This document shows, one piece after another, positions 1 through 64,000 of a DNA stretch of 64,000 nt. The notes beneath the pieces are model-generated. The model worked only from the letters and a program-made list of their open reading frames with translations, did not search any database and was not told the DNA's origin. A program made the position numbers and the translations under genes. The stretch covers positions 2,294,001-2,358,000 of the forward strand of contig NZ_CP060388.1 in the NCBI RefSeq assembly GCF_014280435.1. The letters run 5' to 3'. Position 1 is the stretch's first letter, and each line of letters begins with the position of its first letter. The DNA is from Sphingobium sp. KCTC 72723. GTDB lineage: Bacteria; Pseudomonadota; Alphaproteobacteria; Sphingomonadales; Sphingomonadaceae.

Positions 1-449
1 TGCCTTTGCCGCGCCCATTGGTCGGCACGGCGGAACCGCATTTTTCCTTTGCGGGCCTGAAAAGCGCGGTGATGCGCGCGGTCCAGTCCGGCAAATACAG
101 CACGCCCGATATTGCCGCCAGTTTCCAGCAGGCCGTGATCGACTGTCTGGTCGACCGTACCCGCCGAGCGCTGGCTTCCGGCGAGCGCGCAACCGCGCTG
201 GTCGTAGCGGGCGGGGTCGCGGCCAATGGCCCGATTCGCACCGCTCTGGAGCGGCTGGCGGGCGAGCATGACCTGCCCTTCGTCGCGCCGCCCTTGTGGC
301 TTTGCACCGACAATGCGGCGATGATCGCCTGGGCCGGGGCGGAACGCTATGGCGCGGGACTGATCGACGACCTGACATTCCCTGCCCGGCCGCGCTGGCC
401 GCTCGACCCGGCGGCGGAAAAGGCGCGCGGCGCAGGAGTGAAGGCATGA
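1..449 (+). CDS. tsaD: TsaD, tRNA threonylcarbamoyladenosine synthase catalytic subunit (C-terminal part)
   Basis: This is the 3' end of a gene that begins before the window; the reading frame enters with the codon at base 3. TsaD transfers the threonylcarbamoyl group to A37 of tRNAs that read ANN codons, working with TsaB and TsaE in the cytoplasm. The visible 148 residues contain the glycine-rich VVAGGVAANG segment and the CTDNAAMIAWAG motif near the C-terminus, whose Asp is a metal ligand in the Kae1/TsaD family. The stop overlaps the gpsA start as ATGA, so the two genes are probably translationally coupled. The identification is secure; only the N-terminal half is missing because of the window edge. 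Confidence 0.93.
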   Translation, partial: PLPRPLVGTAEPHFSFAGLKSAVMRAVQSGKYSTPDIAASFQQAVIDCLVDRTRRALASGERATALVVAGGVAANGPIRTALERLAGEHDLPFVAPPLWLCTDNAAMIAWAGAERYGAGLIDDLTFPARPRWPLDPAAEKARGAGVKA

Positions 450-1417
450 GGGCGGGAGTCATCGGGGCAGGCGCATGGGGGACGGCGCTGGCGCAGTTGC
501 TGGCCGCCGACGGGCGCGCCGTGGCGCTGTGGGCGCTGGAGGCCGATGTGGTCGATGCGATCAATGGCGCGCGGGAAAATCCGCTCTATCTGCCCGGCCT
601 CAAGCTGGCCCCGTCGATCCGCGCGACCTGCGCGATGGCTGACCTTGGCGATTGCGAGATGCTGTTGGTGGTCAGCCCGGCGCAGCATCTGCGCAGCGTC
701 GTGGCACAAGCCCCTGCTGGCGTGCCGCTGATCCTATGTTCCAAGGGGATAGAGGCCGGCACTGGCCTGCTGATGGGCGAAGTGGCCCGGGAAGCGCAGC
801 CTATGTCGCCCATTGCCGTCCTGTCCGGCCCGACCTTCGCCCATGAAGTGGCCAAGGGATTGCCGACCGCCATCACGCTGGCGTGTGAGGATGCCGCGCT
901 GGGCGCGCAACTCGCGGCGCGGATCGCCCGGCCCGCTTTCCGTCCCTATCTGTCCGACGATGTGACTGGCGCGGAAATTGGTGGCGCGGTCAAGAATGTG
1001 CTGGCGATCGCGTGCGGGGTTGCCGACGGCGCGGGGCTGGGCCTGAACGCCCGTGCGGCGCTGATCAGCCGGGGCTTTGCCGAAATGACGCGCTTTGGCC
1101 TAGCGCGGGGCGCGCGGGCGGAAACGCTGGGCGGGCTGTCCGGGCTGGGCGATCTGGTGCTGACCTGTTCGTCCACCAACTCCCGCAACTTCTCATTGGG
1201 CAAGGGGCTGGGCGAGGGGCGCAGCGCCGCCGACCTGCTGTCCAACCGCCGCACCGTGGCCGAAGGCGCGTTTACCGCGCCCGTGCTGCGCGACGCTGCG
1301 CGCGCGGCGGGCGTGGAAATGCCCGTGGTCGAAGCGGTATGCGCGCTGCTGGCCGATGCCGCCCCGCTCGGTGCCGTAATCGACGCGCTGCTCGCGCGTC
1401 CGTTGCGGCCCGAATAA
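446..1417 (+). CDS. gpsA: NAD(P)-dependent glycerol-3-phosphate dehydrogenase
   Basis: GpsA reduces dihydroxyacetone phosphate to sn-glycerol 3-phosphate, the backbone precursor of phospholipids. The 323-residue protein is the usual family length. It opens with the Rossmann dinucleotide-binding motif GAGAWG (residues 7-12), and the catalytic lysine lies in GGAVKN (Lys183). The substrate-binding segment SGLGDLVLTCSS is present further on. The ATG at 446 overlaps the tsaD stop in ATGA; an in-frame extension upstream to 296 lies inside tsaD and is rejected. Co-transcription with tsaD is likely. Confidence 0.95.
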   Translation: MRAGVIGAGAWGTALAQLLAADGRAVALWALEADVVDAINGARENPLYLPGLKLAPSIRATCAMADLGDCEMLLVVSPAQHLRSVVAQAPAGVPLILCSKGIEAGTGLLMGEVAREAQPMSPIAVLSGPTFAHEVAKGLPTAITLACEDAALGAQLAARIARPAFRPYLSDDVTGAEIGGAVKNVLAIACGVADGAGLGLNARAALISRGFAEMTRFGLARGARAETLGGLSGLGDLVLTCSSTNSRNFSLGKGLGEGRSAADLLSNRRTVAEGAFTAPVLRDAARAAGVEMPVVEAVCALLADAAPLGAVIDALLARPLRPE

Positions 1418-1440
1418 AGCCGTCGCGCGCCCGCACCATC

Positions 1441-2982
1441 ATGGCTACATTCCAGACAACAGACGGGACGACAGAGGGGAGTCGATTGGCCGCGCAGGTT
1501 CCTGCGTCGAAGGACGAGGACGACATCGCCGCCCTGGCCAAGGGCGGGCGGACCAATATATTCGGTTTCCTGCTGCGGCTGGCCGCGCGCCTGCCCTTCC
1601 TGTTCATCGCCGGGCGCTGGTATGGCGCAGATGTGCTGGGGCGTTTCGCCTATGCGGTACTGGTGGTCGAATTTGTCGCGCAGCTGGCGACGCTGGGCCT
1701 GAAACGTGGGCTGGCGGGCGCATTGAGCCAGACCGAGCGACCCCATGCCCATGTCGTGACCGACGCCATGCTGGTGACGATGGCGGCGGCGATGCTGGGC
1801 GCGGGGCTGCTGATCGTCTTTCCGCAGGCGATGTTCCCCAACAGCCCTATCAATGGGCTGGACCGGCTGCTGGCGCTGATCGTCATCGCGGTGGCGGGGT
1901 CGGACGTGGCACTGGCGGCGTGCGCCTATAAATTCGATGTCGGCGCGACGGTGCGGGCGCGATCCATTATCGAACCCTGGGCGATCAGCATCGGGGCGTT
2001 CGCTTTTTCCTTCTACTCGACGCGCGACGGGCTGATCCTGTCCTATGCCGTGTCGATGATCGCCGCCTTCGTCGCCTCGATCATTCCGATGGTGCGCCAT
2101 TATGGGCGACCGCGCGGCTGGCGACCCAATCGCGGGCGGTTGTGGCGGCTGGCGCGGCGCAACCTGCCGCTCGCCGCTGCCGATGGCGTGGAATGGGGAT
2201 CGCGGCGGCTGGACATGGCGATCCTGGGCCTGTTCGTCAGCCCGGCGGTGATCGGCATCTATTATGTCGCGCAACAGGTCGCGTCGCTGCCGCAAAAGCT
2301 CAAGACCAGTTTCGACCCCATCCTTGGCCCGGTCATCACCCGCAATCTGGCCGAAGGCAATCTGGCCGGGATCGCCCGGCAGGTCAGCCAGGTCGGTTTC
2401 TGGATCATCGCGGCGCAGGCAGGCATCGCGCTGGCGCTGGGCATACCGGGCGAAGCGGTGATGGGGCTGGTCGGGCCGCATTTCGTCGGCGGCACCGGGG
2501 CGCTTGCTTTCCTGCTAATGGCCGAAGTGGTGGCCGCGACCGCCGTGGTCAGCGAATCCGCGCTGGTCTATATCGCCCGCCACCGCAACCTGATGATCTC
2601 GCTGGGGATGATCGCGTGCCAGGCCGGTTTCAGCTTTGCGCTGATCCTGATCGCGCGCCGGTTCGCCATGCCGCCGATGTGGATCGCCGCCGCGCCTGCG
2701 CTGGCGCTATGCCTGGCCCTGGGGATCGGTGCCTTCGTCAAGGCCCGGCTGCTGGCGCGGTTGCTGGATGCGCCGATCAATGCGTGGCGCTGGCCATTGC
2801 TGAGCGCGGCCGGGGTCGGCTGCATCGTCGGCGCGGCCTTCGTGGCGTTGCCGCCCCGGCTGGAATGGGTCGAGCTGGTCGTTGGCGTATGGGCGATATT
2901 GGGCGCTTATGGCTGCGTCATCTGGCGCTGGGGCTTTGGTTCCGACGACCGCGCGCTGTTCCGCAAGCAGAAGGCGGAATGA
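1441..2982 (+). CDS. Oligosaccharide/polysaccharide flippase-like membrane protein
   Basis: A 513-residue polytopic membrane protein with about 12 hydrophobic segments, resembling the Wzx/MATE-type polysaccharide exporters of the MOP superfamily. Such proteins move lipid-linked glycans across the inner membrane. The first roughly 40 residues are polar and the membrane part begins at the segment TNIFGFLLRLAARLPFLF. The ATG at 1441 has no clear ribosome-binding site. A TTG at 1486 in the same frame follows AGAGGGGAG and may be the true start, giving a protein 15 residues shorter. The gene follows gpsA by 23 bases on the same strand. The substrate is not deducible. Confidence 0.75.
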   Translation: MATFQTTDGTTEGSRLAAQVPASKDEDDIAALAKGGRTNIFGFLLRLAARLPFLFIAGRWYGADVLGRFAYAVLVVEFVAQLATLGLKRGLAGALSQTERPHAHVVTDAMLVTMAAAMLGAGLLIVFPQAMFPNSPINGLDRLLALIVIAVAGSDVALAACAYKFDVGATVRARSIIEPWAISIGAFAFSFYSTRDGLILSYAVSMIAAFVASIIPMVRHYGRPRGWRPNRGRLWRLARRNLPLAAADGVEWGSRRLDMAILGLFVSPAVIGIYYVAQQVASLPQKLKTSFDPILGPVITRNLAEGNLAGIARQVSQVGFWIIAAQAGIALALGIPGEAVMGLVGPHFVGGTGALAFLLMAEVVAATAVVSESALVYIARHRNLMISLGMIACQAGFSFALILIARRFAMPPMWIAAAPALALCLALGIGAFVKARLLARLLDAPINAWRWPLLSAAGVGCIVGAAFVALPPRLEWVELVVGVWAILGAYGCVIWRWGFGSDDRALFRKQKAE

Positions 2983-2991
2983 GCGCTTCAT

Positions 2992-3107
2992 CCTCCCCCT
3001 GTGGGGGAGGTGGCAGCACGCAGTGCTGACGGAGGGGTGTCACCCTATCGAGAGCATGACACCCCTCCGTCTGGCCTGCGGCCAGCCACCTCCCCTGCAA
3101 GGGGAGG
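2992..3107. repeat. Composite palindromic intergenic repeat, copy 1
   Basis: Three hairpins fill the gap between two convergent genes: CCTCCCC/GGGGAGG around 2992-3010, a 12-bp stem GGAGGGGTGTCA (3031-3042) with TGACACCCCTCC (3057-3068), and CCTCCCC-TGCAA-GGGGAGG (3089-3107). The same three-part design occurs at 28186-28302, and the last hairpin alone occurs at 22640-22666. It may terminate transcription from both flanking genes. Confidence 0.85.
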
Positions 3108-3114
3108 ATCCAAG

Positions 3115-4116
3115 TCAGGCGAACAGCTTGTCGCGGATCACGCCCAGATCTTCCTCCGGGCGTGCGCCCCAGTGGGCAATGACTTCGGCGGCGGCTGCCG
3201 CGCCCAGCGCCAGGGCGTCCTCTACGCTGCGCCCGTCGATATGGGCGGCGAGGAATCCGGCAGCGAAAAGGTCGCCTGCGCCGGTGGTGTCGATGATTTT
3301 ATCGACCGGCACGCAGGGGGCTTCGTGGCGGATGCCATCGACAATGGCGACAGCGCCGCGTTCACCGCGCGTCGACACCAGCACCGGCACCTTGTCGGCG
3401 AAACGGGCCAGCGCCTTTTCGAAATCATCGATCTGGGCGAGCGACTGGATTTCGCCTTCGTTGGAAAAGAGAATGTCGATCTGGCCCTGCTCGATCAATT
3501 CGATGAAATCGGCGCGATGACGGTCGATCACGAAATTGTCGGACAGAGTGAAAGCCACCCGGCGACCTGCGCCACGCGCGGCTTCGATCGCGGCGCGCAT
3601 CGCGGCGCGCGGCTGCTGCGGATCCCACAGATAGCCTTCGAGATAGAGGATGCCCGCCGAACGGATGAGGTCGAGGTCGAGCGCTTCTTCCGGCAGGAAT
3701 TGCGACGCGCCGAGAAAAGTGTTCATCGTGCGCTGCGCGTCGGGGGTGACGAGGATGAGGCAGCGGGCGGTGGGAATGTCGCCGCTGATCGCCGGGGTGT
3801 CGAACCGGATGCCCAGCGCGCGCACGTCATGCGCGAACACGTCGCCAAGCTGGTCGGCATTGACTTGCCCTATGAAACCGCATTTTTTGCCCAGCGCGGC
3901 CAGCCCCGCCAGCGTGTTGGCGGCCGATCCGCCGCTGATTTCCTTCGCCTGCCCCATGTCGGCATAGAGGCTTTCCGCCATGGCCGCGTCGATGAGCTGC
4001 ATCCCCCCCTTGGTCAGGGCATGTTCGGCGAGGAAAGCGTCATCGCTGCGGGCGAGAACGTCGACGATGGCGTTGCCGATGGCGACGACATCGAGCGTAG
4101 GGGCAGAAGCGGTCAC
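3115..4116 (-). CDS. Adenosine kinase (PfkB family)
   Basis: A 333-residue PfkB-family carbohydrate/nucleoside kinase, most like bacterial adenosine kinases, which phosphorylate adenosine to AMP in purine salvage. The first family signature is seen as ISGGSAANTLAGLAALG (residues about 60-76). The second, DTTGAGDLFAAG, sits near the C-terminus and carries the catalytic Asp and the anion hole. Family length is normal. The gene converges on the flippase gene across the palindromic repeat and diverges from the EI24 gene. Ribokinase-type activity on another sugar cannot be fully excluded. Confidence 0.88.
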   Translation of the reverse strand: MTASAPTLDVVAIGNAIVDVLARSDDAFLAEHALTKGGMQLIDAAMAESLYADMGQAKEISGGSAANTLAGLAALGKKCGFIGQVNADQLGDVFAHDVRALGIRFDTPAISGDIPTARCLILVTPDAQRTMNTFLGASQFLPEEALDLDLIRSAGILYLEGYLWDPQQPRAAMRAAIEAARGAGRRVAFTLSDNFVIDRHRADFIELIEQGQIDILFSNEGEIQSLAQIDDFEKALARFADKVPVLVSTRGERGAVAIVDGIRHEAPCVPVDKIIDTTGAGDLFAAGFLAAHIDGRSVEDALALGAAAAAEVIAHWGARPEEDLGVIRDKLFA

Positions 4117-4237
4117 GCAATATCCTTGTATCTGTAAAAGGCGGGAAGGCGAAAAATTGGCCCGTGTCTATAGGCGTGCGGCAGCGGGTGCAACGGGCCT
4201 GATTGACGCGACCAACTGGCGGGTCGATAGTGACGGG

Positions 4238-4906
4238 ATGGTCCTGATCGCTGCCCTGCGTGCCTTTCCGTCGATCTTTCACCGTGCCGCGCTGCGGTTG
4301 CTGGTCAAGACGCTGACGCTGACATTGCTGATCTTCGTGGCGCTGGCAGCGGGGGCATGGGCGGGTTTCCATGCGCTGGCGCTGCATTATGGCTGGGGCG
4401 GTGGTGGCTTTGCCGAAGCGAGCGCCACGGCGTTGCTGATGGTGGGGGCAGGCTGGCTGCTGTTCCGGGCGACGGCAATGGCAGTGATGGGTCTGTTTGC
4501 CGACGACATCATCGAAGCGGTCGAGCGGGATCGCTATCCCCAGGCGGCGCTGGCCGCGCGCCCGGTCGGCTGGGGGCGCAGCGGGCGTTTCGCGCTGGCG
4601 TCGCTTACCCGGACCCTGGGCTGGAACCTCATTGCCCTGCCCGGCTATCTGGCGCTGCTGGTGACGGGGGTCGGGACCATCGGACTGTTCCTGATCGTCA
4701 ACGCCTATCTGCTGGGGCGGGACATGGCCGACATGGTCGAACCGCGCCACCCTGCCCTCCCGCCGCTGTCGCGTGGCAGTCGGTGGCTCATGGGCCTCGC
4801 TTCGGCGCTTATGTTCCTGATTCCCTTCGTCAACCTGCTTGCGCCGGTGTGGAGCGCGGCTATGGCGGTGCATATGTTGCTGGGTCGATCGAGGAATATC
4901 GCATGA
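4238..4906 (+). CDS. EI24 domain-containing membrane protein (CysZ-like)
   Basis: A 222-residue multi-pass membrane protein with four to five hydrophobic segments, matching the EI24/CysZ (formerly DUF540) family. CysZ of enteric bacteria is a sulfate transporter, but most alphaproteobacterial members have no proven substrate. The family-typical N-terminal part with paired hydrophobic stretches (residues about 20-90) and the segment NAYLLGRDMADMV are visible. The start at 4238 was chosen because the hydrophobic protein begins there; the longer frame upstream runs antisense into the kinase gene. The stop overlaps the next start as ATGA. Confidence 0.78.
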   Translation: MVLIAALRAFPSIFHRAALRLLVKTLTLTLLIFVALAAGAWAGFHALALHYGWGGGGFAEASATALLMVGAGWLLFRATAMAVMGLFADDIIEAVERDRYPQAALAARPVGWGRSGRFALASLTRTLGWNLIALPGYLALLVTGVGTIGLFLIVNAYLLGRDMADMVEPRHPALPPLSRGSRWLMGLASALMFLIPFVNLLAPVWSAAMAVHMLLGRSRNIA

Positions 4907-5277
4907 CGGTTGGGCGTTGCATGATGGCGGCGCTGATGGCGTTACCACTCGCCGCGTGCGGCGCGGGGACAGTGGTGCCGCGCGCTGGCTATGCGCCTGC
5001 GCCCGCCGGTCCGCCGGCCAGCGCCTTCCTGAAGCAGGGACCGCTGATGGGGTCGGACGCGGGCGCGCTGACCAGGATGTTCGGCACGCCCCGACTGGAC
5101 ATTCGCGAAACCACGGTGCGCAAGCTGCAATTTGCCAATGGCCGCTGCGTGCTGGACACTTATCTCTACGCCCCCGCGCGGGGTAAGGAGCCGGTCGTGA
5201 CGCATGTGGATGCGCGCACCCCGGCGGGCGCGGATGTCGACCCCGCAGCCTGCGCCACGGCGCTTCAGGCCCGGTGA
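4903..5277 (+). CDS. Putative small lipoprotein
   Basis: A 124-residue protein with a lipoprotein signal: a hydrophobic stretch ends in the lipobox LAAC (Cys20), followed by Gly. The mature part has a proline/alanine linker and then a short conserved-looking domain (LTRMFGTPRLDIRETTVRKL, then CVLDTYLYA), which contains a pair of cysteines. It resembles small sphingomonad lipoproteins of unknown function. It is probably anchored in a membrane facing the periplasm. The start overlaps the EI24 gene stop, so the two are likely one operon. Its last 13 bases overlap the convergent queG end. Confidence 0.72.
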   Translation: MTVGRCMMAALMALPLAACGAGTVVPRAGYAPAPAGPPASAFLKQGPLMGSDAGALTRMFGTPRLDIRETTVRKLQFANGRCVLDTYLYAPARGKEPVVTHVDARTPAGADVDPAACATALQAR

Positions 5278-6320
5278 GCCGACAGCTTTTCGATCGCCCA
5301 TAGCGCCGCTTCGGCGACGACCGGGTCAGCGTCCGCCAGCAACGGTTGCAACCGGGCAATCAGGCGCGGGTCGGCGCTGTTGCCCGCGGCGATGGCGGCG
5401 TTGCGGACCATGCGATTGCGGCCGATCCGCTTGATCGGCGAGCCGGAGAAAATCTCGCGAAAGCCCGCATCGTCCAGCGCCAGCAGGTCGGCGATTTCCG
5501 GCGCGGCCAGTTCCGCCCGGCCGACAAAGGCGCGGTTGGCGGCGGCAACATCGGCAAATTTGTTCCACGGGCAGGCCGCCAGGCAATCGTCGCAGCCATA
5601 GACGCGGTTGCCGATTCCGGCGCGCAGGTCGTGGGGGATCGGCCCTTTATGTTCGATGGTGAGGTAAGAGATGCAACGCCGCGCATCGACCATATAAGGC
5701 GCGGGGAACGCATCGGTCGGGCAGGCCGTCTGGCAGGCGGTGCAGGTTCCACAATGGTCGCGTTCGGGCGCGTCGGGGGTCAGCGGGATTTCCGTATAGA
5801 TCGCGCCCAGGAACAGCCAGCTGCCATGGTCGCGGCTGACCAGATTGCTGTGCTTGCCCTGCCAGCCCAGCCCCGCGCCAGCGGCAAGCGGCTTTTCCAT
5901 CACCGGGGCGGTATCGACAAAGACCTTGAGCGCGCCGGGTTGCTGTTCCACCAGCCAGCGGGCGAGTGCCTTTAGCGCCTTTTTGACGACGTCATGATAA
6001 TCCTTGCCCTGCGCATAGACCGAGAAGCGCGCCCGGTCGCCCACGTCCGCCAGCGCCAGCGGATCGCGCCCCGGCGCATAGCTCATGCCCAGCATGATGA
6101 CGCTGCGCACCTCGGGCCACAGCCCCTGTGGCGAGGCGCGTTCATCCGCGCGGTCGGCCATCCACAGCATGTCGCCATGATGGCCCGCGTCCAGCCATTC
6201 GCGTAACCGTGCGCCTGCCTGTGGCGCGACATCGGCGGGCGCGATGCGGCAGGCGGCAAAGCCCAATGTCGCAGCCTGCCCTTTCAGCCGTAGTTCCAAG
6301 GTTTCTGTAGGCACGGCCAT
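5265..6320 (-). CDS. queG: Epoxyqueuosine reductase QueG
   Basis: QueG performs the last step of queuosine synthesis, reducing epoxyqueuosine in tRNA with cobalamin and two [4Fe-4S] clusters. The 351-residue protein shows both clusters: CGTCTACQTACPTDAF supplies the first set of cysteines and CDDCLAACPW the second. The C-terminal part, with PLLADADPVVAEAALWAIE, is a HEAT-like repeat tail that binds tRNA. The length is typical. It is transcribed divergently from the ABC transporter genes, with only about 22 bases between starts, and converges with the lipoprotein gene with a 13-base overlap. Confidence 0.95.
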   Translation of the reverse strand: MAVPTETLELRLKGQAATLGFAACRIAPADVAPQAGARLREWLDAGHHGDMLWMADRADERASPQGLWPEVRSVIMLGMSYAPGRDPLALADVGDRARFSVYAQGKDYHDVVKKALKALARWLVEQQPGALKVFVDTAPVMEKPLAAGAGLGWQGKHSNLVSRDHGSWLFLGAIYTEIPLTPDAPERDHCGTCTACQTACPTDAFPAPYMVDARRCISYLTIEHKGPIPHDLRAGIGNRVYGCDDCLAACPWNKFADVAAANRAFVGRAELAAPEIADLLALDDAGFREIFSGSPIKRIGRNRMVRNAAIAAGNSADPRLIARLQPLLADADPVVAEAALWAIEKLSAHRA

Positions 6321-6342
6321 GGGTCCAGACTATCAGGAGGGC

Positions 6343-7314
6343 ATGAACGGCGACATTCCGGGCCTTGCGCCCGTCCCTGCCTATGCGCTCGAAGGCCATG
6401 GGCTTGTCAAGACATTCGGCGATTTTCGCGCGGTGGACGGCGTGGACATCGCCGTGCCTGCCGGGACGATCTACGGCATTCTTGGTCCCAATGGCGCGGG
6501 CAAGACCACGCTGTTGCGCACCTTGCTGGGCATCATCGACCCGGACGAGGGGCAGCGCCAGTTGCTGGGCGAGGCGCAACCGCTGCGCATGGCGCGGCAG
6601 GTGGGCTATCTGCCGGAGGAGCGCGGGCTGTATCCGTCGATGAAATCGTTCGAGGCGATTGCGTTTATGGGGGCGTTGCGGGGCTTGCCGTTGAAGATCG
6701 GACGGCAGCGGGCGCGCGCGATGCTGGAGGGGCATGGCATGGGCGCGGCGGCGGACAAGCCGATTCGCCAGCTGTCCAAGGGCATGGCCCAGACGGTGCA
6801 ATTGTTCGGCACCATCGTCCACGAACCCCGCCTGATCGTGCTGGATGAGCCGTTTTCAGGGCTGGACGCGATCAATCAGGAAAAGCTGGAGGTGCTGATC
6901 CGCGAACAGGCGCAGCGCGGCGTCACCATCGTTTTTTCCACTCATGTCATCGCCCATGCCGAACGGCTGTGCGAACGCATCGCCATTATCGCGAGCGGGC
7001 GCATCCGGTTCGAGGGGACGCCCGGCGACGCGCGCGACCGATTGCCGCCGCAGGTGCGGCTGCGCACGCGGGCAAGCGAGGGGCCGTGGCGCGGCGCTCT
7101 GCCCGCCGATACGGTGGCGCTGGACGGGGCGTGGCATTTCGCGCTGCCCGATGGCGGGATAGAGCCGTTGCTGCGCGCCCTGCTGGACGGGAACGCAGGG
7201 ATTGAGAGCCTGTCGATTGAGCGACCCGGCCTGCACGATGCTTTCGTGGCGATTGCGGGCGCAGCCGCTGCGCGCCAGATGGACGCTAAAGTAGACAGCG
7301 AGATGGACATATGA
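6343..7314 (+). CDS. ABC transporter ATP-binding protein (ABC-2 type exporter)
   Basis: A 323-residue ATPase of the NatA/CcmA-like family. Walker A is GPNGAGKTT, the signature motif is a variant LSKGMAQ, and Walker B is LIVLDEPFSGLD, followed by the H-loop histidine in FSTHV. The C-terminal extension of about 90 residues is usual for exporters of this type. The ATG at 6343 follows AGGAGG by only two bases, so the in-frame ATG at 6319 is an alternative. The stop overlaps the permease start as ATGA, so both subunits are coupled. The family is usually linked to drug or ion export; the substrate is unknown. Confidence 0.9.
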   Translation: MNGDIPGLAPVPAYALEGHGLVKTFGDFRAVDGVDIAVPAGTIYGILGPNGAGKTTLLRTLLGIIDPDEGQRQLLGEAQPLRMARQVGYLPEERGLYPSMKSFEAIAFMGALRGLPLKIGRQRARAMLEGHGMGAAADKPIRQLSKGMAQTVQLFGTIVHEPRLIVLDEPFSGLDAINQEKLEVLIREQAQRGVTIVFSTHVIAHAERLCERIAIIASGRIRFEGTPGDARDRLPPQVRLRTRASEGPWRGALPADTVALDGAWHFALPDGGIEPLLRALLDGNAGIESLSIERPGLHDAFVAIAGAAAARQMDAKVDSEMDI

Positions 7315-8504
7315 ACGAGATTTTGCGCGCTGCGCTGGTCATCGCCCGGCGGGACTTTACCGCCGTCGTCCTGTCCCGCACGTTCATCCTGTTTCTGCTG
7401 GGTCCGTTGCTGCCGATCGTCATCGGCATGGTGTTTGCCGGCTTCACCGAAAAGATTTCCAGCACCGACCTGCGCCCGTCGGTCGGCATCGCCATGCCCG
7501 CCAGCGAGGCCGCACGGCTGGAGGCGGCGCACGCGCGGCTGACCGACCGGATGGGACCGCAGGCGCTGCCCCGGTTGCGGCGGGTGGAGACCACGCCGTC
7601 GCCGCGCGCGTTGCTGGCGCAGCCGCGATCGAGCGTGGTGGCGATCCTGTCGGGATCGGTCGCCCATCCCGTGCTGACCGGCAAGGCGGAGGATCTGGAC
7701 AGGTTGCAGGGCGACCTCAGCCTGATCGCCAGCGCGGCGCAGGCGGAAAGGACGCTGCGGCTGGTGCAGGTGCAGCGGCAGGAAGTCGCCACCAGCCTTG
7801 GCGCGCAGTCGCAGGCACGCCTTCAGATCGGGCGGGTGGCGCAGATTGTCATGTTCTTTCTCACCATATTGCTGGCGGGGATGATCCTGTCCAATTTGGT
7901 GGAAGAAAAAACTAATAAAATCATAGAGATACTTGCCGCCGCCGTGCCGATCGACGCGATATTCCTGGGTAAGCTGATGGCCATGCTGGCGATGAGTTTC
8001 GTGGGCATCGCCTTTTGGGGCGGGACGGCCTTTGCGATATTTCTGGTGCTGAACGGCGGTGCCGCGTCGGCCATGCCTGCGCCCGCAGTCGGCTGGCCGG
8101 TCTTTTTCCTGCTGGCTACCGTCTATTTCGCCATGGCCTACACGCTGCTGGGATCGCTGTTCCTGGGCATCGGCGCGCAGGCGGCGACCGTGCGCGAAGT
8201 GCAGACGCTCAACATGCCCGTCACCATGGGGCAAATGCTGATCTTCTTCTTCGCCAGCTATGCCGTCGACCATATGGGCAAGGCGCCGGAAATTGCCGCC
8301 GCGATCTTTCCGTTCAGTTCGCCCTTCACCATGATCGCGCGCGCGGCGCAGGACGGGGCGATCTGGCCGCATCTGCTGGCCATCGTCTGGCAGGGGGCGT
8401 TCGTGGCGATCATCATTCGCGTGGGCGTGCTGCTGTTCCGCCGCCATGTGATGCAGTCGGGCGGGCGCTGGTGGAAAAACCTGTTCAGGACGACGACAGG
8501 ATAG
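7311..8504 (+). CDS. ABC-2 type transporter permease (NatB-like)
   Basis: A 397-residue permease with one N-terminal membrane segment (residues about 20-45), a soluble periplasmic domain of roughly 130 residues, and five to six C-terminal membrane segments. This is the NatB/YhaP architecture. The motif NLVEEKTNKIIEILAAAVP, typical of ABC-2 permeases of this group, precedes the main membrane block. It pairs with the preceding ATPase through a four-base start/stop overlap. The transported compound cannot be told from sequence. Confidence 0.9.
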   Translation: MNEILRAALVIARRDFTAVVLSRTFILFLLGPLLPIVIGMVFAGFTEKISSTDLRPSVGIAMPASEAARLEAAHARLTDRMGPQALPRLRRVETTPSPRALLAQPRSSVVAILSGSVAHPVLTGKAEDLDRLQGDLSLIASAAQAERTLRLVQVQRQEVATSLGAQSQARLQIGRVAQIVMFFLTILLAGMILSNLVEEKTNKIIEILAAAVPIDAIFLGKLMAMLAMSFVGIAFWGGTAFAIFLVLNGGAASAMPAPAVGWPVFFLLATVYFAMAYTLLGSLFLGIGAQAATVREVQTLNMPVTMGQMLIFFFASYAVDHMGKAPEIAAAIFPFSSPFTMIARAAQDGAIWPHLLAIVWQGAFVAIIIRVGVLLFRRHVMQSGGRWWKNLFRTTTG

Positions 8505-8521
8505 AAGGAGGAAAAGGGCGC

Positions 8522-8998
8522 ATGAACAGACGACAAGTCCTTGGCGGCGTCCTGACCGGCGTTGCATGTGCAGGTGTGTGGCGGCTTGGCCTTGGCACGG
8601 CGGACGCGGCCTATCCCTATGTCCTGACCGATGCGGAATGGCGCAAGAAACTGTCGCCGCTGGCCTATAATGTGCTGCGCAAGCAGGCGACCGAGCATCC
8701 CTTCACCAGTCCGTTGAACAAGGAAAAGCGCGCGGGGACATTTGCCTGCGCCGGGTGCGCGCAAAATCTGTTCGACGCCAAGACCAAGTTCGAGAGCGGC
8801 ACCGGCTGGCCGAGTTTCTATGCCCCGTTGCGCGGGGGCGTGGGGACGAGCCGCGATTTCGATCTGGGCTATCCGCGCACCGAAGTGCATTGCGCGCGAT
8901 GCGGCGGGCATCTGGGCCATGTGTTCGACGACGGGCCACGGCCCACGGGCAAGCGTTATTGCATGAACGGCGTGGCGATGACGTTCAAGGCCGCCTGA
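8522..8998 (+). CDS. msrB: Peptide-methionine (R)-S-oxide reductase MsrB with Tat-like signal
   Basis: MsrB reduces the R-epimer of methionine sulfoxide in proteins. The 158-residue sequence carries the zinc-binding CxxC pairs (CAGCAQ and CARCGGHLGHVFDDGP) and the C-terminal catalytic cysteine in RYCMNG. Residues 1-30 look like an export signal with a twin arginine (MNRRQVLGG, then a hydrophobic stretch ending TADAA), so the enzyme is probably periplasmic. AAGGAGG lies about 10 bases before the ATG. It follows the ABC permease by 17 bases and may share its transcript. Confidence 0.92.
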   Translation: MNRRQVLGGVLTGVACAGVWRLGLGTADAAYPYVLTDAEWRKKLSPLAYNVLRKQATEHPFTSPLNKEKRAGTFACAGCAQNLFDAKTKFESGTGWPSFYAPLRGGVGTSRDFDLGYPRTEVHCARCGGHLGHVFDDGPRPTGKRYCMNGVAMTFKAA

Positions 8999-10769
8999 TC
9001 CGATAGATTTTAAGCGGGCCTTTGGTCGGCAGCGGGTCGAGCCAGCCGGGCGCGTTCCCGCTGGCCAATTGTGCTGCCAGGCCATGGGTGCTGGCTTGTC
9101 CATAAAGGCGATATTCGTTCAGGCCGTCACAGGTGACGAGGAAGGTTGCGCTGGTGCGGGTGATGACGTTGCGCGCGCGATCCGGCGAATCGGTGAAGCC
9201 TGCGATCACCGCCGTAATGCCCGCTACGTTGCGATGATGGGCAGTGCCGATCACGCCATGGCGCGTCTGCACCAATATGTCGGGACCGATGTCGAGCGGG
9301 GCGAACACAGTGGCGGGCGGCAGCGCCCGGAGCGGCGCCAGGACGGCGGCGCTGCGACAGTCGGCACTGGGCTTTTTTGCCGGTTCGGGCGTGGCGGCCC
9401 CCGCCACCCATAGCGCCGACAGGCCAGCGGGCGTCAGCAGCACCAGCATGACCGATCCCACGATCCGCACCAGCGCGAAGCCGGACGCCTGCACCCGCGC
9501 GAACAGTGTAGCGAGCAGCCAGGCGATGCCCGGCAGGGCAAAGAGATGGGCGACCGACAATGCGCGCATGACCATGACGGCGACGAGGATTGCGCCGGTC
9601 AGCAGCAGCGCCAGCGTCAGCCACCGCGCGCGCGCGCTATCCCGCGTGCGCCACGCCGCCAGCAGAGTCGCGCCAAGGCCGAGCAGCGGCGTCAGCAGGA
9701 TGACGCCACGCATAGACAGGCTCTGTTCCCAGAGCGGGCGGCCTTCCATCACCTGAAGATACCAGAGTTTATAGGCGAGCGGGCCAAGCGAGGCGAAGGG
9801 ATCCCCCGACAGGCAGGGTCCGCCGGTGACGAGGAACGTCGCCATGGCCGCGCCGCCGCCGATCGCCGCGACAAGGCAGCGACGGGTAGCAGTGTGCGAT
9901 CCGATCAGCCGGGCCGCTGCGGCAGTGGCCAGCGCAAGGGCGACGAGCGGCCAGAGATAGACGAAGGACAGCGCGTCGCAATAGGCGGCGAACAGCGCCG
10001 ATGGCCCGCGCAGCAATGCGAGCAACGGCAGCGCCGCACCGCCAAGCATGAGCGCGAAGGCGATGAAGCGGGGCGTCTGATCCTGCGCGATCCAGTGGCG
10101 CAGGGCGAAGGTCGCGGCGAACAGCGCGGCATAGGGCAGCGCTTCGCTGGAAATGTTGAGCCAGAGCGCCAGTGCCACGCCCGCAACGACGCCGCCACGC
10201 ATAACGCGCGGGTCCATCGCGCCGCACAGCGCCAGCGCGGCGAGCAGGATCTGCCAGCCATGATGGTCGATCCGCAACGGCGTGAACTGGACGAGGATGG
10301 AGGGCGCGGTGAGCAGGAGGATGACGCCGAGCAGCGCGACGCCCGCCCCTCCCATGCGGCGGGTCGCGGTGAACAGCGTCACGGTCAGGCCGCCGAGCAA
10401 CAGGAGCGGCGCGAGGATGCAAGCGAGCCGTTCCGCGCCAGCCGCACCGACCAAAGGCCGTAGCAGCAGAGCGAGCGCCGCGACTGGCATATCGACGATC
10501 CGCGACCAGTGCATCGGGCCGCCGATGGGCGGGTTCACGCGGTGCTGGCTAACGTCCCAAAAGGCCTGCCCGCCGATCCAGTCGCGAATTTGCGCCAGCC
10601 GCATCGCGTCGTCGGGATCGCGGAAAGCGAAGGCGGCATAGTCGCCCCGGAACAGCCACAGCATCGCTGCACTGCACAACAGCCATGCCAGCACCGCCCA
10701 CAGAGTGGCGCGGCGCAGTTCCGGCCGGGCATCAGGCGCGGGCAAAGACGCCATATTTGCGAATCGCAT
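8985..10769 (-). CDS. Polytopic membrane protein, possible GT-C type glycosyltransferase
   Basis: A 594-residue protein with about 11-12 hydrophobic segments and a C-terminal soluble domain. After the first membrane segment it has an acidic loop (FRDPDDAMRLAQIRDWIGG) followed by HRVNPPIGGPMHWSRIVD. Acidic residues in this first loop are typical of GT-C enzymes that use polyprenyl-linked sugars, but no family assignment is certain. The start at 10769 overlaps the gtrA-like gene by 38 bases; an ATG at 10754 would shorten this to 23. Its position after GtrA and a mutase-like flavoprotein supports a role in envelope glycan modification. It converges on msrB with a 14-base overlap. Confidence 0.6.
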   Translation of the reverse strand: MRFANMASLPAPDARPELRRATLWAVLAWLLCSAAMLWLFRGDYAAFAFRDPDDAMRLAQIRDWIGGQAFWDVSQHRVNPPIGGPMHWSRIVDMPVAALALLLRPLVGAAGAERLACILAPLLLLGGLTVTLFTATRRMGGAGVALLGVILLLTAPSILVQFTPLRIDHHGWQILLAALALCGAMDPRVMRGGVVAGVALALWLNISSEALPYAALFAATFALRHWIAQDQTPRFIAFALMLGGAALPLLALLRGPSALFAAYCDALSFVYLWPLVALALATAAAARLIGSHTATRRCLVAAIGGGAAMATFLVTGGPCLSGDPFASLGPLAYKLWYLQVMEGRPLWEQSLSMRGVILLTPLLGLGATLLAAWRTRDSARARWLTLALLLTGAILVAVMVMRALSVAHLFALPGIAWLLATLFARVQASGFALVRIVGSVMLVLLTPAGLSALWVAGAATPEPAKKPSADCRSAAVLAPLRALPPATVFAPLDIGPDILVQTRHGVIGTAHHRNVAGITAVIAGFTDSPDRARNVITRTSATFLVTCDGLNEYRLYGQASTHGLAAQLASGNAPGWLDPLPTKGPLKIYRIRRP

Positions 10770-11139
10770 AGACGGTGAGGAAACTGACCGGCACCGACGC
10801 CAGCTTGGCGAGGGCGGGCAGTATGTGCAGCGCGCTCAAGGCGCCGACGATGGCGACCGTGATGCCCATGCCCAGAACCGCGCTGGCGACGAAGCCAGCA
10901 CATTGCGCATGGGTCGGGCCTGCCCCGGTATCGAACACGAACCAGATGCTGAGGATCCAATGGACCAGCAGGCCCAGCGCATAGCCGCCAAAGGCCGCCA
11001 GTATGGGCGGTGCGCCCATCCGGTCGAGCAGCAGGAACAGCCCCATGTCGCTCGCCAAGGCGCAGATGCTGGCCAGCAGATAGCGGGCGAACATCAGGCG
11101 CGCGGCCAGTTGCGTCAGGGCGTGCAGCCTTTGAAACAC
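10732..11139 (-). CDS. GtrA family membrane protein
   Basis: A 135-residue protein with four transmembrane helices, matching the GtrA family. Members are thought to flip polyprenyl-phosphate-linked sugars, often glucose, across the inner membrane for O-antigen or other glycan decoration. Family features visible are the ALASDMGLFLLLDRMG region after the first helix, WILSIWFVF in the middle, and a basic end (AIRKYGVFARA). It lies 4 bases after the flavoprotein gene and overlaps the following membrane protein gene, so the three form a probable operon. Confidence 0.87.
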   Translation of the reverse strand: MFQRLHALTQLAARLMFARYLLASICALASDMGLFLLLDRMGAPPILAAFGGYALGLLVHWILSIWFVFDTGAGPTHAQCAGFVASAVLGMGITVAIVGALSALHILPALAKLASVPVSFLTVYAIRKYGVFARA

Positions 11140-11143
11140 CGGG

Positions 11144-12667
11144 TCAGGCAGCCTTCAGGCGCGACGGGACGGCGCGGACACTCGCCAGCGCAGCCTGCGC
11201 ATCGACATCCTGGCCCTCGTCCCCTGCTTCATGATATTCGGCATCTTCGTTCACGGACCACACGTCATGGATGCGCGCGCCCGCCACGATGTTGCGGACG
11301 GTCAGCATTGCCGTCATCATCGCATGATCCTGATTATTATAGCGGTGCATACCGTTGCGCCCGACCATGTGGAGCGTGGGATAGCGTTGCTCCAGTTCGG
11401 TGCGCATCGCCAGCACATTGGCGGCATAGGCGTCATCATAGACCGGATAGGCCTTTTCCTGCCGCACCACTGCGCCGCCCACGACATCATCGGGGTTGCA
11501 CAGGCCCAGCAGCGCCATTTCCTTCGTCGCCAGCGCGACCAGATCATCGTCGGTCGCGGACCACAGTCCGTCGCCTTCGAAACAGAAATATTCCAGGCCA
11601 ACACAGGCCAGCGTCGGGTCCGGCACCATTTCGGGCGACCAGCTGCGGAAATTCTGGATACGGCCGACCTGCACCTTGCTGTCGTGGATATAGATCCAGT
11701 TGTCGGGGAAGATATCCTGCCCCTTCACCATCAGCGCCACGGTCAGGAAGTCGCGATATTTCAGGTTCATCGCTTCGGGCAGAGTCGCAGGCAGCGGATG
11801 GATGCGCCCCGCCAGTTCGCGCATGGGGGCCGAAGAAATGACATGGGCCGCGTTGATGACGACGTCACCATCCGGTCCCTGCGCCACCAGACGCCAGCCA
11901 TTGGTCGCCTGATCCTGCTCCAGCCGCTTGAAGCTGTGGTCCATCAGCACCTGATTGCCGCCTTCCACCACGCGGTCGCGTGCGGCTTCCCACATCATGC
12001 CGGGGCCAAGGCGGGGGTAGCGGAATGTTTCCAGCAACGTCTTGGTGGCCATGCCGTCATTGGGTTTTTTATTCAGGCCAAGGCTGCGCTTGAGGCCATC
12101 GACAACCGCCCCCCAGAGCGACAAGCCCTTGATCCGCTGCGCCGCCCAGTCGGCCGACATTTCATCGCACGGCATCCCCCACACTTTTTCGGTGTAGGTC
12201 TTGAAGAAGATGGAAAAAAGCTTGTGGCCGAAGGCGTTGACGGTCCAGTCCTGAAAGGAGCGGACGTTGCGGTTGGGGAACAGGCGGGCCTTGGCGAAGC
12301 TGGCCATGCACAGCGTCGAGCGCCAGATGCCCAGATTCCACAGCGCTTCGAACGCGCGCAGCGGGTAGCTGTAGAATTTGCCTTCATAATAGATGCGGCT
12401 CATCCGGGGACGCTGGATGAAATCGTCGGGCAATATCTCGTTCCACAGGTCGACCACCTGCTGCGACTTTGAAAAGAAGCGATGGCCGCCAATGTCGAAG
12501 CGGAAACCGTCCAGTTCCACCGTGCGGCTGATCCCGCCGACATAGGTCGGGTCTTTTTCGATCACGGTCACGTTCATGCCCTGCTTTGTCAGCAGATAGG
12601 CAGCGGTCAGGCCCGCCGGGCCAGCGCCGATGATGGCAACGTCCACAGATCGGTCGGTACGCGGCAT
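11144..12667 (-). CDS. FAD-dependent oxidoreductase, UDP-galactopyranose-mutase-like
   Basis: A 507-residue flavoprotein. The N-terminus holds the FAD/NAD Rossmann motif GAGPAGLTAAYLL, then VIEKDPTYVGGISRT, a pattern shared with amine oxidases and UDP-galactopyranose mutases. The segment GFRFDIGGHRFFSKS matches proteins annotated as mutase-like or FAD-dependent oxidoreductases in polysaccharide clusters. The C-terminal GRNGMHRYNNQDHAM region is the second FAD-binding part. It heads a minus-strand group with GtrA and a possible GT-C enzyme, so a sugar-nucleotide or lipid-linked sugar is a likely substrate. The exact reaction is unknown. Confidence 0.75.
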   Translation of the reverse strand: MPRTDRSVDVAIIGAGPAGLTAAYLLTKQGMNVTVIEKDPTYVGGISRTVELDGFRFDIGGHRFFSKSQQVVDLWNEILPDDFIQRPRMSRIYYEGKFYSYPLRAFEALWNLGIWRSTLCMASFAKARLFPNRNVRSFQDWTVNAFGHKLFSIFFKTYTEKVWGMPCDEMSADWAAQRIKGLSLWGAVVDGLKRSLGLNKKPNDGMATKTLLETFRYPRLGPGMMWEAARDRVVEGGNQVLMDHSFKRLEQDQATNGWRLVAQGPDGDVVINAAHVISSAPMRELAGRIHPLPATLPEAMNLKYRDFLTVALMVKGQDIFPDNWIYIHDSKVQVGRIQNFRSWSPEMVPDPTLACVGLEYFCFEGDGLWSATDDDLVALATKEMALLGLCNPDDVVGGAVVRQEKAYPVYDDAYAANVLAMRTELEQRYPTLHMVGRNGMHRYNNQDHAMMTAMLTVRNIVAGARIHDVWSVNEDAEYHEAGDEGQDVDAQAALASVRAVPSRLKAA

Positions 12668-12784
12668 GGCAGGCTATTCCCCCGGATGGTCTTTCGTGCC
12701 GTCGGGAGTGAAGGAAATCCTCTAAGGACTGGTTAACGGCCGGTAAGGATCGGGACCGGAACGACCGTGCGATGCGCCAACGAC

Positions 12785-12821
12785 AAAGGGCCGCTCCGCA
12801 GGGGGTGCGGAACGGCCCTTT
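12785..12821 (-). terminator. Rho-independent type hairpin after urcA
   Basis: A 16-bp stem with one mismatch (AAAGGGCCG..TCCGCA against TGCGGA..CGGCCCTTT) with a G-rich 5-base loop. It has A/T ends on both sides and lies just downstream of the UrcA gene on the minus strand. Confidence 0.8.
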
Positions 12822-12855
12822 GCTCATCCCCTTCGTGCGGGGAACGGCAAGGCGA

Positions 12856-13188
12856 TCAGCCCTGGCGCTGGGCCATGGCGTTCAGGTCGCTGCGGGCGCC
12901 GTCGAGCGCTTCGCCAAAGCAGCTGCGATAGTCCTGGGTTACCGGCAGGATCGAGCCATTGACGAAACCGCATACCTGCTTGGCGGCGCGGGTCACGCGA
13001 TAGTCGGCACGGCGCAGGCCGTTGCTGCTGGCAAGGTTGAGGTCGGCGATCGACACAGTGATGCTGCGCGTTTCGGTGCCGGCGCGGCCATCGACGATCA
13101 CATCCATGTCGTTGCTGCCCGCACTGGCCATGCCGGGCAGGGCAAGGGCGATAGTGGCGGCAAGCACCACCAGAGTCTTCCGGGTCAT
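12856..13188 (-). CDS. UrcA family exported protein
   Basis: A 110-residue protein with a cleavable signal peptide (MTRKTLVVLAATIALALPG, ending ASAG). The mature part has the UrcA family pattern: SITVSIADLNLASSNG, then RADYRVTRAAKQVCG, and a second cysteine in RSCFGEALDGA. The two cysteines could form a periplasmic disulfide. UrcA proteins are common in sphingomonads and caulobacters and have no known function. The start at 13188 follows AGGAGA by about six bases. It is a single-gene unit closed by a strong hairpin. Confidence 0.85.
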   Translation of the reverse strand: MTRKTLVVLAATIALALPGMASAGSNDMDVIVDGRAGTETRSITVSIADLNLASSNGLRRADYRVTRAAKQVCGFVNGSILPVTQDYRSCFGEALDGARSDLNAMAQRQG

Positions 13189-13345
13189 CCATATTCTCCT
13201 GTCGAACATTTTTCTTTTCTGCCCAACGCCTGACTTGGGCTTCGGGTCCATGCCTAAATAGGCCTGCCCGATGGTTTTGAAAAGAGGCCAGTTGCGCAAA
13301 AGTGGCGGAAAACCGTTATTTTGCGGGTGCGAAGAGTTTTTGGTG

Positions 13346-13495
13346 ATGGGCTTTGCCCATGGGTGCCGCACCGGCCCGCTCCCCCATCCGGCCTCCCACA
13401 GAATATCCTGAATGGGAGGCCGGGTGGGGTTCAAACGAGTCACGTGCCTCGTTTGAAGGCCGGTGCGGCCAAAAATCCGCTCTTTCGCGGATTTT
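13346..13495. repeat. Structured intergenic element, cloverleaf-like set of stems
   Basis: The 318-base gap between the UrcA gene and purH holds no credible gene but is highly structured. A small hairpin ATGGGC-TTT-GCCCAT (13346-13360) is followed by a perfect 12-bp outer stem GCCGCACCGGCC (13365-13376) with its complement at 13458-13469. Inside are two hairpins: CCGGCCTCCCA (13388-13398) with 13413-13423, and TTCAAACGAG (13430-13439) with 13448-13457. A fourth hairpin, AAAATCCGC/GCGGATTTT (13472-13495), follows. It could be a structured RNA, a mobile palindromic element, or the leader/trailer of a flanking gene. Confidence 0.8.
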
Positions 13496-13506
13496 CAAAC
13501 AGACTC

Positions 13507-15120
13507 TCAATGCCGGAAGTGGCGCATTCCGGTGAACACCATGGCGAGGCCCGCTTCGTCGGCGGCGGCGATGACTTCATCGTCGCGGATGGAACCGCCC
13601 GGCTGGATCACCGCCGTAGCGCCCGCCTCTACGGCGGCGAGCAGGCCGTCGGCGAAGGGGAAGAAAGCGTCGGACGCGACCGCCGACCCAATAGTGCGCG
13701 GTGCGCTCCAGCCTGCCTTTTCGGCGGCATCCTTGGCCTTCCACGCGGCGATGCGCGCGGATTCAAGGCGGTTCATCTGGCCCGCGCCCACGCCCGCTGT
13801 GCTGCCGTCCTTGGCATAGACGATAGCGTTGGATTTCACATGCTTGGCCACGGTCCAGGCGAACAGGCAGTCGTCCAGTTCCTGGGGCGTGGGTTCGCGC
13901 TTCGTCACGACCTTGAGCGCGTCGCGGCTGATCTGGCCATTGTCGCGGCTCTGGACCAGCACGCCGCCTGCAATCGTCTTGAGTTGCAGGCCAGCGCGCG
14001 CCGGATCGGGCAGGTCGCCGGTCAGCAGCAGGCGCAAATTCTTTTTCTTCGCGAATATGGCGCGGGCAGCATCGTCGGCACCCGGCGCGGCGACGACTTC
14101 GGTGAAGATGCCGCTGATCGCTTCGGCGGTCGGGCCGTCGAGCGGGCGGTTGACCGCGATGATGCCGCCGAACGCCGACACGCTGTCGCAGGCGAGCGCG
14201 GCTTCATAGGCTTCGATCAGCGTATCGCCAGTCGCCACGCCGCAGGGGTTGGCGTGCTTGACGATGACCACCGTGGGCGGGCCGTCGCGAAATTCGCTGA
14301 CCAGTTCGAGCGCGGCGTCGGCATCGTTATAATTATTGTAGGACAGTTCCTTACCCTGCACCTGTTTCGCCTGCGCGATGCCATTGGCGGACGGGCTGGT
14401 GGGCAGATAGAGCGCGGCGGACTGGTGCGGGTTTTCGCCATAGCGCAGCGTGGTGGAGAGCGTGCTGGCGACCGCCAGCGTCTGCGGGAACATCTCCCCC
14501 TGATCGGCGAAGGCGAACCAGCTGGCTATCATCGAGTCATAAGCGGCGGTCGCGGCATAAGCCTTTGCCGCGCACATCCGGCGGAAGTCGTAGCTGGTGC
14601 CGCCCGCCTTTTCCGCCATTTCCGCGATCAGCCGGGCATAGTCGGCGGGGTCGGTGACGATGACGACGCTTTCATGGTTCTTGGCGGCGGAACGCACCAT
14701 CGACGGGCCGCCAATGTCGATATTCTCGATGATCTCTTCGCGCTCGGCACCCTTGGCCACGGTCGCGGCGAACGGGTAGAGGTTGACCACCACCAGGTCG
14801 ATCGCACCGATTTCGTGTTCGTCCATCGACGCGACATGGTCCGGGTTGTTGCGCACCGCGAGCAGGCCGCCATGCACCTTGGGATGCAGCGTCTTGACCC
14901 GGCCATCCATCATTTCGGGGAAGCCGGTCAGGTCGGAAATGTCCATGACATCCAGCCCCGCATCGCGCAGCGCCTTTGCCGTGCCGCCAGTGGACACAAG
15001 TTCGACGCCATGGTCGCTGAGCGCCCGGCCCAGGTCGATGAGGCCCGCCTTGTCCGAGACGGACAGGAGCGCGCGTTTGATGGTGACGTCGGCGGGGGTT
15101 GCGGTAGGGGTGGCAGTCAT
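13507..15120 (-). CDS. purH: Bifunctional AICAR formyltransferase / IMP cyclohydrolase
   Basis: PurH catalyses the last two steps of de novo IMP synthesis: formylation of AICAR with 10-formyl-tetrahydrofolate, then ring closure. At 537 residues it has the full two-domain length. The N-terminal MGS-like cyclohydrolase domain shows [26 protein letters not shown] and [15 protein letters not shown]. The C-terminal formyltransferase part includes [35 protein letters not shown] and [10 protein letters not shown]. The gene is preceded on its strand by the GT87 gene across 35 bases. Confidence 0.97.
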
Positions 15121-15155
15121 GGGGGAAAAGGCTTCCTGCTGTTCGGGTGCCGCTT

Positions 15156-16346
15156 TCAGGCTTGCCGCAGCCCTCTAGTCCCCTGCCGCGCAAAAATACA
15201 GCCCCCGATCAGCATCGGCCATAGCGTAAGCGCGCCGACGGCCACGCCTGTCCCCAGCGCCGCCAGCGCCACGAACAACGGGGTCAGGATCGCCAGGCCG
15301 ATCCGCGCATGAAGCGCGCCATCCCCTTCGCGCCACAACCACAGCGCAGCCAGCCCGGCCATGACGCAATCATAGTCGCTGACATAAAGCGATCCGGTCA
15401 GCACGCCCATCACCAGCATGGCCATGGCGCGCGGCGAGGCACCCTCCGCCCGCCATATGCGCACGACAAGCAGCGCGACCAGTGCGCTTGCCACCAGTTG
15501 CGCGGCATAGGCAGCGGCCACGCTGGGCCCCAGATGGCGCACCAATATGAAGATGGAGATCATCCGGTGCCAGGTGCCGTCCCCCTGCTCCAATATCGCG
15601 GTCTTGAGCATCGCGCCCTGTTGAACATAGGCGAGCCAGGATTGCAGGCCGAACAGGGGCAAGGTGAGCAGGATCAGCATCGTCGCGGTCGCCCCGAACG
15701 CCGCGAGCGCGCGATATTGCCGCCCGGCCAGCAGCGCGAGCGGAATGAGCCAGCCCAGTTGCGGCTTGACGACGAATAGCGCCAGAATCGCCCCGGCCAG
15801 CACCGGCCGGTCGCGCAGCAGGATCAGTCCCCAGCCCAGAATCGCTGCGGTCCAGCAGCCATTTTGCCCGCTTATCGCGTTGATCATCACCGCCGGCAGG
15901 GCAAGCGCGAGCAGTACGCCATTGGCAGGCGACAGGCGCCGCATCGCCATGGCGAACGCCCACCAGCCACCCAGTTGCCACACGACCCACGCCGCGCCGT
16001 AGGGCAGCAGCCCCAGCGGCGCGGTAATCACCCACATGACCGGCGGATAGCTGTAGTGATAGAGATGGATCGGCCCGCCGACGATCGCGGTTTCAAAGTC
16101 GTGAAAGCGCGCCAGATCGTAGATGAGCGCGCTTTGCCCCGATATGGCCAGCCGCGCCGCCGACCAGAAATTCAGGAAATCCTCGCCAAAGGGATGGCCC
16201 GCGCCGTCGGTCATGCCGACCCGCCATTGCCGCGCGATATAGACGCAGAACAGCAGCGCCATGATGACGCACCAGGACCGGGCGATGCGTCGCCATTGCG
16301 CCACCTCCACCTGTTCCAATATGCGCAATGGTGCCGACAGCATCAT
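15156..16346 (-). CDS. GT87 (DUF2029) family glycosyltransferase-like membrane protein
   Basis: A 396-residue polytopic protein with about ten hydrophobic segments. It fits the GT87/DUF2029 family of polyprenyl-phosphate-mannose-type transferases: an acidic motif after the first helix ([17 protein letters not shown]), then [18 protein letters not shown], and [19 protein letters not shown]. Known members act on mycobacterial lipomannan; here the sugar and acceptor are not known. It probably contributes to an envelope glycan along with the flippase and GtrA genes elsewhere in the window. No signal peptide is seen beyond the first membrane anchor. Confidence 0.78.
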
Positions 16347-16403
16347 TGGCTCTGGCTAGGGCAAAAGGGTAAACAGGCGTTAAAGGCCTGGATTTGGGAC
16401 GCT

Positions 16404-18170
16404 CTACCCCACCCGCTTGAACAGCCAGCCTATGCTCGATCCGCCGGGCAGCGCTTCGCTGGTCACGACCAGTTGCTTTGTCGGATGCGGGCGGCCGTCC
16501 GGGTCGACCCACAGGCTGTCCTCCAGCGTCAGCACGCCCGATCCGGTGCGATATTGCCACAGCGCGCCCATGTCGATGCGCAGCAGCGCGGCCTGATTGT
16601 CGGCGGTCAGGGTCGGTTCGACACCGGGGGCGAGGTGGAAGCGCAGCAGGACCGGCAGTTTGGCGGGCTTGCGACGGCGTTCGGCGGGGGTGAGCATATC
16701 CTCCCCCCGGATTTCCTTGCCATCGCCGCTGACCATCAGCAGGCGGCGGTGGATATAGCCGATGCGGCGGACATAGCCGTCATGCGACAGTTCCACCCGG
16801 CTGCCATTGTCCAGTTCCTGCCGGTTCAGTTCGACTTCGGTCACGCCCCGGCCCAGCGTGCCGTCGGGCATCAGCGCGGTGCTGTTGCAATCGTCCAGCA
16901 CCAGCGTGCTGTGCGCGGCGGTGGTGCGCAGCCCCTGCGCCAGGTCGCGGGGGATCCATGCCCCCTCCAGCCCTGCGCCGCCGCAATTGACGATCAGCCG
17001 ATGCGGGCCGTCGCTGATTTCGATCGCGCCGGTGGAGGCGCAGCCCGCTTCGGCCAGCCGGGCGACCGGCGGCGGGGCCGCGTCGATCTGCACCACCGTC
17101 GCGCCCGCGGCGATCCGTTGATAGCCCCAGTCGCGCGCCTGCCGCAGCGGACGGGCGCGCACACCGCTCGCCTGCACGATGCCCTGCACCGTGGCGGGGG
17201 CAATGGCCCCTGCGCCCTGCCAGTTGCCAAGCCCGCCATCGCCATGGGTCAGGCCCAGCAAGGCGGGGACCGCGCGGGCTAGCGCGTCAATCAGCACAGC
17301 GGGTCGTGCTTCGCGCCGCACGTCATAGACCGCGCCCAGCATCGTCAGCGCCATGATCGCTTCGACCTGCGCCAGCGGAGATCGCGACACGATGCCGCCA
17401 TCGGGGTGAAAGCCGGTATCGATGGCGCGGCGCAGCCCGGCCTCGCCGAACAATTTGCGCGCATTGCCGCCGGGGATTAGCATGGAGGCCGCGACGATCG
17501 CGCTCCAGGCGACGATGCGGGGCAGGCCCATCGGTGCCTTATCGGCGCTACGATCGAGATGACGGGCGGTGCGGGCGATGCAGTTGAGGACCAGCGAACG
17601 ATAGACAAGATCGCTAGACGACAGGATCAGCGGCGCATGGGCGGTCCAGAACAGCAGCCGCCAGCCCGCATTGTCGGCGCGCCATGCCGGTTCGCTGGGC
17701 GTTTCATGGTGAGTCGCCAGCCATTTGCGCATCACCCCTTCGGCGATCGGCGCGCCCTGTTCGCGCGTGCCGGCCCCGGCCAGATCGCGCAGCCAGGCAA
17801 AGCTGTGCAGATGGTCGGCAAAGGCGGGGCCAAGGTCCAGCCGCGCAAAATCGAGCGTATCGAGCGGCTGCTTCTTGCCCCGGAACAGGACATAGCCCGA
17901 CCGGATCGCCTGCCCGGAGCGCGCATCGCCCGGCACCGCATCGTCCGGCACGGCCAGCAATTTCAGCGGATATTTGCCCTTGAGCTTGCGCCCGTGGATC
18001 GGCGTTTTCCAGCTGAGCAGATAGAAATGATTGGCGATTCTCTGCGCCAGCGACAGCCCCTTGTCATCCGCGACGCGGATGAGCCGCTTGCCCTGCTCGA
18101 TTCCATCGTCGGCCGCCTGCACGTCGGCGTCCGGCGGAGGACCGGGGGAGATGCGCCGGGGCGTGTTCAC
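16404..18170 (-). CDS. Heparinase II/III family protein
   Basis: A 588-residue protein with an N-terminal all-alpha toroid region followed by a beta-rich heparinase II/III-like domain. The C-terminal half shows [14 protein letters not shown], a typical motif of this family, then [10 protein letters not shown]. No export signal is evident at the predicted N-terminus. Family members degrade or remodel acidic polysaccharides by lyase chemistry; many uncharacterised alphaproteobacterial ones occur beside glycan genes. The GTG start at 18170 overlaps the rpe stop as GTGA, so it is coupled to rpe. The substrate is unknown. Confidence 0.8.
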
Positions 18171-18829
18171 CCGCCCCGCAACGTCCTGATATTGTCGGCA
18201 TAGGCAGCCTGCCCGCCCCGGAAGGTGGCGGTGCCAGCGACCAGCACGTCCGCACCCGCCGCAATCGCCTTTGGCGCGGTGGTGAAATCGATCCCGCCAT
18301 CGACCTGCAAGCGAATGTCGCGCCCGCTCTTGTCGATCATCTTGCGGATCGCCTCGATCTTGCGCAGTTGGTTTTCGATGAAGCTTTGCCCACCAAAACC
18401 GGGATTGACGCTCATCACCAGGATGAGGTCGACGTCGTCGATCAGATAATCCAGCATCTTGGCAGGGGTGCCGGGGTTCAGCACCACGCCCGCCTGCACG
18501 CCCAGCGACTTGATATACTGGATCGAGCGATGAATGTGCGGACCCGCTTCGGGATGGACGGTCAATATGTCCGCCCCCGCCTGCGCAAAGGCATCCAGAT
18601 ACTGGTCCACCGGCGAGATCATGAGGTGAACGTCGAACGTCTTTTGCGTGTGCGGGCGCAACGCCTTCACCACTGCCGGGCCGATCGTGATATTCGGCAC
18701 GAAATGGCCGTCCATCACGTCTATATGGATCCAGTCGCAGCCTGCTTCGTCGATGGCGCGCACCTCCTCACCCAGACGGGCGAAGTCGGCGGACAGGATG
18801 GAGGGCGAGATGAGAATGGGACGGGTCAT
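18167..18829 (-). CDS. rpe: Ribulose-phosphate 3-epimerase
   Basis: Rpe interconverts ribulose 5-phosphate and xylulose 5-phosphate in the pentose phosphate pathway. The 220-residue TIM-barrel protein shows the family landmarks: [17 protein letters not shown] at the start, [17 protein letters not shown] with the metal-binding His and Asp, [14 protein letters not shown], and LQVDGGI with the second catalytic Asp. Length is normal. It is followed, with a 4-base overlap, by the heparinase-like gene. Confidence 0.96.
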
Positions 18830-18899
18830 TAACCGATCGCCTTAGCCATGGCTTGGCCGTAGGGCAACGGGGATTTGCACCGTCCAGCGATGCGGGCGA

Positions 18900-19391
18900 T
18901 TACAGCATTACGAAGATGGTCGGGTCCAGCCTTTTGGAACAGAGCGCGCCATGGGGCAGCAATTGTTTGACCCCGTGCAGGCCCACCACATCGCCCAGAT
19001 CGTCCAGCACCGGCGCGGCCACCAGTCGCATCGCGCACTGGCCGCCAGCGTCGGCCTGATGAATGTCCACGTCCAGCGTGAACCCGCGCCGATGGCGAAT
19101 GGCGTAAGTGCGCAACCGCTCCATCGCCAGCCGCGATTCCGGCGCATAGAGCGAGACGGACAAGGCGCGCGGCACCGGAATATGCCGTTCCAGGCCGAAT
19201 ATGTCGTACACCCCCGCCGTCCAGGTCAGGCTGTCATCCTTCAGGTCGCAATGCCACAGGCCCAGCCCCCGTTCCGCCAGCGCCGCATCGTTGCGCGCCA
19301 GCGAGGGATCCAGCGCGACGGGGGCCAGATGTTCATGCAGTTCGTACAGCGGCCAGCTATGATGCAGCGGCAAAGGTTCGATCGGACGCAC
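18900..19391 (-). CDS. PAS-fold domain protein
   Basis: A 163-residue single-domain protein. Residues about 40-115 resemble a PAS_3-type fold: LGLWHCDLKDDSLTWTAGVY followed by DIFGLERHIPVPRALSVSLYAPESR. There is no attached output domain (no kinase, GGDEF or HTH), so it may be a stand-alone sensor or a partner for another protein. The last 50 residues continue the PAS core. The gene lies between rsmB and rpe on the same strand. Ligand and partner are unknown. Confidence 0.65.
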   Translation of the reverse strand: MRPIEPLPLHHSWPLYELHEHLAPVALDPSLARNDAALAERGLGLWHCDLKDDSLTWTAGVYDIFGLERHIPVPRALSVSLYAPESRLAMERLRTYAIRHRRGFTLDVDIHQADAGGQCAMRLVAAPVLDDLGDVVGLHGVKQLLPHGALCSKRLDPTIFVML

Positions 19392-19443
19392 AGCGCACCT
19401 TCCAGACGGGGAAAGACCATCCTAAGTGCTTCATGGTTAAGAG

Positions 19444-20733
19444 TTAGTTCGACCCTTTGGCAAGCCGTGCGATAAAAAATCCGTCCGCGCCGCCGGTATC
19501 GGCCAGCGTGTCGGGCAGGGTCCGCAGCCAGCCCTGCGCCGTGGGCGCGATGCCGACGGGCAATTCGTCCACCTGTGCAGGCACAAGCGAGAAATCGGGC
19601 CGTGCGGTCAGGAAGCGGGCAAGCTGCTCCTCCCCCTCAGCCTGTTCCAGCGAACAGGTGGCGTAGACGATCCGCCCGCCCGGTTTCAGCCAGTCGGCTG
19701 CGCGCGCCAGCAATTCCGTTTGCAGATCGGCAAGGTCAGCGATCTGGCGCGGGCCGATGCGGTACAGCACGTCGGGATGGCGGCGATAAATGCCCGTCGC
19801 GGTGCAGGGCGCGTCGAGCAATATCGCATCGACCGGCGCGTCGGGTTCCCAGTTGCGCAGGTCCGCCTGCACCACATCGGCCGACAGGGTGGTGCGGGTC
19901 AGGTTTTCCGTCAGGCGCTCCATGCGCTTTTTCGACTGGTCGATGGCGGTGACCTGCCATCCCGCCGCTGCCAGCTGCATCGTCTTGCCACCTGGCGCGG
20001 CGCACAGGTCGAGCGCGCTGCGCCCCTCCCCCGCGCCCAGCAACCGCGCCGCGCAGGATGCGGCAATATCCTGCACCCACCACGCGCCATCGGCAAAGCC
20101 GGGCAGGTCAGTGATGTTGGCCCCTTCGGGCAGGCGGACATGACCGGGGGCCAGGCTGGTGCCGCCTAGCTGTTCGGCCCAGTGCGCGGTGGCGGCGCTG
20201 TCCCGCAGCGACACGTCCACTGGCGGGCGCACGGCATAGGCGCGCGCGGCGGCCTCCACCATCGACGCGCCCCATTGCCCTTCCCAGCGGGCAGCAACTT
20301 CGCGCGGCAGGGTCGGCGGATTGGGCAATGCCGGCTGCGCGCGCGTGACTGTGCCGAACACGCCGTGGACCAGCTTGCGCGGGCCGCCATCTACCAGCGG
20401 CAGCGCGGTGGCGACCGCGGCATGGGGAGCCGTCCCCAACACCAGCACCTGCACCAGCGCGATGCGCAGCACCATCCGCGCCTTTGCGTCGTCGGGCAGC
20501 AATGTTTTCGTCGCGCCGTCGATCAGCGCGTCGAGGTCCGGCAGATGGCGCAGCACTTCGGCAGCGATGGCATGGACCAGCGCGCGGTCGGCCCGGTCGG
20601 CCAGCCCCTGACATGCGCCATGCAGCGCGATTTCCAGCGGATCGCCGCGCCGCATGACGGCATCGAGCAATTTGAGCGCAGCCCGGCGCGCGGGCAGGCC
20701 GGGGACATCATCGGGACGGGGAGGTTTAGCCAT
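19444..20733 (-). CDS. rsmB: 16S rRNA (cytosine-967-C5)-methyltransferase RsmB
   Basis: RsmB methylates C967 of 16S rRNA with S-adenosylmethionine. The 429-residue protein has an N-terminal NusB-like RNA-binding domain (residues about 10-130) and a C-terminal Rossmann methyltransferase. The SAM site is LDLCAAPGGKTMQLAAAG. Motif IV is LLDAPCTATG and motif VI, with the nucleophilic cysteine, is YATCSLEQAEGEEQ. All m5C methyltransferase landmarks are intact. It is transcribed divergently from the SDHAF4-like gene across about 150 GC-rich bases that must hold both promoters. Confidence 0.94.
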   Translation of the reverse strand: MAKPPRPDDVPGLPARRAALKLLDAVMRRGDPLEIALHGACQGLADRADRALVHAIAAEVLRHLPDLDALIDGATKTLLPDDAKARMVLRIALVQVLVLGTAPHAAVATALPLVDGGPRKLVHGVFGTVTRAQPALPNPPTLPREVAARWEGQWGASMVEAAARAYAVRPPVDVSLRDSAATAHWAEQLGGTSLAPGHVRLPEGANITDLPGFADGAWWVQDIAASCAARLLGAGEGRSALDLCAAPGGKTMQLAAAGWQVTAIDQSKKRMERLTENLTRTTLSADVVQADLRNWEPDAPVDAILLDAPCTATGIYRRHPDVLYRIGPRQIADLADLQTELLARAADWLKPGGRIVYATCSLEQAEGEEQLARFLTARPDFSLVPAQVDELPVGIAPTAQGWLRTLPDTLADTGGADGFFIARLAKGSN

Positions 20734-20885
20734 TTGGCTGCGCCTAGTGCATTTCAGGACGATAAAGAAGATGCAAGATCGGCCGGTCGCGGGACAGCGC
20801 CCTTGCGCTTGCGCGCGCGCCCGCCCAAATGACGCTTTGCAACAGGCGCGCGGACAATGCGCGCGATTGAAGAAAGGCGGCTTTC

Positions 20886-21059
20886 ATGGGACTTTATAAC
20901 GGCAAGCGCCCGGCGCATGTCCAGCCGCCCGCGCATCTTTCCAAAAGCCCGCCGGTGCCGCAACCCGACCCGATCGACGCGCCATCGCGGCATCAGGAAG
21001 ACCTTAGCCCGGTGCGCTATGGCGACTGGGAGCGCAAGGGAATCGCGATTGATTTCTGA
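20886..21059 (+). CDS. DUF1674 protein, SDHAF4-like succinate dehydrogenase assembly factor
   Basis: A 57-residue gene. The protein begins MGLYNGKRPAHVQPPA, has a proline-rich middle, and ends in the family signature LSPVRYGDWERKGIAIDF. This C-terminal motif defines DUF1674, whose eukaryotic member SDHAF4 helps assemble flavinylated SdhA. Bacterial members are believed to do the same for succinate dehydrogenase. GAAAGG precedes the ATG by a normal distance. It is divergent from rsmB. The sdh genes are not in this window. Confidence 0.88.
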   Translation: MGLYNGKRPAHVQPPAHLSKSPPVPQPDPIDAPSRHQEDLSPVRYGDWERKGIAIDF

Positions 21060-21200
21060 ACCATAACGGCCCCGACTCCATTCACCGGGGATTTTGCACG
21101 CCTGCCGCTGGCCTGTGGCACCCGCACGGGGAGCGCAGTGGCCCCCTATGGTCTTTTCCCCCGCCGCCTGCGCAGCATTGCGCCGAGGGAGAAAAAGAGC

Positions 21201-21668
21201 GTGGGCGTGCAACTTGTTTCGGACAATCATATGAAAGCGGTGGCGGATTATACGCCGGAGGACGCAGCGCTGCTATGCGCTGTGGGGCGGCTGGTATGCG
21301 CCTGGACCATGTTGGAACAAAGCCTGGAGGCCAAGATCGTGCTGTTGCGCGATGCGATGGGCGACGTGCGTACGGTGGGCGCGCGCACCCGGCCGACCAT
21401 GGCGAAGCTGATGACGGAAATGCGCACGATGGTAGCGATGCGGGACCGGCGCAACGCCGCGGCATTGACCCAGATTGCCGAAATCGAACGCGACATGCAG
21501 CGTATCGACCGCTTTCGCGCCTTGATCATTCAGGGATTCCATCATCCCGAACCGGGCGGTTTTACTTGCCGCGATCAAAGAAATGTTCACCAATATGTGA
21601 CATTGGAAACGCTCAATAGTGAAATAGAGGCACTGGAGGCCGTGGCCAGCCGATTGCTGGCAGTGTGA
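21201..21668 (+). CDS. Conserved hypothetical protein, predicted helical
   Basis: A 155-residue protein not assigned to a known family. It looks largely alpha-helical, with a middle rich in Arg, Met and Ala (KLMTEMRTMVAMRDRRNAAA, then IAEIERDMQRIDRFRALIIQ) and a short HHPEPGGFTC loop. No signal peptide or membrane segment is seen. The GTG at 21201 is preferred because GAGGGAG lies 9 bases upstream; ATG 21231 is an alternative. It is flanked by the SDHAF4-like gene and galU, on the same strand. Function is not inferable. Confidence 0.6.
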   Translation: MGVQLVSDNHMKAVADYTPEDAALLCAVGRLVCAWTMLEQSLEAKIVLLRDAMGDVRTVGARTRPTMAKLMTEMRTMVAMRDRRNAAALTQIAEIERDMQRIDRFRALIIQGFHHPEPGGFTCRDQRNVHQYVTLETLNSEIEALEAVASRLLAV

Positions 21669-21756
21669 TCTGCCGATCATATCGCTGCCTATCTGCTTGA
21701 CCTTTTTCGCACGCGCGGCAAACCAGCCTTGAATCTAGGGCAATGGGGTATCAGTC

Positions 21757-22632
21757 TTGAATAAACCGATTCGCAAAGCCATTTTTCCGGTTGCCGGCCT
21801 TGGCACCCGTTTTCTGCCAGCCACCAAATCCGTGCCAAAGGAATTGCTGCCGGTCGTCGACCGTCCGCTGATCCAATATGCGGTCGATGAAGCGCGCGAG
21901 GCCGGGATCGAGCAAATGATCTTCGTCACCGGGCGCGGCAAAGGCGCGATCGAGGATTATTTCGACATCGCGTTCGAATGCGAAACCTTGCAGCGTGAGC
22001 GCGGCAAGGATCTGTCGGCGCTGGAAGGCACGCGGCTTGCGCCGGGCAATGCGGTATTCCTGCGCCAGCAGGAATCGCTGGGTCTGGGCCATGCCATCTG
22101 GGTCGCGCGCGACATTATCGGCGACGAACCTTTCGCCATCCTGCTGCCCGACGAATTCATGAAAGGCACGCCGGGCAATGGCTGCATGAAGCAGATGGTC
22201 GACGCCTATAACAAGGTCGGCGGCAATCTGGTCTGCGCGCTGGAAATTCCGATGGAACAGACGCCAAGCTATGGCGTGATCGATCCGGGTGCGCGCGACG
22301 GCGTGCTGACGGAAGTGAAGGGGCTGGTCGAAAAGCCTGCCGCCGGGACCGCGCCGTCCAACCTGATCCTGCCGGGCCGCTACATCCTGCAACCCGACGT
22401 GATGAAGATATTGGAAACGCAGGAGAAGGGCGCGGGTGGGGAAATCCAGCTGACCGACGCCATGGCGCAGATGATCGGTCGCCAGCCTTTCCATGGCGTG
22501 ACTTTCGACGGGCGGCGTTTCGATTGTGGATCGAAGGCCGGCTATATCGAAGCCAATCTGGCGCTGGCGCTGGAGCGGGACGATCTTGGCGCGCACATCC
22601 GCGCCTTTGCGACGGAAGAACTGGCGCGCTGA
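21757..22632 (+). CDS. galU: UTP-glucose-1-phosphate uridylyltransferase
   Basis: GalU makes UDP-glucose for exopolysaccharide, lipid and glycan synthesis. The 291-residue protein begins with the nucleotidyltransferase motif FPVAGLGTRFLPATKSVPKE, followed by PVVDRPLIQYAVDEA and the active-site ILLPDEF. Length is typical. The start is TTG at 21757, because the frame at that point gives the family N-terminus MNKPIRKA, and GGGG lies about 8 bases upstream. A symmetric hairpin ends the gene before the convergent ssb. Confidence 0.95.
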   Translation: MNKPIRKAIFPVAGLGTRFLPATKSVPKELLPVVDRPLIQYAVDEAREAGIEQMIFVTGRGKGAIEDYFDIAFECETLQRERGKDLSALEGTRLAPGNAVFLRQQESLGLGHAIWVARDIIGDEPFAILLPDEFMKGTPGNGCMKQMVDAYNKVGGNLVCALEIPMEQTPSYGVIDPGARDGVLTEVKGLVEKPAAGTAPSNLILPGRYILQPDVMKILETQEKGAGGEIQLTDAMAQMIGRQPFHGVTFDGRRFDCGSKAGYIEANLALALERDDLGAHIRAFATEELAR

Positions 22633-22639
22633 GATGCAA

Positions 22640-22666
22640 AAATCCTCCCCTGCAAGGGGAGGATTT
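22640..22666. terminator. Bidirectional terminator between galU and ssb
   Basis: A perfect 11-bp stem AAATCCTCCCC / GGGGAGGATTT around the loop TGCAA, with A and T runs on both sides. It serves the two convergent genes. The same core hairpin is the last part of the composite repeats at 2992-3107 and 28186-28302. Confidence 0.88.
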
Positions 22667-22674
22667 ATTGCCGA

Positions 22675-23247
22675 TCAGAACGGCACTTCGTCGTCCAGAT
22701 CATTGTCGAAATTGGGACCGCCCGCGCCGCCGCGCGCCGCGCCTGAACCACCGCCCGACGAGCGCCCGCCGCCGCCACCAAAGCCGCCGCCGCTGTTACC
22801 GCCGCCGAAATCATCATAGCCGCCCGACGAAGCGCCCCAATCGCTGACGCCCTGCTGCGAACGGCCACCGCCGCCGCCGCCCTGACCGCCACCGGGCGCG
22901 CCGTCCAGCATCGTCAGGACTGCGCCCGGACCCTGCACCATGACTTCGGTCGAATAGCGGTCATTGCCGCTCTGGTCCTGCCATTTGCGGGTGCGCAACT
23001 GGCCCTCGATATAGATTTTCGATCCCTTGCGCAGGAATCGTTCGGCCACGCCGACCAGCCCTTCGCCGCCGATGACGACGGTGTGCCATTCGGTGCGCTC
23101 TTTCTTCTCGCCGCTGTTGCGATCTTTCCAGCTTTCGGACGTGGCGATCCGCAAATTGCATATCTTGCCGCCATTCTGGAAGCTCTTGACCTCCGGGTCC
23201 GCGCCCAGATTACCGACCAGAATGACTTTGTTGACAGACCCTGCCAT
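22675..23247 (-). CDS. ssb: Single-stranded DNA-binding protein
   Basis: SSB binds single-stranded DNA during replication, repair and recombination. The 190-residue protein has the OB-fold in residues 1-110 ([43 protein letters not shown]). A long glycine-rich linker follows, with tandem GGG runs. It ends in the acidic tip DLDDEVPF, which binds partner proteins. All expected parts are present. It converges on galU. Confidence 0.97.
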
Positions 23248-23277
23248 GATTCCTCCGAAACCTTTTGAAGCGGCCTC

Positions 23278-25134
23278 TTATAAGCCCGCAGCGCGCGCCG
23301 TCCAGTAAGTCACGCCCGCCGCGACATAGGCCAGCGCGAAGAGATAGCCCAGCATGAACAACGGCCATTTCCAGCCATTGGTTTCGCGCCGCGTGACCGC
23401 GATGGTCGAAATGCACTGCGGCGCGAAGATGAACCAGGCAAGGAAGGCCAGCGCAGTGGGCAGCGGCCACTGGTCTTTCAGCCGGTCGCCAAGACTGCGT
23501 TCCAACAGCGCTTCGTCGTCGCCCGCGTCGATCGAATAGACCGTGGCAAGCGCGGACACGGCGACTTCGCGCGCCGCCATGGCCGGAATCAGCGCCAGCG
23601 AAATGTCGCGGTTGAAACCGATCGGCTCCAATATGACGTTGAGGCCACCGGCGATCCGGCCCGCGATCGAATAATCGACCTGGCTGACCGGGCTGCCGTC
23701 CGGCACTTTGGGGAAGGACAGCAGCAGCCACAGGATGACGGTGGAGGCAAAGATGATCGTGCCTGCGCGCTTGAGGAAGGTCACCGCGCGCTGCCACAGG
23801 CCCAGCAAAATATCCTGTGGGTGGGGCCATTGATATTTGGGCATTTCCATCAGGAAACCGCCGCTCACCCCCTTGGTCACGGTCATGCGCAGCACGAGCG
23901 CGACCAGCATCGCACCGACGATTCCCGCGACATAGAGGCAGAAGAGGACGAAGCCCTGCAAGCCGATGCCGGGGCCAATGTCGCGCGCGGGGATGAACGC
24001 GCCGATGATGACGGCATAGACCGGCAGCCGCGCCGAACAGGTCATCAACGGGGCGATCAGGATCGTGGTCAGACGGTCCTTGGGGTCGGCGATGGTGCGA
24101 GTCGCCATGATGCCGGGAATGGCGCAGGCGAAGGAGGAGAGGAGCGGAATGAACGCCCGGCCCGACAGGCCGACCTTTGCCATGATGCCATCCATCAGGA
24201 AGGCGGCACGGACCATATAGCCGGTCGCTTCCAGCATCAGGATGAAGAAGAACAGGATCAAAATCTGCGGCAGGAACACGATCACCGACCCGACGCCATT
24301 GATGACGCCATCGACCAGGAAGGAGCGGACAATGCCGTCGGGCAGCGCTTCGCGGGTGGCGGTAGCGGCTGCTTCGGCCAACCCCTCGATCATCGCGATC
24401 GGCGCTTCGGACCAGGCATAGACGGCCTGGAACATCACGAACAACAGCCCCAGCAACAGCGCCAGCCCGAACACAGGATGCAGCGCCACCCGGTCGACCG
24501 CAGCGGTCAGGCGGCGCGAGGGGGTTTCGCGCACGATGCCCGCACGCGCGATGCGCCGGGCTTCGGCGCGCAGCGCGTCGAAATCACGTTCCGGCGGCGG
24601 GCTATGCACGACATGCGCTGCGCCCAGCATAGCGCCCAGCGCCTCGCGCAGATGATCCAGCCCCCGCTTGCGCACTGCCACGGTGGCGATCACCGGCACG
24701 CCCAGTTCGCGCGCCAGCACGGCGGCGTCCAGTTCCAGCCCGTCGCGGGTGGCAAGATCCACCATGTTGAGCGCGACGATGGTCGGCAGGCCCAGCGCGA
24801 TCAGTTCCAGTGCGAAGCGCAGATGATTGTCCAGATTGGCGGCATCGACCACGATCACCAGCGCGTCGGGCCGTTTTTCGCCTGCCTGCCGCCCCAGCAC
24901 GACGTCGCGCGTCACCTGTTCGTCCGGGCTGCCGGGGTCCAGGCTGTAGGTGCCGGGCAGGTCGACCAGTTCGACCGGGCAGCCATCGCTCAGCGACAGG
25001 CGGCCCGCCTTGCGCTCCACGGTGACGCCGGGATAATTGCCCAGCTTTTGCCGCGCGCCGGTGAGCGCATTGAACAGCGCGCTCTTGCCCGCATTGGGAT
25101 TGCCGACCAGCGCGACGAGCGGCAGCGCGCTCAT
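23278..25134 (-). CDS. feoB: Ferrous iron transporter FeoB
   Basis: FeoB imports ferrous iron through the inner membrane using an N-terminal GTPase. The 618-residue protein has G1 GNPNAGKS (residues about 9-16), G3 DLPGTYSL and G4 NMVD, then a helical region and two Gate-type membrane blocks (FACAIPGIMATRTI is typical of the first Gate). Seven to nine membrane segments follow. The start at 25134 was chosen because the G domain begins there and its ATG overlaps the feoA stop as ATGA. No feoC is visible. Confidence 0.94.
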   Translation of the reverse strand: MSALPLVALVGNPNAGKSALFNALTGARQKLGNYPGVTVERKAGRLSLSDGCPVELVDLPGTYSLDPGSPDEQVTRDVVLGRQAGEKRPDALVIVVDAANLDNHLRFALELIALGLPTIVALNMVDLATRDGLELDAAVLARELGVPVIATVAVRKRGLDHLREALGAMLGAAHVVHSPPPERDFDALRAEARRIARAGIVRETPSRRLTAAVDRVALHPVFGLALLLGLLFVMFQAVYAWSEAPIAMIEGLAEAAATATREALPDGIVRSFLVDGVINGVGSVIVFLPQILILFFFILMLEATGYMVRAAFLMDGIMAKVGLSGRAFIPLLSSFACAIPGIMATRTIADPKDRLTTILIAPLMTCSARLPVYAVIIGAFIPARDIGPGIGLQGFVLFCLYVAGIVGAMLVALVLRMTVTKGVSGGFLMEMPKYQWPHPQDILLGLWQRAVTFLKRAGTIIFASTVILWLLLSFPKVPDGSPVSQVDYSIAGRIAGGLNVILEPIGFNRDISLALIPAMAAREVAVSALATVYSIDAGDDEALLERSLGDRLKDQWPLPTALAFLAWFIFAPQCISTIAVTRRETNGWKWPLFMLGYLFALAYVAAGVTYWTARAAGL

Positions 25135-25385
25135 GATGCAGCCTCCGGTCCCGTGCGTACCGCGATGGCGGCAGCATGGTTGCGGCGCATGGCGATGGTC
25201 ATGCGCCCGACCTTGCAGGCGATCGGTCCCCTGCCCCACAGGCCGCCATGGTGCAGCGCTTCGACGCTGGCCCCTTCGCACAGGCCAAATTCACGCAGCC
25301 TTTGCCCCTCCGCCGGGGAGAGGGCGGACCAGTCGATGGTGTCGACATAGGCAGGTTGGCGGAGCGGCAAGTCGGTCAGGCGCAC
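25131..25385 (-). CDS. feoA: FeoA family protein
   Basis: An 84-residue SH3-like FeoA protein that partners FeoB. The family pattern is visible as LREFGLCEGASVEALHHGGLW, followed by GPIACKVGRMTIAMRR. The start is GTG at 25385. The stop overlaps feoB by four bases, so both are one operon. The upstream region holds a candidate Fur site, which would repress the operon when iron is plentiful. Confidence 0.9.
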   Translation of the reverse strand: MRLTDLPLRQPAYVDTIDWSALSPAEGQRLREFGLCEGASVEALHHGGLWGRGPIACKVGRMTIAMRRNHAAAIAVRTGPEAAS

Positions 25386-25407
25386 GGCAATATATACTCA
25401 CAGTCAA

Positions 25408-25428
25408 TTGCTGCGAGTGACTATCAAT
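25408..25428 (-). promoter_or_regulatory. Candidate Fur-like iron box upstream of feoA
   Basis: On the minus strand the sequence TTGATAGTCACTCGCAGCAA lies 23 bases before the feoA start. It resembles the Fur-box pattern GATAATGATAATCATTATC in its left part and the CGCA ending seen in many Fur sites. The match is imperfect, so this is a candidate based on position and partial similarity. Confidence 0.45.
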
Positions 25429-25463
25429 ACCGATTGCCAAAGGCCAGCGCGAATCGTGTGACG

Positions 25464-26120
25464 TTATATTGCGGGGTAGCGCAAGCGTCCGACGAAACGG
25501 GCAAGGCTCAGCGTCTCGCCGCCGCCCACGCCCTTGACCTGCGCCTTGAACTTTTCGAAGCGCATCACACCCTCGATCCGCCGGGCCAGGAAAGCGCGTG
25601 TGTCGGCATGGCCCTCGCTCTCATCGTCCAGAAACACCAGCAGCGTCGCGGCATAGACCCCGGCCAGCGTCATTCGCTTGGTATAATGGGCCAGGTCCGT
25701 GGCGCTATCGCCCGCCGCGCGCCACATCACATCGGCCGCGCGCCAGCCCAGCCGGGCGGCGCGCGCCGTGTTGGTGGGAAAACTCAGGATCGCAATGGCG
25801 CGGCGCAGCGCTTCGCGATCGGGAGCCAGCAAAGTGAGCCGCGCCTCGACCAGCGCAATGATCTTTTTGCGGATCGACAGGGTAGCCAGCATTTCGGGCG
25901 GCAGCGCGTCGATCATCGCCGCGTCGATGCTGGCGAACCAGGCGTCGATCATGTCCACCGGCCCGTCGGCAAAGGCCAGTTGTGCCACATCGGCGTCCAC
26001 TTGCCTGTCCGCTGCGGCCATGGCGACCGATTCCTTGCGCCATCCATCGAACGCCGCGTTGCGCGCCAGCGCCGGGGCGAGCAGGGCGCGGATTTCGTCG
26101 AGGGTCAGATCCTGTGTCAT
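25464..26120 (-). CDS. COQ9 family protein
   Basis: A 218-residue protein of the COQ9 family, which in mitochondria and alphaproteobacteria supports ubiquinone synthesis by binding lipid intermediates and assisting COQ7. Visible are the N-terminal helical part (DEIRALLAPALARNAAFDGW), LSIRKKIIALVEARL and the C-terminal FLDDESEGHADTRAFLARRI, which are family-typical. No export signal is seen. It stands next to the DMT transporter gene on the same strand, 9 bases away, and may share its transcript. Confidence 0.88.
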   Translation of the reverse strand: MTQDLTLDEIRALLAPALARNAAFDGWRKESVAMAAADRQVDADVAQLAFADGPVDMIDAWFASIDAAMIDALPPEMLATLSIRKKIIALVEARLTLLAPDREALRRAIAILSFPTNTARAARLGWRAADVMWRAAGDSATDLAHYTKRMTLAGVYAATLLVFLDDESEGHADTRAFLARRIEGVMRFEKFKAQVKGVGGGETLSLARFVGRLRYPAI

Positions 26121-26129
26121 GCCGCCAAT

Positions 26130-27011
26130 CTAAGAGCGGACAGGCAATCGCACAAGCACCAGCGCAGCGGCCACCGCCGCCGTTCCGGCCATGTCGGTCA
26201 CGCTCAGCCATTCGCCAAACAGCATCCACCCCAGCACCGCCGACACCGCAGGTTGCAGCAACAGGCTCAACCCCAGCACCAGCGGCGAAAACCAGCCGAT
26301 CGCATAGGTCAGCAGCCCCTGCCCCACCAACTGGCTCGACAGCGCCAGCACGATCAACGGGGTCCAGTCGCCCGGCATGATCCGTTCGCCCAGCAACAGC
26401 GCGTAGGCCAGCAGCGGCGGCGCGCTCGCCACGCTGGACACTGCCAGCACCGACCAACTGTCCAGCCGCCCGCGCGCACCCTGCACGATCAGCAGATAGG
26501 CGGTGTAAAGCACGCCCGCGAGCAGGCAGAACAGGTCGCCGCGCAGATAGGCGGGCGACAATTCATAACTGCCCCCCATCATCACCAGCGCACCGATGGT
26601 CGCCAGCGCCAGCGCCGCCCCCTGCATCACCGTGGGCCGCTGGCGCAGCACCAGCAAAGCCCAGGCAGGCAGCAACAGCCCGCTCATATTGCCGAACACC
26701 GTCGCATTGGCGACTTTGGTATAGAGGATGCCGATATGCCAGGCGGCAAGATCCGCAGCAAAGAACAGACCCGACAGCAGCAGCGCCCACCATTCGCCGC
26801 GATTGGGCGGGGTGCGGCGCAGCCCCGGCGCGGCGAGCAACAGCAGGAAGGGCAGCGCCAGCGTCAATCGCCAGAAGGCCGCCGCCACCGGCCCGACATC
26901 CGACAGCCGCACCAGCACCGGGCCGAGCGGCAGGATGAGATTAGCCAGGACGAGCGCCGGAAAGGCAAGGCGCGGGATATCTTTCCGCATGTCGGGGGTT
27001 GAATGGGCCAT
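26130..27011 (-). CDS. DMT superfamily (EamA) transporter
   Basis: A 293-residue protein with about ten transmembrane helices arranged as two EamA repeats. The first repeat ends near residue 145 and the second begins at LSPAYLRGDLFCLLAGVLYT. Such proteins usually export amino acids, nucleosides or other metabolites across the inner membrane. Typical segments are GPVAAAFWRLTLALPFLLLL and LLQPAVSAVLGWMLFGEWLS near the C-terminus. It is divergent from the ene-reductase gene and precedes coq9. The substrate is unknown. Confidence 0.88.
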   Translation of the reverse strand: MAHSTPDMRKDIPRLAFPALVLANLILPLGPVLVRLSDVGPVAAAFWRLTLALPFLLLLAAPGLRRTPPNRGEWWALLLSGLFFAADLAAWHIGILYTKVANATVFGNMSGLLLPAWALLVLRQRPTVMQGAALALATIGALVMMGGSYELSPAYLRGDLFCLLAGVLYTAYLLIVQGARGRLDSWSVLAVSSVASAPPLLAYALLLGERIMPGDWTPLIVLALSSQLVGQGLLTYAIGWFSPLVLGLSLLLQPAVSAVLGWMLFGEWLSVTDMAGTAAVAAALVLVRLPVRS

Positions 27012-27080
27012 CGCGGCTCCCTAGCTGGCTTTGAGCATCAAGTCCCGTTGCATATTGCAACCTTGATCGAAGGAGATTTC

Positions 27081-28175
27081 ATGAGCAGCCTGTTCGATTC
27101 CATCCAGATTGGTGACGTTTCCGCGCCCAACCGCATCGTCATGGCACCACTGACCCGTGGCCGCGCGACCCGCGACCATGTGCCGACCCCGATCATGGTC
27201 GATTATTATCGCCAGCGCGCGTCGGCGGGCCTGATCATCAGCGAAGCGACCGGCATTTCGCGGCAGGGGCTGGGCTGGCCCTATGCGCCGGGCCTGTGGT
27301 CGGACGAGCAAGTGACGGCGTGGCAACCAGTGACGCAGGCGGTGCATGACGCGGGCGGGCGGATCATCGCCCAACTGTGGCATATGGGCCGTCAGGTACA
27401 TAGCGCGGTGACCGGCGAGCAGCCCGTATCGTCCAGCGCCACCGCCACGGCGGGCGACGCGCACACCTACGAGGGCAAGGCGCCGTTCGAAACCGCCCGG
27501 CCACTGAGCGTGGATGAGATTCCCGCGCTGATCGAGACCTATGTCGTGGCCGCGCGCAATGCCATCCGCGCCGGGTTCGACGGGGTGCAGATTCATGCCG
27601 CCAATGGCTATCTGATCGACCAGTTCCTGCGCGACAATGCCAATTTCCGCACCGACCAATATGGCGGCAGCGTGGGAAATCGCGTCCGCCTGCTCCGCGA
27701 AGTGACGCAGGCCGTGGTCGATGCGATTGGCGCGGACAAGGTATCGGTGCGCCTGTCGCCCAATGGCGATTCGCAGGGTGTGAACGACAGCGACCCCGCG
27801 CCGCTGTTCGCCCATGCCGCCGATGTGCTGAACGCGATCGGCATCGCTTCGCTCGAACTGCGCGAACCCGGCCCGGACGGCACGTTCGGCGCGACCGATG
27901 TGCCGCGCCTGTCGCCGCTGATCCGCCAGCATTTCAACGGCGTGCTGATCCTGAACAGCGATTATGACAAGGATCGGGCGCAGGCCGATCTGGCCAGTGG
28001 CCTGGCCGACGCGATCAGCTTTGGCCGTCCGCTGATGGCCAATCCCGATCTGGTCGAACGGCTGCGCCTCGACGCACCGCTCAACCCGCCGCAGGAAATG
28101 GCGACATGGTATGGGCCGGGCGTGGCAGGTTATACGGACTACCCCACGCTGGAACAGGAACGGGCGACGGCGTAA
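27081..28175 (+). CDS. Old yellow enzyme family ene-reductase (NemA-like)
   Basis: A 364-residue flavin-dependent alkene reductase of the old yellow enzyme family. These FMN enzymes reduce activated C=C bonds or nitro esters with NAD(P)H. FMN and substrate residues are seen in NRIVMAPLTRGRA, in QLWHMGRQV, and in HAANGYLIDQFL, where the conserved His and Asn bind the substrate carbonyl. The TIM-barrel ends with ISFGRPLMANPDLVERL. AAGGAG lies upstream of ATG 27081; the upstream in-frame extension was rejected. The physiological substrate is not known. Confidence 0.92.
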   Translation: MSSLFDSIQIGDVSAPNRIVMAPLTRGRATRDHVPTPIMVDYYRQRASAGLIISEATGISRQGLGWPYAPGLWSDEQVTAWQPVTQAVHDAGGRIIAQLWHMGRQVHSAVTGEQPVSSSATATAGDAHTYEGKAPFETARPLSVDEIPALIETYVVAARNAIRAGFDGVQIHAANGYLIDQFLRDNANFRTDQYGGSVGNRVRLLREVTQAVVDAIGADKVSVRLSPNGDSQGVNDSDPAPLFAHAADVLNAIGIASLELREPGPDGTFGATDVPRLSPLIRQHFNGVLILNSDYDKDRAQADLASGLADAISFGRPLMANPDLVERLRLDAPLNPPQEMATWYGPGVAGYTDYPTLEQERATA

Positions 28176-28185
28176 CCCGATCAAC

Positions 28186-28302
28186 CCTCCCCTTTTAGGG
28201 GAGGTGTCGGGCCGAAGGCCGACGGAGGGGTGTCATGCTATCGATGGGGTGACACCCCTCCACCACCGCTGCGCGGCGGTTCCCCTCCCCTTGCAGGGGA
28301 GG
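28186..28302. repeat. Composite palindromic intergenic repeat, copy 2
   Basis: It has the same architecture as the element at 2992: CCTCCCC/GGGGAGG (28186-28204), a central 11-bp stem GGAGGGGTGTC (28224-28234) with 28251-28261, and CCTCCCC/GGGGAGG (28284-28302). It fills the gap between the convergent ene-reductase and ribH genes. Confidence 0.85.
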
Positions 28303-28316
28303 ATCACTCCAGTCTC

Positions 28317-28739
28317 TTACGCGCCGAAGCGGTCCCGCAGGGCCAGCATCGCGATGGCCGCCTTGGCCGCTTCGCCGCCCTTGTCCTTTTCGGTCCGCTT
28401 CGCGCGAGTCAGTGCCTGCGCTTCATTTTCGACCGTCAAAATGCCGTTGCCGATGGCGATGGCATCCATGCTCAGCGCCATCAGACCGCGTGCGCTTTCG
28501 TTCGACACCACTTCGAAATGATAGGTTTCGCCGCGAATGACCACGCCGATGGCAATGAAGCCATCATAGCGGCCGCTTTCCGCCGCCATCGCGATCGCGC
28601 CGGGAATCTCCAGCGCGCCCGGCACCGTCACCACCTCATATTTATGCCCCGCATCGTCCAGCGCGGCAGCCGCACCCTCGATCAGCAGGTCGTTGAGATG
28701 GTCGTAGAAGCGCGCTTCGACGATCAGGAACTTGGCCAT
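28317..28739 (-). CDS. ribH: 6,7-dimethyl-8-ribityllumazine synthase
   Basis: RibH condenses 5-amino-6-ribitylamino-uracil with the RibB product to form lumazine, the penultimate step to riboflavin. The 140-residue protein has the family length. It shows [17 protein letters not shown], the [11 protein letters not shown] segment, and [14 protein letters not shown] with the catalytic His. The start at 28739 follows AAAGGA; the longer in-frame extension would overlap ribB. It is the last gene of the minus-strand riboflavin cluster. Confidence 0.95.
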
Positions 28740-28749
28740 GATATATCCT

Positions 28750-30030
28750 TTACAGCTCGATCGGACGCTGCCCAACCACGGCCAGGTCATAGCCGTCAAG
28801 CGCGATCAGGCTGTGATGGCTGTTGGTCAACAGGATCATGTCATGCACGCCCAGCTCCGCCAATATCTGCGCGCCCGCGCCGTAATTGCGCAATTCGTCC
28901 ATATCGCCCTGCACGATGCCGGCATGATGATGCAGCATCCGGGTCAGCATGTCGGGTTCGTCGCCGCGCAGGACGACAATGATGCCCGCGCCTTCCTGAC
29001 CGATGATTTCCATGCTCCTGGCCAGCAATCCGCTGCGCGCGCTTTGCGCCCCGAACGTATCGGACAGCGGCGCCATCTGGTGCATTCGCACCAACGTCGG
29101 CTGGTCGGGCGACACATGCCCCTTTTGCAGCACCAGCTGCTCGGTCTGGGTCGCCTTGTTATAGAAGCTCAGCGCCTTCCAGTCGCCGCCCCACTGGCTT
29201 TGGAAGGTGGTTTCGGCACGGCGTTCGACGATATGATCGTGACGGCGACGATAGGCGATCAGGTCGCGGATCGTACCGATCTTCATCTTATGCCTGGCGG
29301 CAAAGGGGATGAGGTCGTCCAGGCGCGCCATCGTGCCATCGTCCTTCATCACTTCGCAGATCACGCCCGACGGGTTCAGCCCCGCCAGCCGCGCGACATC
29401 GACTGCCGCTTCGGTATGGCCGGTCCGCACCAGCACGCCGCCATCCTTGGCCACCAGCGGGAATACATGGCCCGGCGTCACGATGTCCGCCTTGCCCTTC
29501 GACCCGTCGATCGCGACGGAAATGGTGCGGGCGCGGTCGGCGGCGCTGATCCCGGTGGTCACGCCTTCGCGCGCCTCGATCGACACGGTGAACGCCGTTT
29601 CGTGGCGCGTGCCGTTGTTGCGGCTCATCAGTCCCAGGCCAAGTTCGTCCACCCGCGCCTTGGTCAGCGCCAGGCAGATGAGGCCACGGCCATGCGTCGC
29701 CATGAAATTGATCGCGTCCGGGGTCGCCATCTGCGCCGGGATGACCAGATCGCCTTCATTCTCGCGATCCTCGTCATCGACCAGAATGAACATGCGGCCG
29801 TTGCGGGCTTCGTTGATGATTTCTTCCGGGCTGGCGAGCGCCGTGCCGCCTTCCCGCTTCAACAGATAGGATTCCAGCTTGCCCAGCGTATCGGCGGTCG
29901 GGTTCCAGTCATCCTCTCCCAGTTTGCGCAGCGAATTGGCGTGCAGACCGGCGGCGCGGGCCAAGCCGGATCGGGACATGCCACCATCGGTGACGAGAGT
30001 GCGGACGGTATCGAGCAGCGCGGATGACAT
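28750..30030 (-). CDS. ribB: RibBX: 3,4-dihydroxy-2-butanone-4-phosphate synthase with HTH and degenerate RibA-like domains
   Basis: RibB converts ribulose 5-phosphate into the four-carbon unit of riboflavin. The 426-residue protein has three parts. Residues 1-60 look like a helix-turn-helix domain ([20 protein letters not shown]). Residues about 70-270 are the DHBP synthase ([36 protein letters not shown]). The last 150 residues resemble GTP cyclohydrolase II, but lack its zinc-binding cysteines: the region reads [18 protein letters not shown]. This matches the RibBX variant known in Proteobacteria, whose second domain is not thought to be a working RibA. A functional RibA should be encoded elsewhere. 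GAAGGAG lies 9 bases before ATG 30030. Confidence 0.88.
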
Positions 30031-30066
30031 GGGAAACGACTCCTTCCCCCGAATGGGGCGTGCGCC

Positions 30067-30109
30067 GTATATCACACTGTGATGTGATTATATCAAGGGG
30101 CAATCACAT
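30067..30109 (-). promoter_or_regulatory. Predicted ribBX promoter with palindromic operator sites
   Basis: On the minus strand, a -35-like TTGATA (30091-30096) is followed after 17-18 bases by GATATA/ATATAC (30067-30073). The perfect 11-base palindrome TCACACTGTGA (30072-30082) sits inside the spacer at the -10 end. A second inverted repeat, ATGTGATT (30082-30089) with AATCACAT (30102-30109), spans the -35 box. A repressor bound here would block transcription. The binding protein is unknown; the HTH of RibBX itself is one candidate. Confidence 0.55.
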
Positions 30110-30166
30110 TGCGGGGTCGTGATGCCGTGATTTCCGAGTGGGCGAATGTTCCATTCTCCCTCGCAA

Positions 30167-30775
30167 TCACTTGGTGCGAAGGCTCTGCATCCGGTCGAGA
30201 TAGCGCGCCAGCACGTCGATTTCCAAATTGAACGCCCGTCCGGCGGGCAGCGCGTCCAGCGTAGTGGCCAGCGCGGTGTGGGGAATGATGTTCAGGCCGA
30301 AATGCACGCTGCCATCGGGCTGGTCATCCACGCTGTTCACGGTCAGCGAAATGCCGTCCAGCGTGATCGACCCCTTGGCCGCCAGCGCAGCGGCCAGCGC
30401 GGCGGGCGCAGCGATGACCAGGCGGGTCGAATCGCCTTCAGATGTTGCCGACACCAGATGCCCCACGCCATCGACATGGCCAGTGACGATATGCCCGCCC
30501 AGTTCATCGCCGACCTTGAGCGCCCGTTCCAGGTTCAGCCGACCCCCTTCGACCCACAGGCCGGGCGCGGTGCGCGCCACGGTTTCCGCCGACAGGTCTG
30601 CCGCGAACCAGTCCGCCCCCTTTTCCACCACCGTCAGGCACGCGCCCGAACAGGCGATCGACGCCCCGATCGCGACGGACGCCATGTCATAGCCGCTGCC
30701 AATGACGAGGCGCAGGTCGCCGCGCTGTTCGCTGGTGCGGATGGTGCCGATGTCAGTGATGATGCCAGTGAACAT
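30167..30775 (-). CDS. ribE: Riboflavin synthase
   Basis: Riboflavin synthase dismutates two lumazine molecules to riboflavin. The 202-residue protein shows the two-fold repeat of the family: MFTGIITDIGTI at the N-terminus and HIVTGHVDGVG starting the second lumazine-binding half. Conserved SLTVNSV and the N-terminal ACSGACLTVVE are present. Length is normal. It lies between ribD and ribBX in a minus-strand cluster that covers all but the GTP cyclohydrolase step. Confidence 0.95.
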   Translation of the reverse strand: MFTGIITDIGTIRTSEQRGDLRLVIGSGYDMASVAIGASIACSGACLTVVEKGADWFAADLSAETVARTAPGLWVEGGRLNLERALKVGDELGGHIVTGHVDGVGHLVSATSEGDSTRLVIAAPAALAAALAAKGSITLDGISLTVNSVDDQPDGSVHFGLNIIPHTALATTLDALPAGRAFNLEIDVLARYLDRMQSLRTK

Positions 30776-30832
30776 GCGTCGAAATCCAAATTTCCGTCCG
30801 ATATGGGCGAACGGGATGTGTTTGTGGCTGCT

Positions 30833-31810
30833 CTAAGCGCTCGACACCGCCTCGTAAACCTCCAGCCCGTCAATGCCCAGCCGCCGCTGGTCGATCAACC
30901 GCCAGCGGCCATGCGCGGCGGCCAGATCGCCCAGCCCGATGTCGCCGATGCCCGCCAGCCCGGCGCCAATGATGATCGGCGCGCGATAGAGCAGCAGCCG
31001 GTCGACAAGCCCTGCGCGCAGGAAAGCCGCCGCCGTTGCCGCGCCGCCCTCCACCAGCAGATGGTCGACTCGGTCGAGCGTGGCAATATCCTGCGGCGCG
31101 GCAATCCTCTCCCACCCGTCCGGCGCAGCGTGACGGCTCAGCAGCACGCGGCGCGGCGCACGATCCTGCAACCCCGCGATCCGCACGTCCAGACGCGGCG
31201 CATCGGCGCGCAACGTGCCGCCGCCGACCAGTATGGCATCATGCCGCGCCCGTTCCACATGCGCATGGGCGCGCGCGTCCGGCCCGGTTATCCAGCGACT
31301 GGTGCCATCGCCCAGCGCGATTCGCCCGTCCAGCGACAGGCCCAGTTTCAGCGTCACATGCGGCCGCCCGCGCGTCTGGCGCAGGACGAAGCCCGCCATC
31401 GCCCGCGCCGCGTCATCCGCCATCAGCCCCATTTCCACCGCGATACCCCGGTCGCGCAGCCAGGCTGCGCCCTGCCCGTCGGTGCGGGGATCAGGATCGC
31501 GCAGCGCAATCACCACGCGCGCCACCCCCGCCCGCACCAGCAGGTCGGCGCAGCGCGGCCCACGCGGCGAGAGGTGGAAACAGGGTTCCAGCGTGACATA
31601 GGCCGTTGCGCCCTGCGCCCGATCCATTGCCTGCTCCAGCGCCTGCGCTTCGGCATGGGGGCGGCCGCCTTTTTGCGTCCAGCCGCGCCCGACCACATGG
31701 CCATCCCGCACGATCAGGCAACCGACATTGGGATTGGGCGTGGAAAGGCCGCGCCCGCGCGCCGACAGGGCAATGGCGGCAGCCATATAGCGCCGGTCGT
31801 CATGCGACAT
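30833..31810 (-). CDS. ribD: Bifunctional riboflavin deaminase/reductase RibD
   Basis: RibD deaminates and then reduces the pyrimidine intermediate of riboflavin synthesis. The 325-residue protein begins with a cytidine-deaminase-like zinc domain: HAEAQALE provides His and Glu, and EPCFHLSPRGPRC provides the two cysteines. The reductase domain starts near HVTLKLGLSLDGRIALGDG, with the NADPH-type motifs WITGPDARAHAH and ILVGGGTL. The start at 31810 gives the usual deaminase N-terminus (SHDDRRYMAAAIALSARG). It is 57 bases upstream of ribE. Confidence 0.93.
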   Translation of the reverse strand: MSHDDRRYMAAAIALSARGRGLSTPNPNVGCLIVRDGHVVGRGWTQKGGRPHAEAQALEQAMDRAQGATAYVTLEPCFHLSPRGPRCADLLVRAGVARVVIALRDPDPRTDGQGAAWLRDRGIAVEMGLMADDAARAMAGFVLRQTRGRPHVTLKLGLSLDGRIALGDGTSRWITGPDARAHAHVERARHDAILVGGGTLRADAPRLDVRIAGLQDRAPRRVLLSRHAAPDGWERIAAPQDIATLDRVDHLLVEGGAATAAAFLRAGLVDRLLLYRAPIIIGAGLAGIGDIGLGDLAAAHGRWRLIDQRRLGIDGLEVYEAVSSA

Positions 31811-31842
31811 GCGGGTCGACCCGGATGCGTTCGGCTTTCCGC

Positions 31843-32322
31843 TCAGGGCTGTTGCGCCCCTTCGGCTGGTTTTGCCCCGGCCACCTGCTCTGCCCCACCG
31901 CTCTGCTTCGCCTTGACGAGGCGCGCGTCGAGCAGCGCGTTGATCTGCGTCACCGCTTCCTTGCGCTTGGCATCGTTGCGGGCGGCATCTTCGCGCCATT
32001 CGATCCCGACCATGTCGGCGACCTTCTGCATGTCTTTCTGCTTGCGCGAAAGGGCGACTTCGTAGCGGGCCAGATCCATCTTCTGTTGCAGGATGATCGC
32101 CGCGTCCGACCGATTCAGATCCCAGCTTTGCACATAGGTGATCTTGTTGCGGGTCGGCATGGTGTTGGTGTTGCCATCGACCACGAACGCCCAGATGATG
32201 ACATAGGTGATCGCGGCAGACAGGCCCAGCAGCGGCCATTTATGCTGCCGCTGTTCCTTGAAATAGCCCCACAGGTCGCCGACGGCGTGCTTGGGGGAAA
32301 CGGGACGGGGAAATATCGCCAT
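31843..32322 (-). CDS. Hypothetical single-pass membrane protein
   Basis: A 159-residue protein with one transmembrane segment (about residues 30-50, WPLLGLSAAITYVIIWAFVV), a short cytoplasmic N-terminus, and a polar, lysine-rich C-terminal part that may be helical. The end is Ala/Gly/Pro rich. No known family was recognised. It lies between the TonB-like gene and ribD on the same strand, 32 bases before ribD, so it may be in the riboflavin transcript. Function unknown. Confidence 0.62.
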   Translation of the reverse strand: MAIFPRPVSPKHAVGDLWGYFKEQRQHKWPLLGLSAAITYVIIWAFVVDGNTNTMPTRNKITYVQSWDLNRSDAAIILQQKMDLARYEVALSRKQKDMQKVADMVGIEWREDAARNDAKRKEAVTQINALLDARLVKAKQSGGAEQVAGAKPAEGAQQP

Positions 32323-32425
32323 GCCGCCCCTATAGGACAGTGCGGGCGCGGATGCAAAAATTGTCCATGTCGTTTCCGATCATCGGCGCGCCCTGCCGGG
32401 GGCGGGCAAGGGCGCGCCGTCCATC

Positions 32426-33190
32426 CTATCTGTCGGTCAGCGTGAACCGCACGGTCAGCACCTTGGAAGAAGCCACTGCCACGCCGTCGCGCGTCGCCGC
32501 ACGGAAACGCCATTTGCGCAGCGCGTGGCGCTGGGTCGCGATCCAGAAACTCTCGTCGCTCGCCGCTATGCGGGCGATGTCGGTCACCTGGCCTTCCGCG
32601 CTGATCGACACGCGCACCGTCACTGTCCCTTCCATCTCCTGACGAATCATCGCGCCGGGATAATCGGGCTGGAATGCGGGTAGCGCGCGCGGGTCGATCG
32701 CCGCGTCGACCAGGACGGCGGCGCGCGGCGGGTCGGCCGGGGGCAGGATGATGTCAGGACCGGGCTCGACATCCGCGCCGCCCGAATCGGTGCCAGTGAC
32801 GACAGGATCGCCCATTGGCACCGTCACGACCGGATCGGTCGCGGTCGGCATAGGGTCAGTCGCCCGTGTCCGGCTGGTCGGCTCCGTGACAGGCTCGGTC
32901 GGTTCGGGCGGGGGCGCCTTATCCTGCGGCACTGCATAGGTTTCGAACGGGCGCGGCAGCACCGTGTCGATCATTTCCTTGGGGATCAGCAGCCACACAC
33001 CGATCACCAGCGCATGGACAGCAATCGCGCCGCCGATCCCGACAGGCGATCCGCGCCCGCCGCCATAGCCCGATGGTTCGGCGATGTCCGCCTGCCGCCG
33101 CATCCAGCGCCATGCCGTGCCTTGCCGTCCTGTTGCGGCCTGCCCGATCATGGGCTGCCCCTGTGTCGCCTGCATCGCGTTCGTTCGCAT
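32426..33190 (-). CDS. TonB family protein
   Basis: A 254-residue TonB-like protein. TonB transmits energy from the inner membrane to outer-membrane receptors. It has one membrane anchor (IGGAIAVHALVIGVWLLIP), a Pro/Thr/Asp-rich spacer (PPPEPTEPVTEPTSRTRATD), and a C-terminal domain with FQPDYPGAMIRQEMEGTVTV, the family pattern Y-P...A...EG-V. The start at 33190 follows AGAGGAG by eight bases. No exbB/exbD are adjacent. The upstream region holds strong palindromes. Confidence 0.85.
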   Translation of the reverse strand: MRTNAMQATQGQPMIGQAATGRQGTAWRWMRRQADIAEPSGYGGGRGSPVGIGGAIAVHALVIGVWLLIPKEMIDTVLPRPFETYAVPQDKAPPPEPTEPVTEPTSRTRATDPMPTATDPVVTVPMGDPVVTGTDSGGADVEPGPDIILPPADPPRAAVLVDAAIDPRALPAFQPDYPGAMIRQEMEGTVTVRVSISAEGQVTDIARIAASDESFWIATQRHALRKWRFRAATRDGVAVASSKVLTVRFTLTDR

Positions 33191-33242
33191 CGCTCGACTC
33201 CTCTCCCGCCTGTCCGCCTTCGGGCAGTGCATGACATGTTAC

Positions 33243-33270
33243 ATCATATTTTTATGATATGTTGCAACAT
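33243..33270. promoter_or_regulatory. Palindromes upstream of the TonB-like gene
   Basis: The AT-rich region between the divergent TonB-like and EF-hand genes contains ATCATA-TTTT-TATGAT (33243-33258), followed immediately by the perfect 12-base palindrome ATGTTGCAACAT (33259-33270). Such paired symmetric sites look like operator DNA for a dimeric regulator. The regulator is not identified. Confidence 0.5.
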
Positions 33271-33389
33271 CATTTTTTATCGCCTGCAACAAAGGCGCAG
33301 CGTCCCGACATAGGGCGGCAAAGCGCGGGTGCGACATGCCGTGACAGAAGCTGGCCCGGTGCCATATCCTGCCCAGTCGAGGAGTGACG

Positions 33390-33977
33390 ATGCGATTTCC
33401 TGTTCCCATGCTGATCGGCGCGCTGATCGTGCCGACGCCCCTGTTCGCGCAACCACCCGCCGGGCATGGCGGTCCGCTGGCGGCCGACAGCGATGGCAAT
33501 GGCCAGATCAGCCGCGCGGAAATGACCACATGGATCGACGGGCAATTTGGCGGCATGGATTCGGACGGCGATGGCCGCGTGCCGGTGCAGGCGATGCGCC
33601 AGATATTGGGCCATGAACGGCAACCACGCGACGCCAGTGCAGCGACAGGCGAAGGCCGGCAATCGCGTGGCCCCGGTGGCGCACCGGGCGGCATGGGCCA
33701 AGGCGGCGGCGGCCCCGGTGGCGCTGGCGGCCCACCGCCCGGTGGCCGTCCCCCCGCCGATGCCCAGGCCCGTCGCGCCGAAGCTCCGCCACCCGGTCCG
33801 CCCGGCTCCGCGCTGCCATGGCCCGAAGATGGCAATGACGACGGCATGATCGACCATGATGAATTTGCCGCGCCTGCGCTGGCCATGTTTGCGGATATGG
33901 ACCGCAATGGCGATGGCGTGCTGACCGGCGATGAATTGCCGCCACCCCCGCCGGGCCAGCCGCCCGCGCCAGAATGA
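33390..33977 (+). CDS. Exported EF-hand protein
   Basis: A 195-residue secreted or periplasmic protein with a signal peptide (MRFPVPMLIGALIVPTPLFA). The mature part contains calcium-binding EF-hand loops: DSDGNGQISRAE, DSDGDGRVPVQA, DGNDDGMIDHDE and DRNGDGVLTGDE. Between pairs two and three lies a glycine/proline-rich low-complexity linker of about 70 residues. Calcium binding is likely; the role is unknown. GAGGAG ends five bases before ATG 33390. It is divergent from the TonB-like gene. Confidence 0.85.
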   Translation: MRFPVPMLIGALIVPTPLFAQPPAGHGGPLAADSDGNGQISRAEMTTWIDGQFGGMDSDGDGRVPVQAMRQILGHERQPRDASAATGEGRQSRGPGGAPGGMGQGGGGPGGAGGPPPGGRPPADAQARRAEAPPPGPPGSALPWPEDGNDDGMIDHDEFAAPALAMFADMDRNGDGVLTGDELPPPPPGQPPAPE

Positions 33978-34008
33978 TTCGATCGGGCCGGGATGCGCCC
34001 GGCCTCTT

Positions 34009-35274
34009 TTATAGGGCCATGTCGATCGCGTGCAGGATCAGGCCGACCAGCCCACCGACCAGCGTGCCGTTGATGCGGATATATTGCAGGTCGCGGCCGA
34101 CCGCGCTTTCCAGCCGGTTGGTGATCGTCCCCGCGTCCCATCCGCGCACCGTGTCGCTGACCAGCCGCACGATCGCATCGCCATAGCTGGCCGTCGCGCC
34201 CACCGCCGCGCGCCGCACGAAGCGGTTGATGACCAGCCGCAAACGCGCATCGTCCAGCAATGTGCCGCCCAGCTGGCGCAGCGCTTCGCCCAACCGCCCG
34301 GCCATTGCCTTGCCCGGATCGCGCACCGCACGCAGCAACCCGCCGCGCGCCTGCTCCCACAATCCGTCGATCCACCGCTGCATCGCCGGATTGTCGAGGA
34401 TTTCGTCGCGGATCTTCGCCGCCTTCGCCTGCATCTCGATGTCATATTGCAGGTCGAAGGCCAGCTTGGCCATCCCCTCCTCCGCCTTCAGGCGCAGGCC
34501 ATGACCCGGATCGTCGGCCATGTCGGCCAGCATCTTGCGCAGCCCCGACAGGATCGCATTGGCGAGATTTTCGTCCAGCCCCGTCCAGCGCAACACCTTG
34601 CCCGCGCGTTCCTGCACCATCTGGCGGATCAGATGTTCATTGGCTTCCAGCGTCTTGTCGGCCCAATGGATGATGCCGTCCATTACCGGGCCATGCCGCC
34701 CGTCGCGCATCGCCGCCTCGATCGCCTGCCCCACCAGCGGGCCGACGTTGATGCCGCGCAACCGCTGGCCGATCGCGCCCTTCACCATGCCGCCCAGCCG
34801 TTCCTGGTCCAGCGCCTCCAACATGTCGGCGATCAGGCGCGATGCCCCGGCCCGCAACCGCCCGTCACCCGCCGATGGACTGGCCAGAAATCGCCCGGCG
34901 GCCGAGGCGACATCCATCGTCCGCATCCGTCGCGCGACGACGGCAGGGGTGAGGAAATTGTCGCGCAGGAAAATCGCCAGCGTGTCGCCGATCCGGTCCT
35001 TGTTGCGCGGGATGATGGCGGTGTGCGGGATCGGCAGGCCCAGCGGATGGCGGAACAGCGCCGTGACCGCAAACCAGTCCGCCAGTCCGCCGACCATTGC
35101 CGCTTCGGCAAAGGCCTGCACGAAACCGACGGCGGGGTGGAGATGCACGGTCGCCCGCGCGGCGATGAATATCACAGCCATCGCCAGCAGCATGGCCGTA
35201 GCGAACATCCGCATCCGCCGGGCGGGATGGGGCAGGCTTTCGCCGATCGACCGGGGGGCGCGAAGCAATGTCAT
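34009..35274 (-). CDS. DUF445 family membrane protein
   Basis: A 421-residue protein of the DUF445 family: an N-terminal hydrophobic segment (residues about 22-42), the family motif VGGLADWFAVTALFRHPLGL, then IPHTAIIPRNKDRIGDTLAIF. A long helical middle follows, and a C-terminal hydrophobic segment (LVGGLVGLILHAID). The family is a membrane protein group of unknown function, sometimes linked to cell envelope integrity. It stands downstream of the RND pump on the same strand and may be in its operon. Confidence 0.85.
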   Translation of the reverse strand: MTLLRAPRSIGESLPHPARRMRMFATAMLLAMAVIFIAARATVHLHPAVGFVQAFAEAAMVGGLADWFAVTALFRHPLGLPIPHTAIIPRNKDRIGDTLAIFLRDNFLTPAVVARRMRTMDVASAAGRFLASPSAGDGRLRAGASRLIADMLEALDQERLGGMVKGAIGQRLRGINVGPLVGQAIEAAMRDGRHGPVMDGIIHWADKTLEANEHLIRQMVQERAGKVLRWTGLDENLANAILSGLRKMLADMADDPGHGLRLKAEEGMAKLAFDLQYDIEMQAKAAKIRDEILDNPAMQRWIDGLWEQARGGLLRAVRDPGKAMAGRLGEALRQLGGTLLDDARLRLVINRFVRRAAVGATASYGDAIVRLVSDTVRGWDAGTITNRLESAVGRDLQYIRINGTLVGGLVGLILHAIDMAL

Positions 35275-35328
35275 GGCCCCTTAACGGTTACGCGCCCGTT
35301 TCGTTCAGGCAAAGCCCAATCACCCGTC

Positions 35329-38300
35329 TTATTCCGCCGGATGCGGCACGCTTCGCCCTTCGCCGATGTCGTCGCCCTTCTTGTAAGTCAGCAACCCCCG
35401 GCCAAGGCGTGGCCCGACCCAGCTTTCGATTGCAATCGCCAGGCTGAACGTCGCCGGCACGATCACCAGCGTCAGCACGGTGGACAACAGCAAGCCGCCG
35501 ATCACCGTAATGCCCATCGGCGCGCGCCATGCCCCGTCGCCCGACAGCGACAGCGCCGTCGGCACCATGCCCGCGACCATCGCCACGGTCGTCATCACGA
35601 TCGGCTGGGCGCGTTTATGCCCGGCGTCGATGATCGCCTCGAACTTCGGCACGCCCTTCTCCATCTCCTCCAGCGCGAAGTCGATGACGAGGATGGAGTT
35701 TTTGGCGACGATACCCAGCAGCATCAGCAGGCCGATGAACACTGGCATCGACAGCGGTTGCCCCGCGACATGCAGCGCCAATGCCCCGCCCAGCGGCGCC
35801 AGCAGCAACGACCCCAGATTGACGAAGGGCGGCATGATTCGCTTATACAGCAGGGTCAGCACCGCCAGCACCAGCAATATACCCGACACCACGGCGACGG
35901 CGAAGTTGGTCAGCATTTCCATCTGCCACTTGGCATCGCCCGCGTTGATCTTCTGCACGCCCGGCACCCGGCCTTCATTGATCGCCTTCATCAGCGGCAG
36001 GGCGTTCAGCTTGGCTGTCCCCTGGCTGGTGACGATGCCCGGAGCCAGGTCCGCGCCCACGACGATGCGGCGGATCTGGTTGTAACGGCGAATCTGCGTC
36101 GGCCCCGCGCCAAAACTGATGTCGGCGACGACCTTCAATGGCACCGTGCCGCCATTCACCGTCGGCACCGGCATATTCTCGATCGTGCCGATGTCCTTGC
36201 GGCTGTCCTCCGCAATCGCCACGCGGATCGGAATCTGGCGATCGGACAGAGAGAATTTGGCGCTGTTCTGGTCGATGTCGCCAATCGTCGCGATGCGGAT
36301 CGACTGGCTGAGCGCGGCTGTCGTCACGCCCATGCTGGCGGCCAGGTCCAGGCGTGGCTTGACGATGATTTCGGGCCTCTGCATGTCGCCCTGCACACGC
36401 GGATCGCGCAGTTCGGGGATGCGGGCCATTTCGCCCACCAACTGGTTGGCGATCGCGTCCAGCTTCACCGGATCGTCGGATCCGAACATCAAAATGATGT
36501 CACGGCCAAATCCGCCGCCCGACTGCGACTGAAAATTGACCCGTGCGTCGGCAATTGTCTGGAACTGGGGCGCAATCTTGCGTTCCCATTCCACCGACGT
36601 CATGGGCCGGTCCTTTTTCAGCGTCAGGAAAATGTCGGCATTGGTGGTTTCGATGTCGGCAAAGGCAGCGTCCACCACCTTGGTATCGGCCGCCAGCATA
36701 TCGGCCACTCTGCGCGTGATCGCGGTCGTCTGCGCCAATGTGCTGCCCGGCACCGTTTCGATCTTCACCTGGCTGAAATCGGTGTTGGTGACTGGCTGGA
36801 ACGTCATCGGCAACGTCGCGAACGAAATGATCGTGGCAATGAACGCCAGCGCGCCGAAACCGACCGTCCACATCCGATGGTCGAGGAAGATCGCGGTAAA
36901 GCGCCGCCATCCGCCCCGCGCCCGATGGGCGATCGCCTTGCGCTCATCCAGCGACCAGCGCAGCACGCTCATATAGCGGTCCATCAGCCAGCCTTCGCCA
37001 TGGCTTTCCTCGCCATGGGCCTTGAGGAAATAGGCCGCGATCATCGGGGTGATCAGGCGCGCGACGGCCAGGCTCATCAACACCGACACCACAACGGTCA
37101 TGCCGAACTGGATGAAGAACTGCCCCGAAATCCCCGGCATCAGGGCAACGGGTAGGAACACTGCGACGATCGCCATGGTGGTCGCCAGCACCGCCAGCCC
37201 AATTTCGTCCGCCGCGTCGATCGACGCCTGATAGGCGCTTTTGCCCATGCGCATATGGCGCACGATATTCTCGATCTCCACGATCGCGTCATCGACCAGC
37301 ACACCGGCCACCAGACTGAGCGCCAGCAGCGAAATGCCGTTGAGCGTGAAGCCCATCATGTCCATGAACCAGAAGGACGGAATAGCCGACAGCGGAATGG
37401 CCAGCGCCGAAATCATCGTCGCGCGCCAGTCGCGCAGGAACAGAAACACAATGACGACGGCCAGGACCGCGCCCTCGATCATCGCGGCCATCGCCGAATG
37501 ATATTGCTCCTTGGTGTAATCGACGCTGGTATAAAGCTGCTTGTAGGTGACCTTGGGGTTTTCCTTGCGCAGCTTGTCCAGCTCCACCATCGCTTCGTCA
37601 TAGACGGACACGTCGGACGCGCCCTTGGCCTTTTCCAGGCTGAAACTGGTGACTTGCCGCCCGTTCATCAACGCCAGGCTGCGCTGTTCGGCATACATGT
37701 CGCGCACCGTTGCAATATCGGCCAGCTTGACCGTGCGCGCGCCGGTGATCGCGATCTGGGTCGCGCCCAGATCCCGCGCGTTGCGGGCGTTGCCCAGCAC
37801 GCGGATCGATTGTTCCGCTCCGGCAATTTCGGTGCGGCCACCCGCCGCGTTCAAATTCACCTGATTGAGTTGCTGGTTCACCTGCGCCGCAGTGATCCCG
37901 AACGCCTGCAATTTCGCGGGGTCCAATATGACGCGAATCTCGCGGCTGACGCCGCCGCCGCGATTGACCGCCGCCATGCCGCTGACGCCCAGCAACCGCT
38001 TGGCCACCGTATTATCGACATACCAGGACAATTCCTCCAGCGTCATGTCGGTCGCTTCGGCACTGAAATAGGCGATCGGGCCGCCGTCGATGTCGACGCG
38101 GGTAACCTGCGGCTCCAAAATGCCGTCGGGCAAGTCGCTGCGGATCTGGTCGACGGCGTTCTTCACGTCGTTGACCGCGCGATCGACCGGGATGCCGATT
38201 TCGAACTGGACGCTGGTGCGTGACGATCCTTCGGACGCGATGGAGGTGATTTCGTCCACCCCGCTGATGCCACGGACGGCGGCCTCGACTCGCTGGGTCA

Positions 38301-38496
38301 CCTGCGTTTCCAGCTCGGTCGGCGCAGCGCCGGGCTGGCTGACGACGACACTGACGACAGGGAAGCTGATGTCGGGATTATTGTTGATGTCCATCCGGCT
38401 GAAACTGACCAGCCCCGCCAGCAACAATGCAGCGAACATCACCAGCGGCGTCACCGGGTTGCGGATCGCCCATGCGGACATATTGCGAAAACTCAT
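35329..38496 (-). CDS. RND family efflux transporter, inner membrane permease
   Basis: A 1055-residue AcrB/MexB-type pump of the resistance-nodulation-division superfamily. It has the two-repeat topology of 12 transmembrane helices and two large periplasmic loops. The proton-relay aspartates are visible in GVLVDDAIVEIENI. The N-terminal region (NPVTPLVMFAALLLAGLVS) and the duplicated part (IVAKNSILVIDFALEEMEKG) are typical. It exports drugs or other hydrophobic compounds through a tripartite system. The periplasmic adaptor lies just upstream on the same strand. No outer-membrane TolC-like factor is in the window. Confidence 0.93.
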   Translation of the reverse strand: MSFRNMSAWAIRNPVTPLVMFAALLLAGLVSFSRMDINNNPDISFPVVSVVVSQPGAAPTELETQVTQRVEAAVRGISGVDEITSIASEGSSRTSVQFEIGIPVDRAVNDVKNAVDQIRSDLPDGILEPQVTRVDIDGGPIAYFSAEATDMTLEELSWYVDNTVAKRLLGVSGMAAVNRGGGVSREIRVILDPAKLQAFGITAAQVNQQLNQVNLNAAGGRTEIAGAEQSIRVLGNARNARDLGATQIAITGARTVKLADIATVRDMYAEQRSLALMNGRQVTSFSLEKAKGASDVSVYDEAMVELDKLRKENPKVTYKQLYTSVDYTKEQYHSAMAAMIEGAVLAVVIVFLFLRDWRATMISALAIPLSAIPSFWFMDMMGFTLNGISLLALSLVAGVLVDDAIVEIENIVRHMRMGKSAYQASIDAADEIGLAVLATTMAIVAVFLPVALMPGISGQFFIQFGMTVVVSVLMSLAVARLITPMIAAYFLKAHGEESHGEGWLMDRYMSVLRWSLDERKAIAHRARGGWRRFTAIFLDHRMWTVGFGALAFIATIISFATLPMTFQPVTNTDFSQVKIETVPGSTLAQTTAITRRVADMLAADTKVVDAAFADIETTNADIFLTLKKDRPMTSVEWERKIAPQFQTIADARVNFQSQSGGGFGRDIILMFGSDDPVKLDAIANQLVGEMARIPELRDPRVQGDMQRPEIIVKPRLDLAASMGVTTAALSQSIRIATIGDIDQNSAKFSLSDRQIPIRVAIAEDSRKDIGTIENMPVPTVNGGTVPLKVVADISFGAGPTQIRRYNQIRRIVVGADLAPGIVTSQGTAKLNALPLMKAINEGRVPGVQKINAGDAKWQMEMLTNFAVAVVSGILLVLAVLTLLYKRIMPPFVNLGSLLLAPLGGALALHVAGQPLSMPVFIGLLMLLGIVAKNSILVIDFALEEMEKGVPKFEAIIDAGHKRAQPIVMTTVAMVAGMVPTALSLSGDGAWRAPMGITVIGGLLLSTVLTLVIVPATFSLAIAIESWVGPRLGRGLLTYKKGDDIGEGRSVPHPAE

Positions 38497-38579
38497 GACT
38501 GGCTTTCCCTCACCGGACGTCCTGCCGCCCCCGTCTGTTCAATGGATGGCGCGCACCGTTCCCGGCGACGCGCCATCGG

Positions 38580-39749
38580 CTACCGGGCCTTCAACAGCTC
38601 CGGCTTGACCTTCTGCCCCGGCGTCAGAAACGCGCCGGCCGATGTCACGATCTTTTCCGTGCCGGCAATCCCGCCGGTCACCGCGACGCCCGCATCGGAC
38701 ACCTGACCGACCGTCACGTCACGCCGTTCAACCATATTCTTGCCATTGACGACATAGACATAGCTGCCCTTGGGGTCGCTTTGCACCGCCGATTCCGGCA
38801 GCAGGGGCGCGCTGCCAGACCCGCTGGTGATCGTTACAGCCGCAAAACCGCCGGGCCGGATCGCCGCATGATAGGGAACCGCGATACGCGCGATGCCCTG
38901 CCGCGTCTGCGGATCGACCACGGGCGACACTTGCCACACGCGCCCGGCATATTGGTCCTTGCCACCGACCGGGATGACCGTGGCGCTGTTCCCGACGCGC
39001 AGCGTAGGCAGGTCGCCCTCCGCCACCTGCGCCAGCAATTCCATTTCGCCATCCTTGGCCATGCGGAACAGCACGCCGCTGCCCGAACCCACAATCTGCC
39101 CCGGCTCGACCGCGCGGGTCAGCACCAGGCCCGACGCGGGCGCACGAATGTCCAGCCGCCCGGTGCGGGCGCGCTGTTCGGCCAGCTGGGCGATGGCGAC
39201 ACTGACGCGCGCATTGGCGGCGTCACGGGTCGCAGTCCGCTGATCAATATCGGCAGCGCTGATGAAGCCGCGCCCGACCAGCGCCTTGGCCCGGTCCAGC
39301 TGCGCCTGCGCCAGCTTGGCATCGGCGCGGGCGACCTCTACCTGCGCGGCGAGCGAGCGGACCTGCTCCACCTGCACCGACCGTTCGATCACGGCCAGAA
39401 CCTGTCCGGCGCGCACCCAGTCGCCCGGTTGCACCAATACTCTGGCCACCATGCCGCCTTCGCCGACCACGCCCACCGGCATGTCGACCCGCGCGCCAAG
39501 CGATCCGGTCGCGGTCACGGTGCGCGATACGACCGACTGGCCGGGGCTGGTGACGGTCACGACCGGCACCTGCGCGGCCGGGGCCGCCGCCGGGGCATCG
39601 CCACCGCGCATGGAAATCCACGCGGCAACGGCGACCAGCACCACCGCCACGCCGCCTCCGATCAGCAACAGGCGCTTGCGCCCCGCCCGCCGATCATCCG
39701 CGTCGATTGCGACCGCCGAGTCGCCCACAAATTGGGTTTCGTAATTCAT
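38580..39749 (-). CDS. RND efflux periplasmic adaptor (membrane fusion protein)
   Basis: A 389-residue membrane fusion protein with an N-terminal anchor (LLLIGGGVAVVLVAVAAWIS), a biotinyl-lipoyl-like hairpin region (VLVQPGDWVRAGQVLAVIE) and a beta-barrel part (RAPASGLVLTRAVEPGQIVG). It links the RND permease to an outer-membrane channel. The start at 39749 was selected because the upstream 10 residues lack family similarity. A palindrome lies 40 bases upstream and may control the pump operon. Confidence 0.92.
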   Translation of the reverse strand: MNYETQFVGDSAVAIDADDRRAGRKRLLLIGGGVAVVLVAVAAWISMRGGDAPAAAPAAQVPVVTVTSPGQSVVSRTVTATGSLGARVDMPVGVVGEGGMVARVLVQPGDWVRAGQVLAVIERSVQVEQVRSLAAQVEVARADAKLAQAQLDRAKALVGRGFISAADIDQRTATRDAANARVSVAIAQLAEQRARTGRLDIRAPASGLVLTRAVEPGQIVGSGSGVLFRMAKDGEMELLAQVAEGDLPTLRVGNSATVIPVGGKDQYAGRVWQVSPVVDPQTRQGIARIAVPYHAAIRPGGFAAVTITSGSGSAPLLPESAVQSDPKGSYVYVVNGKNMVERRDVTVGQVSDAGVAVTGGIAGTEKIVTSAGAFLTPGQKVKPELLKAR

Positions 39750-39788
39750 GCCGCTTCCATCTCTCCGGCGCTTCGCCATTCAGCGACT

Positions 39789-39808
39789 GTGTTATATGAA
39801 TATAGCAC
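39789..39808. promoter_or_regulatory. Candidate operator upstream of the RND adaptor gene
   Basis: The 20-base sequence GTGTTATATGAATATAGCAC is a near-perfect palindrome (GTG-x-TATAT-GA-ATATA-x-CAC, one mismatched pair). It lies 40-59 bases before the adaptor start. Pump operons are often repressed by TetR-type regulators bound to such sites, but no regulator gene is adjacent. Confidence 0.55.
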
Positions 39809-39989
39809 CTGCCTCAACCCCCAATATCATGGCCGCCGGGGCAAGGGCAAAGCGATAATGCGTTGTTGTGGGACGGTGGAAAGCAGCGGGCCATTCGTTG
39901 GGCCGGGGGATGGCTTGCCAAAGTCAGCGGACTGTGGCGCTATGCACCACAAGCTCGGAAAAGTGCGGGATGTGGGAGAGGAACGCGCC

Positions 39990-40238
39990 ATGGACTTGCT
40001 GGGATGGATCCTCGTTGGCCTGATCGCGGGCGCGATCGCCAAACTGATCATGCCGGGGCGCGACCCTGGCGGATGTATCGTCACGATCCTGCTGGGCATC
40101 GCCGGGGCGCTGCTGGCCGGATTCGTCGGGCGGCTGGGCGGCCTGTATGCGCCGGGCGAACGGGCCGGCTTCATTGCCGCCATATTGGGGTCGACCGCGG
40201 TTCTGGCGTTATATCGCTGGTTCGCCGCACGGCGCTGA
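39990..40238 (+). CDS. GlsB/YeaQ/YmgE family membrane protein
   Basis: An 82-residue small membrane protein with three hydrophobic helices and glycine-rich turns (MDLLGWILVGLIAGAIAKLI, then GGCIVTILLGIAGALLAGFV). This matches the GlsB/YeaQ/YmgE (transglycosylase-associated) family, often general-stress induced. GAGAGGA precedes the ATG. It converges with a second member of the same family at 40326 across a shared terminator. Confidence 0.88.
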   Translation: MDLLGWILVGLIAGAIAKLIMPGRDPGGCIVTILLGIAGALLAGFVGRLGGLYAPGERAGFIAAILGSTAVLALYRWFAARR

Positions 40239-40270
40239 TGCGTTAATACCGCATCGGCCCAAACAGCAAA

Positions 40271-40303
40271 AAAGGCCGCGCTCCCTGTAGAAGCGCGGCC
40301 TTT
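40271..40303. terminator. Bidirectional terminator between YeaQ-type genes
   Basis: A 12-bp stem AAAGGCCGCGCT / AGCGCGGCCTTT with a 9-base loop, flanked by A and T runs. It serves both convergent genes. Confidence 0.9.
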
Positions 40304-40325
40304 TGCCGGTGTCAGTATCGCTGCG

Positions 40326-40583
40326 TTATCGCACCGAACCGCGACGAACCAGATTGACGATCGCCAGCAGGACGATCGCACCGACCAGCGACACCAGGAA
40401 GCTGGTGAGCGTCAGGCCCGCATTGTTGATCGAACCGCCGCTGAAGATCAGGCCGCCGATGAAAGCGCCCACGATGCCGACGACGATGTTGAGCAGGATG
40501 CCCTGCTGCGCGTCGGTGCGCATGACCATGCTGGCGAGCCAGCCAATGATACCGCCGACGACAAGCCACAAAATGATGCCCAT
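40326..40583 (-). CDS. GlsB/YeaQ/YmgE family membrane protein, second copy
   Basis: An 85-residue protein with the family pattern MGIILWLVVGGIIGWLASMV, IVVGIVGAFIGGLIFSG and a C-terminal helix ending in basic residues (VRRGSVR). The start at 40583 follows AAGGAG. It is only distantly similar to the neighbour at 39990, from which it differs in the loop MRTDAQQGILLN. Function is not known beyond a stress association in other bacteria. Confidence 0.87.
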   Translation of the reverse strand: MGIILWLVVGGIIGWLASMVMRTDAQQGILLNIVVGIVGAFIGGLIFSGGSINNAGLTLTSFLVSLVGAIVLLAIVNLVRRGSVR

Positions 40584-40739
40584 GATATACTCCTTGACCT
40601 TGACCACGCCCACAGCGGGTTGTGTGCTGCTGGATCAACGGAGGAAGGCGCATGTCGTTCCATCGCGTAAAAATGATTCCGGTCGGGAAACCATCCCCGT
40701 CCCGCGTCGTTACAAGGCGTTTTTGTGCCGTTTCAACGC

Positions 40740-40775
40740 AAAGGGGCCGCCGGATGCGCATCCGGCGGCCCCTTT
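40740..40775 (-). terminator. Loop-free palindromic terminator after the DUF1153 gene
   Basis: A perfect 36-base palindrome: 18 bases AAAGGGGCCGCCGGATGC are followed directly by their complement. It lies 40 bases downstream of the SciP gene and ends in T residues on the minus strand. Confidence 0.85.
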
Positions 40776-40814
40776 CATGTCACGCGACGGGTTTGCCCCA
40801 TGCGCACGCCATCC

Positions 40815-41114
40815 TCAATATTTCTGCTGCCGCTCGTAAAGCGACTTGTAATATTGGATGCGCGTGACGCGCAGGCCGTGCATACCCGAACGGTCGACCG
40901 CACGCTGCCAGCCGGCAAATTCCTCCAGCGTCAGGTTGTAGCGGGCGCATACCTCGTCCACGGTCAGCAGCCCGCCATTGACGGCAGCCACCACTTCGGC
41001 TTTGCGCCGCACCACCCAGCGGGTCGTATCCGCAGGCGGCAGGCTGTCCAGCGTCAGCGGCTCCCCCAGCGGCCCGACGACCTGCGCGGGCCGTATTTTC
41101 TGGTTCTCGATCAT
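40815..41114 (-). CDS. sciP: DUF1153 / SciP-like transcriptional regulator
   Basis: A 99-residue protein of the DUF1153 family. The Caulobacter member SciP is a small helix-turn-helix protein that inhibits CtrA-driven transcription in the cell cycle. The N-terminal half shows PAQVVGPLGEPLTLDSLPPA and RWVVRRKAEVVAAV, and the C-terminal half the HTH-like VDEVCARYNLTLEEFAGWQ. All family landmarks are present at normal length. The start at 41114 gives the conserved MIENQ beginning. Its targets here are inferred from the family only. Confidence 0.85.
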   Translation of the reverse strand: MIENQKIRPAQVVGPLGEPLTLDSLPPADTTRWVVRRKAEVVAAVNGGLLTVDEVCARYNLTLEEFAGWQRAVDRSGMHGLRVTRIQYYKSLYERQQKY

Positions 41115-41222
41115 TATAACCCTCAAAAAAGCGGCACTGGCGTTATCGAATATTGTCGTGAAACCCCTTATGCGCGTCAGCCCTGAAGAACGGCTAAAGC
41201 GCCACGGTAAACACGACCTTCA

Positions 41223-41519
41223 TCATTTTTGCCCCACAGCTAGACGGCTCGCGATCAACGGATTAAAGCTTCCTGCGAGACGAACGGCTCCGATCACGCC
41301 GCCGGAACGTGGCGCGAACATGTCGGCCAGTTCCTGAACCCAGTCTTCACTTCCATCCTGCCCCCGCAGGATGCCCGCCATGGCTTTTGCGGTCGGACTG
41401 GCCGCCTGCTCGGCCGCGCAAGCGGCCCGCAGGAACAGCCAGACCGGCACACGTCCGCCGCTGACAGGTTGGGCGCTGGCGGGTTTCAGCCCGCCTGCCC
41501 GAAGAAAACTCAGGTCCAT
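41223..41519 (-). CDS. Small hypothetical protein
   Basis: A 98-residue reading frame with no recognised family. The sequence has an alanine-rich middle (RAACAAEQAASPTAKAMAGI) and ends with IGAVRLAGSFNPLIASRLAV. No signal or clear membrane segment is seen. It is antisense to nothing else, and fits between sciP and mnmA, transcribed as sciP. Codon pattern fits coding DNA, but it may be spurious. Start chosen at ATG 41519; an upstream extension to 41579 is possible. Confidence 0.4.
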   Translation of the reverse strand: MDLSFLRAGGLKPASAQPVSGGRVPVWLFLRAACAAEQAASPTAKAMAGILRGQDGSEDWVQELADMFAPRSGGVIGAVRLAGSFNPLIASRLAVGQK

Positions 41520-41659
41520 GGACAGGCTTCTACGCGGCAATGGATAAGGGTCGGTAAATGGGACTTCATTTTGTCGCATTCCGCGATGCGGCCCGTCGCA
41601 TCACTCCCCGCATCACTCCCCACTGGCACCCGGCGCGCATCATCCGTATATGCGCAACC

Positions 41660-42766
41660 ATGCAGCCCCAGTTTCAACTCGCAGAGCCGCTGAACGCGCG
41701 GCGGATCGTCGTCGCCATGTCAGGCGGGGTGGATTCGTCCGTCGTCGCCGCGCTGGCCGCCAAAACCGGCGCGGAAGTCATCGGCGTCACGCTCCAGCTA
41801 TACGATCATGGCGCGGCAGTGGGCCGCACCGGCAGTTGCTGCGCGGGGCAGGACATACGCGACGCGCGCGCCGTGGCCGACCGCATCGGCATCGCCCATT
41901 ATGTGTTCGATTATGAAAGCCGCTTCCGCGATTCGGTGATCGCCGACTTTGCCGACGAATATATGGCCGGGCGCACCCCCATCCCCTGCGTCAAATGCAA
42001 TATGGGGGTGAAATTCACTGATCTATTCCAGATTGCGCGCGATCTTGGCGCCGATTGCCTCGCCACCGGCCATTATGTCCGCCGGGTCGAGGGCGCGTCT
42101 GGCGCGGAACTGCACCGCGCCGCCGACCCCGGCCGCGACCAGAGCTATTTCCTGTTCGCCACCACGCAGGCGCAGCTCGACTATCTGCGCTTTCCCTTGG
42201 GCGGCCTGCCCAAGCCAATGGTGCGCGAAATCGCCGCCGAACTGGGGCTGGCCGTGGCGTTGAAGCCCGACAGCCAGGACATATGCTTCGTCCCCGACGG
42301 CGATTATGCCAAGATCGTCCGCAAACTGCGCCCCGACGCGGACGAAGGCGGCGACATCGTCCATATCGATGGTCGCACGCTGGGTCGGCATAAGGGGATG
42401 ATCCATTTCACCGTGGGCCAGCGCAAGGGGCTGGAAATCGGCGGCCAGCCCGATCCGCTCTACGTCATCCGCCTCGACGCGCCGGGCAAGCGCGTGATCG
42501 TGGGACCAAAAGCCGCGCTGGCGGTGTCGGGCGCGAGCCTCACCGACATCAACTGGCTGGGCCGCGACTTTGCCGGGCCACTCACCGCCAAGGTGCGCTC
42601 TATGGCCAAGCCCGTGCCTGCGCGGCTGGTGGACGGACAGCTTTTGTTCGACGCCCCCGAATATGGCGTCGCGCCGGGGCAGGCCGCAGTGCTGTATGAC
42701 GGCGACCATGTGCTGGGCGGCGGCTGGATCGAAGCCACGCAAAGCGCGATGGTTGAAATGGCCTGA
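41660..42766 (+). CDS. mnmA: tRNA-specific 2-thiouridylase MnmA
   Basis: MnmA makes 2-thiouridine at the wobble position of tRNAs for Lys, Glu and Gln. The 368-residue protein begins with the PP-loop motif [18 protein letters not shown]. The catalytic cysteine area is [15 protein letters not shown], and the second active-site cysteine lies in [15 protein letters not shown]. The C-terminal beta domain ([17 protein letters not shown]) is present. The start at 41660 is chosen; shorter ATG starts are too close to the PP-loop. It is followed by an inverted-repeat element before hisG. Confidence 0.95.
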
Positions 42767-42775
42767 CATTATAAG

Positions 42776-42881
42776 CCCCTCTCCTTCAGGGGAGGGGTTG
42801 GGGTGGGGGCGTGCGGCGAAATCCAGCGTCAAGATTGCCTCCCACCCCCACCCCTTGGTCCCCTCCCCTGAAGGAGAGGGG
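42776..42881. repeat. Long inverted repeat between mnmA and hisG
   Basis: A perfect 22-bp outer stem CCCCTCTCCTTCAGGGGAGG.. (42776-42797) pairs with 42860-42881. An inner 10-bp stem GGGGTGGGGG (42800-42809) pairs with 42845-42854. The loop region is about 35 bases. It may act as a terminator or be a mobile palindromic element. Confidence 0.88.
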
Positions 42882-42938
42882 ATAAGAAGACCCCAAATCC
42901 TTGCCCTCCCCCCCGCGCCCGGCTAAGGCCCGCGCGTC

Positions 42939-43601
42939 ATGACTCGCACCCTCACCTTCGCCATTCCCAAGGGCCGCATCCTCGATGAAGCGCTGCCCCT
43001 GCTCGCCAAAGCCGGTATCGAGCCGGAGGCGGAGTTTCATGACAAGAAAAGCCGCGCCCTGCGCTTCGCCACCAACCGCCCCGACGTGTCGATCATCCGC
43101 GTGCGCGCGTTCGACGTCGCCACCTTCGTCGCCCATGGCGCGGCGCAGATCGGTATCGTCGGTTCCGACGTGGTGGAGGAATTCGACTATTCCGAGCTTT
43201 ACGCGCCGGTGGACCTCGACATCGGCCATTGCCGCCTGTCGGTCGCCCAGCCCGCCGATGACGGGCAAGAGGATGAAGCCGCGATCAGCCATGTCCGCGT
43301 CGCCACCAAATATCCCCACCTCACCCGCAAATATTATGAAGCGCGCGGGCTTCAGGCGGAATGCGTCAAGCTGAACGGCGCGATGGAACTGGCTCCCTCG
43401 CTTGGCCTGTCGCGGCGCATCGTCGATCTCGTCTCGTCGGGTGCGACGCTGAAAGCCAATGGCCTTGTCGAAACCGACATCATCATGCCGATTTCCGCGC
43501 GCCTGATCGTCAACCGCGCCGCCTTCAAGATGCGCTCGGCCGAACTCGCGCCGATGGTGGAGGCGTTTCGTCGCGCCGTGGGGGTCAGGGATGCGGCGTA
43601 A
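42939..43601 (+). CDS. hisG: ATP phosphoribosyltransferase, short form HisG
   Basis: HisG starts histidine synthesis by joining ATP and PRPP. At 220 residues it is the short form, which lacks the C-terminal regulatory domain and needs HisZ for activity and feedback. Motifs visible are [37 protein letters not shown] and the PRPP-site [14 protein letters not shown]. No hisZ is seen in the window. It is followed by hisD after about 100 bases that hold an inverted repeat. Confidence 0.93.
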
Positions 43602-43612
43602 TTGCAATCACC

Positions 43613-43678
43613 GTGCTCCCGCGCAGGCGGGAGCCCAGGCCAGAGGACGGAACTGGACTCCCGCCTGCGCGGGAGCAC
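43613..43678. repeat. Inverted repeat between hisG and hisD
   Basis: Two perfect 21-base arms, GTGCTCCCGCGCAGGCGGGA.. (43613-43633) and its complement at 43658-43678, separated by 24 bases. It lies directly after the hisG stop, and its downstream arm ends 29 bases before the hisD start. Confidence 0.88.
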
Positions 43679-43706
43679 GCTGCGTTTTGACCTCAGGATT
43701 GTGTGC

Positions 43707-44996
43707 ATGACCCAGCGCCTCACTACCACATCCCCCGATTTCGCCGCTGCCTTCACCAATCTGGTCGACGCGCGCCGTGAAGCCGACGAAGATGTCTCGC
43801 GCGATGTCACCGCGATCCTCAAGGCTGTGCGCGCGGGCGGCGACGCCGCGCTGGCGGATTATACCCAGCGGTTCGACCATCACGACCTCGACGTCACCGG
43901 CTGGGCCGTCACGCGCGCCGAAACCCGCGCCGCGCTCGACGCCCTGTCGACCCCGCTGCGCGACGCGCTGGAACTCGCCGCCGCGCGCATCACCGCCTAT
44001 CATGAAAAGCAGCGCCCGGTGGACAGCGACAGCGTGGACAGCGCGGGCGTGCGCCTTGGCGCGCGGTGGAGCGCGGTCGATGCCGCTGGCCTCTATGTGC
44101 CGGGCGGTCGCGCCGCCTATCCCAGTTCGCTGCTGATGAATGCCATCCCGGCAAAGGTCGCGGGCGTGCAGCGCATCGCCATGGTCACGCCGACCCCCAA
44201 TGGCGACATCAACCCGCTGGTGCTGGCCGCGGCCCAGATTGCAGGGATTGAGGAAATCTGGCGCGTCGGCGGGGCGCAGGCCGTCGCCGCGCTTGCCTAT
44301 GGCACCGACCGCATTGCCCCCGTCGATGTCATCACTGGTCCCGGCAACGCCTGGGTCGCCGAAGCCAAGCGGCAGCTTTATGGCGTGGTCGGCATCGACA
44401 TGGTGGCTGGCCCGTCCGAAATTCTGGTCGTCGCCGATGGCAAGAACAACCCGGACTGGATCGCCGCCGACCTGCTCAGCCAGTCGGAACATGACCCGAC
44501 CAGCCAGTCGATCCTGTTCACCGATGACGCTGCTTTTGCCGATGCCGTGGCCGCTGCGGTCGAACGCCGCCTGCCGCTGCTATCGACACAGGCCGTCGCC
44601 ACGACCAGCTGGGCCGCCAATGGCGCGATCATCATCGTGCGCGATTTTGAGGAAGCGATGCCGCTGGTCAATCGCCTCGCCGCCGAACATCTCGAACTCG
44701 CGGTGGACGATCCCGACGCCCTGTTCGCCAAGGTACGCCATGCAGGCTCCGTATTCCTCGGCCGCATGACGCCCGAAGCGGTCGGCGATTATGTCGCCGG
44801 GCCGAACCACGTCTTGCCCACCGGCCGCCGCGCGCGCTTTTCGTCGGGCCTGTCGGTGCTGGACTTCATGAAGCGCACCAGTTTCCTCAGCCTTGACGAT
44901 GCCGCGATCCGCGCGATCGGCCCGGCGGCAGTCGCGCTGGCGCAAGCGGAAGGGCTGCCCGCCCATGCCGCGTCTGTCTCACTCCGTTTAACATAG
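43707..44996 (+). CDS. hisD: Histidinol dehydrogenase
   Basis: HisD carries out the last two NAD-dependent oxidations of histidinol to histidine with zinc. The 429-residue protein has WRVGGAQAVAALAYGT, followed by VDVITGPGNAWVAEAKRQLY, and the zinc site region SQSEHDPTSQS. The catalytic His is in the AAEHLELAVDD segment. The start at 43707 follows CAGGA by eight bases. It fits with hisG in a partial histidine operon, interrupted by the repeat. Confidence 0.95.
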   Translation: MTQRLTTTSPDFAAAFTNLVDARREADEDVSRDVTAILKAVRAGGDAALADYTQRFDHHDLDVTGWAVTRAETRAALDALSTPLRDALELAAARITAYHEKQRPVDSDSVDSAGVRLGARWSAVDAAGLYVPGGRAAYPSSLLMNAIPAKVAGVQRIAMVTPTPNGDINPLVLAAAQIAGIEEIWRVGGAQAVAALAYGTDRIAPVDVITGPGNAWVAEAKRQLYGVVGIDMVAGPSEILVVADGKNNPDWIAADLLSQSEHDPTSQSILFTDDAAFADAVAAAVERRLPLLSTQAVATTSWAANGAIIIVRDFEEAMPLVNRLAAEHLELAVDDPDALFAKVRHAGSVFLGRMTPEAVGDYVAGPNHVLPTGRRARFSSGLSVLDFMKRTSFLSLDDAAIRAIGPAAVALAQAEGLPAHAASVSLRLT

Positions 44997-44999
44997 AAT

Positions 45000-45097
45000 C
45001 CGTTCGCCCTGAGCGCAGTCGAAGGGCTGGGCAGAGCCGAAGGCGAAGCCGCTTCGCTCCGCTCAGCAGAGGGCTTCGACAAGCTCAGCCTGAACGG
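45000..45097. repeat. Imperfect inverted repeat between hisD and nusB
   Basis: The 27-base arm CCGTTCGCCCTGAGCG.. (45000-45026) is imperfectly repeated in inverse as GGGCTTCGACAAGCTCAGCC.. (45071-45097), matching about 19 of 27 positions. A partial third copy (CCGTTCGCCCTGAG) occurs near 45564. The flanking text CGAAG, CTGAGC is characteristic of sphingomonad dispersed repeats as far as recalled. Confidence 0.8.
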
Positions 45098-45111
45098 TTA
45101 AGGAAGACATT

Positions 45112-45558
45112 ATGAACGCACGCTCCAAATCCCGCTCTGCCGCACGCCTCGCTGCGGTCCAGGCGCTGTATCAACTGGAAATGGAAGGCACGCCCGTCCA
45201 TATCCTGCTGCATGAATTCCACCAGCACCGCCTGGGCGCAACGATCGAGGATGTGACCTACACCCCGGCGGAGGAACCGTTTTTCGACGATATCGTCATG
45301 GGTGTGGACAAGCGCCGCGACGAAATCGACGCGCTGATCGTCGCGCGCCTTTCCACCGGCTGGAGCCTCGACCGCCTCGACAAGCCGATGCGCCAGATAT
45401 TGCGCGCAGGCAGCTACGAACTGCTCGCTCGTGCAGACGTGGCCACCGCCACCGTAATCAGCGAATATGTCGATGTCGCCCACGCCTTCTACGACAAGCG
45501 CGAAACCGGCTTCGTCAACGGCCTGCTCGACGGCGTGGCGAAGGACGTGCGGAAGTAA
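45112..45558 (+). CDS. nusB: Transcription antitermination factor NusB
   Basis: NusB joins NusE to boxA RNA to prevent termination in rRNA operons. The 148-residue protein shows the family pattern: SAARLAAVQALYQLEMEG at the start, DDIVMGVDKRRDEIDALI in the middle, and PMRQILRAGSYELLAR at the end. AAGGAAG lies upstream of the ATG. It is separated from hisD by the inverted repeat and from thiL by a second repeat-rich gap. Confidence 0.95.
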   Translation: MNARSKSRSAARLAAVQALYQLEMEGTPVHILLHEFHQHRLGATIEDVTYTPAEEPFFDDIVMGVDKRRDEIDALIVARLSTGWSLDRLDKPMRQILRAGSYELLARADVATATVISEYVDVAHAFYDKRETGFVNGLLDGVAKDVRK

Positions 45559-45632
45559 AATATCCGTTCGCCCTGAGTCCGGTTCGAAAAGAGACTATCG
45601 CATATGATGGCTCGCTCTCCTTCATCGTCACC

Positions 45633-45731
45633 CTGAACTTGTTTAGCTGCGCTGGCCTGCGGCTCAGGGTCCATTTCTCGTCACGAACAGTCGCTTTTTG
45701 GGCCTGATGGATGCTGAAACAAGTTCAGCAT
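45633..45731. repeat. Inverted repeat between nusB and thiL
   Basis: CTGAACTTGTTT (45633-45644) is inverted at 45717-45728. The right copy is itself a small palindrome, ATGCTGAA-ACAAG-TTCAGCAT (45711-45731). The 246-base gap also has a partial copy of the 45000 repeat at about 45564. No gene was found in it. Confidence 0.75.
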
Positions 45732-45804
45732 GACGAAGTAAAATGGTGTGTATTGCATAGGCGATGCCCCCGGCTCGAACGAGGGGGCAAATGGAGGATG
45801 GAGT

Positions 45805-46719
45805 ATGAGCCAGGAATCCCGCTTCCTCACCTTGCTGCGCCTGCTGGCGCATGATCCCGCCGCGCAGGGGTTGCGCGATGATGTCGCGGTCCTGCCCGTG
45901 GGCGATACCCGCCTCATCCTGACCAGCGATACGATGGTGGAGGGGGTGCATTACCTGCCCACCGATCCGCCCGCCGACATCGGTTGGAAACTCGCGGCGG
46001 TGAACCTGTCGGATCTCGCGGCCAAGGGCGCGCGCCCGGTCGGCTGCCTGCTCAACTATGCGCTGTCGGGCGACGATGGCTGGGACGCGGCCTTCCTCGA
46101 AGGGTTGGGCGACGCGCTCGACCGGCACGCCATGCCGCTGCTGGGCGGCGACACGGTGCGGATGCCCGGCGACAGCGCCCGCAGCTACAGCCTGACCGCC
46201 ATCGGGCAAGCGACCGGCCCCGTCCCCACCCGATCAGGCGCGCAGCCCGGCGACCGGCTCTATGTCACTGGTCCGGTCGGCGACGCAGGCATCGGCCTTG
46301 CCCTTGCCCGTGCCGATCCCGCCGCAACCGGCCCGCTGGTCGATGCCTATCGCCGCCCGCGCCCGCGCCTGACCGAAGGCGCTTTGCTCGCCCCCCTGGC
46401 CAGCGCGATGATGGACATATCGGACGGCCTGCTGATTGATGCGCAGCGCATGGCACAGGCCAGCGGCGTCGCCATCACCATCGACCATATCCCGCTATCC
46501 CCCGCACTGGAAAAAGCGCGCGGGGCCAGCACCGCCGTTCAGATCGCCGCCGCCCGCGCGGGCGACGATTATGAACTGCTTTTCACCCTGCCCCGTGGCA
46601 CCACGCCCCCCCTCCGCGCCATTCCCGTGGGCCATGTGGCGGAAGGCGCGGGCCTCACCCTGATGATCGACGGCGCGGTCGTCCCGCTGCCCGACCGGCT
46701 CGGCTGGGAACATGGCTGA
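45805..46719 (+). CDS. thiL: Thiamine-monophosphate kinase
   Basis: ThiL phosphorylates thiamine monophosphate to the active diphosphate. The 304-residue protein has the typical SDTMVEGVHYLP and the metal-binding LLGGDTVR region, with DISDGLLIDA in the second half. A Gly-rich AGDDYELLFTLP segment near the C-terminus is conserved. The start at 45805 follows GGAG. It is transcribed in the same direction as nusB but across a repeat-filled gap. It converges on a membrane protein gene. Confidence 0.93.
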   Translation: MSQESRFLTLLRLLAHDPAAQGLRDDVAVLPVGDTRLILTSDTMVEGVHYLPTDPPADIGWKLAAVNLSDLAAKGARPVGCLLNYALSGDDGWDAAFLEGLGDALDRHAMPLLGGDTVRMPGDSARSYSLTAIGQATGPVPTRSGAQPGDRLYVTGPVGDAGIGLALARADPAATGPLVDAYRRPRPRLTEGALLAPLASAMMDISDGLLIDAQRMAQASGVAITIDHIPLSPALEKARGASTAVQIAAARAGDDYELLFTLPRGTTPPLRAIPVGHVAEGAGLTLMIDGAVVPLPDRLGWEHG

Positions 46720-46723
46720 CGGA

Positions 46724-47521
46724 TCAGCGCCCCGGAAAGGGCGGAAATTCCAGCGGCGGTCGCGCTGCGCCGGGCGTCCCGCGCGTGACGGCAGCATATA
46801 GCGCCAGCCCCGGCCCGCTGAACGCCACTGCGCCCATCGCCACTTGCGTCGCCAGCATCACGCCTGCGCCCCACCACCATGCGCGATGCACCACCCCGGT
46901 GCGCCGCTTATCGGCGATCATCCCCGCCAGCGGGAACAGCATCACCGCTGCAAATACGCCCCACGCCGCCCAGGGAATCATCAACGGCATGGGCAACAGC
47001 CGCCCCCAGGCTGGTCCGGTCAGCACCGCCATCGCGCAGAACAGCAAGCGGCGGTGCCAGTCGGTTCGCCGTCGCAACCTGATCGCCGCCGTGACCAGCC
47101 CGCCGAACGCCAGCACCGATAGGCTGTTCATGAACAGGAAAAAGGCCGGCTGAAAGAAAAACGGCGTCGTCCCCCGTCGCACCATCATCACCGTGGTTGC
47201 AATCCCCACCAGCACGATCACCACCGCCCAGCCTGCGCCGATCCAGCCGAGCCGCCGGTGCAGGGCAATCGACCCGCCCGCCACCAACGCGGATTGCAGC
47301 ACATAAAAGGCCGTCCAGCCGAAAAATATCAATGCATGGGAGTGAACGGTCCATGGCGCGACAAAGCTGGATCGCCCCATCGCCAGTTGCAGCGAAAAAC
47401 CTGCGACATTGATGAGCGCCATGATGATCGCCATCGTCAGAAAGAAACGATCGTCGCGCGCTATGGACAAGGGCATATAGGCAGTCGCCACGATCATTCC
47501 CCCCACATCGTTCGCGGCCAC
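46724..47521 (-). CDS. Multi-pass membrane protein, DUF2306-like
   Basis: A 265-residue membrane protein with seven hydrophobic helices. The segment HSHALIFFGWTAFYVLQSAL, followed by LHRRLGWIGAGWAVVIVLVG and WHRRLLFCAMAVLTGPAWGR, recalls the DUF2306 family of unknown function. Histidines in two helices are notable. The start is uncertain: GTG at 47521 gives 265 residues, and ATG at 47497 gives 257. It converges on thiL with a four-base gap and diverges from hppA. Confidence 0.65.
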   Translation of the reverse strand: MAANDVGGMIVATAYMPLSIARDDRFFLTMAIIMALINVAGFSLQLAMGRSSFVAPWTVHSHALIFFGWTAFYVLQSALVAGGSIALHRRLGWIGAGWAVVIVLVGIATTVMMVRRGTTPFFFQPAFFLFMNSLSVLAFGGLVTAAIRLRRRTDWHRRLLFCAMAVLTGPAWGRLLPMPLMIPWAAWGVFAAVMLFPLAGMIADKRRTGVVHRAWWWGAGVMLATQVAMGAVAFSGPGLALYAAVTRGTPGAARPPLEFPPFPGR

Positions 47522-47573
47522 TCTATACTGTGCGCAACCCCGCTACAACGCAGCGGGACACCGAACATCCACC

Positions 47574-47601
47574 TTGACGCGCGCCTTCCACTCTGTAGCT
47601 T
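47574..47601 (+). promoter_or_regulatory. Possible promoter of hppA
   Basis: TTGACG (47574-47579) and TAGCTT (47596-47601), separated by 16 bases, could be -35 and -10 boxes. They lie about 180 bases before the hppA start, in the gap that it shares with the divergent membrane gene. The assignment is weak. Confidence 0.3.
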
Positions 47602-47778
47602 CGTTCCACCCTATTCTCAGCCCGGTTGGACCGCTTATGTGCGCGTGCCTGATGCTGATTGACGCGGTGCCTTATGTCGGATCATCCCTGTCCGGCCGCC
47701 CGCTCCTGCGCCCTTCGTCTGTCCGTCATTCCCTGCGGAGCAGCCGATGAAAGCCATAACAGGGGGAGAGGAACGCAA

Positions 47779-49905
47779 ATGCAGATTGTCCATATCGCCA
47801 TAGGGTGCGGCCTGCTGGCCATACTCTACGGCCTTTTCACCAGCCGACAGGTGCTGCGGCAACCGGCGGGCAACGCCACCATGCAGGAAATCGCAGGCGC
47901 CATTCAGGAAGGGGCAAAGGCCTATCTGGCCCGCCAATATAGCACCATCGCCGTCGTCGGCGTCGTCATGGCGGTGCTGGTCGCCTTCTTCCTTGGCCTT
48001 ACATCGGCCATCGGCTTCCTGATCGGGGCGATCCTGTCGGGCGCGGCCGGGTTCATCGGCATGAACATTTCCGTGCGCGCCAATGTCCGCACCGCCGAAG
48101 CCTGTCGCGGCACGCTGCAAAGCGGGCTGACGGTGGCGTTCCGCGCTGGCGCGATCACAGGTATGCTCGTGGCGGGCCTCGCCCTGCTCGCGATCAGCGT
48201 CTTTTTCTGGTATCTGACCGGACCCGCAGGCTATGCGCCCGACGACCGGCTGGTGATCGACAGCCTCGTCGCGCTGGCATTCGGCGCATCGCTCATCTCC
48301 ATCTTCGCGCGCCTTGGCGGCGGCATCTTTACCAAGGCGGCCGATGTCGGCGCGGACCTGGTGGGGAAGGTGGAGGCTGGCATCCCGGAGGACGACCCTC
48401 GCAACCCCGCCGTCATCGCCGACAATGTCGGCGATAATGTCGGCGATTGCGCGGGCATGGCCGCCGACCTGTTCGAAACCTATGTCGTCACCGTCGGCGC
48501 GACCATGGTGCTGACCGCCCTGCTCGTGACCGGGGTGGACAATGCCTTCCTGATGCAGCTCATGGCGCTCCCGCTCGCGGTTGGCGGCATCTGCATCATC
48601 ACCTCGATCATCGGCACCTATATGGTGCGGCTGGGCGCCAGCCAGTCGATCATGGGCGCACTCTACAAGGGCTTCTGGACCACGGCCTTGCTCTCCATTC
48701 CCGCCATATATTATGTCTGTGCGCAGGTATTGGGCGACATGAACGCGGTGTTCGGCGCGGACCTTGACGGGGTTGGCGGCTATACCGGCATGGCGCTGTT
48801 CTGGTCGATGATGGTCGGCCTGGCCGTCACTGGCCTGCTGGTGGTCATCACCGAATATTATACCGGGACCAATTACCGCCCGGTCCGCAGCATCGCGAAA
48901 GCGTCTGAAACCGGCCATGGCACCAACGTCATTCAGGGGCTGGCGATCAGCCTGGAATCGACCGCGCTGCCTACGCTGGTGATCGTCGTCGGCATCATCG
49001 TCGCGCACCAGCTGGCGGGCCTGATCGGCATCGCCTTTGCTGCCACTGCCATGCTGGCAATTGCGGGGATGGTCGTGGCACTGGACGCTTATGGCCCGGT
49101 GACGGACAATGCAGGTGGCATCGCCGAAATGGCGCATCTCGACGACAGCGTCCGCGTCAAAACCGATGCGCTCGACGCCGTGGGCAACACGACCAAGGCC
49201 GTGACGAAGGGCTATGCCATCGGCTCTGCGGGGCTTGCCGCGCTCGTGCTGTTCGGCGCGTATACGGAGGATCTGAAATTCTACAACGCCGCGCTCGGCC
49301 TGACCGAGCCAGTCGATTTCAGCCTTTCCAACCCCTATGTCATCGTCGGCCTGCTGCTCGGCGCATTGCTGCCCTATCTGTTCGGGGCGATGGGCATGAC
49401 GGCGGTGGGCCGTGCGGCGGGCGATGTGGTGAAGGACGTGCGCGCACAGTTTGCGGAAAACAAGGGCATCATGGATGGCACCAGCAAGCCCGATTATGCC
49501 CGCACGGTCGACCTGGTGACGAAGGCCGCGATCAAGGAAATGATCGTCCCCTCGCTCCTCCCCGTCCTCGCCCCGATCTTCGTCTATTTCGCGATCGCGG
49601 CCGTGGCGGGCGTCTCCAACGGATTTTCCGCTTTGGGCGCGCTGCTGCTGGGCGTCATCGTCTCCGGGCTTTTCGTGGCCATTTCCATGACCAGCGGCGG
49701 CGGCGCATGGGACAATGCGAAAAAATATATCGAGGACGGTCATCATGGCGGCAAAGGCAGCGACGCCCATAAGGCTGCGGTGACCGGCGACACGGTGGGC
49801 GATCCCTACAAGGACACCGCCGGGCCAGCGGTCAACCCGATGATCAAGATCACCAACATCGTCGCCCTGTTGCTGCTCGCGGCACTGGCACATGGCGCGG
49901 CGTAA
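47779..49905 (+). CDS. hppA: Membrane H+-translocating pyrophosphatase, K+-independent type
   Basis: HppA hydrolyses pyrophosphate and pumps protons across the membrane. The 708-residue protein has about 16 membrane helices and the pyrophosphate site [20 protein letters not shown], together with [13 protein letters not shown] just before. The motif [10 protein letters not shown] has a lysine at the position that is Ala in K+-dependent enzymes, so it should be K+-independent. The ATG at 47779 follows GGGGAGAGGA. It is followed by a hairpin and the S9 peptidase gene. Confidence 0.95.
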
Positions 49906-49941
49906 GGGCTTGATCATCTTCCTGAAAAAACGATAATCCCG

Positions 49942-49977
49942 GTTCGACCCCGCCCCGTCCATGCGGCGGGGTCGAAC
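49942..49977 (+). terminator. Hairpin downstream of hppA
   Basis: A 12-bp stem GTTCGACCCCGC / GCGGGGTCGAAC with a 12-base loop, 37 bases after the hppA stop. It lacks a T run, so it may be an incomplete terminator. It also sits directly before the peptidase ribosome-binding site. Confidence 0.55.
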
Positions 49978-49991
49978 ATCGGGGGGAATGC

Positions 49992-51971
49992 ATGAAGGCC
50001 GTTTTCGCGTCATTGTCCGCTATTGCGCTGGCTCTTGCCTCGCCCGCTGCCGCCCAACCTGCCGCCCCGACGCCTGCTCCGGCCCCGGCCCCAGCCCCAG
50101 CCCCAACCCCAGCATGGACGATCAAGGATTTCGCCGCCCTGCCGATGATGGAGCGCCCCGCTCTGTCACCCGATGGCCTGCACATCGCCAGCCGCGCGGC
50201 AGTCAATGGTGCGCAGATGCTGGTGATCGCCGATGTGCAGGAAGGGCCGAACCGCCTGCGCCTGCTGCCGATGGGCGAAAACGACCTCAACTGGTGGAAA
50301 TGGGTCAATGACGACTGGCTGATCGCGGGCATCGGCAACGAAACCAATGTGCAGGGGATGCCCTGGTATCTCAGCCGCGTCGTCAGCGTGAAACGCGACG
50401 GCAGCAAGATCAACATATTGGCCAAGAATGTCGCCGCGCAAAGCGCCGACGACGTCATCTGGGTCGCCCGCGACGGGTCGCCCCGCATCCTCCTGTCCTA
50501 CCAGACGTCGATCTATTATACCGATCCCGGTTTCTGGCCCAAGGTGGATGAAATCGACATCACCAACGGGCGGATGCACAGCGTCATCGCCCCGCGCCAG
50601 CATGTGCGCGGATGGTATGCCGATGCGGGCGGCACCGTCCGCATGGGGGTGGGCTATAATGACGCCACCCGCACCGCCAAACTGCTTTACCGCCCCGACG
50701 CCCGCGCCTCCTTCCGCACCGTCGATCGCGCCAATCGCCGCAACGACGAATCGCTGGTGGTGCCTTTGCTGTTCACTGCCGACCCGTCCAGGGCCATCGC
50801 CAGCGACGACCGCGATGGCACCGACGCGCTCTACGACCTCAATCTCGCCACGCTCGAACTGGGGCAGAAACTGTTTTCCGCGCCCGGTTTCGATCTGGGC
50901 GGGATAGAGGAGGACGCCAGCGGCACTGGCCTAACCGGGGTGCGCTACACGGCGGACGCCCCTGCGGTCCACTGGTTCGATCCCGGCCTCGCCAAGGTGC
51001 AGGCCGACATCGACAAGGCGGTGGGCGACCGGCGTGCGCGCATCATCTCCACCAGCCGCGACAATCAGCGCATGATCGTCCATGTCGGCACCCCGGACCA
51101 GCCGGGCGTCTATTATTATTACGATACCGCCGCAGGCGCGATGAGCGTGCTGTCGCGGGCCAGCGACCGTTTCGGTGGCAAGACCCGCCTGTCGCCTGTA
51201 AAAACCATCCGCTACAAGGCACGCGACGGGCTGGACATCGCCGCCGTGCTGACCGTGCCTGCAGGGCGAGAGGCCAAGGATCTGCCCTTCATCCTGATGC
51301 CCCATGGCGGCCCCTTCGCCCGCGACAGCGAAACCTGGGACTGGTGGGTCCAGTTTCTCGCCTGGCGCGGCTATGCCGTGCTGCAACCCAATTATCGCGG
51401 ATCGTCGGGCTATGGCACCGCCTTTGCCGAAAAGGGCGAGGGGCAATGGGGGCTGTCGATGCAGGACGACCTGAACGACGCCGTGGACTGGGCCGTCAAG
51501 CAGGGCATTGCCGACCCAAAGCGCGTCTGCATCGTCGGCGCATCCTATGGCGGCTATGCCGCGATGCGCGCGGCCCAGCGCGACGGCGGCAAATATCGCT
51601 GCGCCGTCTCCTATGCCGGGGTATCCGACCTGTCGGCAATGATGCGCTATGACAGCCGCTTCCTCAACCATGGCACCCGCCGCGACTGGATGAAGCAACA
51701 GGCGCCCGATTTCGCCGCCGTCTCCCCGGTCAATTTCGCCGCGCAATTTTCCACCCCCATCCTGCTGATGCACGGCAAGAAGGACCGCCGCGTGCAAGTG
51801 GCCCAGTCGCGCGAAATGGCCGAAAAGCTGAAAAGCGCAGGCAAGGCGGAAGGGCGCGACTATATCTATGTCGAACAGCCGCTCGCCGACCATTTCTTCT
51901 CACGCGAAGCTGATCGCGTGGAGTTTCTGGAGCGGCTGGACACCTTCCTCAAGGCGCATAATCCGGCATAA
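49992..51971 (+). CDS. S9 family prolyl oligopeptidase-like peptidase (exported)
   Basis: A 659-residue exported serine peptidase. The N-terminus is a signal peptide (KAVFASLSAIALALASPAAA) followed by an Ala/Pro repeat stretch. The middle is a beta-propeller-like part. The alpha/beta-hydrolase domain has the nucleophile in GASYGGYAAM (Ser518), the acidic residue in LMHGKKDRRVQ, and the catalytic His in LADHFF. It is an acylaminoacyl- or dipeptidyl-peptidase type; substrate not determined. The ATG follows GGGGGG by three bases. Confidence 0.9.
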   Translation: MKAVFASLSAIALALASPAAAQPAAPTPAPAPAPAPAPTPAWTIKDFAALPMMERPALSPDGLHIASRAAVNGAQMLVIADVQEGPNRLRLLPMGENDLNWWKWVNDDWLIAGIGNETNVQGMPWYLSRVVSVKRDGSKINILAKNVAAQSADDVIWVARDGSPRILLSYQTSIYYTDPGFWPKVDEIDITNGRMHSVIAPRQHVRGWYADAGGTVRMGVGYNDATRTAKLLYRPDARASFRTVDRANRRNDESLVVPLLFTADPSRAIASDDRDGTDALYDLNLATLELGQKLFSAPGFDLGGIEEDASGTGLTGVRYTADAPAVHWFDPGLAKVQADIDKAVGDRRARIISTSRDNQRMIVHVGTPDQPGVYYYYDTAAGAMSVLSRASDRFGGKTRLSPVKTIRYKARDGLDIAAVLTVPAGREAKDLPFILMPHGGPFARDSETWDWWVQFLAWRGYAVLQPNYRGSSGYGTAFAEKGEGQWGLSMQDDLNDAVDWAVKQGIADPKRVCIVGASYGGYAAMRAAQRDGGKYRCAVSYAGVSDLSAMMRYDSRFLNHGTRRDWMKQQAPDFAAVSPVNFAAQFSTPILLMHGKKDRRVQVAQSREMAEKLKSAGKAEGRDYIYVEQPLADHFFSREADRVEFLERLDTFLKAHNPA

Positions 51972-52077
51972 ATCAAACAAAGTTTCATCCAATTACAGTC
52001 CATTACCGCCAAGACCCTGCTTGGCTCCGACCGCATCAGCAGCCACCGTCCCCCCATAACAAAGGGGGAACGGAGCA

Positions 52078-52569
52078 ATGCGTCTTAGCTGGCCGGAAAT
52101 ACGGGCGAACGCGGCGCATTTCGCGACCGAATGGCGCGACAAGGGCTATGAAAAGGGCCAGACGCACAGTTTCTACGACGAATTTTTCCGCATCTTCGGC
52201 GTCCCGCGCAAACAGGTGGCGGTGTATGAACAGCGGGTAAGGGCGCTCGATCCGGGGCGGTCGAACGGCTTTATCGACCTGTTCTGGCCCGGCACGCTGA
52301 TCGTCGAACAGAAAAGCATGGGCCGCGACCTGACCCGCGCCATGACCCAGGCGCTCGATTATTATGACTGGCTGCCCGAAAGCCAGCGCCCCCGCCACAT
52401 GATGGTGTGCGATTTCCAGCGCTTCGAACTGCTCGATCTGGAAACCCGGCGCGAATGGCGCTTCCCGCTGACCGACCTCAAACGCCATGTCGAAGCATTC
52501 GGCTTCATTCTGGGCGTCCAGCCGCGCCTGTTCCGTAACCAGTCGCCGGTCAACCGCAAGGCGTCCTAA
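52078..52569 (+). CDS. N-terminal nuclease part of a Type IIL-like restriction-modification protein (cut by a stop codon)
   Basis: A 163-residue protein corresponding to the N-terminal part of MmeI-like single-chain restriction-modification enzymes. The PD-(D/E)xK nuclease core is visible as FIDLFWPG (Asp67), then VEQK (Glu77-Gln-Lys79). In homologues as recalled this region continues directly into the methylase part. Here a TAA at 52567-52569 ends it, and the next reading frame, in the same phase, begins three bases later. The expected join (KAAE-LMGRLH) is replaced by KAS-stop-LMGRLH, consistent with a Glu codon changed to TAA. The stop may abolish the linked nuclease activity. Confidence 0.75.
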   Translation: MRLSWPEIRANAAHFATEWRDKGYEKGQTHSFYDEFFRIFGVPRKQVAVYEQRVRALDPGRSNGFIDLFWPGTLIVEQKSMGRDLTRAMTQALDYYDWLPESQRPRHMMVCDFQRFELLDLETRREWRFPLTDLKRHVEAFGFILGVQPRLFRNQSPVNRKAS

Positions 52570-52572
52570 CTG

Positions 52573-54837
52573 ATGGGCCGCCTGCACAATGCACTCGCGG
52601 CCGATGGTTATACGGGCCATGATCTGGAACGGTTGCTGGTGCGCCTGCTGTTCATCCTGTTCGCCGACGACACTGGCATTTTCGAGCGCAAGGACCAGTT
52701 TCTCACTTTCCTCGAACAGCGCACCAGCGCCGACGGGCGTGACCTTGGCCGCTGGCTGGGCGAATTGTTCCAGACGCTCGATACCCCGCCCGACCGGCGG
52801 CAACAGGGGCTGGACCCAGATCTGGCCGAATTTCCCTATATCAACGGCGAATTGTTCCGCGAACGCATCGCCATGCCGTCCTTCGACCATGCCATGCGCA
52901 CCATGTTGCTGGACGCCAGCATGTTCCACTGGGGCGACGTGTCCCCGGCCATTTTCGGCTCCCTGTTCGAAAGCGTGATCGACAGCGTCACCCGGCGGCG
53001 GCAGGGCGCGCATTACACGCCCGAACAGGCGATCCTCAAAGTCATCGAACCCCTGTTTCTGGACGATCTGCGCGCCGAATTTGCCCGCGCCAAAGGGCTG
53101 CGGTCGGGCCGGGCCCGCGCCGTGCGCGCGCTGCATGACCGGCTGGGGACGCTTGCCTTCCTCGACCCGGCCTGCGGGGCGGGCAATTTCCTCGTCGTCG
53201 CCTATCGCGAATTGCGCGAACTGGAACGGGAGATTTTGAAGGAACTGCTCACCGCCGACGGCAGGGTCGAACTGGTAATGGATGTCGCCGCCCTCTCCAA
53301 ACTCGATGTCGACCGCTTCTTCGGCATCGAAGTGGACGAATTTCCCGCTATGATCGCGCAGGTCGCCTTGTGGATGACCGACCATATCGCCAATACCCGG
53401 CTGGCCGAGGATTTCGGCCAGCATTATGCCCGCATCCCGCTGGTCAAAGCCCCCGGCATCCGCCACGCCGACGCGCTGGAGATCGACTGGAACGATGTCG
53501 TTCCGGCGGAGCGATGCACCCATATATTGGGCAATCCGCCCTTCGTCGGCGCGAAATTCCAAACCCCGCAACAGCGCGCACAGGTGCGACGGCTGGCCGA
53601 CCTGCCCGGCAGCGGCGGCACGCTCGATTATGTCGCGGCATGGTTCATCAAGGCGGCGCGCTATGGCGCGGGCGGCGACACCCGCATCGCCTTCGTCTCC
53701 ACCAATTCCATCATCCAGGGCGAACAGGTGGCCCAGCTATGGCCGATCCTGTTTCGCGCAGGCGCGGAAATCGCCTTCGCCCATCGCCCCTTCGTCTGGC
53801 CGGGCCGTGCGGCGGTGCATTGCGTCATCATCGGACTGTGCGCGCGCGGCGCGGAAGGGCCACAAAAACGCCTGTTCAGCTATGCCGACGCGAAGGGCGA
53901 ACCGACCGAAACCCGCCATGGCGCGCTGACCGCCTATCTGTTCGACGCGGGCCAGGCCGACCGCCATCTGGTGGTGAAAGAAGAAAGCCGCCCGATCAAC
54001 GGCGCACGGCGGCTGCTCACCGGATCGAAGCCACTTGATGGCGGCTTTCTTGTCCTCGACGCGCAGGATCGCGCAATGCTTCTGGAAGCCGAGCCGGAGG
54101 CAGACGCACTTCTCCGCCCCTATCAGGGGGCGCATGAATTCATCAATGGCTATGTCCGTTGGGTGATTACGGCGTTCAACGCCTCTCCAGACCGATTGCG
54201 CAAATTGCCCATGATACGGCAGCGCCTTGCCAATGTGCGTGACTGGCGACGGGCCAGCAACAGCCGCACGACCAGCGCTCTCGCCGACACACCCGCGCAA
54301 TGGCACGTCACTGTCATGCCGGATGCGCCCTATCTGGTCATTCCCAACACGTCCTCGGAAAGGCGCGACTATATCCCCATTGGCTGGGTGAACGCACCAA
54401 TCATCCCCAATCAGAAATTGCGGGTTTTACTGGACGCCACGCTCTGGGAATTTGGCCTGCTGACCAGCCGGATGCACATGGCTTGGATGCGCCAGATCAG
54501 CGGCCGGATGAAGAGCGACTACATGTATTCCGTCGGCGTCGTCTACAACACATTCCCCTGGCCCGAAGCCGCCGACCCGCAGCGCGCCACCATCGAATCG
54601 CTGGCGCAGGCCGTGCTGGACGCCCGCGCCCTGCCGCAGAACGCCACCTCGTCGCTCGCCGATCTTTATGATCCCGACACCATGCCCGCGCCCCTGCGCC
54701 GCGCCCATCGCGATCTCGATCATGCGGTGGAACGACTCTATCGCAAAGCCCCCTTCGCGTCCGACCGCGAACGGGTGGAACATTTGTTCACCCTCTACCA
54801 GCACATGATCGCCCCGCTGAATGGCAAGCAACGGTAA
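52573..54837 (+). CDS. N6-adenine DNA methyltransferase with helical and target-recognition regions
   Basis: A 754-residue methylase body of an MmeI-like (YeeA-like) protein. A helical connector (LERLLVRLLFILFADDTGIF) precedes the SAM-binding motif LDPACGAGNFLV (DPACGAGN at residues 198-205), and the catalytic motif NPPF is at residues 321-324. The C-terminal third is a likely target-recognition region and has less biased base composition. There is no strong ribosome-binding site at ATG 52573; translation could come by reinitiation after the stop at 52569. Alone it may act as an orphan methyltransferase. It lies between the S9 peptidase and bioF, with AT-rich DNA after it. Confidence 0.85.
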   Translation: MGRLHNALAADGYTGHDLERLLVRLLFILFADDTGIFERKDQFLTFLEQRTSADGRDLGRWLGELFQTLDTPPDRRQQGLDPDLAEFPYINGELFRERIAMPSFDHAMRTMLLDASMFHWGDVSPAIFGSLFESVIDSVTRRRQGAHYTPEQAILKVIEPLFLDDLRAEFARAKGLRSGRARAVRALHDRLGTLAFLDPACGAGNFLVVAYRELRELEREILKELLTADGRVELVMDVAALSKLDVDRFFGIEVDEFPAMIAQVALWMTDHIANTRLAEDFGQHYARIPLVKAPGIRHADALEIDWNDVVPAERCTHILGNPPFVGAKFQTPQQRAQVRRLADLPGSGGTLDYVAAWFIKAARYGAGGDTRIAFVSTNSIIQGEQVAQLWPILFRAGAEIAFAHRPFVWPGRAAVHCVIIGLCARGAEGPQKRLFSYADAKGEPTETRHGALTAYLFDAGQADRHLVVKEESRPINGARRLLTGSKPLDGGFLVLDAQDRAMLLEAEPEADALLRPYQGAHEFINGYVRWVITAFNASPDRLRKLPMIRQRLANVRDWRRASNSRTTSALADTPAQWHVTVMPDAPYLVIPNTSSERRDYIPIGWVNAPIIPNQKLRVLLDATLWEFGLLTSRMHMAWMRQISGRMKSDYMYSVGVVYNTFPWPEAADPQRATIESLAQAVLDARALPQNATSSLADLYDPDTMPAPLRRAHRDLDHAVERLYRKAPFASDRERVEHLFTLYQHMIAPLNGKQR

Positions 54838-54863
54838 CGCCTTGCGCTTCCCTGAACAAAATA

Positions 54864-54885
54864 GTTTAAATTCAGTATATTAAAC
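54864..54885. promoter_or_regulatory. AT-rich inverted repeat before bioF
   Basis: GTTTAA (54864-54869) and TTAAAC (54880-54885), spaced by 10 bases, lie in an AT-rich gap of about 200 bases before the biotin genes. It could be a biotin-operator or a mark of the upstream integration. No known consensus was matched. Confidence 0.35.
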
Positions 54886-55045
54886 CAATCACGCACCGCT
54901 TTCGCCGCTCCCTCTGACCACACCTATGAACGCGGCAAACCTTTGCTTATAACCTGCTATGGTCGTTATGGGCGAACTTAGTCATGTTCCGCTTTTACCC
55001 CCTCCCATCTTGCCCCCCATCCCGCCCGCGCCTATAGCCCCGCCC

Positions 55046-56170
55046 ATGACTGCTGAACCCTTGGCCAGGCAGCTTGCCGCGCTGGAAGCGCGCGGGCGGC
55101 TGCGGCATCTGATCCCCCGCGCCGGGCGCGATTTCGCCTCCAACGACTATCTCGGCCTCGCTGGCGATCCCATGATCGCGCAGGCCGTGTCCGACGCAAT
55201 TGCGCGCGGCGTGCCAGTGGGGTCGGGCGGATCGCGCCTGCTGCGCGGCAATGCCCCCGAACATGAAGGGCTGGAGGCAAAGGCCGCCGCCTTCTTCCGC
55301 ACCCAGGCCGCTTTGTTCGTCGCCAACGGCTTCGTCGGCAATCTGGCGCTGTTCGCCACCCTGCCCCAGCGCGGCGACCTGATCGTCGCGGACGAACTGA
55401 TCCACGCCAGCGCCCATGACGGCTTCCGCATGAGCAAGGCGACGACCGTGTTCGCCCGCCATAACGACGTGCAGAGCTTTGCCGACCTGATCGCCGGTTT
55501 CCGCAAGGAAGGGGGCAAGGGCCGCATCTGGATCGCGGTCGAAACGCTTTACTCAATGGACGGCGACCTTGCCCCGCTGGCCGATCTCGCCAAGCTGGCC
55601 GCCACCCATGGCGCGATGCTGGTGCTGGACGAAGCGCATGGCACCGGCGTGTTCGGTCCGGGCGGACGCGGGCTTTCGGCGGGTCTGGACGGACTGCACA
55701 ATGTCATCACGCTGCACACCTGCGGCAAGGCGATGGGGACCGAAGGCGCGCTGATCTGCGCCCCGCGCCTCGTCATCGACTATCTCATCAACCGCGCCCG
55801 CGCCTTCATCTTCTCGACCGCACCGTCGCCGCTGATGGCCGTCGCCGCCTCCGCCGCGCTCGACCGGATAGAGGATGCCAGCGACCTGCGCGACCGGCTC
55901 AAGACGCTGCGGCAGGACGCGGCCGAAGCGATCTGCGCCCCGCTCGGCCTGCCCACCCCCCGCAGTCAGATCGTCCCGGTCCTGTTGGGAGAGGACAAGC
56001 GCGCCATGGCCGTCGCTGCCGCCTTGCAGGAGGCCGGGTTCGACGTGCGCGGCATCCGCCCGCCCACCGTCCCGCCCGGCACCAGCCGCCTGCGCATCTC
56101 GCTCACGCTCAACGTCGGGCGCGTCGATGTCGCCGCGCTGGGCCGGGAATTGCAGCGGATCGTCAAATGA
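55046..56170 (+). CDS. bioF: 8-amino-7-oxononanoate synthase
   Basis: BioF condenses pimeloyl-CoA or -ACP with alanine, the first ring-forming step toward biotin. The 374-residue PLP enzyme shows DFASNDYLGLAGDP, GSGGSRLLRGN, VLDEAHGTGVFG with the PLP-ring Asp, and HTCGKAMGTEGA with the Schiff-base lysine. The start at 55046 was chosen because the upstream extension is proline-rich and lacks similarity. The stop overlaps bioD as ATGA. Confidence 0.94.
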   Translation: MTAEPLARQLAALEARGRLRHLIPRAGRDFASNDYLGLAGDPMIAQAVSDAIARGVPVGSGGSRLLRGNAPEHEGLEAKAAAFFRTQAALFVANGFVGNLALFATLPQRGDLIVADELIHASAHDGFRMSKATTVFARHNDVQSFADLIAGFRKEGGKGRIWIAVETLYSMDGDLAPLADLAKLAATHGAMLVLDEAHGTGVFGPGGRGLSAGLDGLHNVITLHTCGKAMGTEGALICAPRLVIDYLINRARAFIFSTAPSPLMAVAASAALDRIEDASDLRDRLKTLRQDAAEAICAPLGLPTPRSQIVPVLLGEDKRAMAVAAALQEAGFDVRGIRPPTVPPGTSRLRISLTLNVGRVDVAALGRELQRIVK

Positions 56171-56781
56171 CCATCCTCGTCGTCACCGGGACCGACACCG
56201 GCATCGGCAAGACCGTGTTCGCCGCCGGTCTGGCAGGCGCTTTGGGCGCGCATTACTGGAAACCGATCCAGGCCGGGATCGACCCGGAAGGCGACAAGGA
56301 AACGGTCGCCGCCCTGTCCGGCCTGCCCGCCGCCCGCATCCTGCCCGAAGCCTATCGCCTCACTACCCCTGCCTCCCCCCACCTTGCCGCGCGGATCGAC
56401 GGAGTGACGATCACGCTCGACCGGCTCGCCTTGCCAAAGGTCGACGGCCCGCTTGTGGTGGAGGGCGCAGGCGGCGTGCTGGTCCCGGTCAGCGACACGC
56501 TGCTGATGGCGGACCTGTTCGCTTATTGGGGTCAGCCCGTCATCCTGTGCGCCCGCACCGCGCTTGGCACCATCAACCACAGCCTGCTCAGCATCGAAGC
56601 CTTGCGCGCGCGCGGCGTGCCGATCGCGGGCATCGCCTTCATCGGCGCGCCCCACGCGGAGAATGAGCGGATCATCCCGACGCTGGCCAACATTCCCTGC
56701 CTTGGCCGCCTGCCCCTGCTCGATCCGCTCGACCCGGCCAGCCTCGCCACTGCTTTTGCGAACAGCATCACGCTTTCCTAA
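56167..56781 (+). CDS. bioD: Dethiobiotin synthase
   Basis: BioD closes the ureido ring using ATP and bicarbonate. The 204-residue protein has the P-loop VTGTDTGIGKTVFAAGLAGA, the substrate-binding YWKPIQAG, and LVVEGAGGVLVPVS. It overlaps bioF by four bases, so the two are coupled. The bioB and bioC genes are not in this window. Confidence 0.95.
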   Translation: MTILVVTGTDTGIGKTVFAAGLAGALGAHYWKPIQAGIDPEGDKETVAALSGLPAARILPEAYRLTTPASPHLAARIDGVTITLDRLALPKVDGPLVVEGAGGVLVPVSDTLLMADLFAYWGQPVILCARTALGTINHSLLSIEALRARGVPIAGIAFIGAPHAENERIIPTLANIPCLGRLPLLDPLDPASLATAFANSITLS

Positions 56782-56903
56782 ACTTTCAACGGCCGATAAT
56801 TTTCGACCAACGACATGGACTGCTTTGTTGGACAGGCGTTCAACTCCATGTCAGCATGGATGGTTCAAGCCTTCCATATCCAGCAAAGCCAAGGGACGCT
56901 TTC

Positions 56904-58940
56904 ATGAAAACTCTCCTCCTCAGCGCAGCGGCAACCGCCCTCGCGCTCGCTGCCACTTCGGCCCATGCGCAGCAGCCTGCGCCAACCACTGCCGCAGCGG
57001 CCAAGCCGACCTATGGCACCTATGGCTTCGACACGGCAGGCATGGATCCTTCGGTGAAGGCCGGCGACGATTTCTACGATCATGCCAATGGCACATGGGC
57101 AAAAAACACGCCGATCCCTGCCGACAAGGCGAATTTCGGGGCGTTCAATACGCTGGACGAACTGTCGCGCACCCGCACGCGCGGCATTTTGGACACGGCC
57201 CGCAAAGACCCCGGCAGCAAGATCGGCGCGGCCTATGCCAGCTATCTCGACACCGCTGCGGTCGAAGGCAAGGGACTTGCCCCGATCAAGCCATGGCTGG
57301 CCGAAATCAAGGCGATCAGGGACAAGGCCGGTTACGCCTCCGCGCTGGCCAAGGCCGCCCGCGCCGGTGTCCCCGGCCCGTTCCGCTTCTATGTGGGGCA
57401 GGATGACAAGGATCCCGAAACCTATATCCTGACCATGGGCCAGAGCGGCCTGGGCCTGCCCGATCGCGACTATTATCTCGACCAGAGCGAGAAGATGGCC
57501 GCCATCCGCACCGCCTATGTCGCTCATCTGGAACAGATGCTGACGCTGGCAGGCGAAACCGATGCCAAGGCCCGCGCCACCGCGCTGATGGCGTTCGAAA
57601 CGGATGTGGCCAAAGTCCACTGGACCCAGATCGACAGCCGCGACGCGGACAAAACCTATAACAAGACGACGCTGGCCGACCTGCAAAAGGCCGCGCCCGG
57701 CTTCGACTTTGCGACATGGTTCAAGGGCAATGGCCTGACGCCTGCCAGCCTGCTGGTGTCGCAACCCAGCGCCGTGACCGGCGAAGCGGCACTGATTGCC
57801 AAGGCACCCATCGGCGTTCTGCGCGACGCGCTGCTACTGCGCAGCCTGCACAAATATGCCGATTTCCTGCCCGACAACATCGCCAACGCCGATTTCGCTT
57901 TCTACGGCACCACCTTGTCCGGCACGCCGCAGCGTGAGGAACGGTGGAAGCGTGGCGTCGATTTCCTCAAGGAATCGCTGGGTGAGGAAGTGGGCAAAGC
58001 CTATGTCGCCCAATATTTCCCGCCCGAAACCAAGGCGGCGATGGATGTGCTGGTCAAGAATGTGATCGCCGCCATGGGCCGCCGCATCGACGGCCTGCCA
58101 TGGATGAGCGACACGGCCAAGGCGCGCGCGCACAAGAAGCTGGCCGCCTTCACCCCCAAGATCGGCTATCCCGACAGGTGGCGCGATTATGCGGGCCTGA
58201 CGATCAAGGGCGACGATCTGATGGGCAATGCGATGCGCGCCGAACAGTTCGGCTTCGACTATAATATCGGCAAGCTGGGCAAGCCGCTCTATCGCTGGGA
58301 ATGGGGCATGACCCCGATGGAAATCAACGCCTATGCCAATTTCGGCATGGTCGAAATCGTTTTCCCCGCCGCCATCCTGCAACCGCCCTTCTTTGATCCC
58401 AACGCCGATCCGGCTGTCAATTATGGCGGCATCGGCGCAGTGATCGGTCATGAACTGAGCCATCATTTCGACGATCAGGGCGCGAAATATGACGAAACCG
58501 GCAAGCTCAACCAATGGTGGACCGATGCCGACGTTGCCAATTTCAAGGGGCTGACCGACAAGCTCGTCAAGCAATATGACGCCTATGAACCCTTCCCCGG
58601 CGCGCATGTGAAGGGCGCGTTCACGCTGGGCGAGAATATCGGCGATCTGGGCGGCCTTGCCGTCGCGCTCGACGCCTATCACGCCTCGCTGGGTGGCAAG
58701 GCGGCTCCGGTGATCGACGGCATGACCGGCGACCAGCGCTTCTTCCTTGGCTGGGCGCAGGTATGGCGGCGCAACTATCGCGAAGCCAATCTGCGCCAGC
58801 GTCTGGTGACCGATCCGCACGCCCCGTCGCAATATCGCGCCGACATCGTGCGCAATTTCGACGCCTGGTATGATGCGTTCAAGCCGGAAGCGAGCGGCAA
58901 GATCAGCCTGAAGCCCGACGCGCGCGTCAAAATCTGGTAA
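56904..58940 (+). CDS. M13 family metallopeptidase (neprilysin-like), exported
   Basis: A 678-residue exported zinc metallopeptidase. The signal peptide MKTLLLSAAATALALAATSA is followed by a short Ala/Pro stretch. The zinc site is IGHELSHHFDDQGAKYDETG (His516-Glu-Leu-Ser-His520), and the third ligand lies in ENIGDLGGLAVALDAY. An Asn-Ala-Tyr segment (MEINAYANF), typical of the family, is present. Neprilysin-type enzymes cut peptides in the periplasm or outside. Its position between bioD and bioA is unexpected and may be coincidental. Confidence 0.92.
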   Translation: MKTLLLSAAATALALAATSAHAQQPAPTTAAAAKPTYGTYGFDTAGMDPSVKAGDDFYDHANGTWAKNTPIPADKANFGAFNTLDELSRTRTRGILDTARKDPGSKIGAAYASYLDTAAVEGKGLAPIKPWLAEIKAIRDKAGYASALAKAARAGVPGPFRFYVGQDDKDPETYILTMGQSGLGLPDRDYYLDQSEKMAAIRTAYVAHLEQMLTLAGETDAKARATALMAFETDVAKVHWTQIDSRDADKTYNKTTLADLQKAAPGFDFATWFKGNGLTPASLLVSQPSAVTGEAALIAKAPIGVLRDALLLRSLHKYADFLPDNIANADFAFYGTTLSGTPQREERWKRGVDFLKESLGEEVGKAYVAQYFPPETKAAMDVLVKNVIAAMGRRIDGLPWMSDTAKARAHKKLAAFTPKIGYPDRWRDYAGLTIKGDDLMGNAMRAEQFGFDYNIGKLGKPLYRWEWGMTPMEINAYANFGMVEIVFPAAILQPPFFDPNADPAVNYGGIGAVIGHELSHHFDDQGAKYDETGKLNQWWTDADVANFKGLTDKLVKQYDAYEPFPGAHVKGAFTLGENIGDLGGLAVALDAYHASLGGKAAPVIDGMTGDQRFFLGWAQVWRRNYREANLRQRLVTDPHAPSQYRADIVRNFDAWYDAFKPEASGKISLKPDARVKIW

Positions 58941-58953
58941 GCAGGACCAGATG

Positions 58954-58980
58954 GCGGGAGCGCAACGCCAGCGCTCCCGC
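58954..58980 (+). terminator. Terminator-like hairpin before bioA
   Basis: A 10-bp stem GCGGGAGCGC / GCGCTCCCGC with a 7-base loop lies 13 bases after the peptidase stop, followed by TCTTGG. It separates the peptidase from bioA. The T tract is poor. Confidence 0.6.
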
Positions 58981-59018
58981 TCTTGGCCCGGCACGCGCGG
59001 CAGGATAAGGGGCGTGGC

Positions 59019-60296
59019 ATGACCTCTCCGGTATGGCACCCCTTCACCCAACATGGCCTGCATGAGCCGATCCCCCATGTCGTGCGGGCCGAGGGCGCAT
59101 TGCTGCATCTGGCCGATGGCGGCACGCTGATCGACGGCATATCCAGCTGGTGGGTCACGACCCACGGCCATTGTAACCCCCGCATCGCCGCCGCCATCGC
59201 GCGGCAGGCGGCAACGCTCGATCAGCTGATTTTCGCAGGCTACACCCACGCCCCGGCAGAGGAAGTCGCGCGCGGCCTGATCGCCATCGCCCCGCGCGCG
59301 CCCGACCAGCCTACCCTTTCCCATGTCTTTTATTCCGACAGCGGATCTACGGCGGTCGAAGTCGCGATCAAGATGGCGCTGGGCTACTGGCATAATCTGG
59401 GCCAGCCCGAACGGCACCGCATATTGGTGCTGGAACATGGCTATCATGGCGACACGATCGGCACGATGTCGATGGGGGAACGCGGCGTCTATAATGCGGC
59501 CTGGACGCCATTATTGTTCGACGTCGGCACCATCCCCTTTCCCGCGCCGGGCGCGGAGCAGGCGACGTTGGACGCGCTGGAAGCTGCCTGCGCGCTGCGC
59601 CCCGCCGCCTTCATCGTCGAACCGCTGATCCTGGGCGCGGGCGGGATGCTGATCTACCCCCCACATGTCTTGGGCGAAATGGCCGCGATCTGCCGCCGCC
59701 ACGGCGTATTGTTCATTGCCGACGAAGTGATGACCGGATGGGGCCGCACCGGCACGCTGTTCGCCTGCGAACAGGCAGGCGTAGTGCCGGACATCATGGC
59801 CGTGGCCAAAGGGATCACCGGCGGCGCGCTCCCGCTCGCTGCCACGCTGGCCACTGCCGCGATCTTCGATGCGCATTGTTCGACCGATCGCGCCCGGCTA
59901 TTCTACCATTCGTCCAGCTACACTGCCAACGCCATCGCCTGCGCCGCAGCGGCGGAAAATCTCGCCATCTGGCAGGAGGAGGATGTGCTGGGCCGCATCG
60001 CCAATTTAGCGCAGGGAATCGCGGCGCGACTCGACACGCTGTCCCGCCACCCCGCCTTCGCCCATCCGCGCCAGCTTGGCACGATCGCCGCGATCGACCT
60101 GATTGCCGCGGACGCAGGCTATTTGTCCGACCTTGCCCCCCGCCTGCGCGCCTTTTTTCTGGAACGTGGCCTGTTGCTGCGCCCGCTGGGCAACACTATC
60201 TACCTGTTGCCGCCTTATTGCATGGATGCCGGTCAGCTTGATCGCATCTTCGATGCTCTGGCCGAAGCAGGCGATTTTTTCGGTGCAAATGCCTGA
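59019..60296 (+). CDS. bioA: Adenosylmethionine-8-amino-7-oxononanoate aminotransferase
   Basis: BioA transfers an amino group from S-adenosylmethionine to make 7,8-diaminopelargonic acid. The 425-residue PLP enzyme of class III aminotransferases shows VWHPFTQH near the start, SSWWVTTHGHCNP, FIADEVMTGWGRTG and the lysine in AVAKGITGG. The start at 59019 gives the known N-terminus. It belongs to the bio pathway with bioF and bioD but has its own upstream hairpin, so may have a separate promoter. Confidence 0.95.
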   Translation: MTSPVWHPFTQHGLHEPIPHVVRAEGALLHLADGGTLIDGISSWWVTTHGHCNPRIAAAIARQAATLDQLIFAGYTHAPAEEVARGLIAIAPRAPDQPTLSHVFYSDSGSTAVEVAIKMALGYWHNLGQPERHRILVLEHGYHGDTIGTMSMGERGVYNAAWTPLLFDVGTIPFPAPGAEQATLDALEAACALRPAAFIVEPLILGAGGMLIYPPHVLGEMAAICRRHGVLFIADEVMTGWGRTGTLFACEQAGVVPDIMAVAKGITGGALPLAATLATAAIFDAHCSTDRARLFYHSSSYTANAIACAAAAENLAIWQEEDVLGRIANLAQGIAARLDTLSRHPAFAHPRQLGTIAAIDLIAADAGYLSDLAPRLRAFFLERGLLLRPLGNTIYLLPPYCMDAGQLDRIFDALAEAGDFFGANA

Positions 60297-60353
60297 CTTT
60301 CATTTTGCACCATTTGGCGCTATGGCGGCGCGATTTTACGAATTCGGGATATT

Positions 60354-60572
60354 ATGGCAAAAGAAGAACTGCTTGAAATGCGCGGACAGGTTGTGGAGCT
60401 TCTCCCCAACGCCATGTTCCGCGTCCGGCTTGAAAATGATCACGAAATCCTCGGTCACACCGCAGGCAAGATGCGCAAGAACCGCATCCGCGTGCTGGTG
60501 GGCGACGAAGTGCTGGTTGAATTGACGCCTTATGATTTGACCAAGGGTCGGATCACCTACCGCTTCAAATAA
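60354..60572 (+). CDS. infA: Translation initiation factor IF-1
   Basis: IF-1 binds the ribosomal A site during initiation. The 72-residue OB-fold protein has the family sequence [20 protein letters not shown], followed by [19 protein letters not shown] and the C-terminal RITYRFK. It lies just before maf and the RNase E/G gene, an arrangement known in alphaproteobacteria. Confidence 0.97.
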
Positions 60573-60583
60573 GCCACATCGCG

Positions 60584-61156
60584 ATGCGGCTCATATTGGC
60601 TTCTGCTTCCCCCCGGCGTCTGGCGCTGTTGGGGCAAATCGGCGTTGTCCCCGACGCGGTGGACCCGGCCGATTGCGACGAAACCCCGCGCAAGGCGGAA
60701 TTGCCGCCTGTCTATGCCGCGCGCGTCGCGGCGGAGAAGGCGGCAGTCGTCGCCGCGCGCCATCCCGGCGCACTGATCCTGTCGGGCGACACCGTCGTCG
60801 CGGCGGGGCGGCGCATCCTGCCCAAGGCAGAAAGCGCGGATGAAGCGCGTGCCTGCCTTGCCCTACTGTCGGGCCGACGTCATCGCGTGTTGAGCGCGAT
60901 CACGCTGATAGACGGGCAAGGGCTGGCGCGGCACCGGCTGTCGACCAATATCGTCACGTTCAAACCGCTCGATCAGAGCGAGGTGGACCGCTATATCGCC
61001 AGCGAAGAATGGCGCGGCAAGGCCGGTGGTTACGCCATTCAGGGCAAGGCCGCTGGCCTGATCCGTGCGATACAGGGCAGTCACAGCGCCATCATGGGCC
61101 TGCCGCTTTACGAAACCCGCGCGCTGCTGAAAGCGGCGGGCTATCCTCTCGATTAG
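60584..61156 (+). CDS. Maf family nucleotide pyrophosphatase
   Basis: A 190-residue Maf protein that hydrolyses non-canonical nucleoside triphosphates such as dTTP, UTP or modified nucleotides. Visible are LILASASPRRLALLGQIGV at the start, LSGDTVVAAGRRILPKAESA with the catalytic acidic residue, and GKAGGYAIQGKAAGLI. The gene follows infA by 11 bases and precedes the RNase gene by 8, so is in one operon. Substrate specificity is not decided by sequence. Confidence 0.94.
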   Translation: MRLILASASPRRLALLGQIGVVPDAVDPADCDETPRKAELPPVYAARVAAEKAAVVAARHPGALILSGDTVVAAGRRILPKAESADEARACLALLSGRRHRVLSAITLIDGQGLARHRLSTNIVTFKPLDQSEVDRYIASEEWRGKAGGYAIQGKAAGLIRAIQGSHSAIMGLPLYETRALLKAAGYPLD

Positions 61157-61164
61157 GACAGACT

Positions 61165-62154
61165 ATGGCCGAGTGGCTTTATGAAGAAGGCATTGGCGAG
61201 GCCCGCGCTGCGCTGATCGAAAAGGGTAAGCTGGTTGAAGCCCAGATCGAACGCGAAGGCGACGCCGTGCGCGCCGGTGCGATCGCGCAGGGTCGGCTGA
61301 TCACCACCATCATCCCCAAGAAGCGCGGCATCGTCCGCCTGCTGACGGGTGAGGAAGTGCTGATCGAACCCATTCCGCCCCGCCTTTCGGAAGGCGCGAA
61401 CCTGATGGTCGAAATCACGCGCGAAGCGATACCGGAGGAAGGCCGCGACAAGCGCGCCAAGGGCCGCACGGCGCAGGCGGGCGCAAAAGTCCACCCCGGT
61501 CCCAGCCTGCTGCAACGCATCCGCACCACCGGCGTCCCCGTCGTCCCCTGCCCCGCGCATGAGGAAGACCGGCTGGAAGCCTGTGGCTGGAGCGAATTGA
61601 TGGAGGAAGCGATCAGCGGCGAAGTCGGCACCGAAGCCGCCGCCCTGCGCCTCTATGTCACGCCCGCCATGCTGCTGATCGACGTCGATGGATCGCTGCC
61701 GCCCGCGCAGCTTGGTCCCAAGGGCGCGAAGCTCGCCGCGCAGGCGATCCGACGCATGGGCCTGACCGGTTCCATCGGCATCGACCTGCCGACGATGAAC
61801 AACAAGGACGAGCGGATGATCGCCGCGGCGCAGATCGACAAATATCTGCCGCTCCCGTTCGAACGCACTGCCGTCAACGGCTTTGGCTTCCTTCAGGTGA
61901 TTCGCCGCCGCGAACGCACGAACCTGATGGAATTGTTGCGCGAAGACCCCGTCCTGACCGCCGCGCTGGCGCTGCTGCGCCGGGCCGAACGCCATGGTCA
62001 GGGCGGCAGCGCGACGATCACCGCCGCCCCCGCCGTCATCGACTGCCTGCACAAACGGTCCGACTGGATCGAGCAACTCGCCAAGCGGCGCGGTGGCACG
62101 GTTTCGTTGCAGGCGGACGCAACCCTGACCCTGTCGGGTGGTCATGTCGCCTAA
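61165..62154 (+). CDS. rng: Ribonuclease E/G family protein, short form
   Basis: A 329-residue protein with the RNase E/G catalytic core. The two metal-binding aspartates are seen in LLIDVDGS (Asp173) and IGIDLPT (Asp207). It starts AEWLYEEGIGEARAALIEKG and lacks the S1 RNA-binding domain and the zinc-link CPxC of full RNase G or E, so is shorter than the usual 480 or more residues. It likely processes RNA but may have another role. It overlaps yacG by 11 bases. Confidence 0.8.
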   Translation: MAEWLYEEGIGEARAALIEKGKLVEAQIEREGDAVRAGAIAQGRLITTIIPKKRGIVRLLTGEEVLIEPIPPRLSEGANLMVEITREAIPEEGRDKRAKGRTAQAGAKVHPGPSLLQRIRTTGVPVVPCPAHEEDRLEACGWSELMEEAISGEVGTEAAALRLYVTPAMLLIDVDGSLPPAQLGPKGAKLAAQAIRRMGLTGSIGIDLPTMNNKDERMIAAAQIDKYLPLPFERTAVNGFGFLQVIRRRERTNLMELLREDPVLTAALALLRRAERHGQGGSATITAAPAVIDCLHKRSDWIEQLAKRRGGTVSLQADATLTLSGGHVA

Positions 62155-62338
62155 AGCCGCCTCCTGCCCGGTATGCCGCCAGCCCGCATCGCCCGAAAAC
62201 CGGCCCTTTTGCAGCCCCGCCTGCCGCGACCGCGACCTGTTGCAATGGCTGGGCGAAGGCTATCGCGTACCCGGCCCACCCGCCGAGGAAGGCGCTGAAA
62301 AAATCGGCAATTATGGGCTGGACAGCGACGCGGATTGA
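62144..62338 (+). CDS. yacG: YacG family zinc-finger protein
   Basis: A 64-residue protein with the four-cysteine zinc motif CPVCRQPA and FCSPACRDRDL. YacG in E. coli binds gyrase and inhibits it. The DLLQWLGEGYRVPG segment is characteristic. It overlaps the RNase gene by 11 bases; ATG 62144 was chosen over GTG 62138. It is the last gene before tRNA-Phe. Confidence 0.88.
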   Translation: MSPKAASCPVCRQPASPENRPFCSPACRDRDLLQWLGEGYRVPGPPAEEGAEKIGNYGLDSDAD

Positions 62339-62386
62339 CGACTATAGGCACGCTTCCATCGGGCGGAGCCATCCGCAGTTGGCCGT

Positions 62387-62462
62387 GCCTGGATAGCTCA
62401 GTTGGTAGAGCAAGCGATTGAAAATCGCTGTGTCGGCGGTTCGAATCCGTCTCCGGGCACCA
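62387..62462 (+). tRNA. tRNA-Phe (GAA)
   Basis: A 76-base cloverleaf with encoded CCA end. The acceptor stem is GCCTGGA paired with TCCGGGC (one G-U), then A73 and CCA at 62460-62462. The D arm is GCTC..GAGC, the anticodon stem is AGCGA/TCGCT around the loop TTGAAAA, giving anticodon GAA, and the T arm holds GGTTCGAATC. The 3' end borders the integrase region and is a likely attachment site. Confidence 0.97.
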
Positions 62463-62480
62463 CATTCCCCTTCGCCATCA

Positions 62481-62560
62481 TTCGCTGACGGGTTTACAAA
62501 CCCAGCAAATCAGCCATATTCGGCGATGGTCCTTTCGCTGGCTTTCGCTGTTATTCGCTG
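62481..62560. repeat. Direct repeats TTCGCTG between tRNA-Phe and the integrase gene
   Basis: TTCGCTG occurs at 62481-62487, 62534-62540, 62544-62550 and 62554-62560. The last three are exactly 10 bases apart, one helical turn. The region could be arm-type integrase or excisionase binding sites next to the attachment site. Confidence 0.7.
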
Positions 62561-62636
62561 ACAGCCGGAGATTTTGGGGGCCAGATTGGGGCCCATTTCA
62601 TGCGTGGCCCCAGGCGACATGGAAATGGCCCCCACG

Positions 62637-63862
62637 ATGGCGTTGACCGACACGGCGATCAAAAATGCCAAGCCCAAGGATAAGCCCTATAAAATGGGTG
62701 ACGCCGGTGGGCTTTTTTTGTTGGTCCAGCCAAGCGGTGGAAAGCTCTGGCGGCTCAAATACCGTGTCGATGGCAAGGAGAAGAAGCTGGGTCTGGGCAC
62801 CTATCCCGAAGTCAGTCTGGGTGATGCGCGCAAGGGCCGCGACAAGGCCCGTGAGTTGATAGCCATGGGCAAAGACCCCGGTGTCGAGAAGGTGCGGAAG
62901 AAGGTTCAGGATCGCATCTCCGCCGACAACACCTTTGCCACGGTCGCCGCCGAGTTCATCAACAAGCGGACCAAGGAGGGCTGGGCGGAAAACACGCTGG
63001 CGAAGGCGGAATATCTGCTGGGCAACCTGAGCCCCGCGATCGGACGGATGCCAGTGGCCGAGATCCTGCCAGCCGATCTGATCCCTGTTCTCAAGCGGGT
63101 CGAGGGCAAGGGCAATCTGGAGACGGCCCGGCGGATGCTCCAGTTCGCCAGCCAGGTCTTTCGTTATGCGGTCGCCACGACTCGGCTGACATCTGACCCC
63201 ACCCGCGATCTCAAGGGCGCGCTGATCGCACCGAAGCCGAAGCATCATGGCGCGATCATCGACCCGGTGAAGGTGGGTGAACTGCTGCGCGCGATCGATG
63301 GCTACGATGGCAACTATGTCACCCTCTATGCCTTGAAGCTCTCCCCGCATGTTTTCGTGCGCCCCGGTGAATTGCGTTCGGCCATGTGGAAGGAAATCGA
63401 CATTGAGGGCGCTGTTTGGACGATCCCGGCCGAAAAGATGAAGATGCGCAAACCGCATCATGTCCCCCTCTCCCGCCAGGCGCTCTCCCTATTGAACGAG
63501 TTGCGCGAATTGACTGGCGGCAGGCTCGGTCTGGTGTTCCCGTCGATCCGTTCCACCGCCCGCCCCATGTCGGAAAACACCGTCAACGCGGCGCTCCGGC
63601 GGTTGGGCTTCACGGGCGACGAGATGACCGCTCACGGTTTCCGCGCCATGGCTTCAACACTGCTCAATGAGAGCGGGAAATGGCATTCAGACGCCATTGA
63701 GCGGGCATTGGCGCATCAGGACAGCGATAATGTCCTGCCGCATACCATCGCGGCGCACACTGGAAAGAGCGCGTCGAGATGGCGCAATGGTGGTCGGATC
63801 ATCTCGACCAGTTGCGCGCCGGTGCGGCGATCCTGAATTTCCCGACGGAGGGGCGTGGTTGA
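62637..63862 (+). pseudogene. P4-type tyrosine recombinase integrase with a one-base frameshift
   Basis: An integrase of the P4/DUF4102 type beside tRNA-Phe. The N-terminal arm-binding part (LTDTAIKNAKPKDKPYKMGD) and a core-binding part are intact. The catalytic Arg is in RPGELR (Arg242) and HGFR is at 333-336. At codon 367 the frame is lost: GTC-CTG-CCG reads on to a shifted stop at 63836. Inserting one base after 63735 restores VRAAYHRGAHWKERVEMAQW, a family-typical end with the catalytic Tyr, stopping at 63862. The Tyr is absent from the frame as read. It is a pseudogene, or a sequence error. ATG 62637 matches family starts. Confidence 0.85.
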
Positions 63863-64000
63863 TGTCTGCGGATGAGTCGTTCATTTTCCAGATGGGCGAG
63901 CCAGGCGATCGCCTGTGGCTCGGTCGACTTGCCGAGCGCCTCCGTTATCGGGAGGCTCAATATAGGGCGGCGAAGCAAGCTAGCTCGAATCTTGACGAAG
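63862..64000 (+). CDS. Hypothetical protein, 5' part only
   Basis: A reading frame begins with ATG at 63862, overlapping the restored integrase stop as TGATG, and runs out of the window after about 46 codons. It reads SADESFIFQMGEPGDRLWLG, then an arginine-rich helical-looking part. No family can be assigned from this fragment. It is likely the second gene of the integrated element and was coupled to the integrase. Confidence 0.5.
   Translation, partial: MSADESFIFQMGEPGDRLWLGRLAERLRYREAQYRAAKQASSNLDE

Follow-up and report, generated by a model that had tools for sequence, protein, structure and literature searches.

The window analyzed here, a stretch of 64,000 nucleotides from Sphingobium sp. 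KCTC 72723, carries at 52078-54837 a single MmeI-family (Type IIL) restriction-modification (R-M) frame whose sole interruption, judged from the open reading frames and their translation, is a TAA codon at 52567-52569. The lesion is real, ordinary and recent, one nonsense codon in a gene whose family is known. We favor the reading in which this recent nonsense codon uncouples the nuclease while the body may persist as a stand-alone methylase by translational restart, and give it a probability of roughly 0.53. The nonsense codon would detach the nuclease from the DNA-recognising and methylating body of a single-chain Type IIL gene in a Sphingobium-like host. From family architecture, a nuclease piece of 163 residues that lacks a recognition domain would be unable to locate DNA sites, and loss of site-linked cutting is on this ground very likely. 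Less certainly, ribosomes ending at the TAA may resume translation from the ATG that follows after 3 nt and produce a certain amount of the 754-residue body, which would then work by itself as an N6-adenine methylase of one strand; the odds that methylation survives are about even. If the body is made, the locus would represent a naturally caught early step in which an R-M gene becomes an orphan DNA methylase, and near-identical single-chain relatives are there to compare it with. If it is not made, the locus would be another decayed restriction gene, a state seen in 8/60 strong MmeI-type rows from genomes of the same taxonomic order.

Layout of the interrupted frame

The upstream part, ORF1 (52078..52569, + strand, 163 aa), encodes the detached N-terminal PD-(D/E)XK nuclease domain of MmeI type (MmeI_N, 129.8 bits in Pfam; D67, E77, K79) and is preceded by a strong Shine-Dalgarno-like stretch at 52058..52077 (+; anti-SD duplex of -10.0 kcal/mol). 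Its stop codon (52567..52569, +) lies at the boundary of nuclease and helical spacer and was not seen in any relative at the same column. After a CTG codon, and thus 3 nt beyond the TAA, ORF2 begins in the same frame with ATG 52573 and runs to a TAA ending at 54837 (52573..54837, +, 754 aa). By Pfam and by alignment with MmeI, ORF2 comprises the spacer, N6-adenine methylase, target recognition domain (TRD) and C-terminal helices. The Pfam domains follow the order hel-Mtase-TRD-C, as in Type IIL enzymes with their gamma-class N6-adenine methylase, all on the + strand: MmeI_hel (PF20465, residues 16-95, 52618..52857, 86.9 bits), MmeI_Mtase with the motifs DPACGAGN and GNPPF (PF20473, residues 180-435, 53110..53877, 259.4 bits), MmeI_TRD (PF20466, residues 464-665, 53962..54567, 216.4 bits) and MmeI_C (PF20467, residues 668-747, 54574..54813, 91.4 bits). 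These coordinates bear out an earlier reading made from the sequence only, which had placed nuclease and methylase parts in one frame with just TAA-CTG before ATG 52573. No further stops or frameshifts were found in the R-M frame beyond TAA 52567-52569, and the profile match in the organism's own genome also shows one TAA within the MmeI_N region.

Residues 1-165 of MmeI (PDB 5hr4) align with ORF1 (E 1.3e-43) and residues 169-905 with ORF2 (E 1e-198). This is the sole PDB chain matched by ORF2 at E 0.001, and the match across both ORFs is, as an alignment, far beyond chance. The PADLOC Type IIG model PDLC03598 likewise spans both ORFs (positions 2-163 and 166-910 of 912). Structure prediction for ORF2 from 32 sequences gave a mean pLDDT of 64.7 and a pTM of 0.41, too poor for fold searching; because of this weak model, the sequence match to 5hr4 was used instead. 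MmeI (Type IIL; PDB 5hr4; PMC4833311) shares all five domains and their order with the window locus; MmeI is one chain, whereas at the window locus the nuclease is parted from the rest by a stop. Residues 1-155 of MmeI, its endonuclease domain, are disordered in the crystal, where the model bound to DNA and cofactor analogue comprises residues 156-906 (PMC4833311, in part), close to the extent of ORF2. Since the stop falls at this MmeI domain boundary, ORF2 corresponds to the region that DNA-bound MmeI shows as ordered. In the alignment with 5hr4 the TRD of ORF2 has Lys and Asp at the sites equivalent to MmeI 806 and 808, a pair reported in the accessible text of PMC4833311 to specify G at position 6 exclusively, and recognition of G at position 6 is predicted for ORF2 from it. 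The site predicted on this basis has about six bases and ends in A-G, its A being methylated on one strand. With less certainty, a Lys equivalent to MmeI 774 may favor C ahead of this A; in ORF2 it is paired with Met, whereas the reported pair has Ser.

The motifs on either side of the stop are demonstrably intact as far as alignment can tell. Among the 119 database relatives listed, D67 is found in 113 and E77 and K79 in 115 each, the remainder being gaps, while DPACG[A/C]GN and GNPPF occur in all 119. The nuclease residues (Asp67, Glu77-x-Lys79) and methylase motifs named in the earlier reading are therefore present here and conserved among these relatives. In Type IIL enzymes, one-strand methylation protects and cleavage occurs about 20 bases downstream. 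The PD-(D/E)XK endonuclease of this family is present, though on a separate ORF, and cutting and methylation do not reside on a single polypeptide owing to TAA 52567-52569. Since the TAA splits the two activities, we file the gene as a broken member of Type IIL and not as a working one. Viewed as an orphan methylase, it has a body without a linked nuclease: ORF2 lacks an MmeI_N match, and ORF1 with its intact motif lies directly upstream.

The junction in relatives and the age of the stop

Relatives of ORF2 are encoded at 77 loci of named genomes, and 66 of these cover both the junction and the nuclease part; the comparison leaves out ten in which the ORF2 match lacks its beginning (at a contig end or because the match is partial) and one (L111) without a matched nuclease part. 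None of the 66 junction-spanning loci is interrupted there, either by a stop or by a broken frame, and at the stop column they have E in 52, D in 3, L in 3, Q, R and A in 2 each, and N and G in 1 each. In the protein database, 7999 proteins scored above the cut, scoring being confined to the candidates with most words in common, and the list comprised 120 of them, including ORF2 itself. Of the 119 relatives listed, 113 had enough of the nuclease part for comparison of the junction, the others having a partial nuclease part (P0171, P0172) or none (P0173, P0187, P0207, P0214). The stop column of these 113 listed proteins holds E in 56, Q in 25, R in 18, D in 10, A in 2 and K in 2. The sequence-only reading had proposed that a Glu codon was changed to a stop. 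Glu is indeed the commonest aligned residue (52/66 and 56/113 listed), but Gln, Arg, Asp and others occur, and close relatives read KASELMGRLHNAL at the junction and not KAAELMGRLHDAL as had been suggested.

The Met that follows is an ATG in 52/66 loci and a Met in 109/113 proteins listed, and by this comparison the junction Met is old. Three nuclease-less database relatives, P0187, P0207 and P0214, have predicted starts at this Met. One of the 66 loci, that of Hymenobacter roseosalivarius (L089, about 3512-4000), has an in-frame stop that lies earlier, inside the nuclease part and not at the junction.

With G000 and G101 excluded, a class-level survey of 385 genomes added 28 strong rows of at least 74 bits. 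Frames of 700-860 aa were found in 0/28 of these, and 4/28 were shorter; two weaker rows had frames of 790 aa (66.2 bits) and 749 aa (60.2 bits). A conserved two-protein split is rejected on the 0/66 junction splits together with the 0/28 class-level rows of 700-860 aa. Conserved separate genes for nuclease and MTase/TRD, each with its own start signals, were likewise not found (0/66, and a Shine-Dalgarno score for ORF2 near that of the median ATG). The search with ORF1 as query is limited to short proteins by a rule on length. It gave 787 matches, and the 120 of them that were listed range from 152 to 285 aa, with 3 to 15 per 10-residue bin and no sharp favored length, so that the listed short matches resemble contig ends or lesions and not a standard small nuclease protein. 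Single-chain ancestry, in one frame and of the MmeI-like kind that had been presumed, is shown at the level of sequence by the 66 loci of named genomes, by the database proteins and by the PDB chain 5hr4, which aligns over both ORFs.

Among the matches listed, two intact single-chain proteins of 919 aa share 99% (P0122) and 98% (P0123) identity with ORF2. Stop aside, each differs from the window at 1 position in the nuclease part, and they differ at 11 and 12 positions in the rest; P0124 and P0125 differ at 1 and 2 positions in the nuclease part and at 69 and 72 in the rest. Because such close single-chain relatives exist, the stop arose after divergence from them, which demonstrates its recency as judged by residue identity. 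Recent decay, one of three options that had been put forward along with a two-protein split and read-through, is therefore favored, and these comparisons make recent nonsense decay the best supported of the three. The kind of change is ordinary gene decay.

Seven residues set the window apart from both P0122 and P0123 (1 in the nuclease part, 6 in the rest). Five of the seven recur in at least one of P0124-P0127, and only 346 and 349 look private among these; at the column of V349, 118/119 relatives listed have Leu. At columns conserved to 97% or more the window breaks 1, and 38 relatives (P0122-P0159) break a mean of 1.00 and a maximum of 5. As read from these alignments, the pattern fits a young lesion and is compatible both with selection and with too short a time for decay. 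Several of the differences in P0122 and P0123 are clustered and the nuclease part is near-identical, which suggests exchange of segments.

Translation of ORF2 and decay of MmeI-type genes

Shine-Dalgarno scores were set against those of 2352 ATGs taken from the two strands of the window. The ORF1 score (-10.0 kcal/mol) is reached by 0.98% of these, and that of ORF2 (-3.0 kcal/mol, with AAGG 11 nt from the ATG) is equalled or bettered by 48.6%, which puts it near the median. Nine presumed gene starts of the window were scored in the same way, and those at 54959, 56856 and 60584 have a weaker match than the ORF2 start, so a poor Shine-Dalgarno score does not exclude translation. The predicted fold at the ORF2 start (-26.0 kcal/mol) is the most stable of 23 in-frame ATGs; as the ORF1 start is nearly as stable (-25.5 kcal/mol), the fold does not discriminate. 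Given an ATG 3 nt past the stop and an average Shine-Dalgarno score, any methylase would most likely be made by termination-reinitiation. Where stop and ATG are only 3 nt apart, reinitiation can dispense with a separate ribosome-binding site. Note that this closeness was not used as proof: 188 codons of the frame are one step from a stop and 7 of them (3.7%) have an ATG within two codons, which makes it mildly unusual for a single case. Note also that the junction Met, being conserved in relatives, was not made for the purpose of restart.

The strongest competing explanation, to which we allow somewhat less than an even chance, is a plain pseudogene, in which translation ends at the nonsense codon, ORF2 is not usefully made and both activities are gone. 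The weak Shine-Dalgarno score of ORF2 would agree with this, as would the frequency of damage in related genes. In 396 genomes of the taxonomic order, 60 MmeI_hel rows scored 75 bits or more; rows below 75 bits, mostly of the longer Type IIG kind, were not counted. Frames shorter than 860 aa occurred in ten of the 60 strong rows. Two, G439 and G071, sit at contig ends, and excluding them leaves internal disruption in 8/60, the window included. At least five of the other seven are broken inside the ORF2-encoded part, namely by a frame change within it in G294, G324, G444, G165 and G273. As most breaks hit this part, plain decay is the usual course. G355 was judged disrupted from its short frame alone, matching the reference poorly, and G393 (65 bits) is an additional broken case. 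Against the pseudogene stand the reinitiation geometry of stop and ATG, the intact methylase motifs and the intact recognition domain. Among the disrupted rows of the taxonomic order, only the window and G140 have the body whole without a linked nuclease.

Of 20 stretches retrieved from the survey, 12 were compared with the reference and L193 and L194 were read, L195-L200 being left out. Both L193 (4132-4836, -) and L194 (1063-1755, +) are of the longer Type IIG kind and have a TAG inside the nuclease part. The G140 stretch (L185, G140:C1:1872900-1877900) encodes at 1507-3783 (+) a 758-aa MmeI-type methylase body that has no nuclease domain; its start is adjoined, close to the same domain junction, by an ORF at 966-1352 (-), presumably transposase-like. 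A nuclease-domain remnant of 193 aa in L190 (G334:C24:69600-74600; 1007-1588, +) ends shortly past the junction residues ELMG, and no match to a methylase body was obtained in that stretch. The junction was considered as a hot spot for lesions, since the window, L185 and L190 cluster there. The searches favor breakpoints that spare one domain, and owing to this bias no lesion rate is claimed for the junction.

A broader version of the restart reading, which we regard as doubtful, takes the junction Met as a built-in restart, such that boundary lesions would repeatedly yield, in one step, stand-alone one-strand methylases from Type IIL genes. The window would then be a very young case, and P0187, P0207, P0214 and L185 would be others.

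Known systems, remaining explanations and genomic surroundings

Both split MmeI systems and orphan methylases of MmeI-like type have been published; an account of the exact case in the window was not found in a partial literature collection, searched mostly by title. Bacillus subtilis DnmA/YeeA is described in the available text of PMC9973331 as an MmeI homologue without an REase motif that methylates GACGAG and gives no phage protection. Like ORF2, it is an MmeI-like body without linked cutting, methylation by ORF2 being predicted. DnmA is reported there without an REase motif and beside yeeB/yeeC, whereas in the window the motif is intact but detached. In AchA6III and OspHL35III (PMC4752239, in part), MTase/TRD and endonuclease reside on different peptides, as in the window; these are reported as separately encoded systems, whereas the window split results from one recent, non-conserved stop inside a single frame. 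The H. pylori Type IIG genes JHP1272 and HP1353-HP1354, as far as the consulted portion of PMC3936762 goes, are single-chain R-M genes also interrupted in frame, but their frameshifts sit in homopolymer repeats able to shift, and no such repeat was seen at 52567. Taken with the crystal order of MmeI, DnmA and the split MmeI systems make it plausible, by analogy, that the ORF2 body is functional on its own.

The same split systems lend some precedent to a tolerated two-protein R-M system, in which the nuclease half would join the methylase half again and restriction would persist: MmeI-family MTase/TRD proteins with a separate endonuclease are reported (AchA6III, OspHL35III; PMC4752239, in part), and the nuclease residues are intact in ORF1. 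We consider this improbable, as no relative examined has the same split (0/66; 0/28), relatives consistently encoding two proteins were looked for in both sets and not found, and the lesion is too young to show a selected split. That the gene is intact in the organism, and the stop an error of sequencing or assembly or else a variant of the culture, would agree with the near-identical intact relatives in the protein database. This is very improbable: the genome, in whose assembly the lesion is demonstrably present, comprises 4,429,423 bases in 2 contigs with completeness 100, and single-base substitution errors are rare in such assemblies. Read-through of the TAA to give some full-length enzyme, which would fit a frame running on without other lesions, is the least probable of all and gains no support, since TAA is usually the tightest bacterial stop and no stop-reading anticodon was found among the 48 tRNA matches of the own genome, all typed by ARAGORN in a list that is probably incomplete (tRNA-Ile(gat) is missing).

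The R-M gene lies within 49992-56170, flanked on one side by what we take to be an S9-type peptidase gene and on the other by one that looks bioF-like. Within flanks of at most 4 kb, 3 of the 77 named loci have the peptidase and 6 others the bioF-like gene. At the strict cut the peptidase occurs in 28/61 same-genus genomes, and the R-M gene is absent from many genomes of the genus. It lies near the peptidase in 4 (at 109 bases in the own genome and at 1.2 to 1.4 kb in G005, G025 and G026), which makes its presence at the site variable. No near match to the R-M gene was found among plasmid records, and viral contigs gave 3 distant relatives (44-45%). Further along the window, a tRNA-Phe (gaa) at 62387-62462 is closely followed by a 420-aa ORF at 62574-63836, presumably integrase-like. 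Together the two would form the usual edge of an integrated island, one that would extend past 64000.
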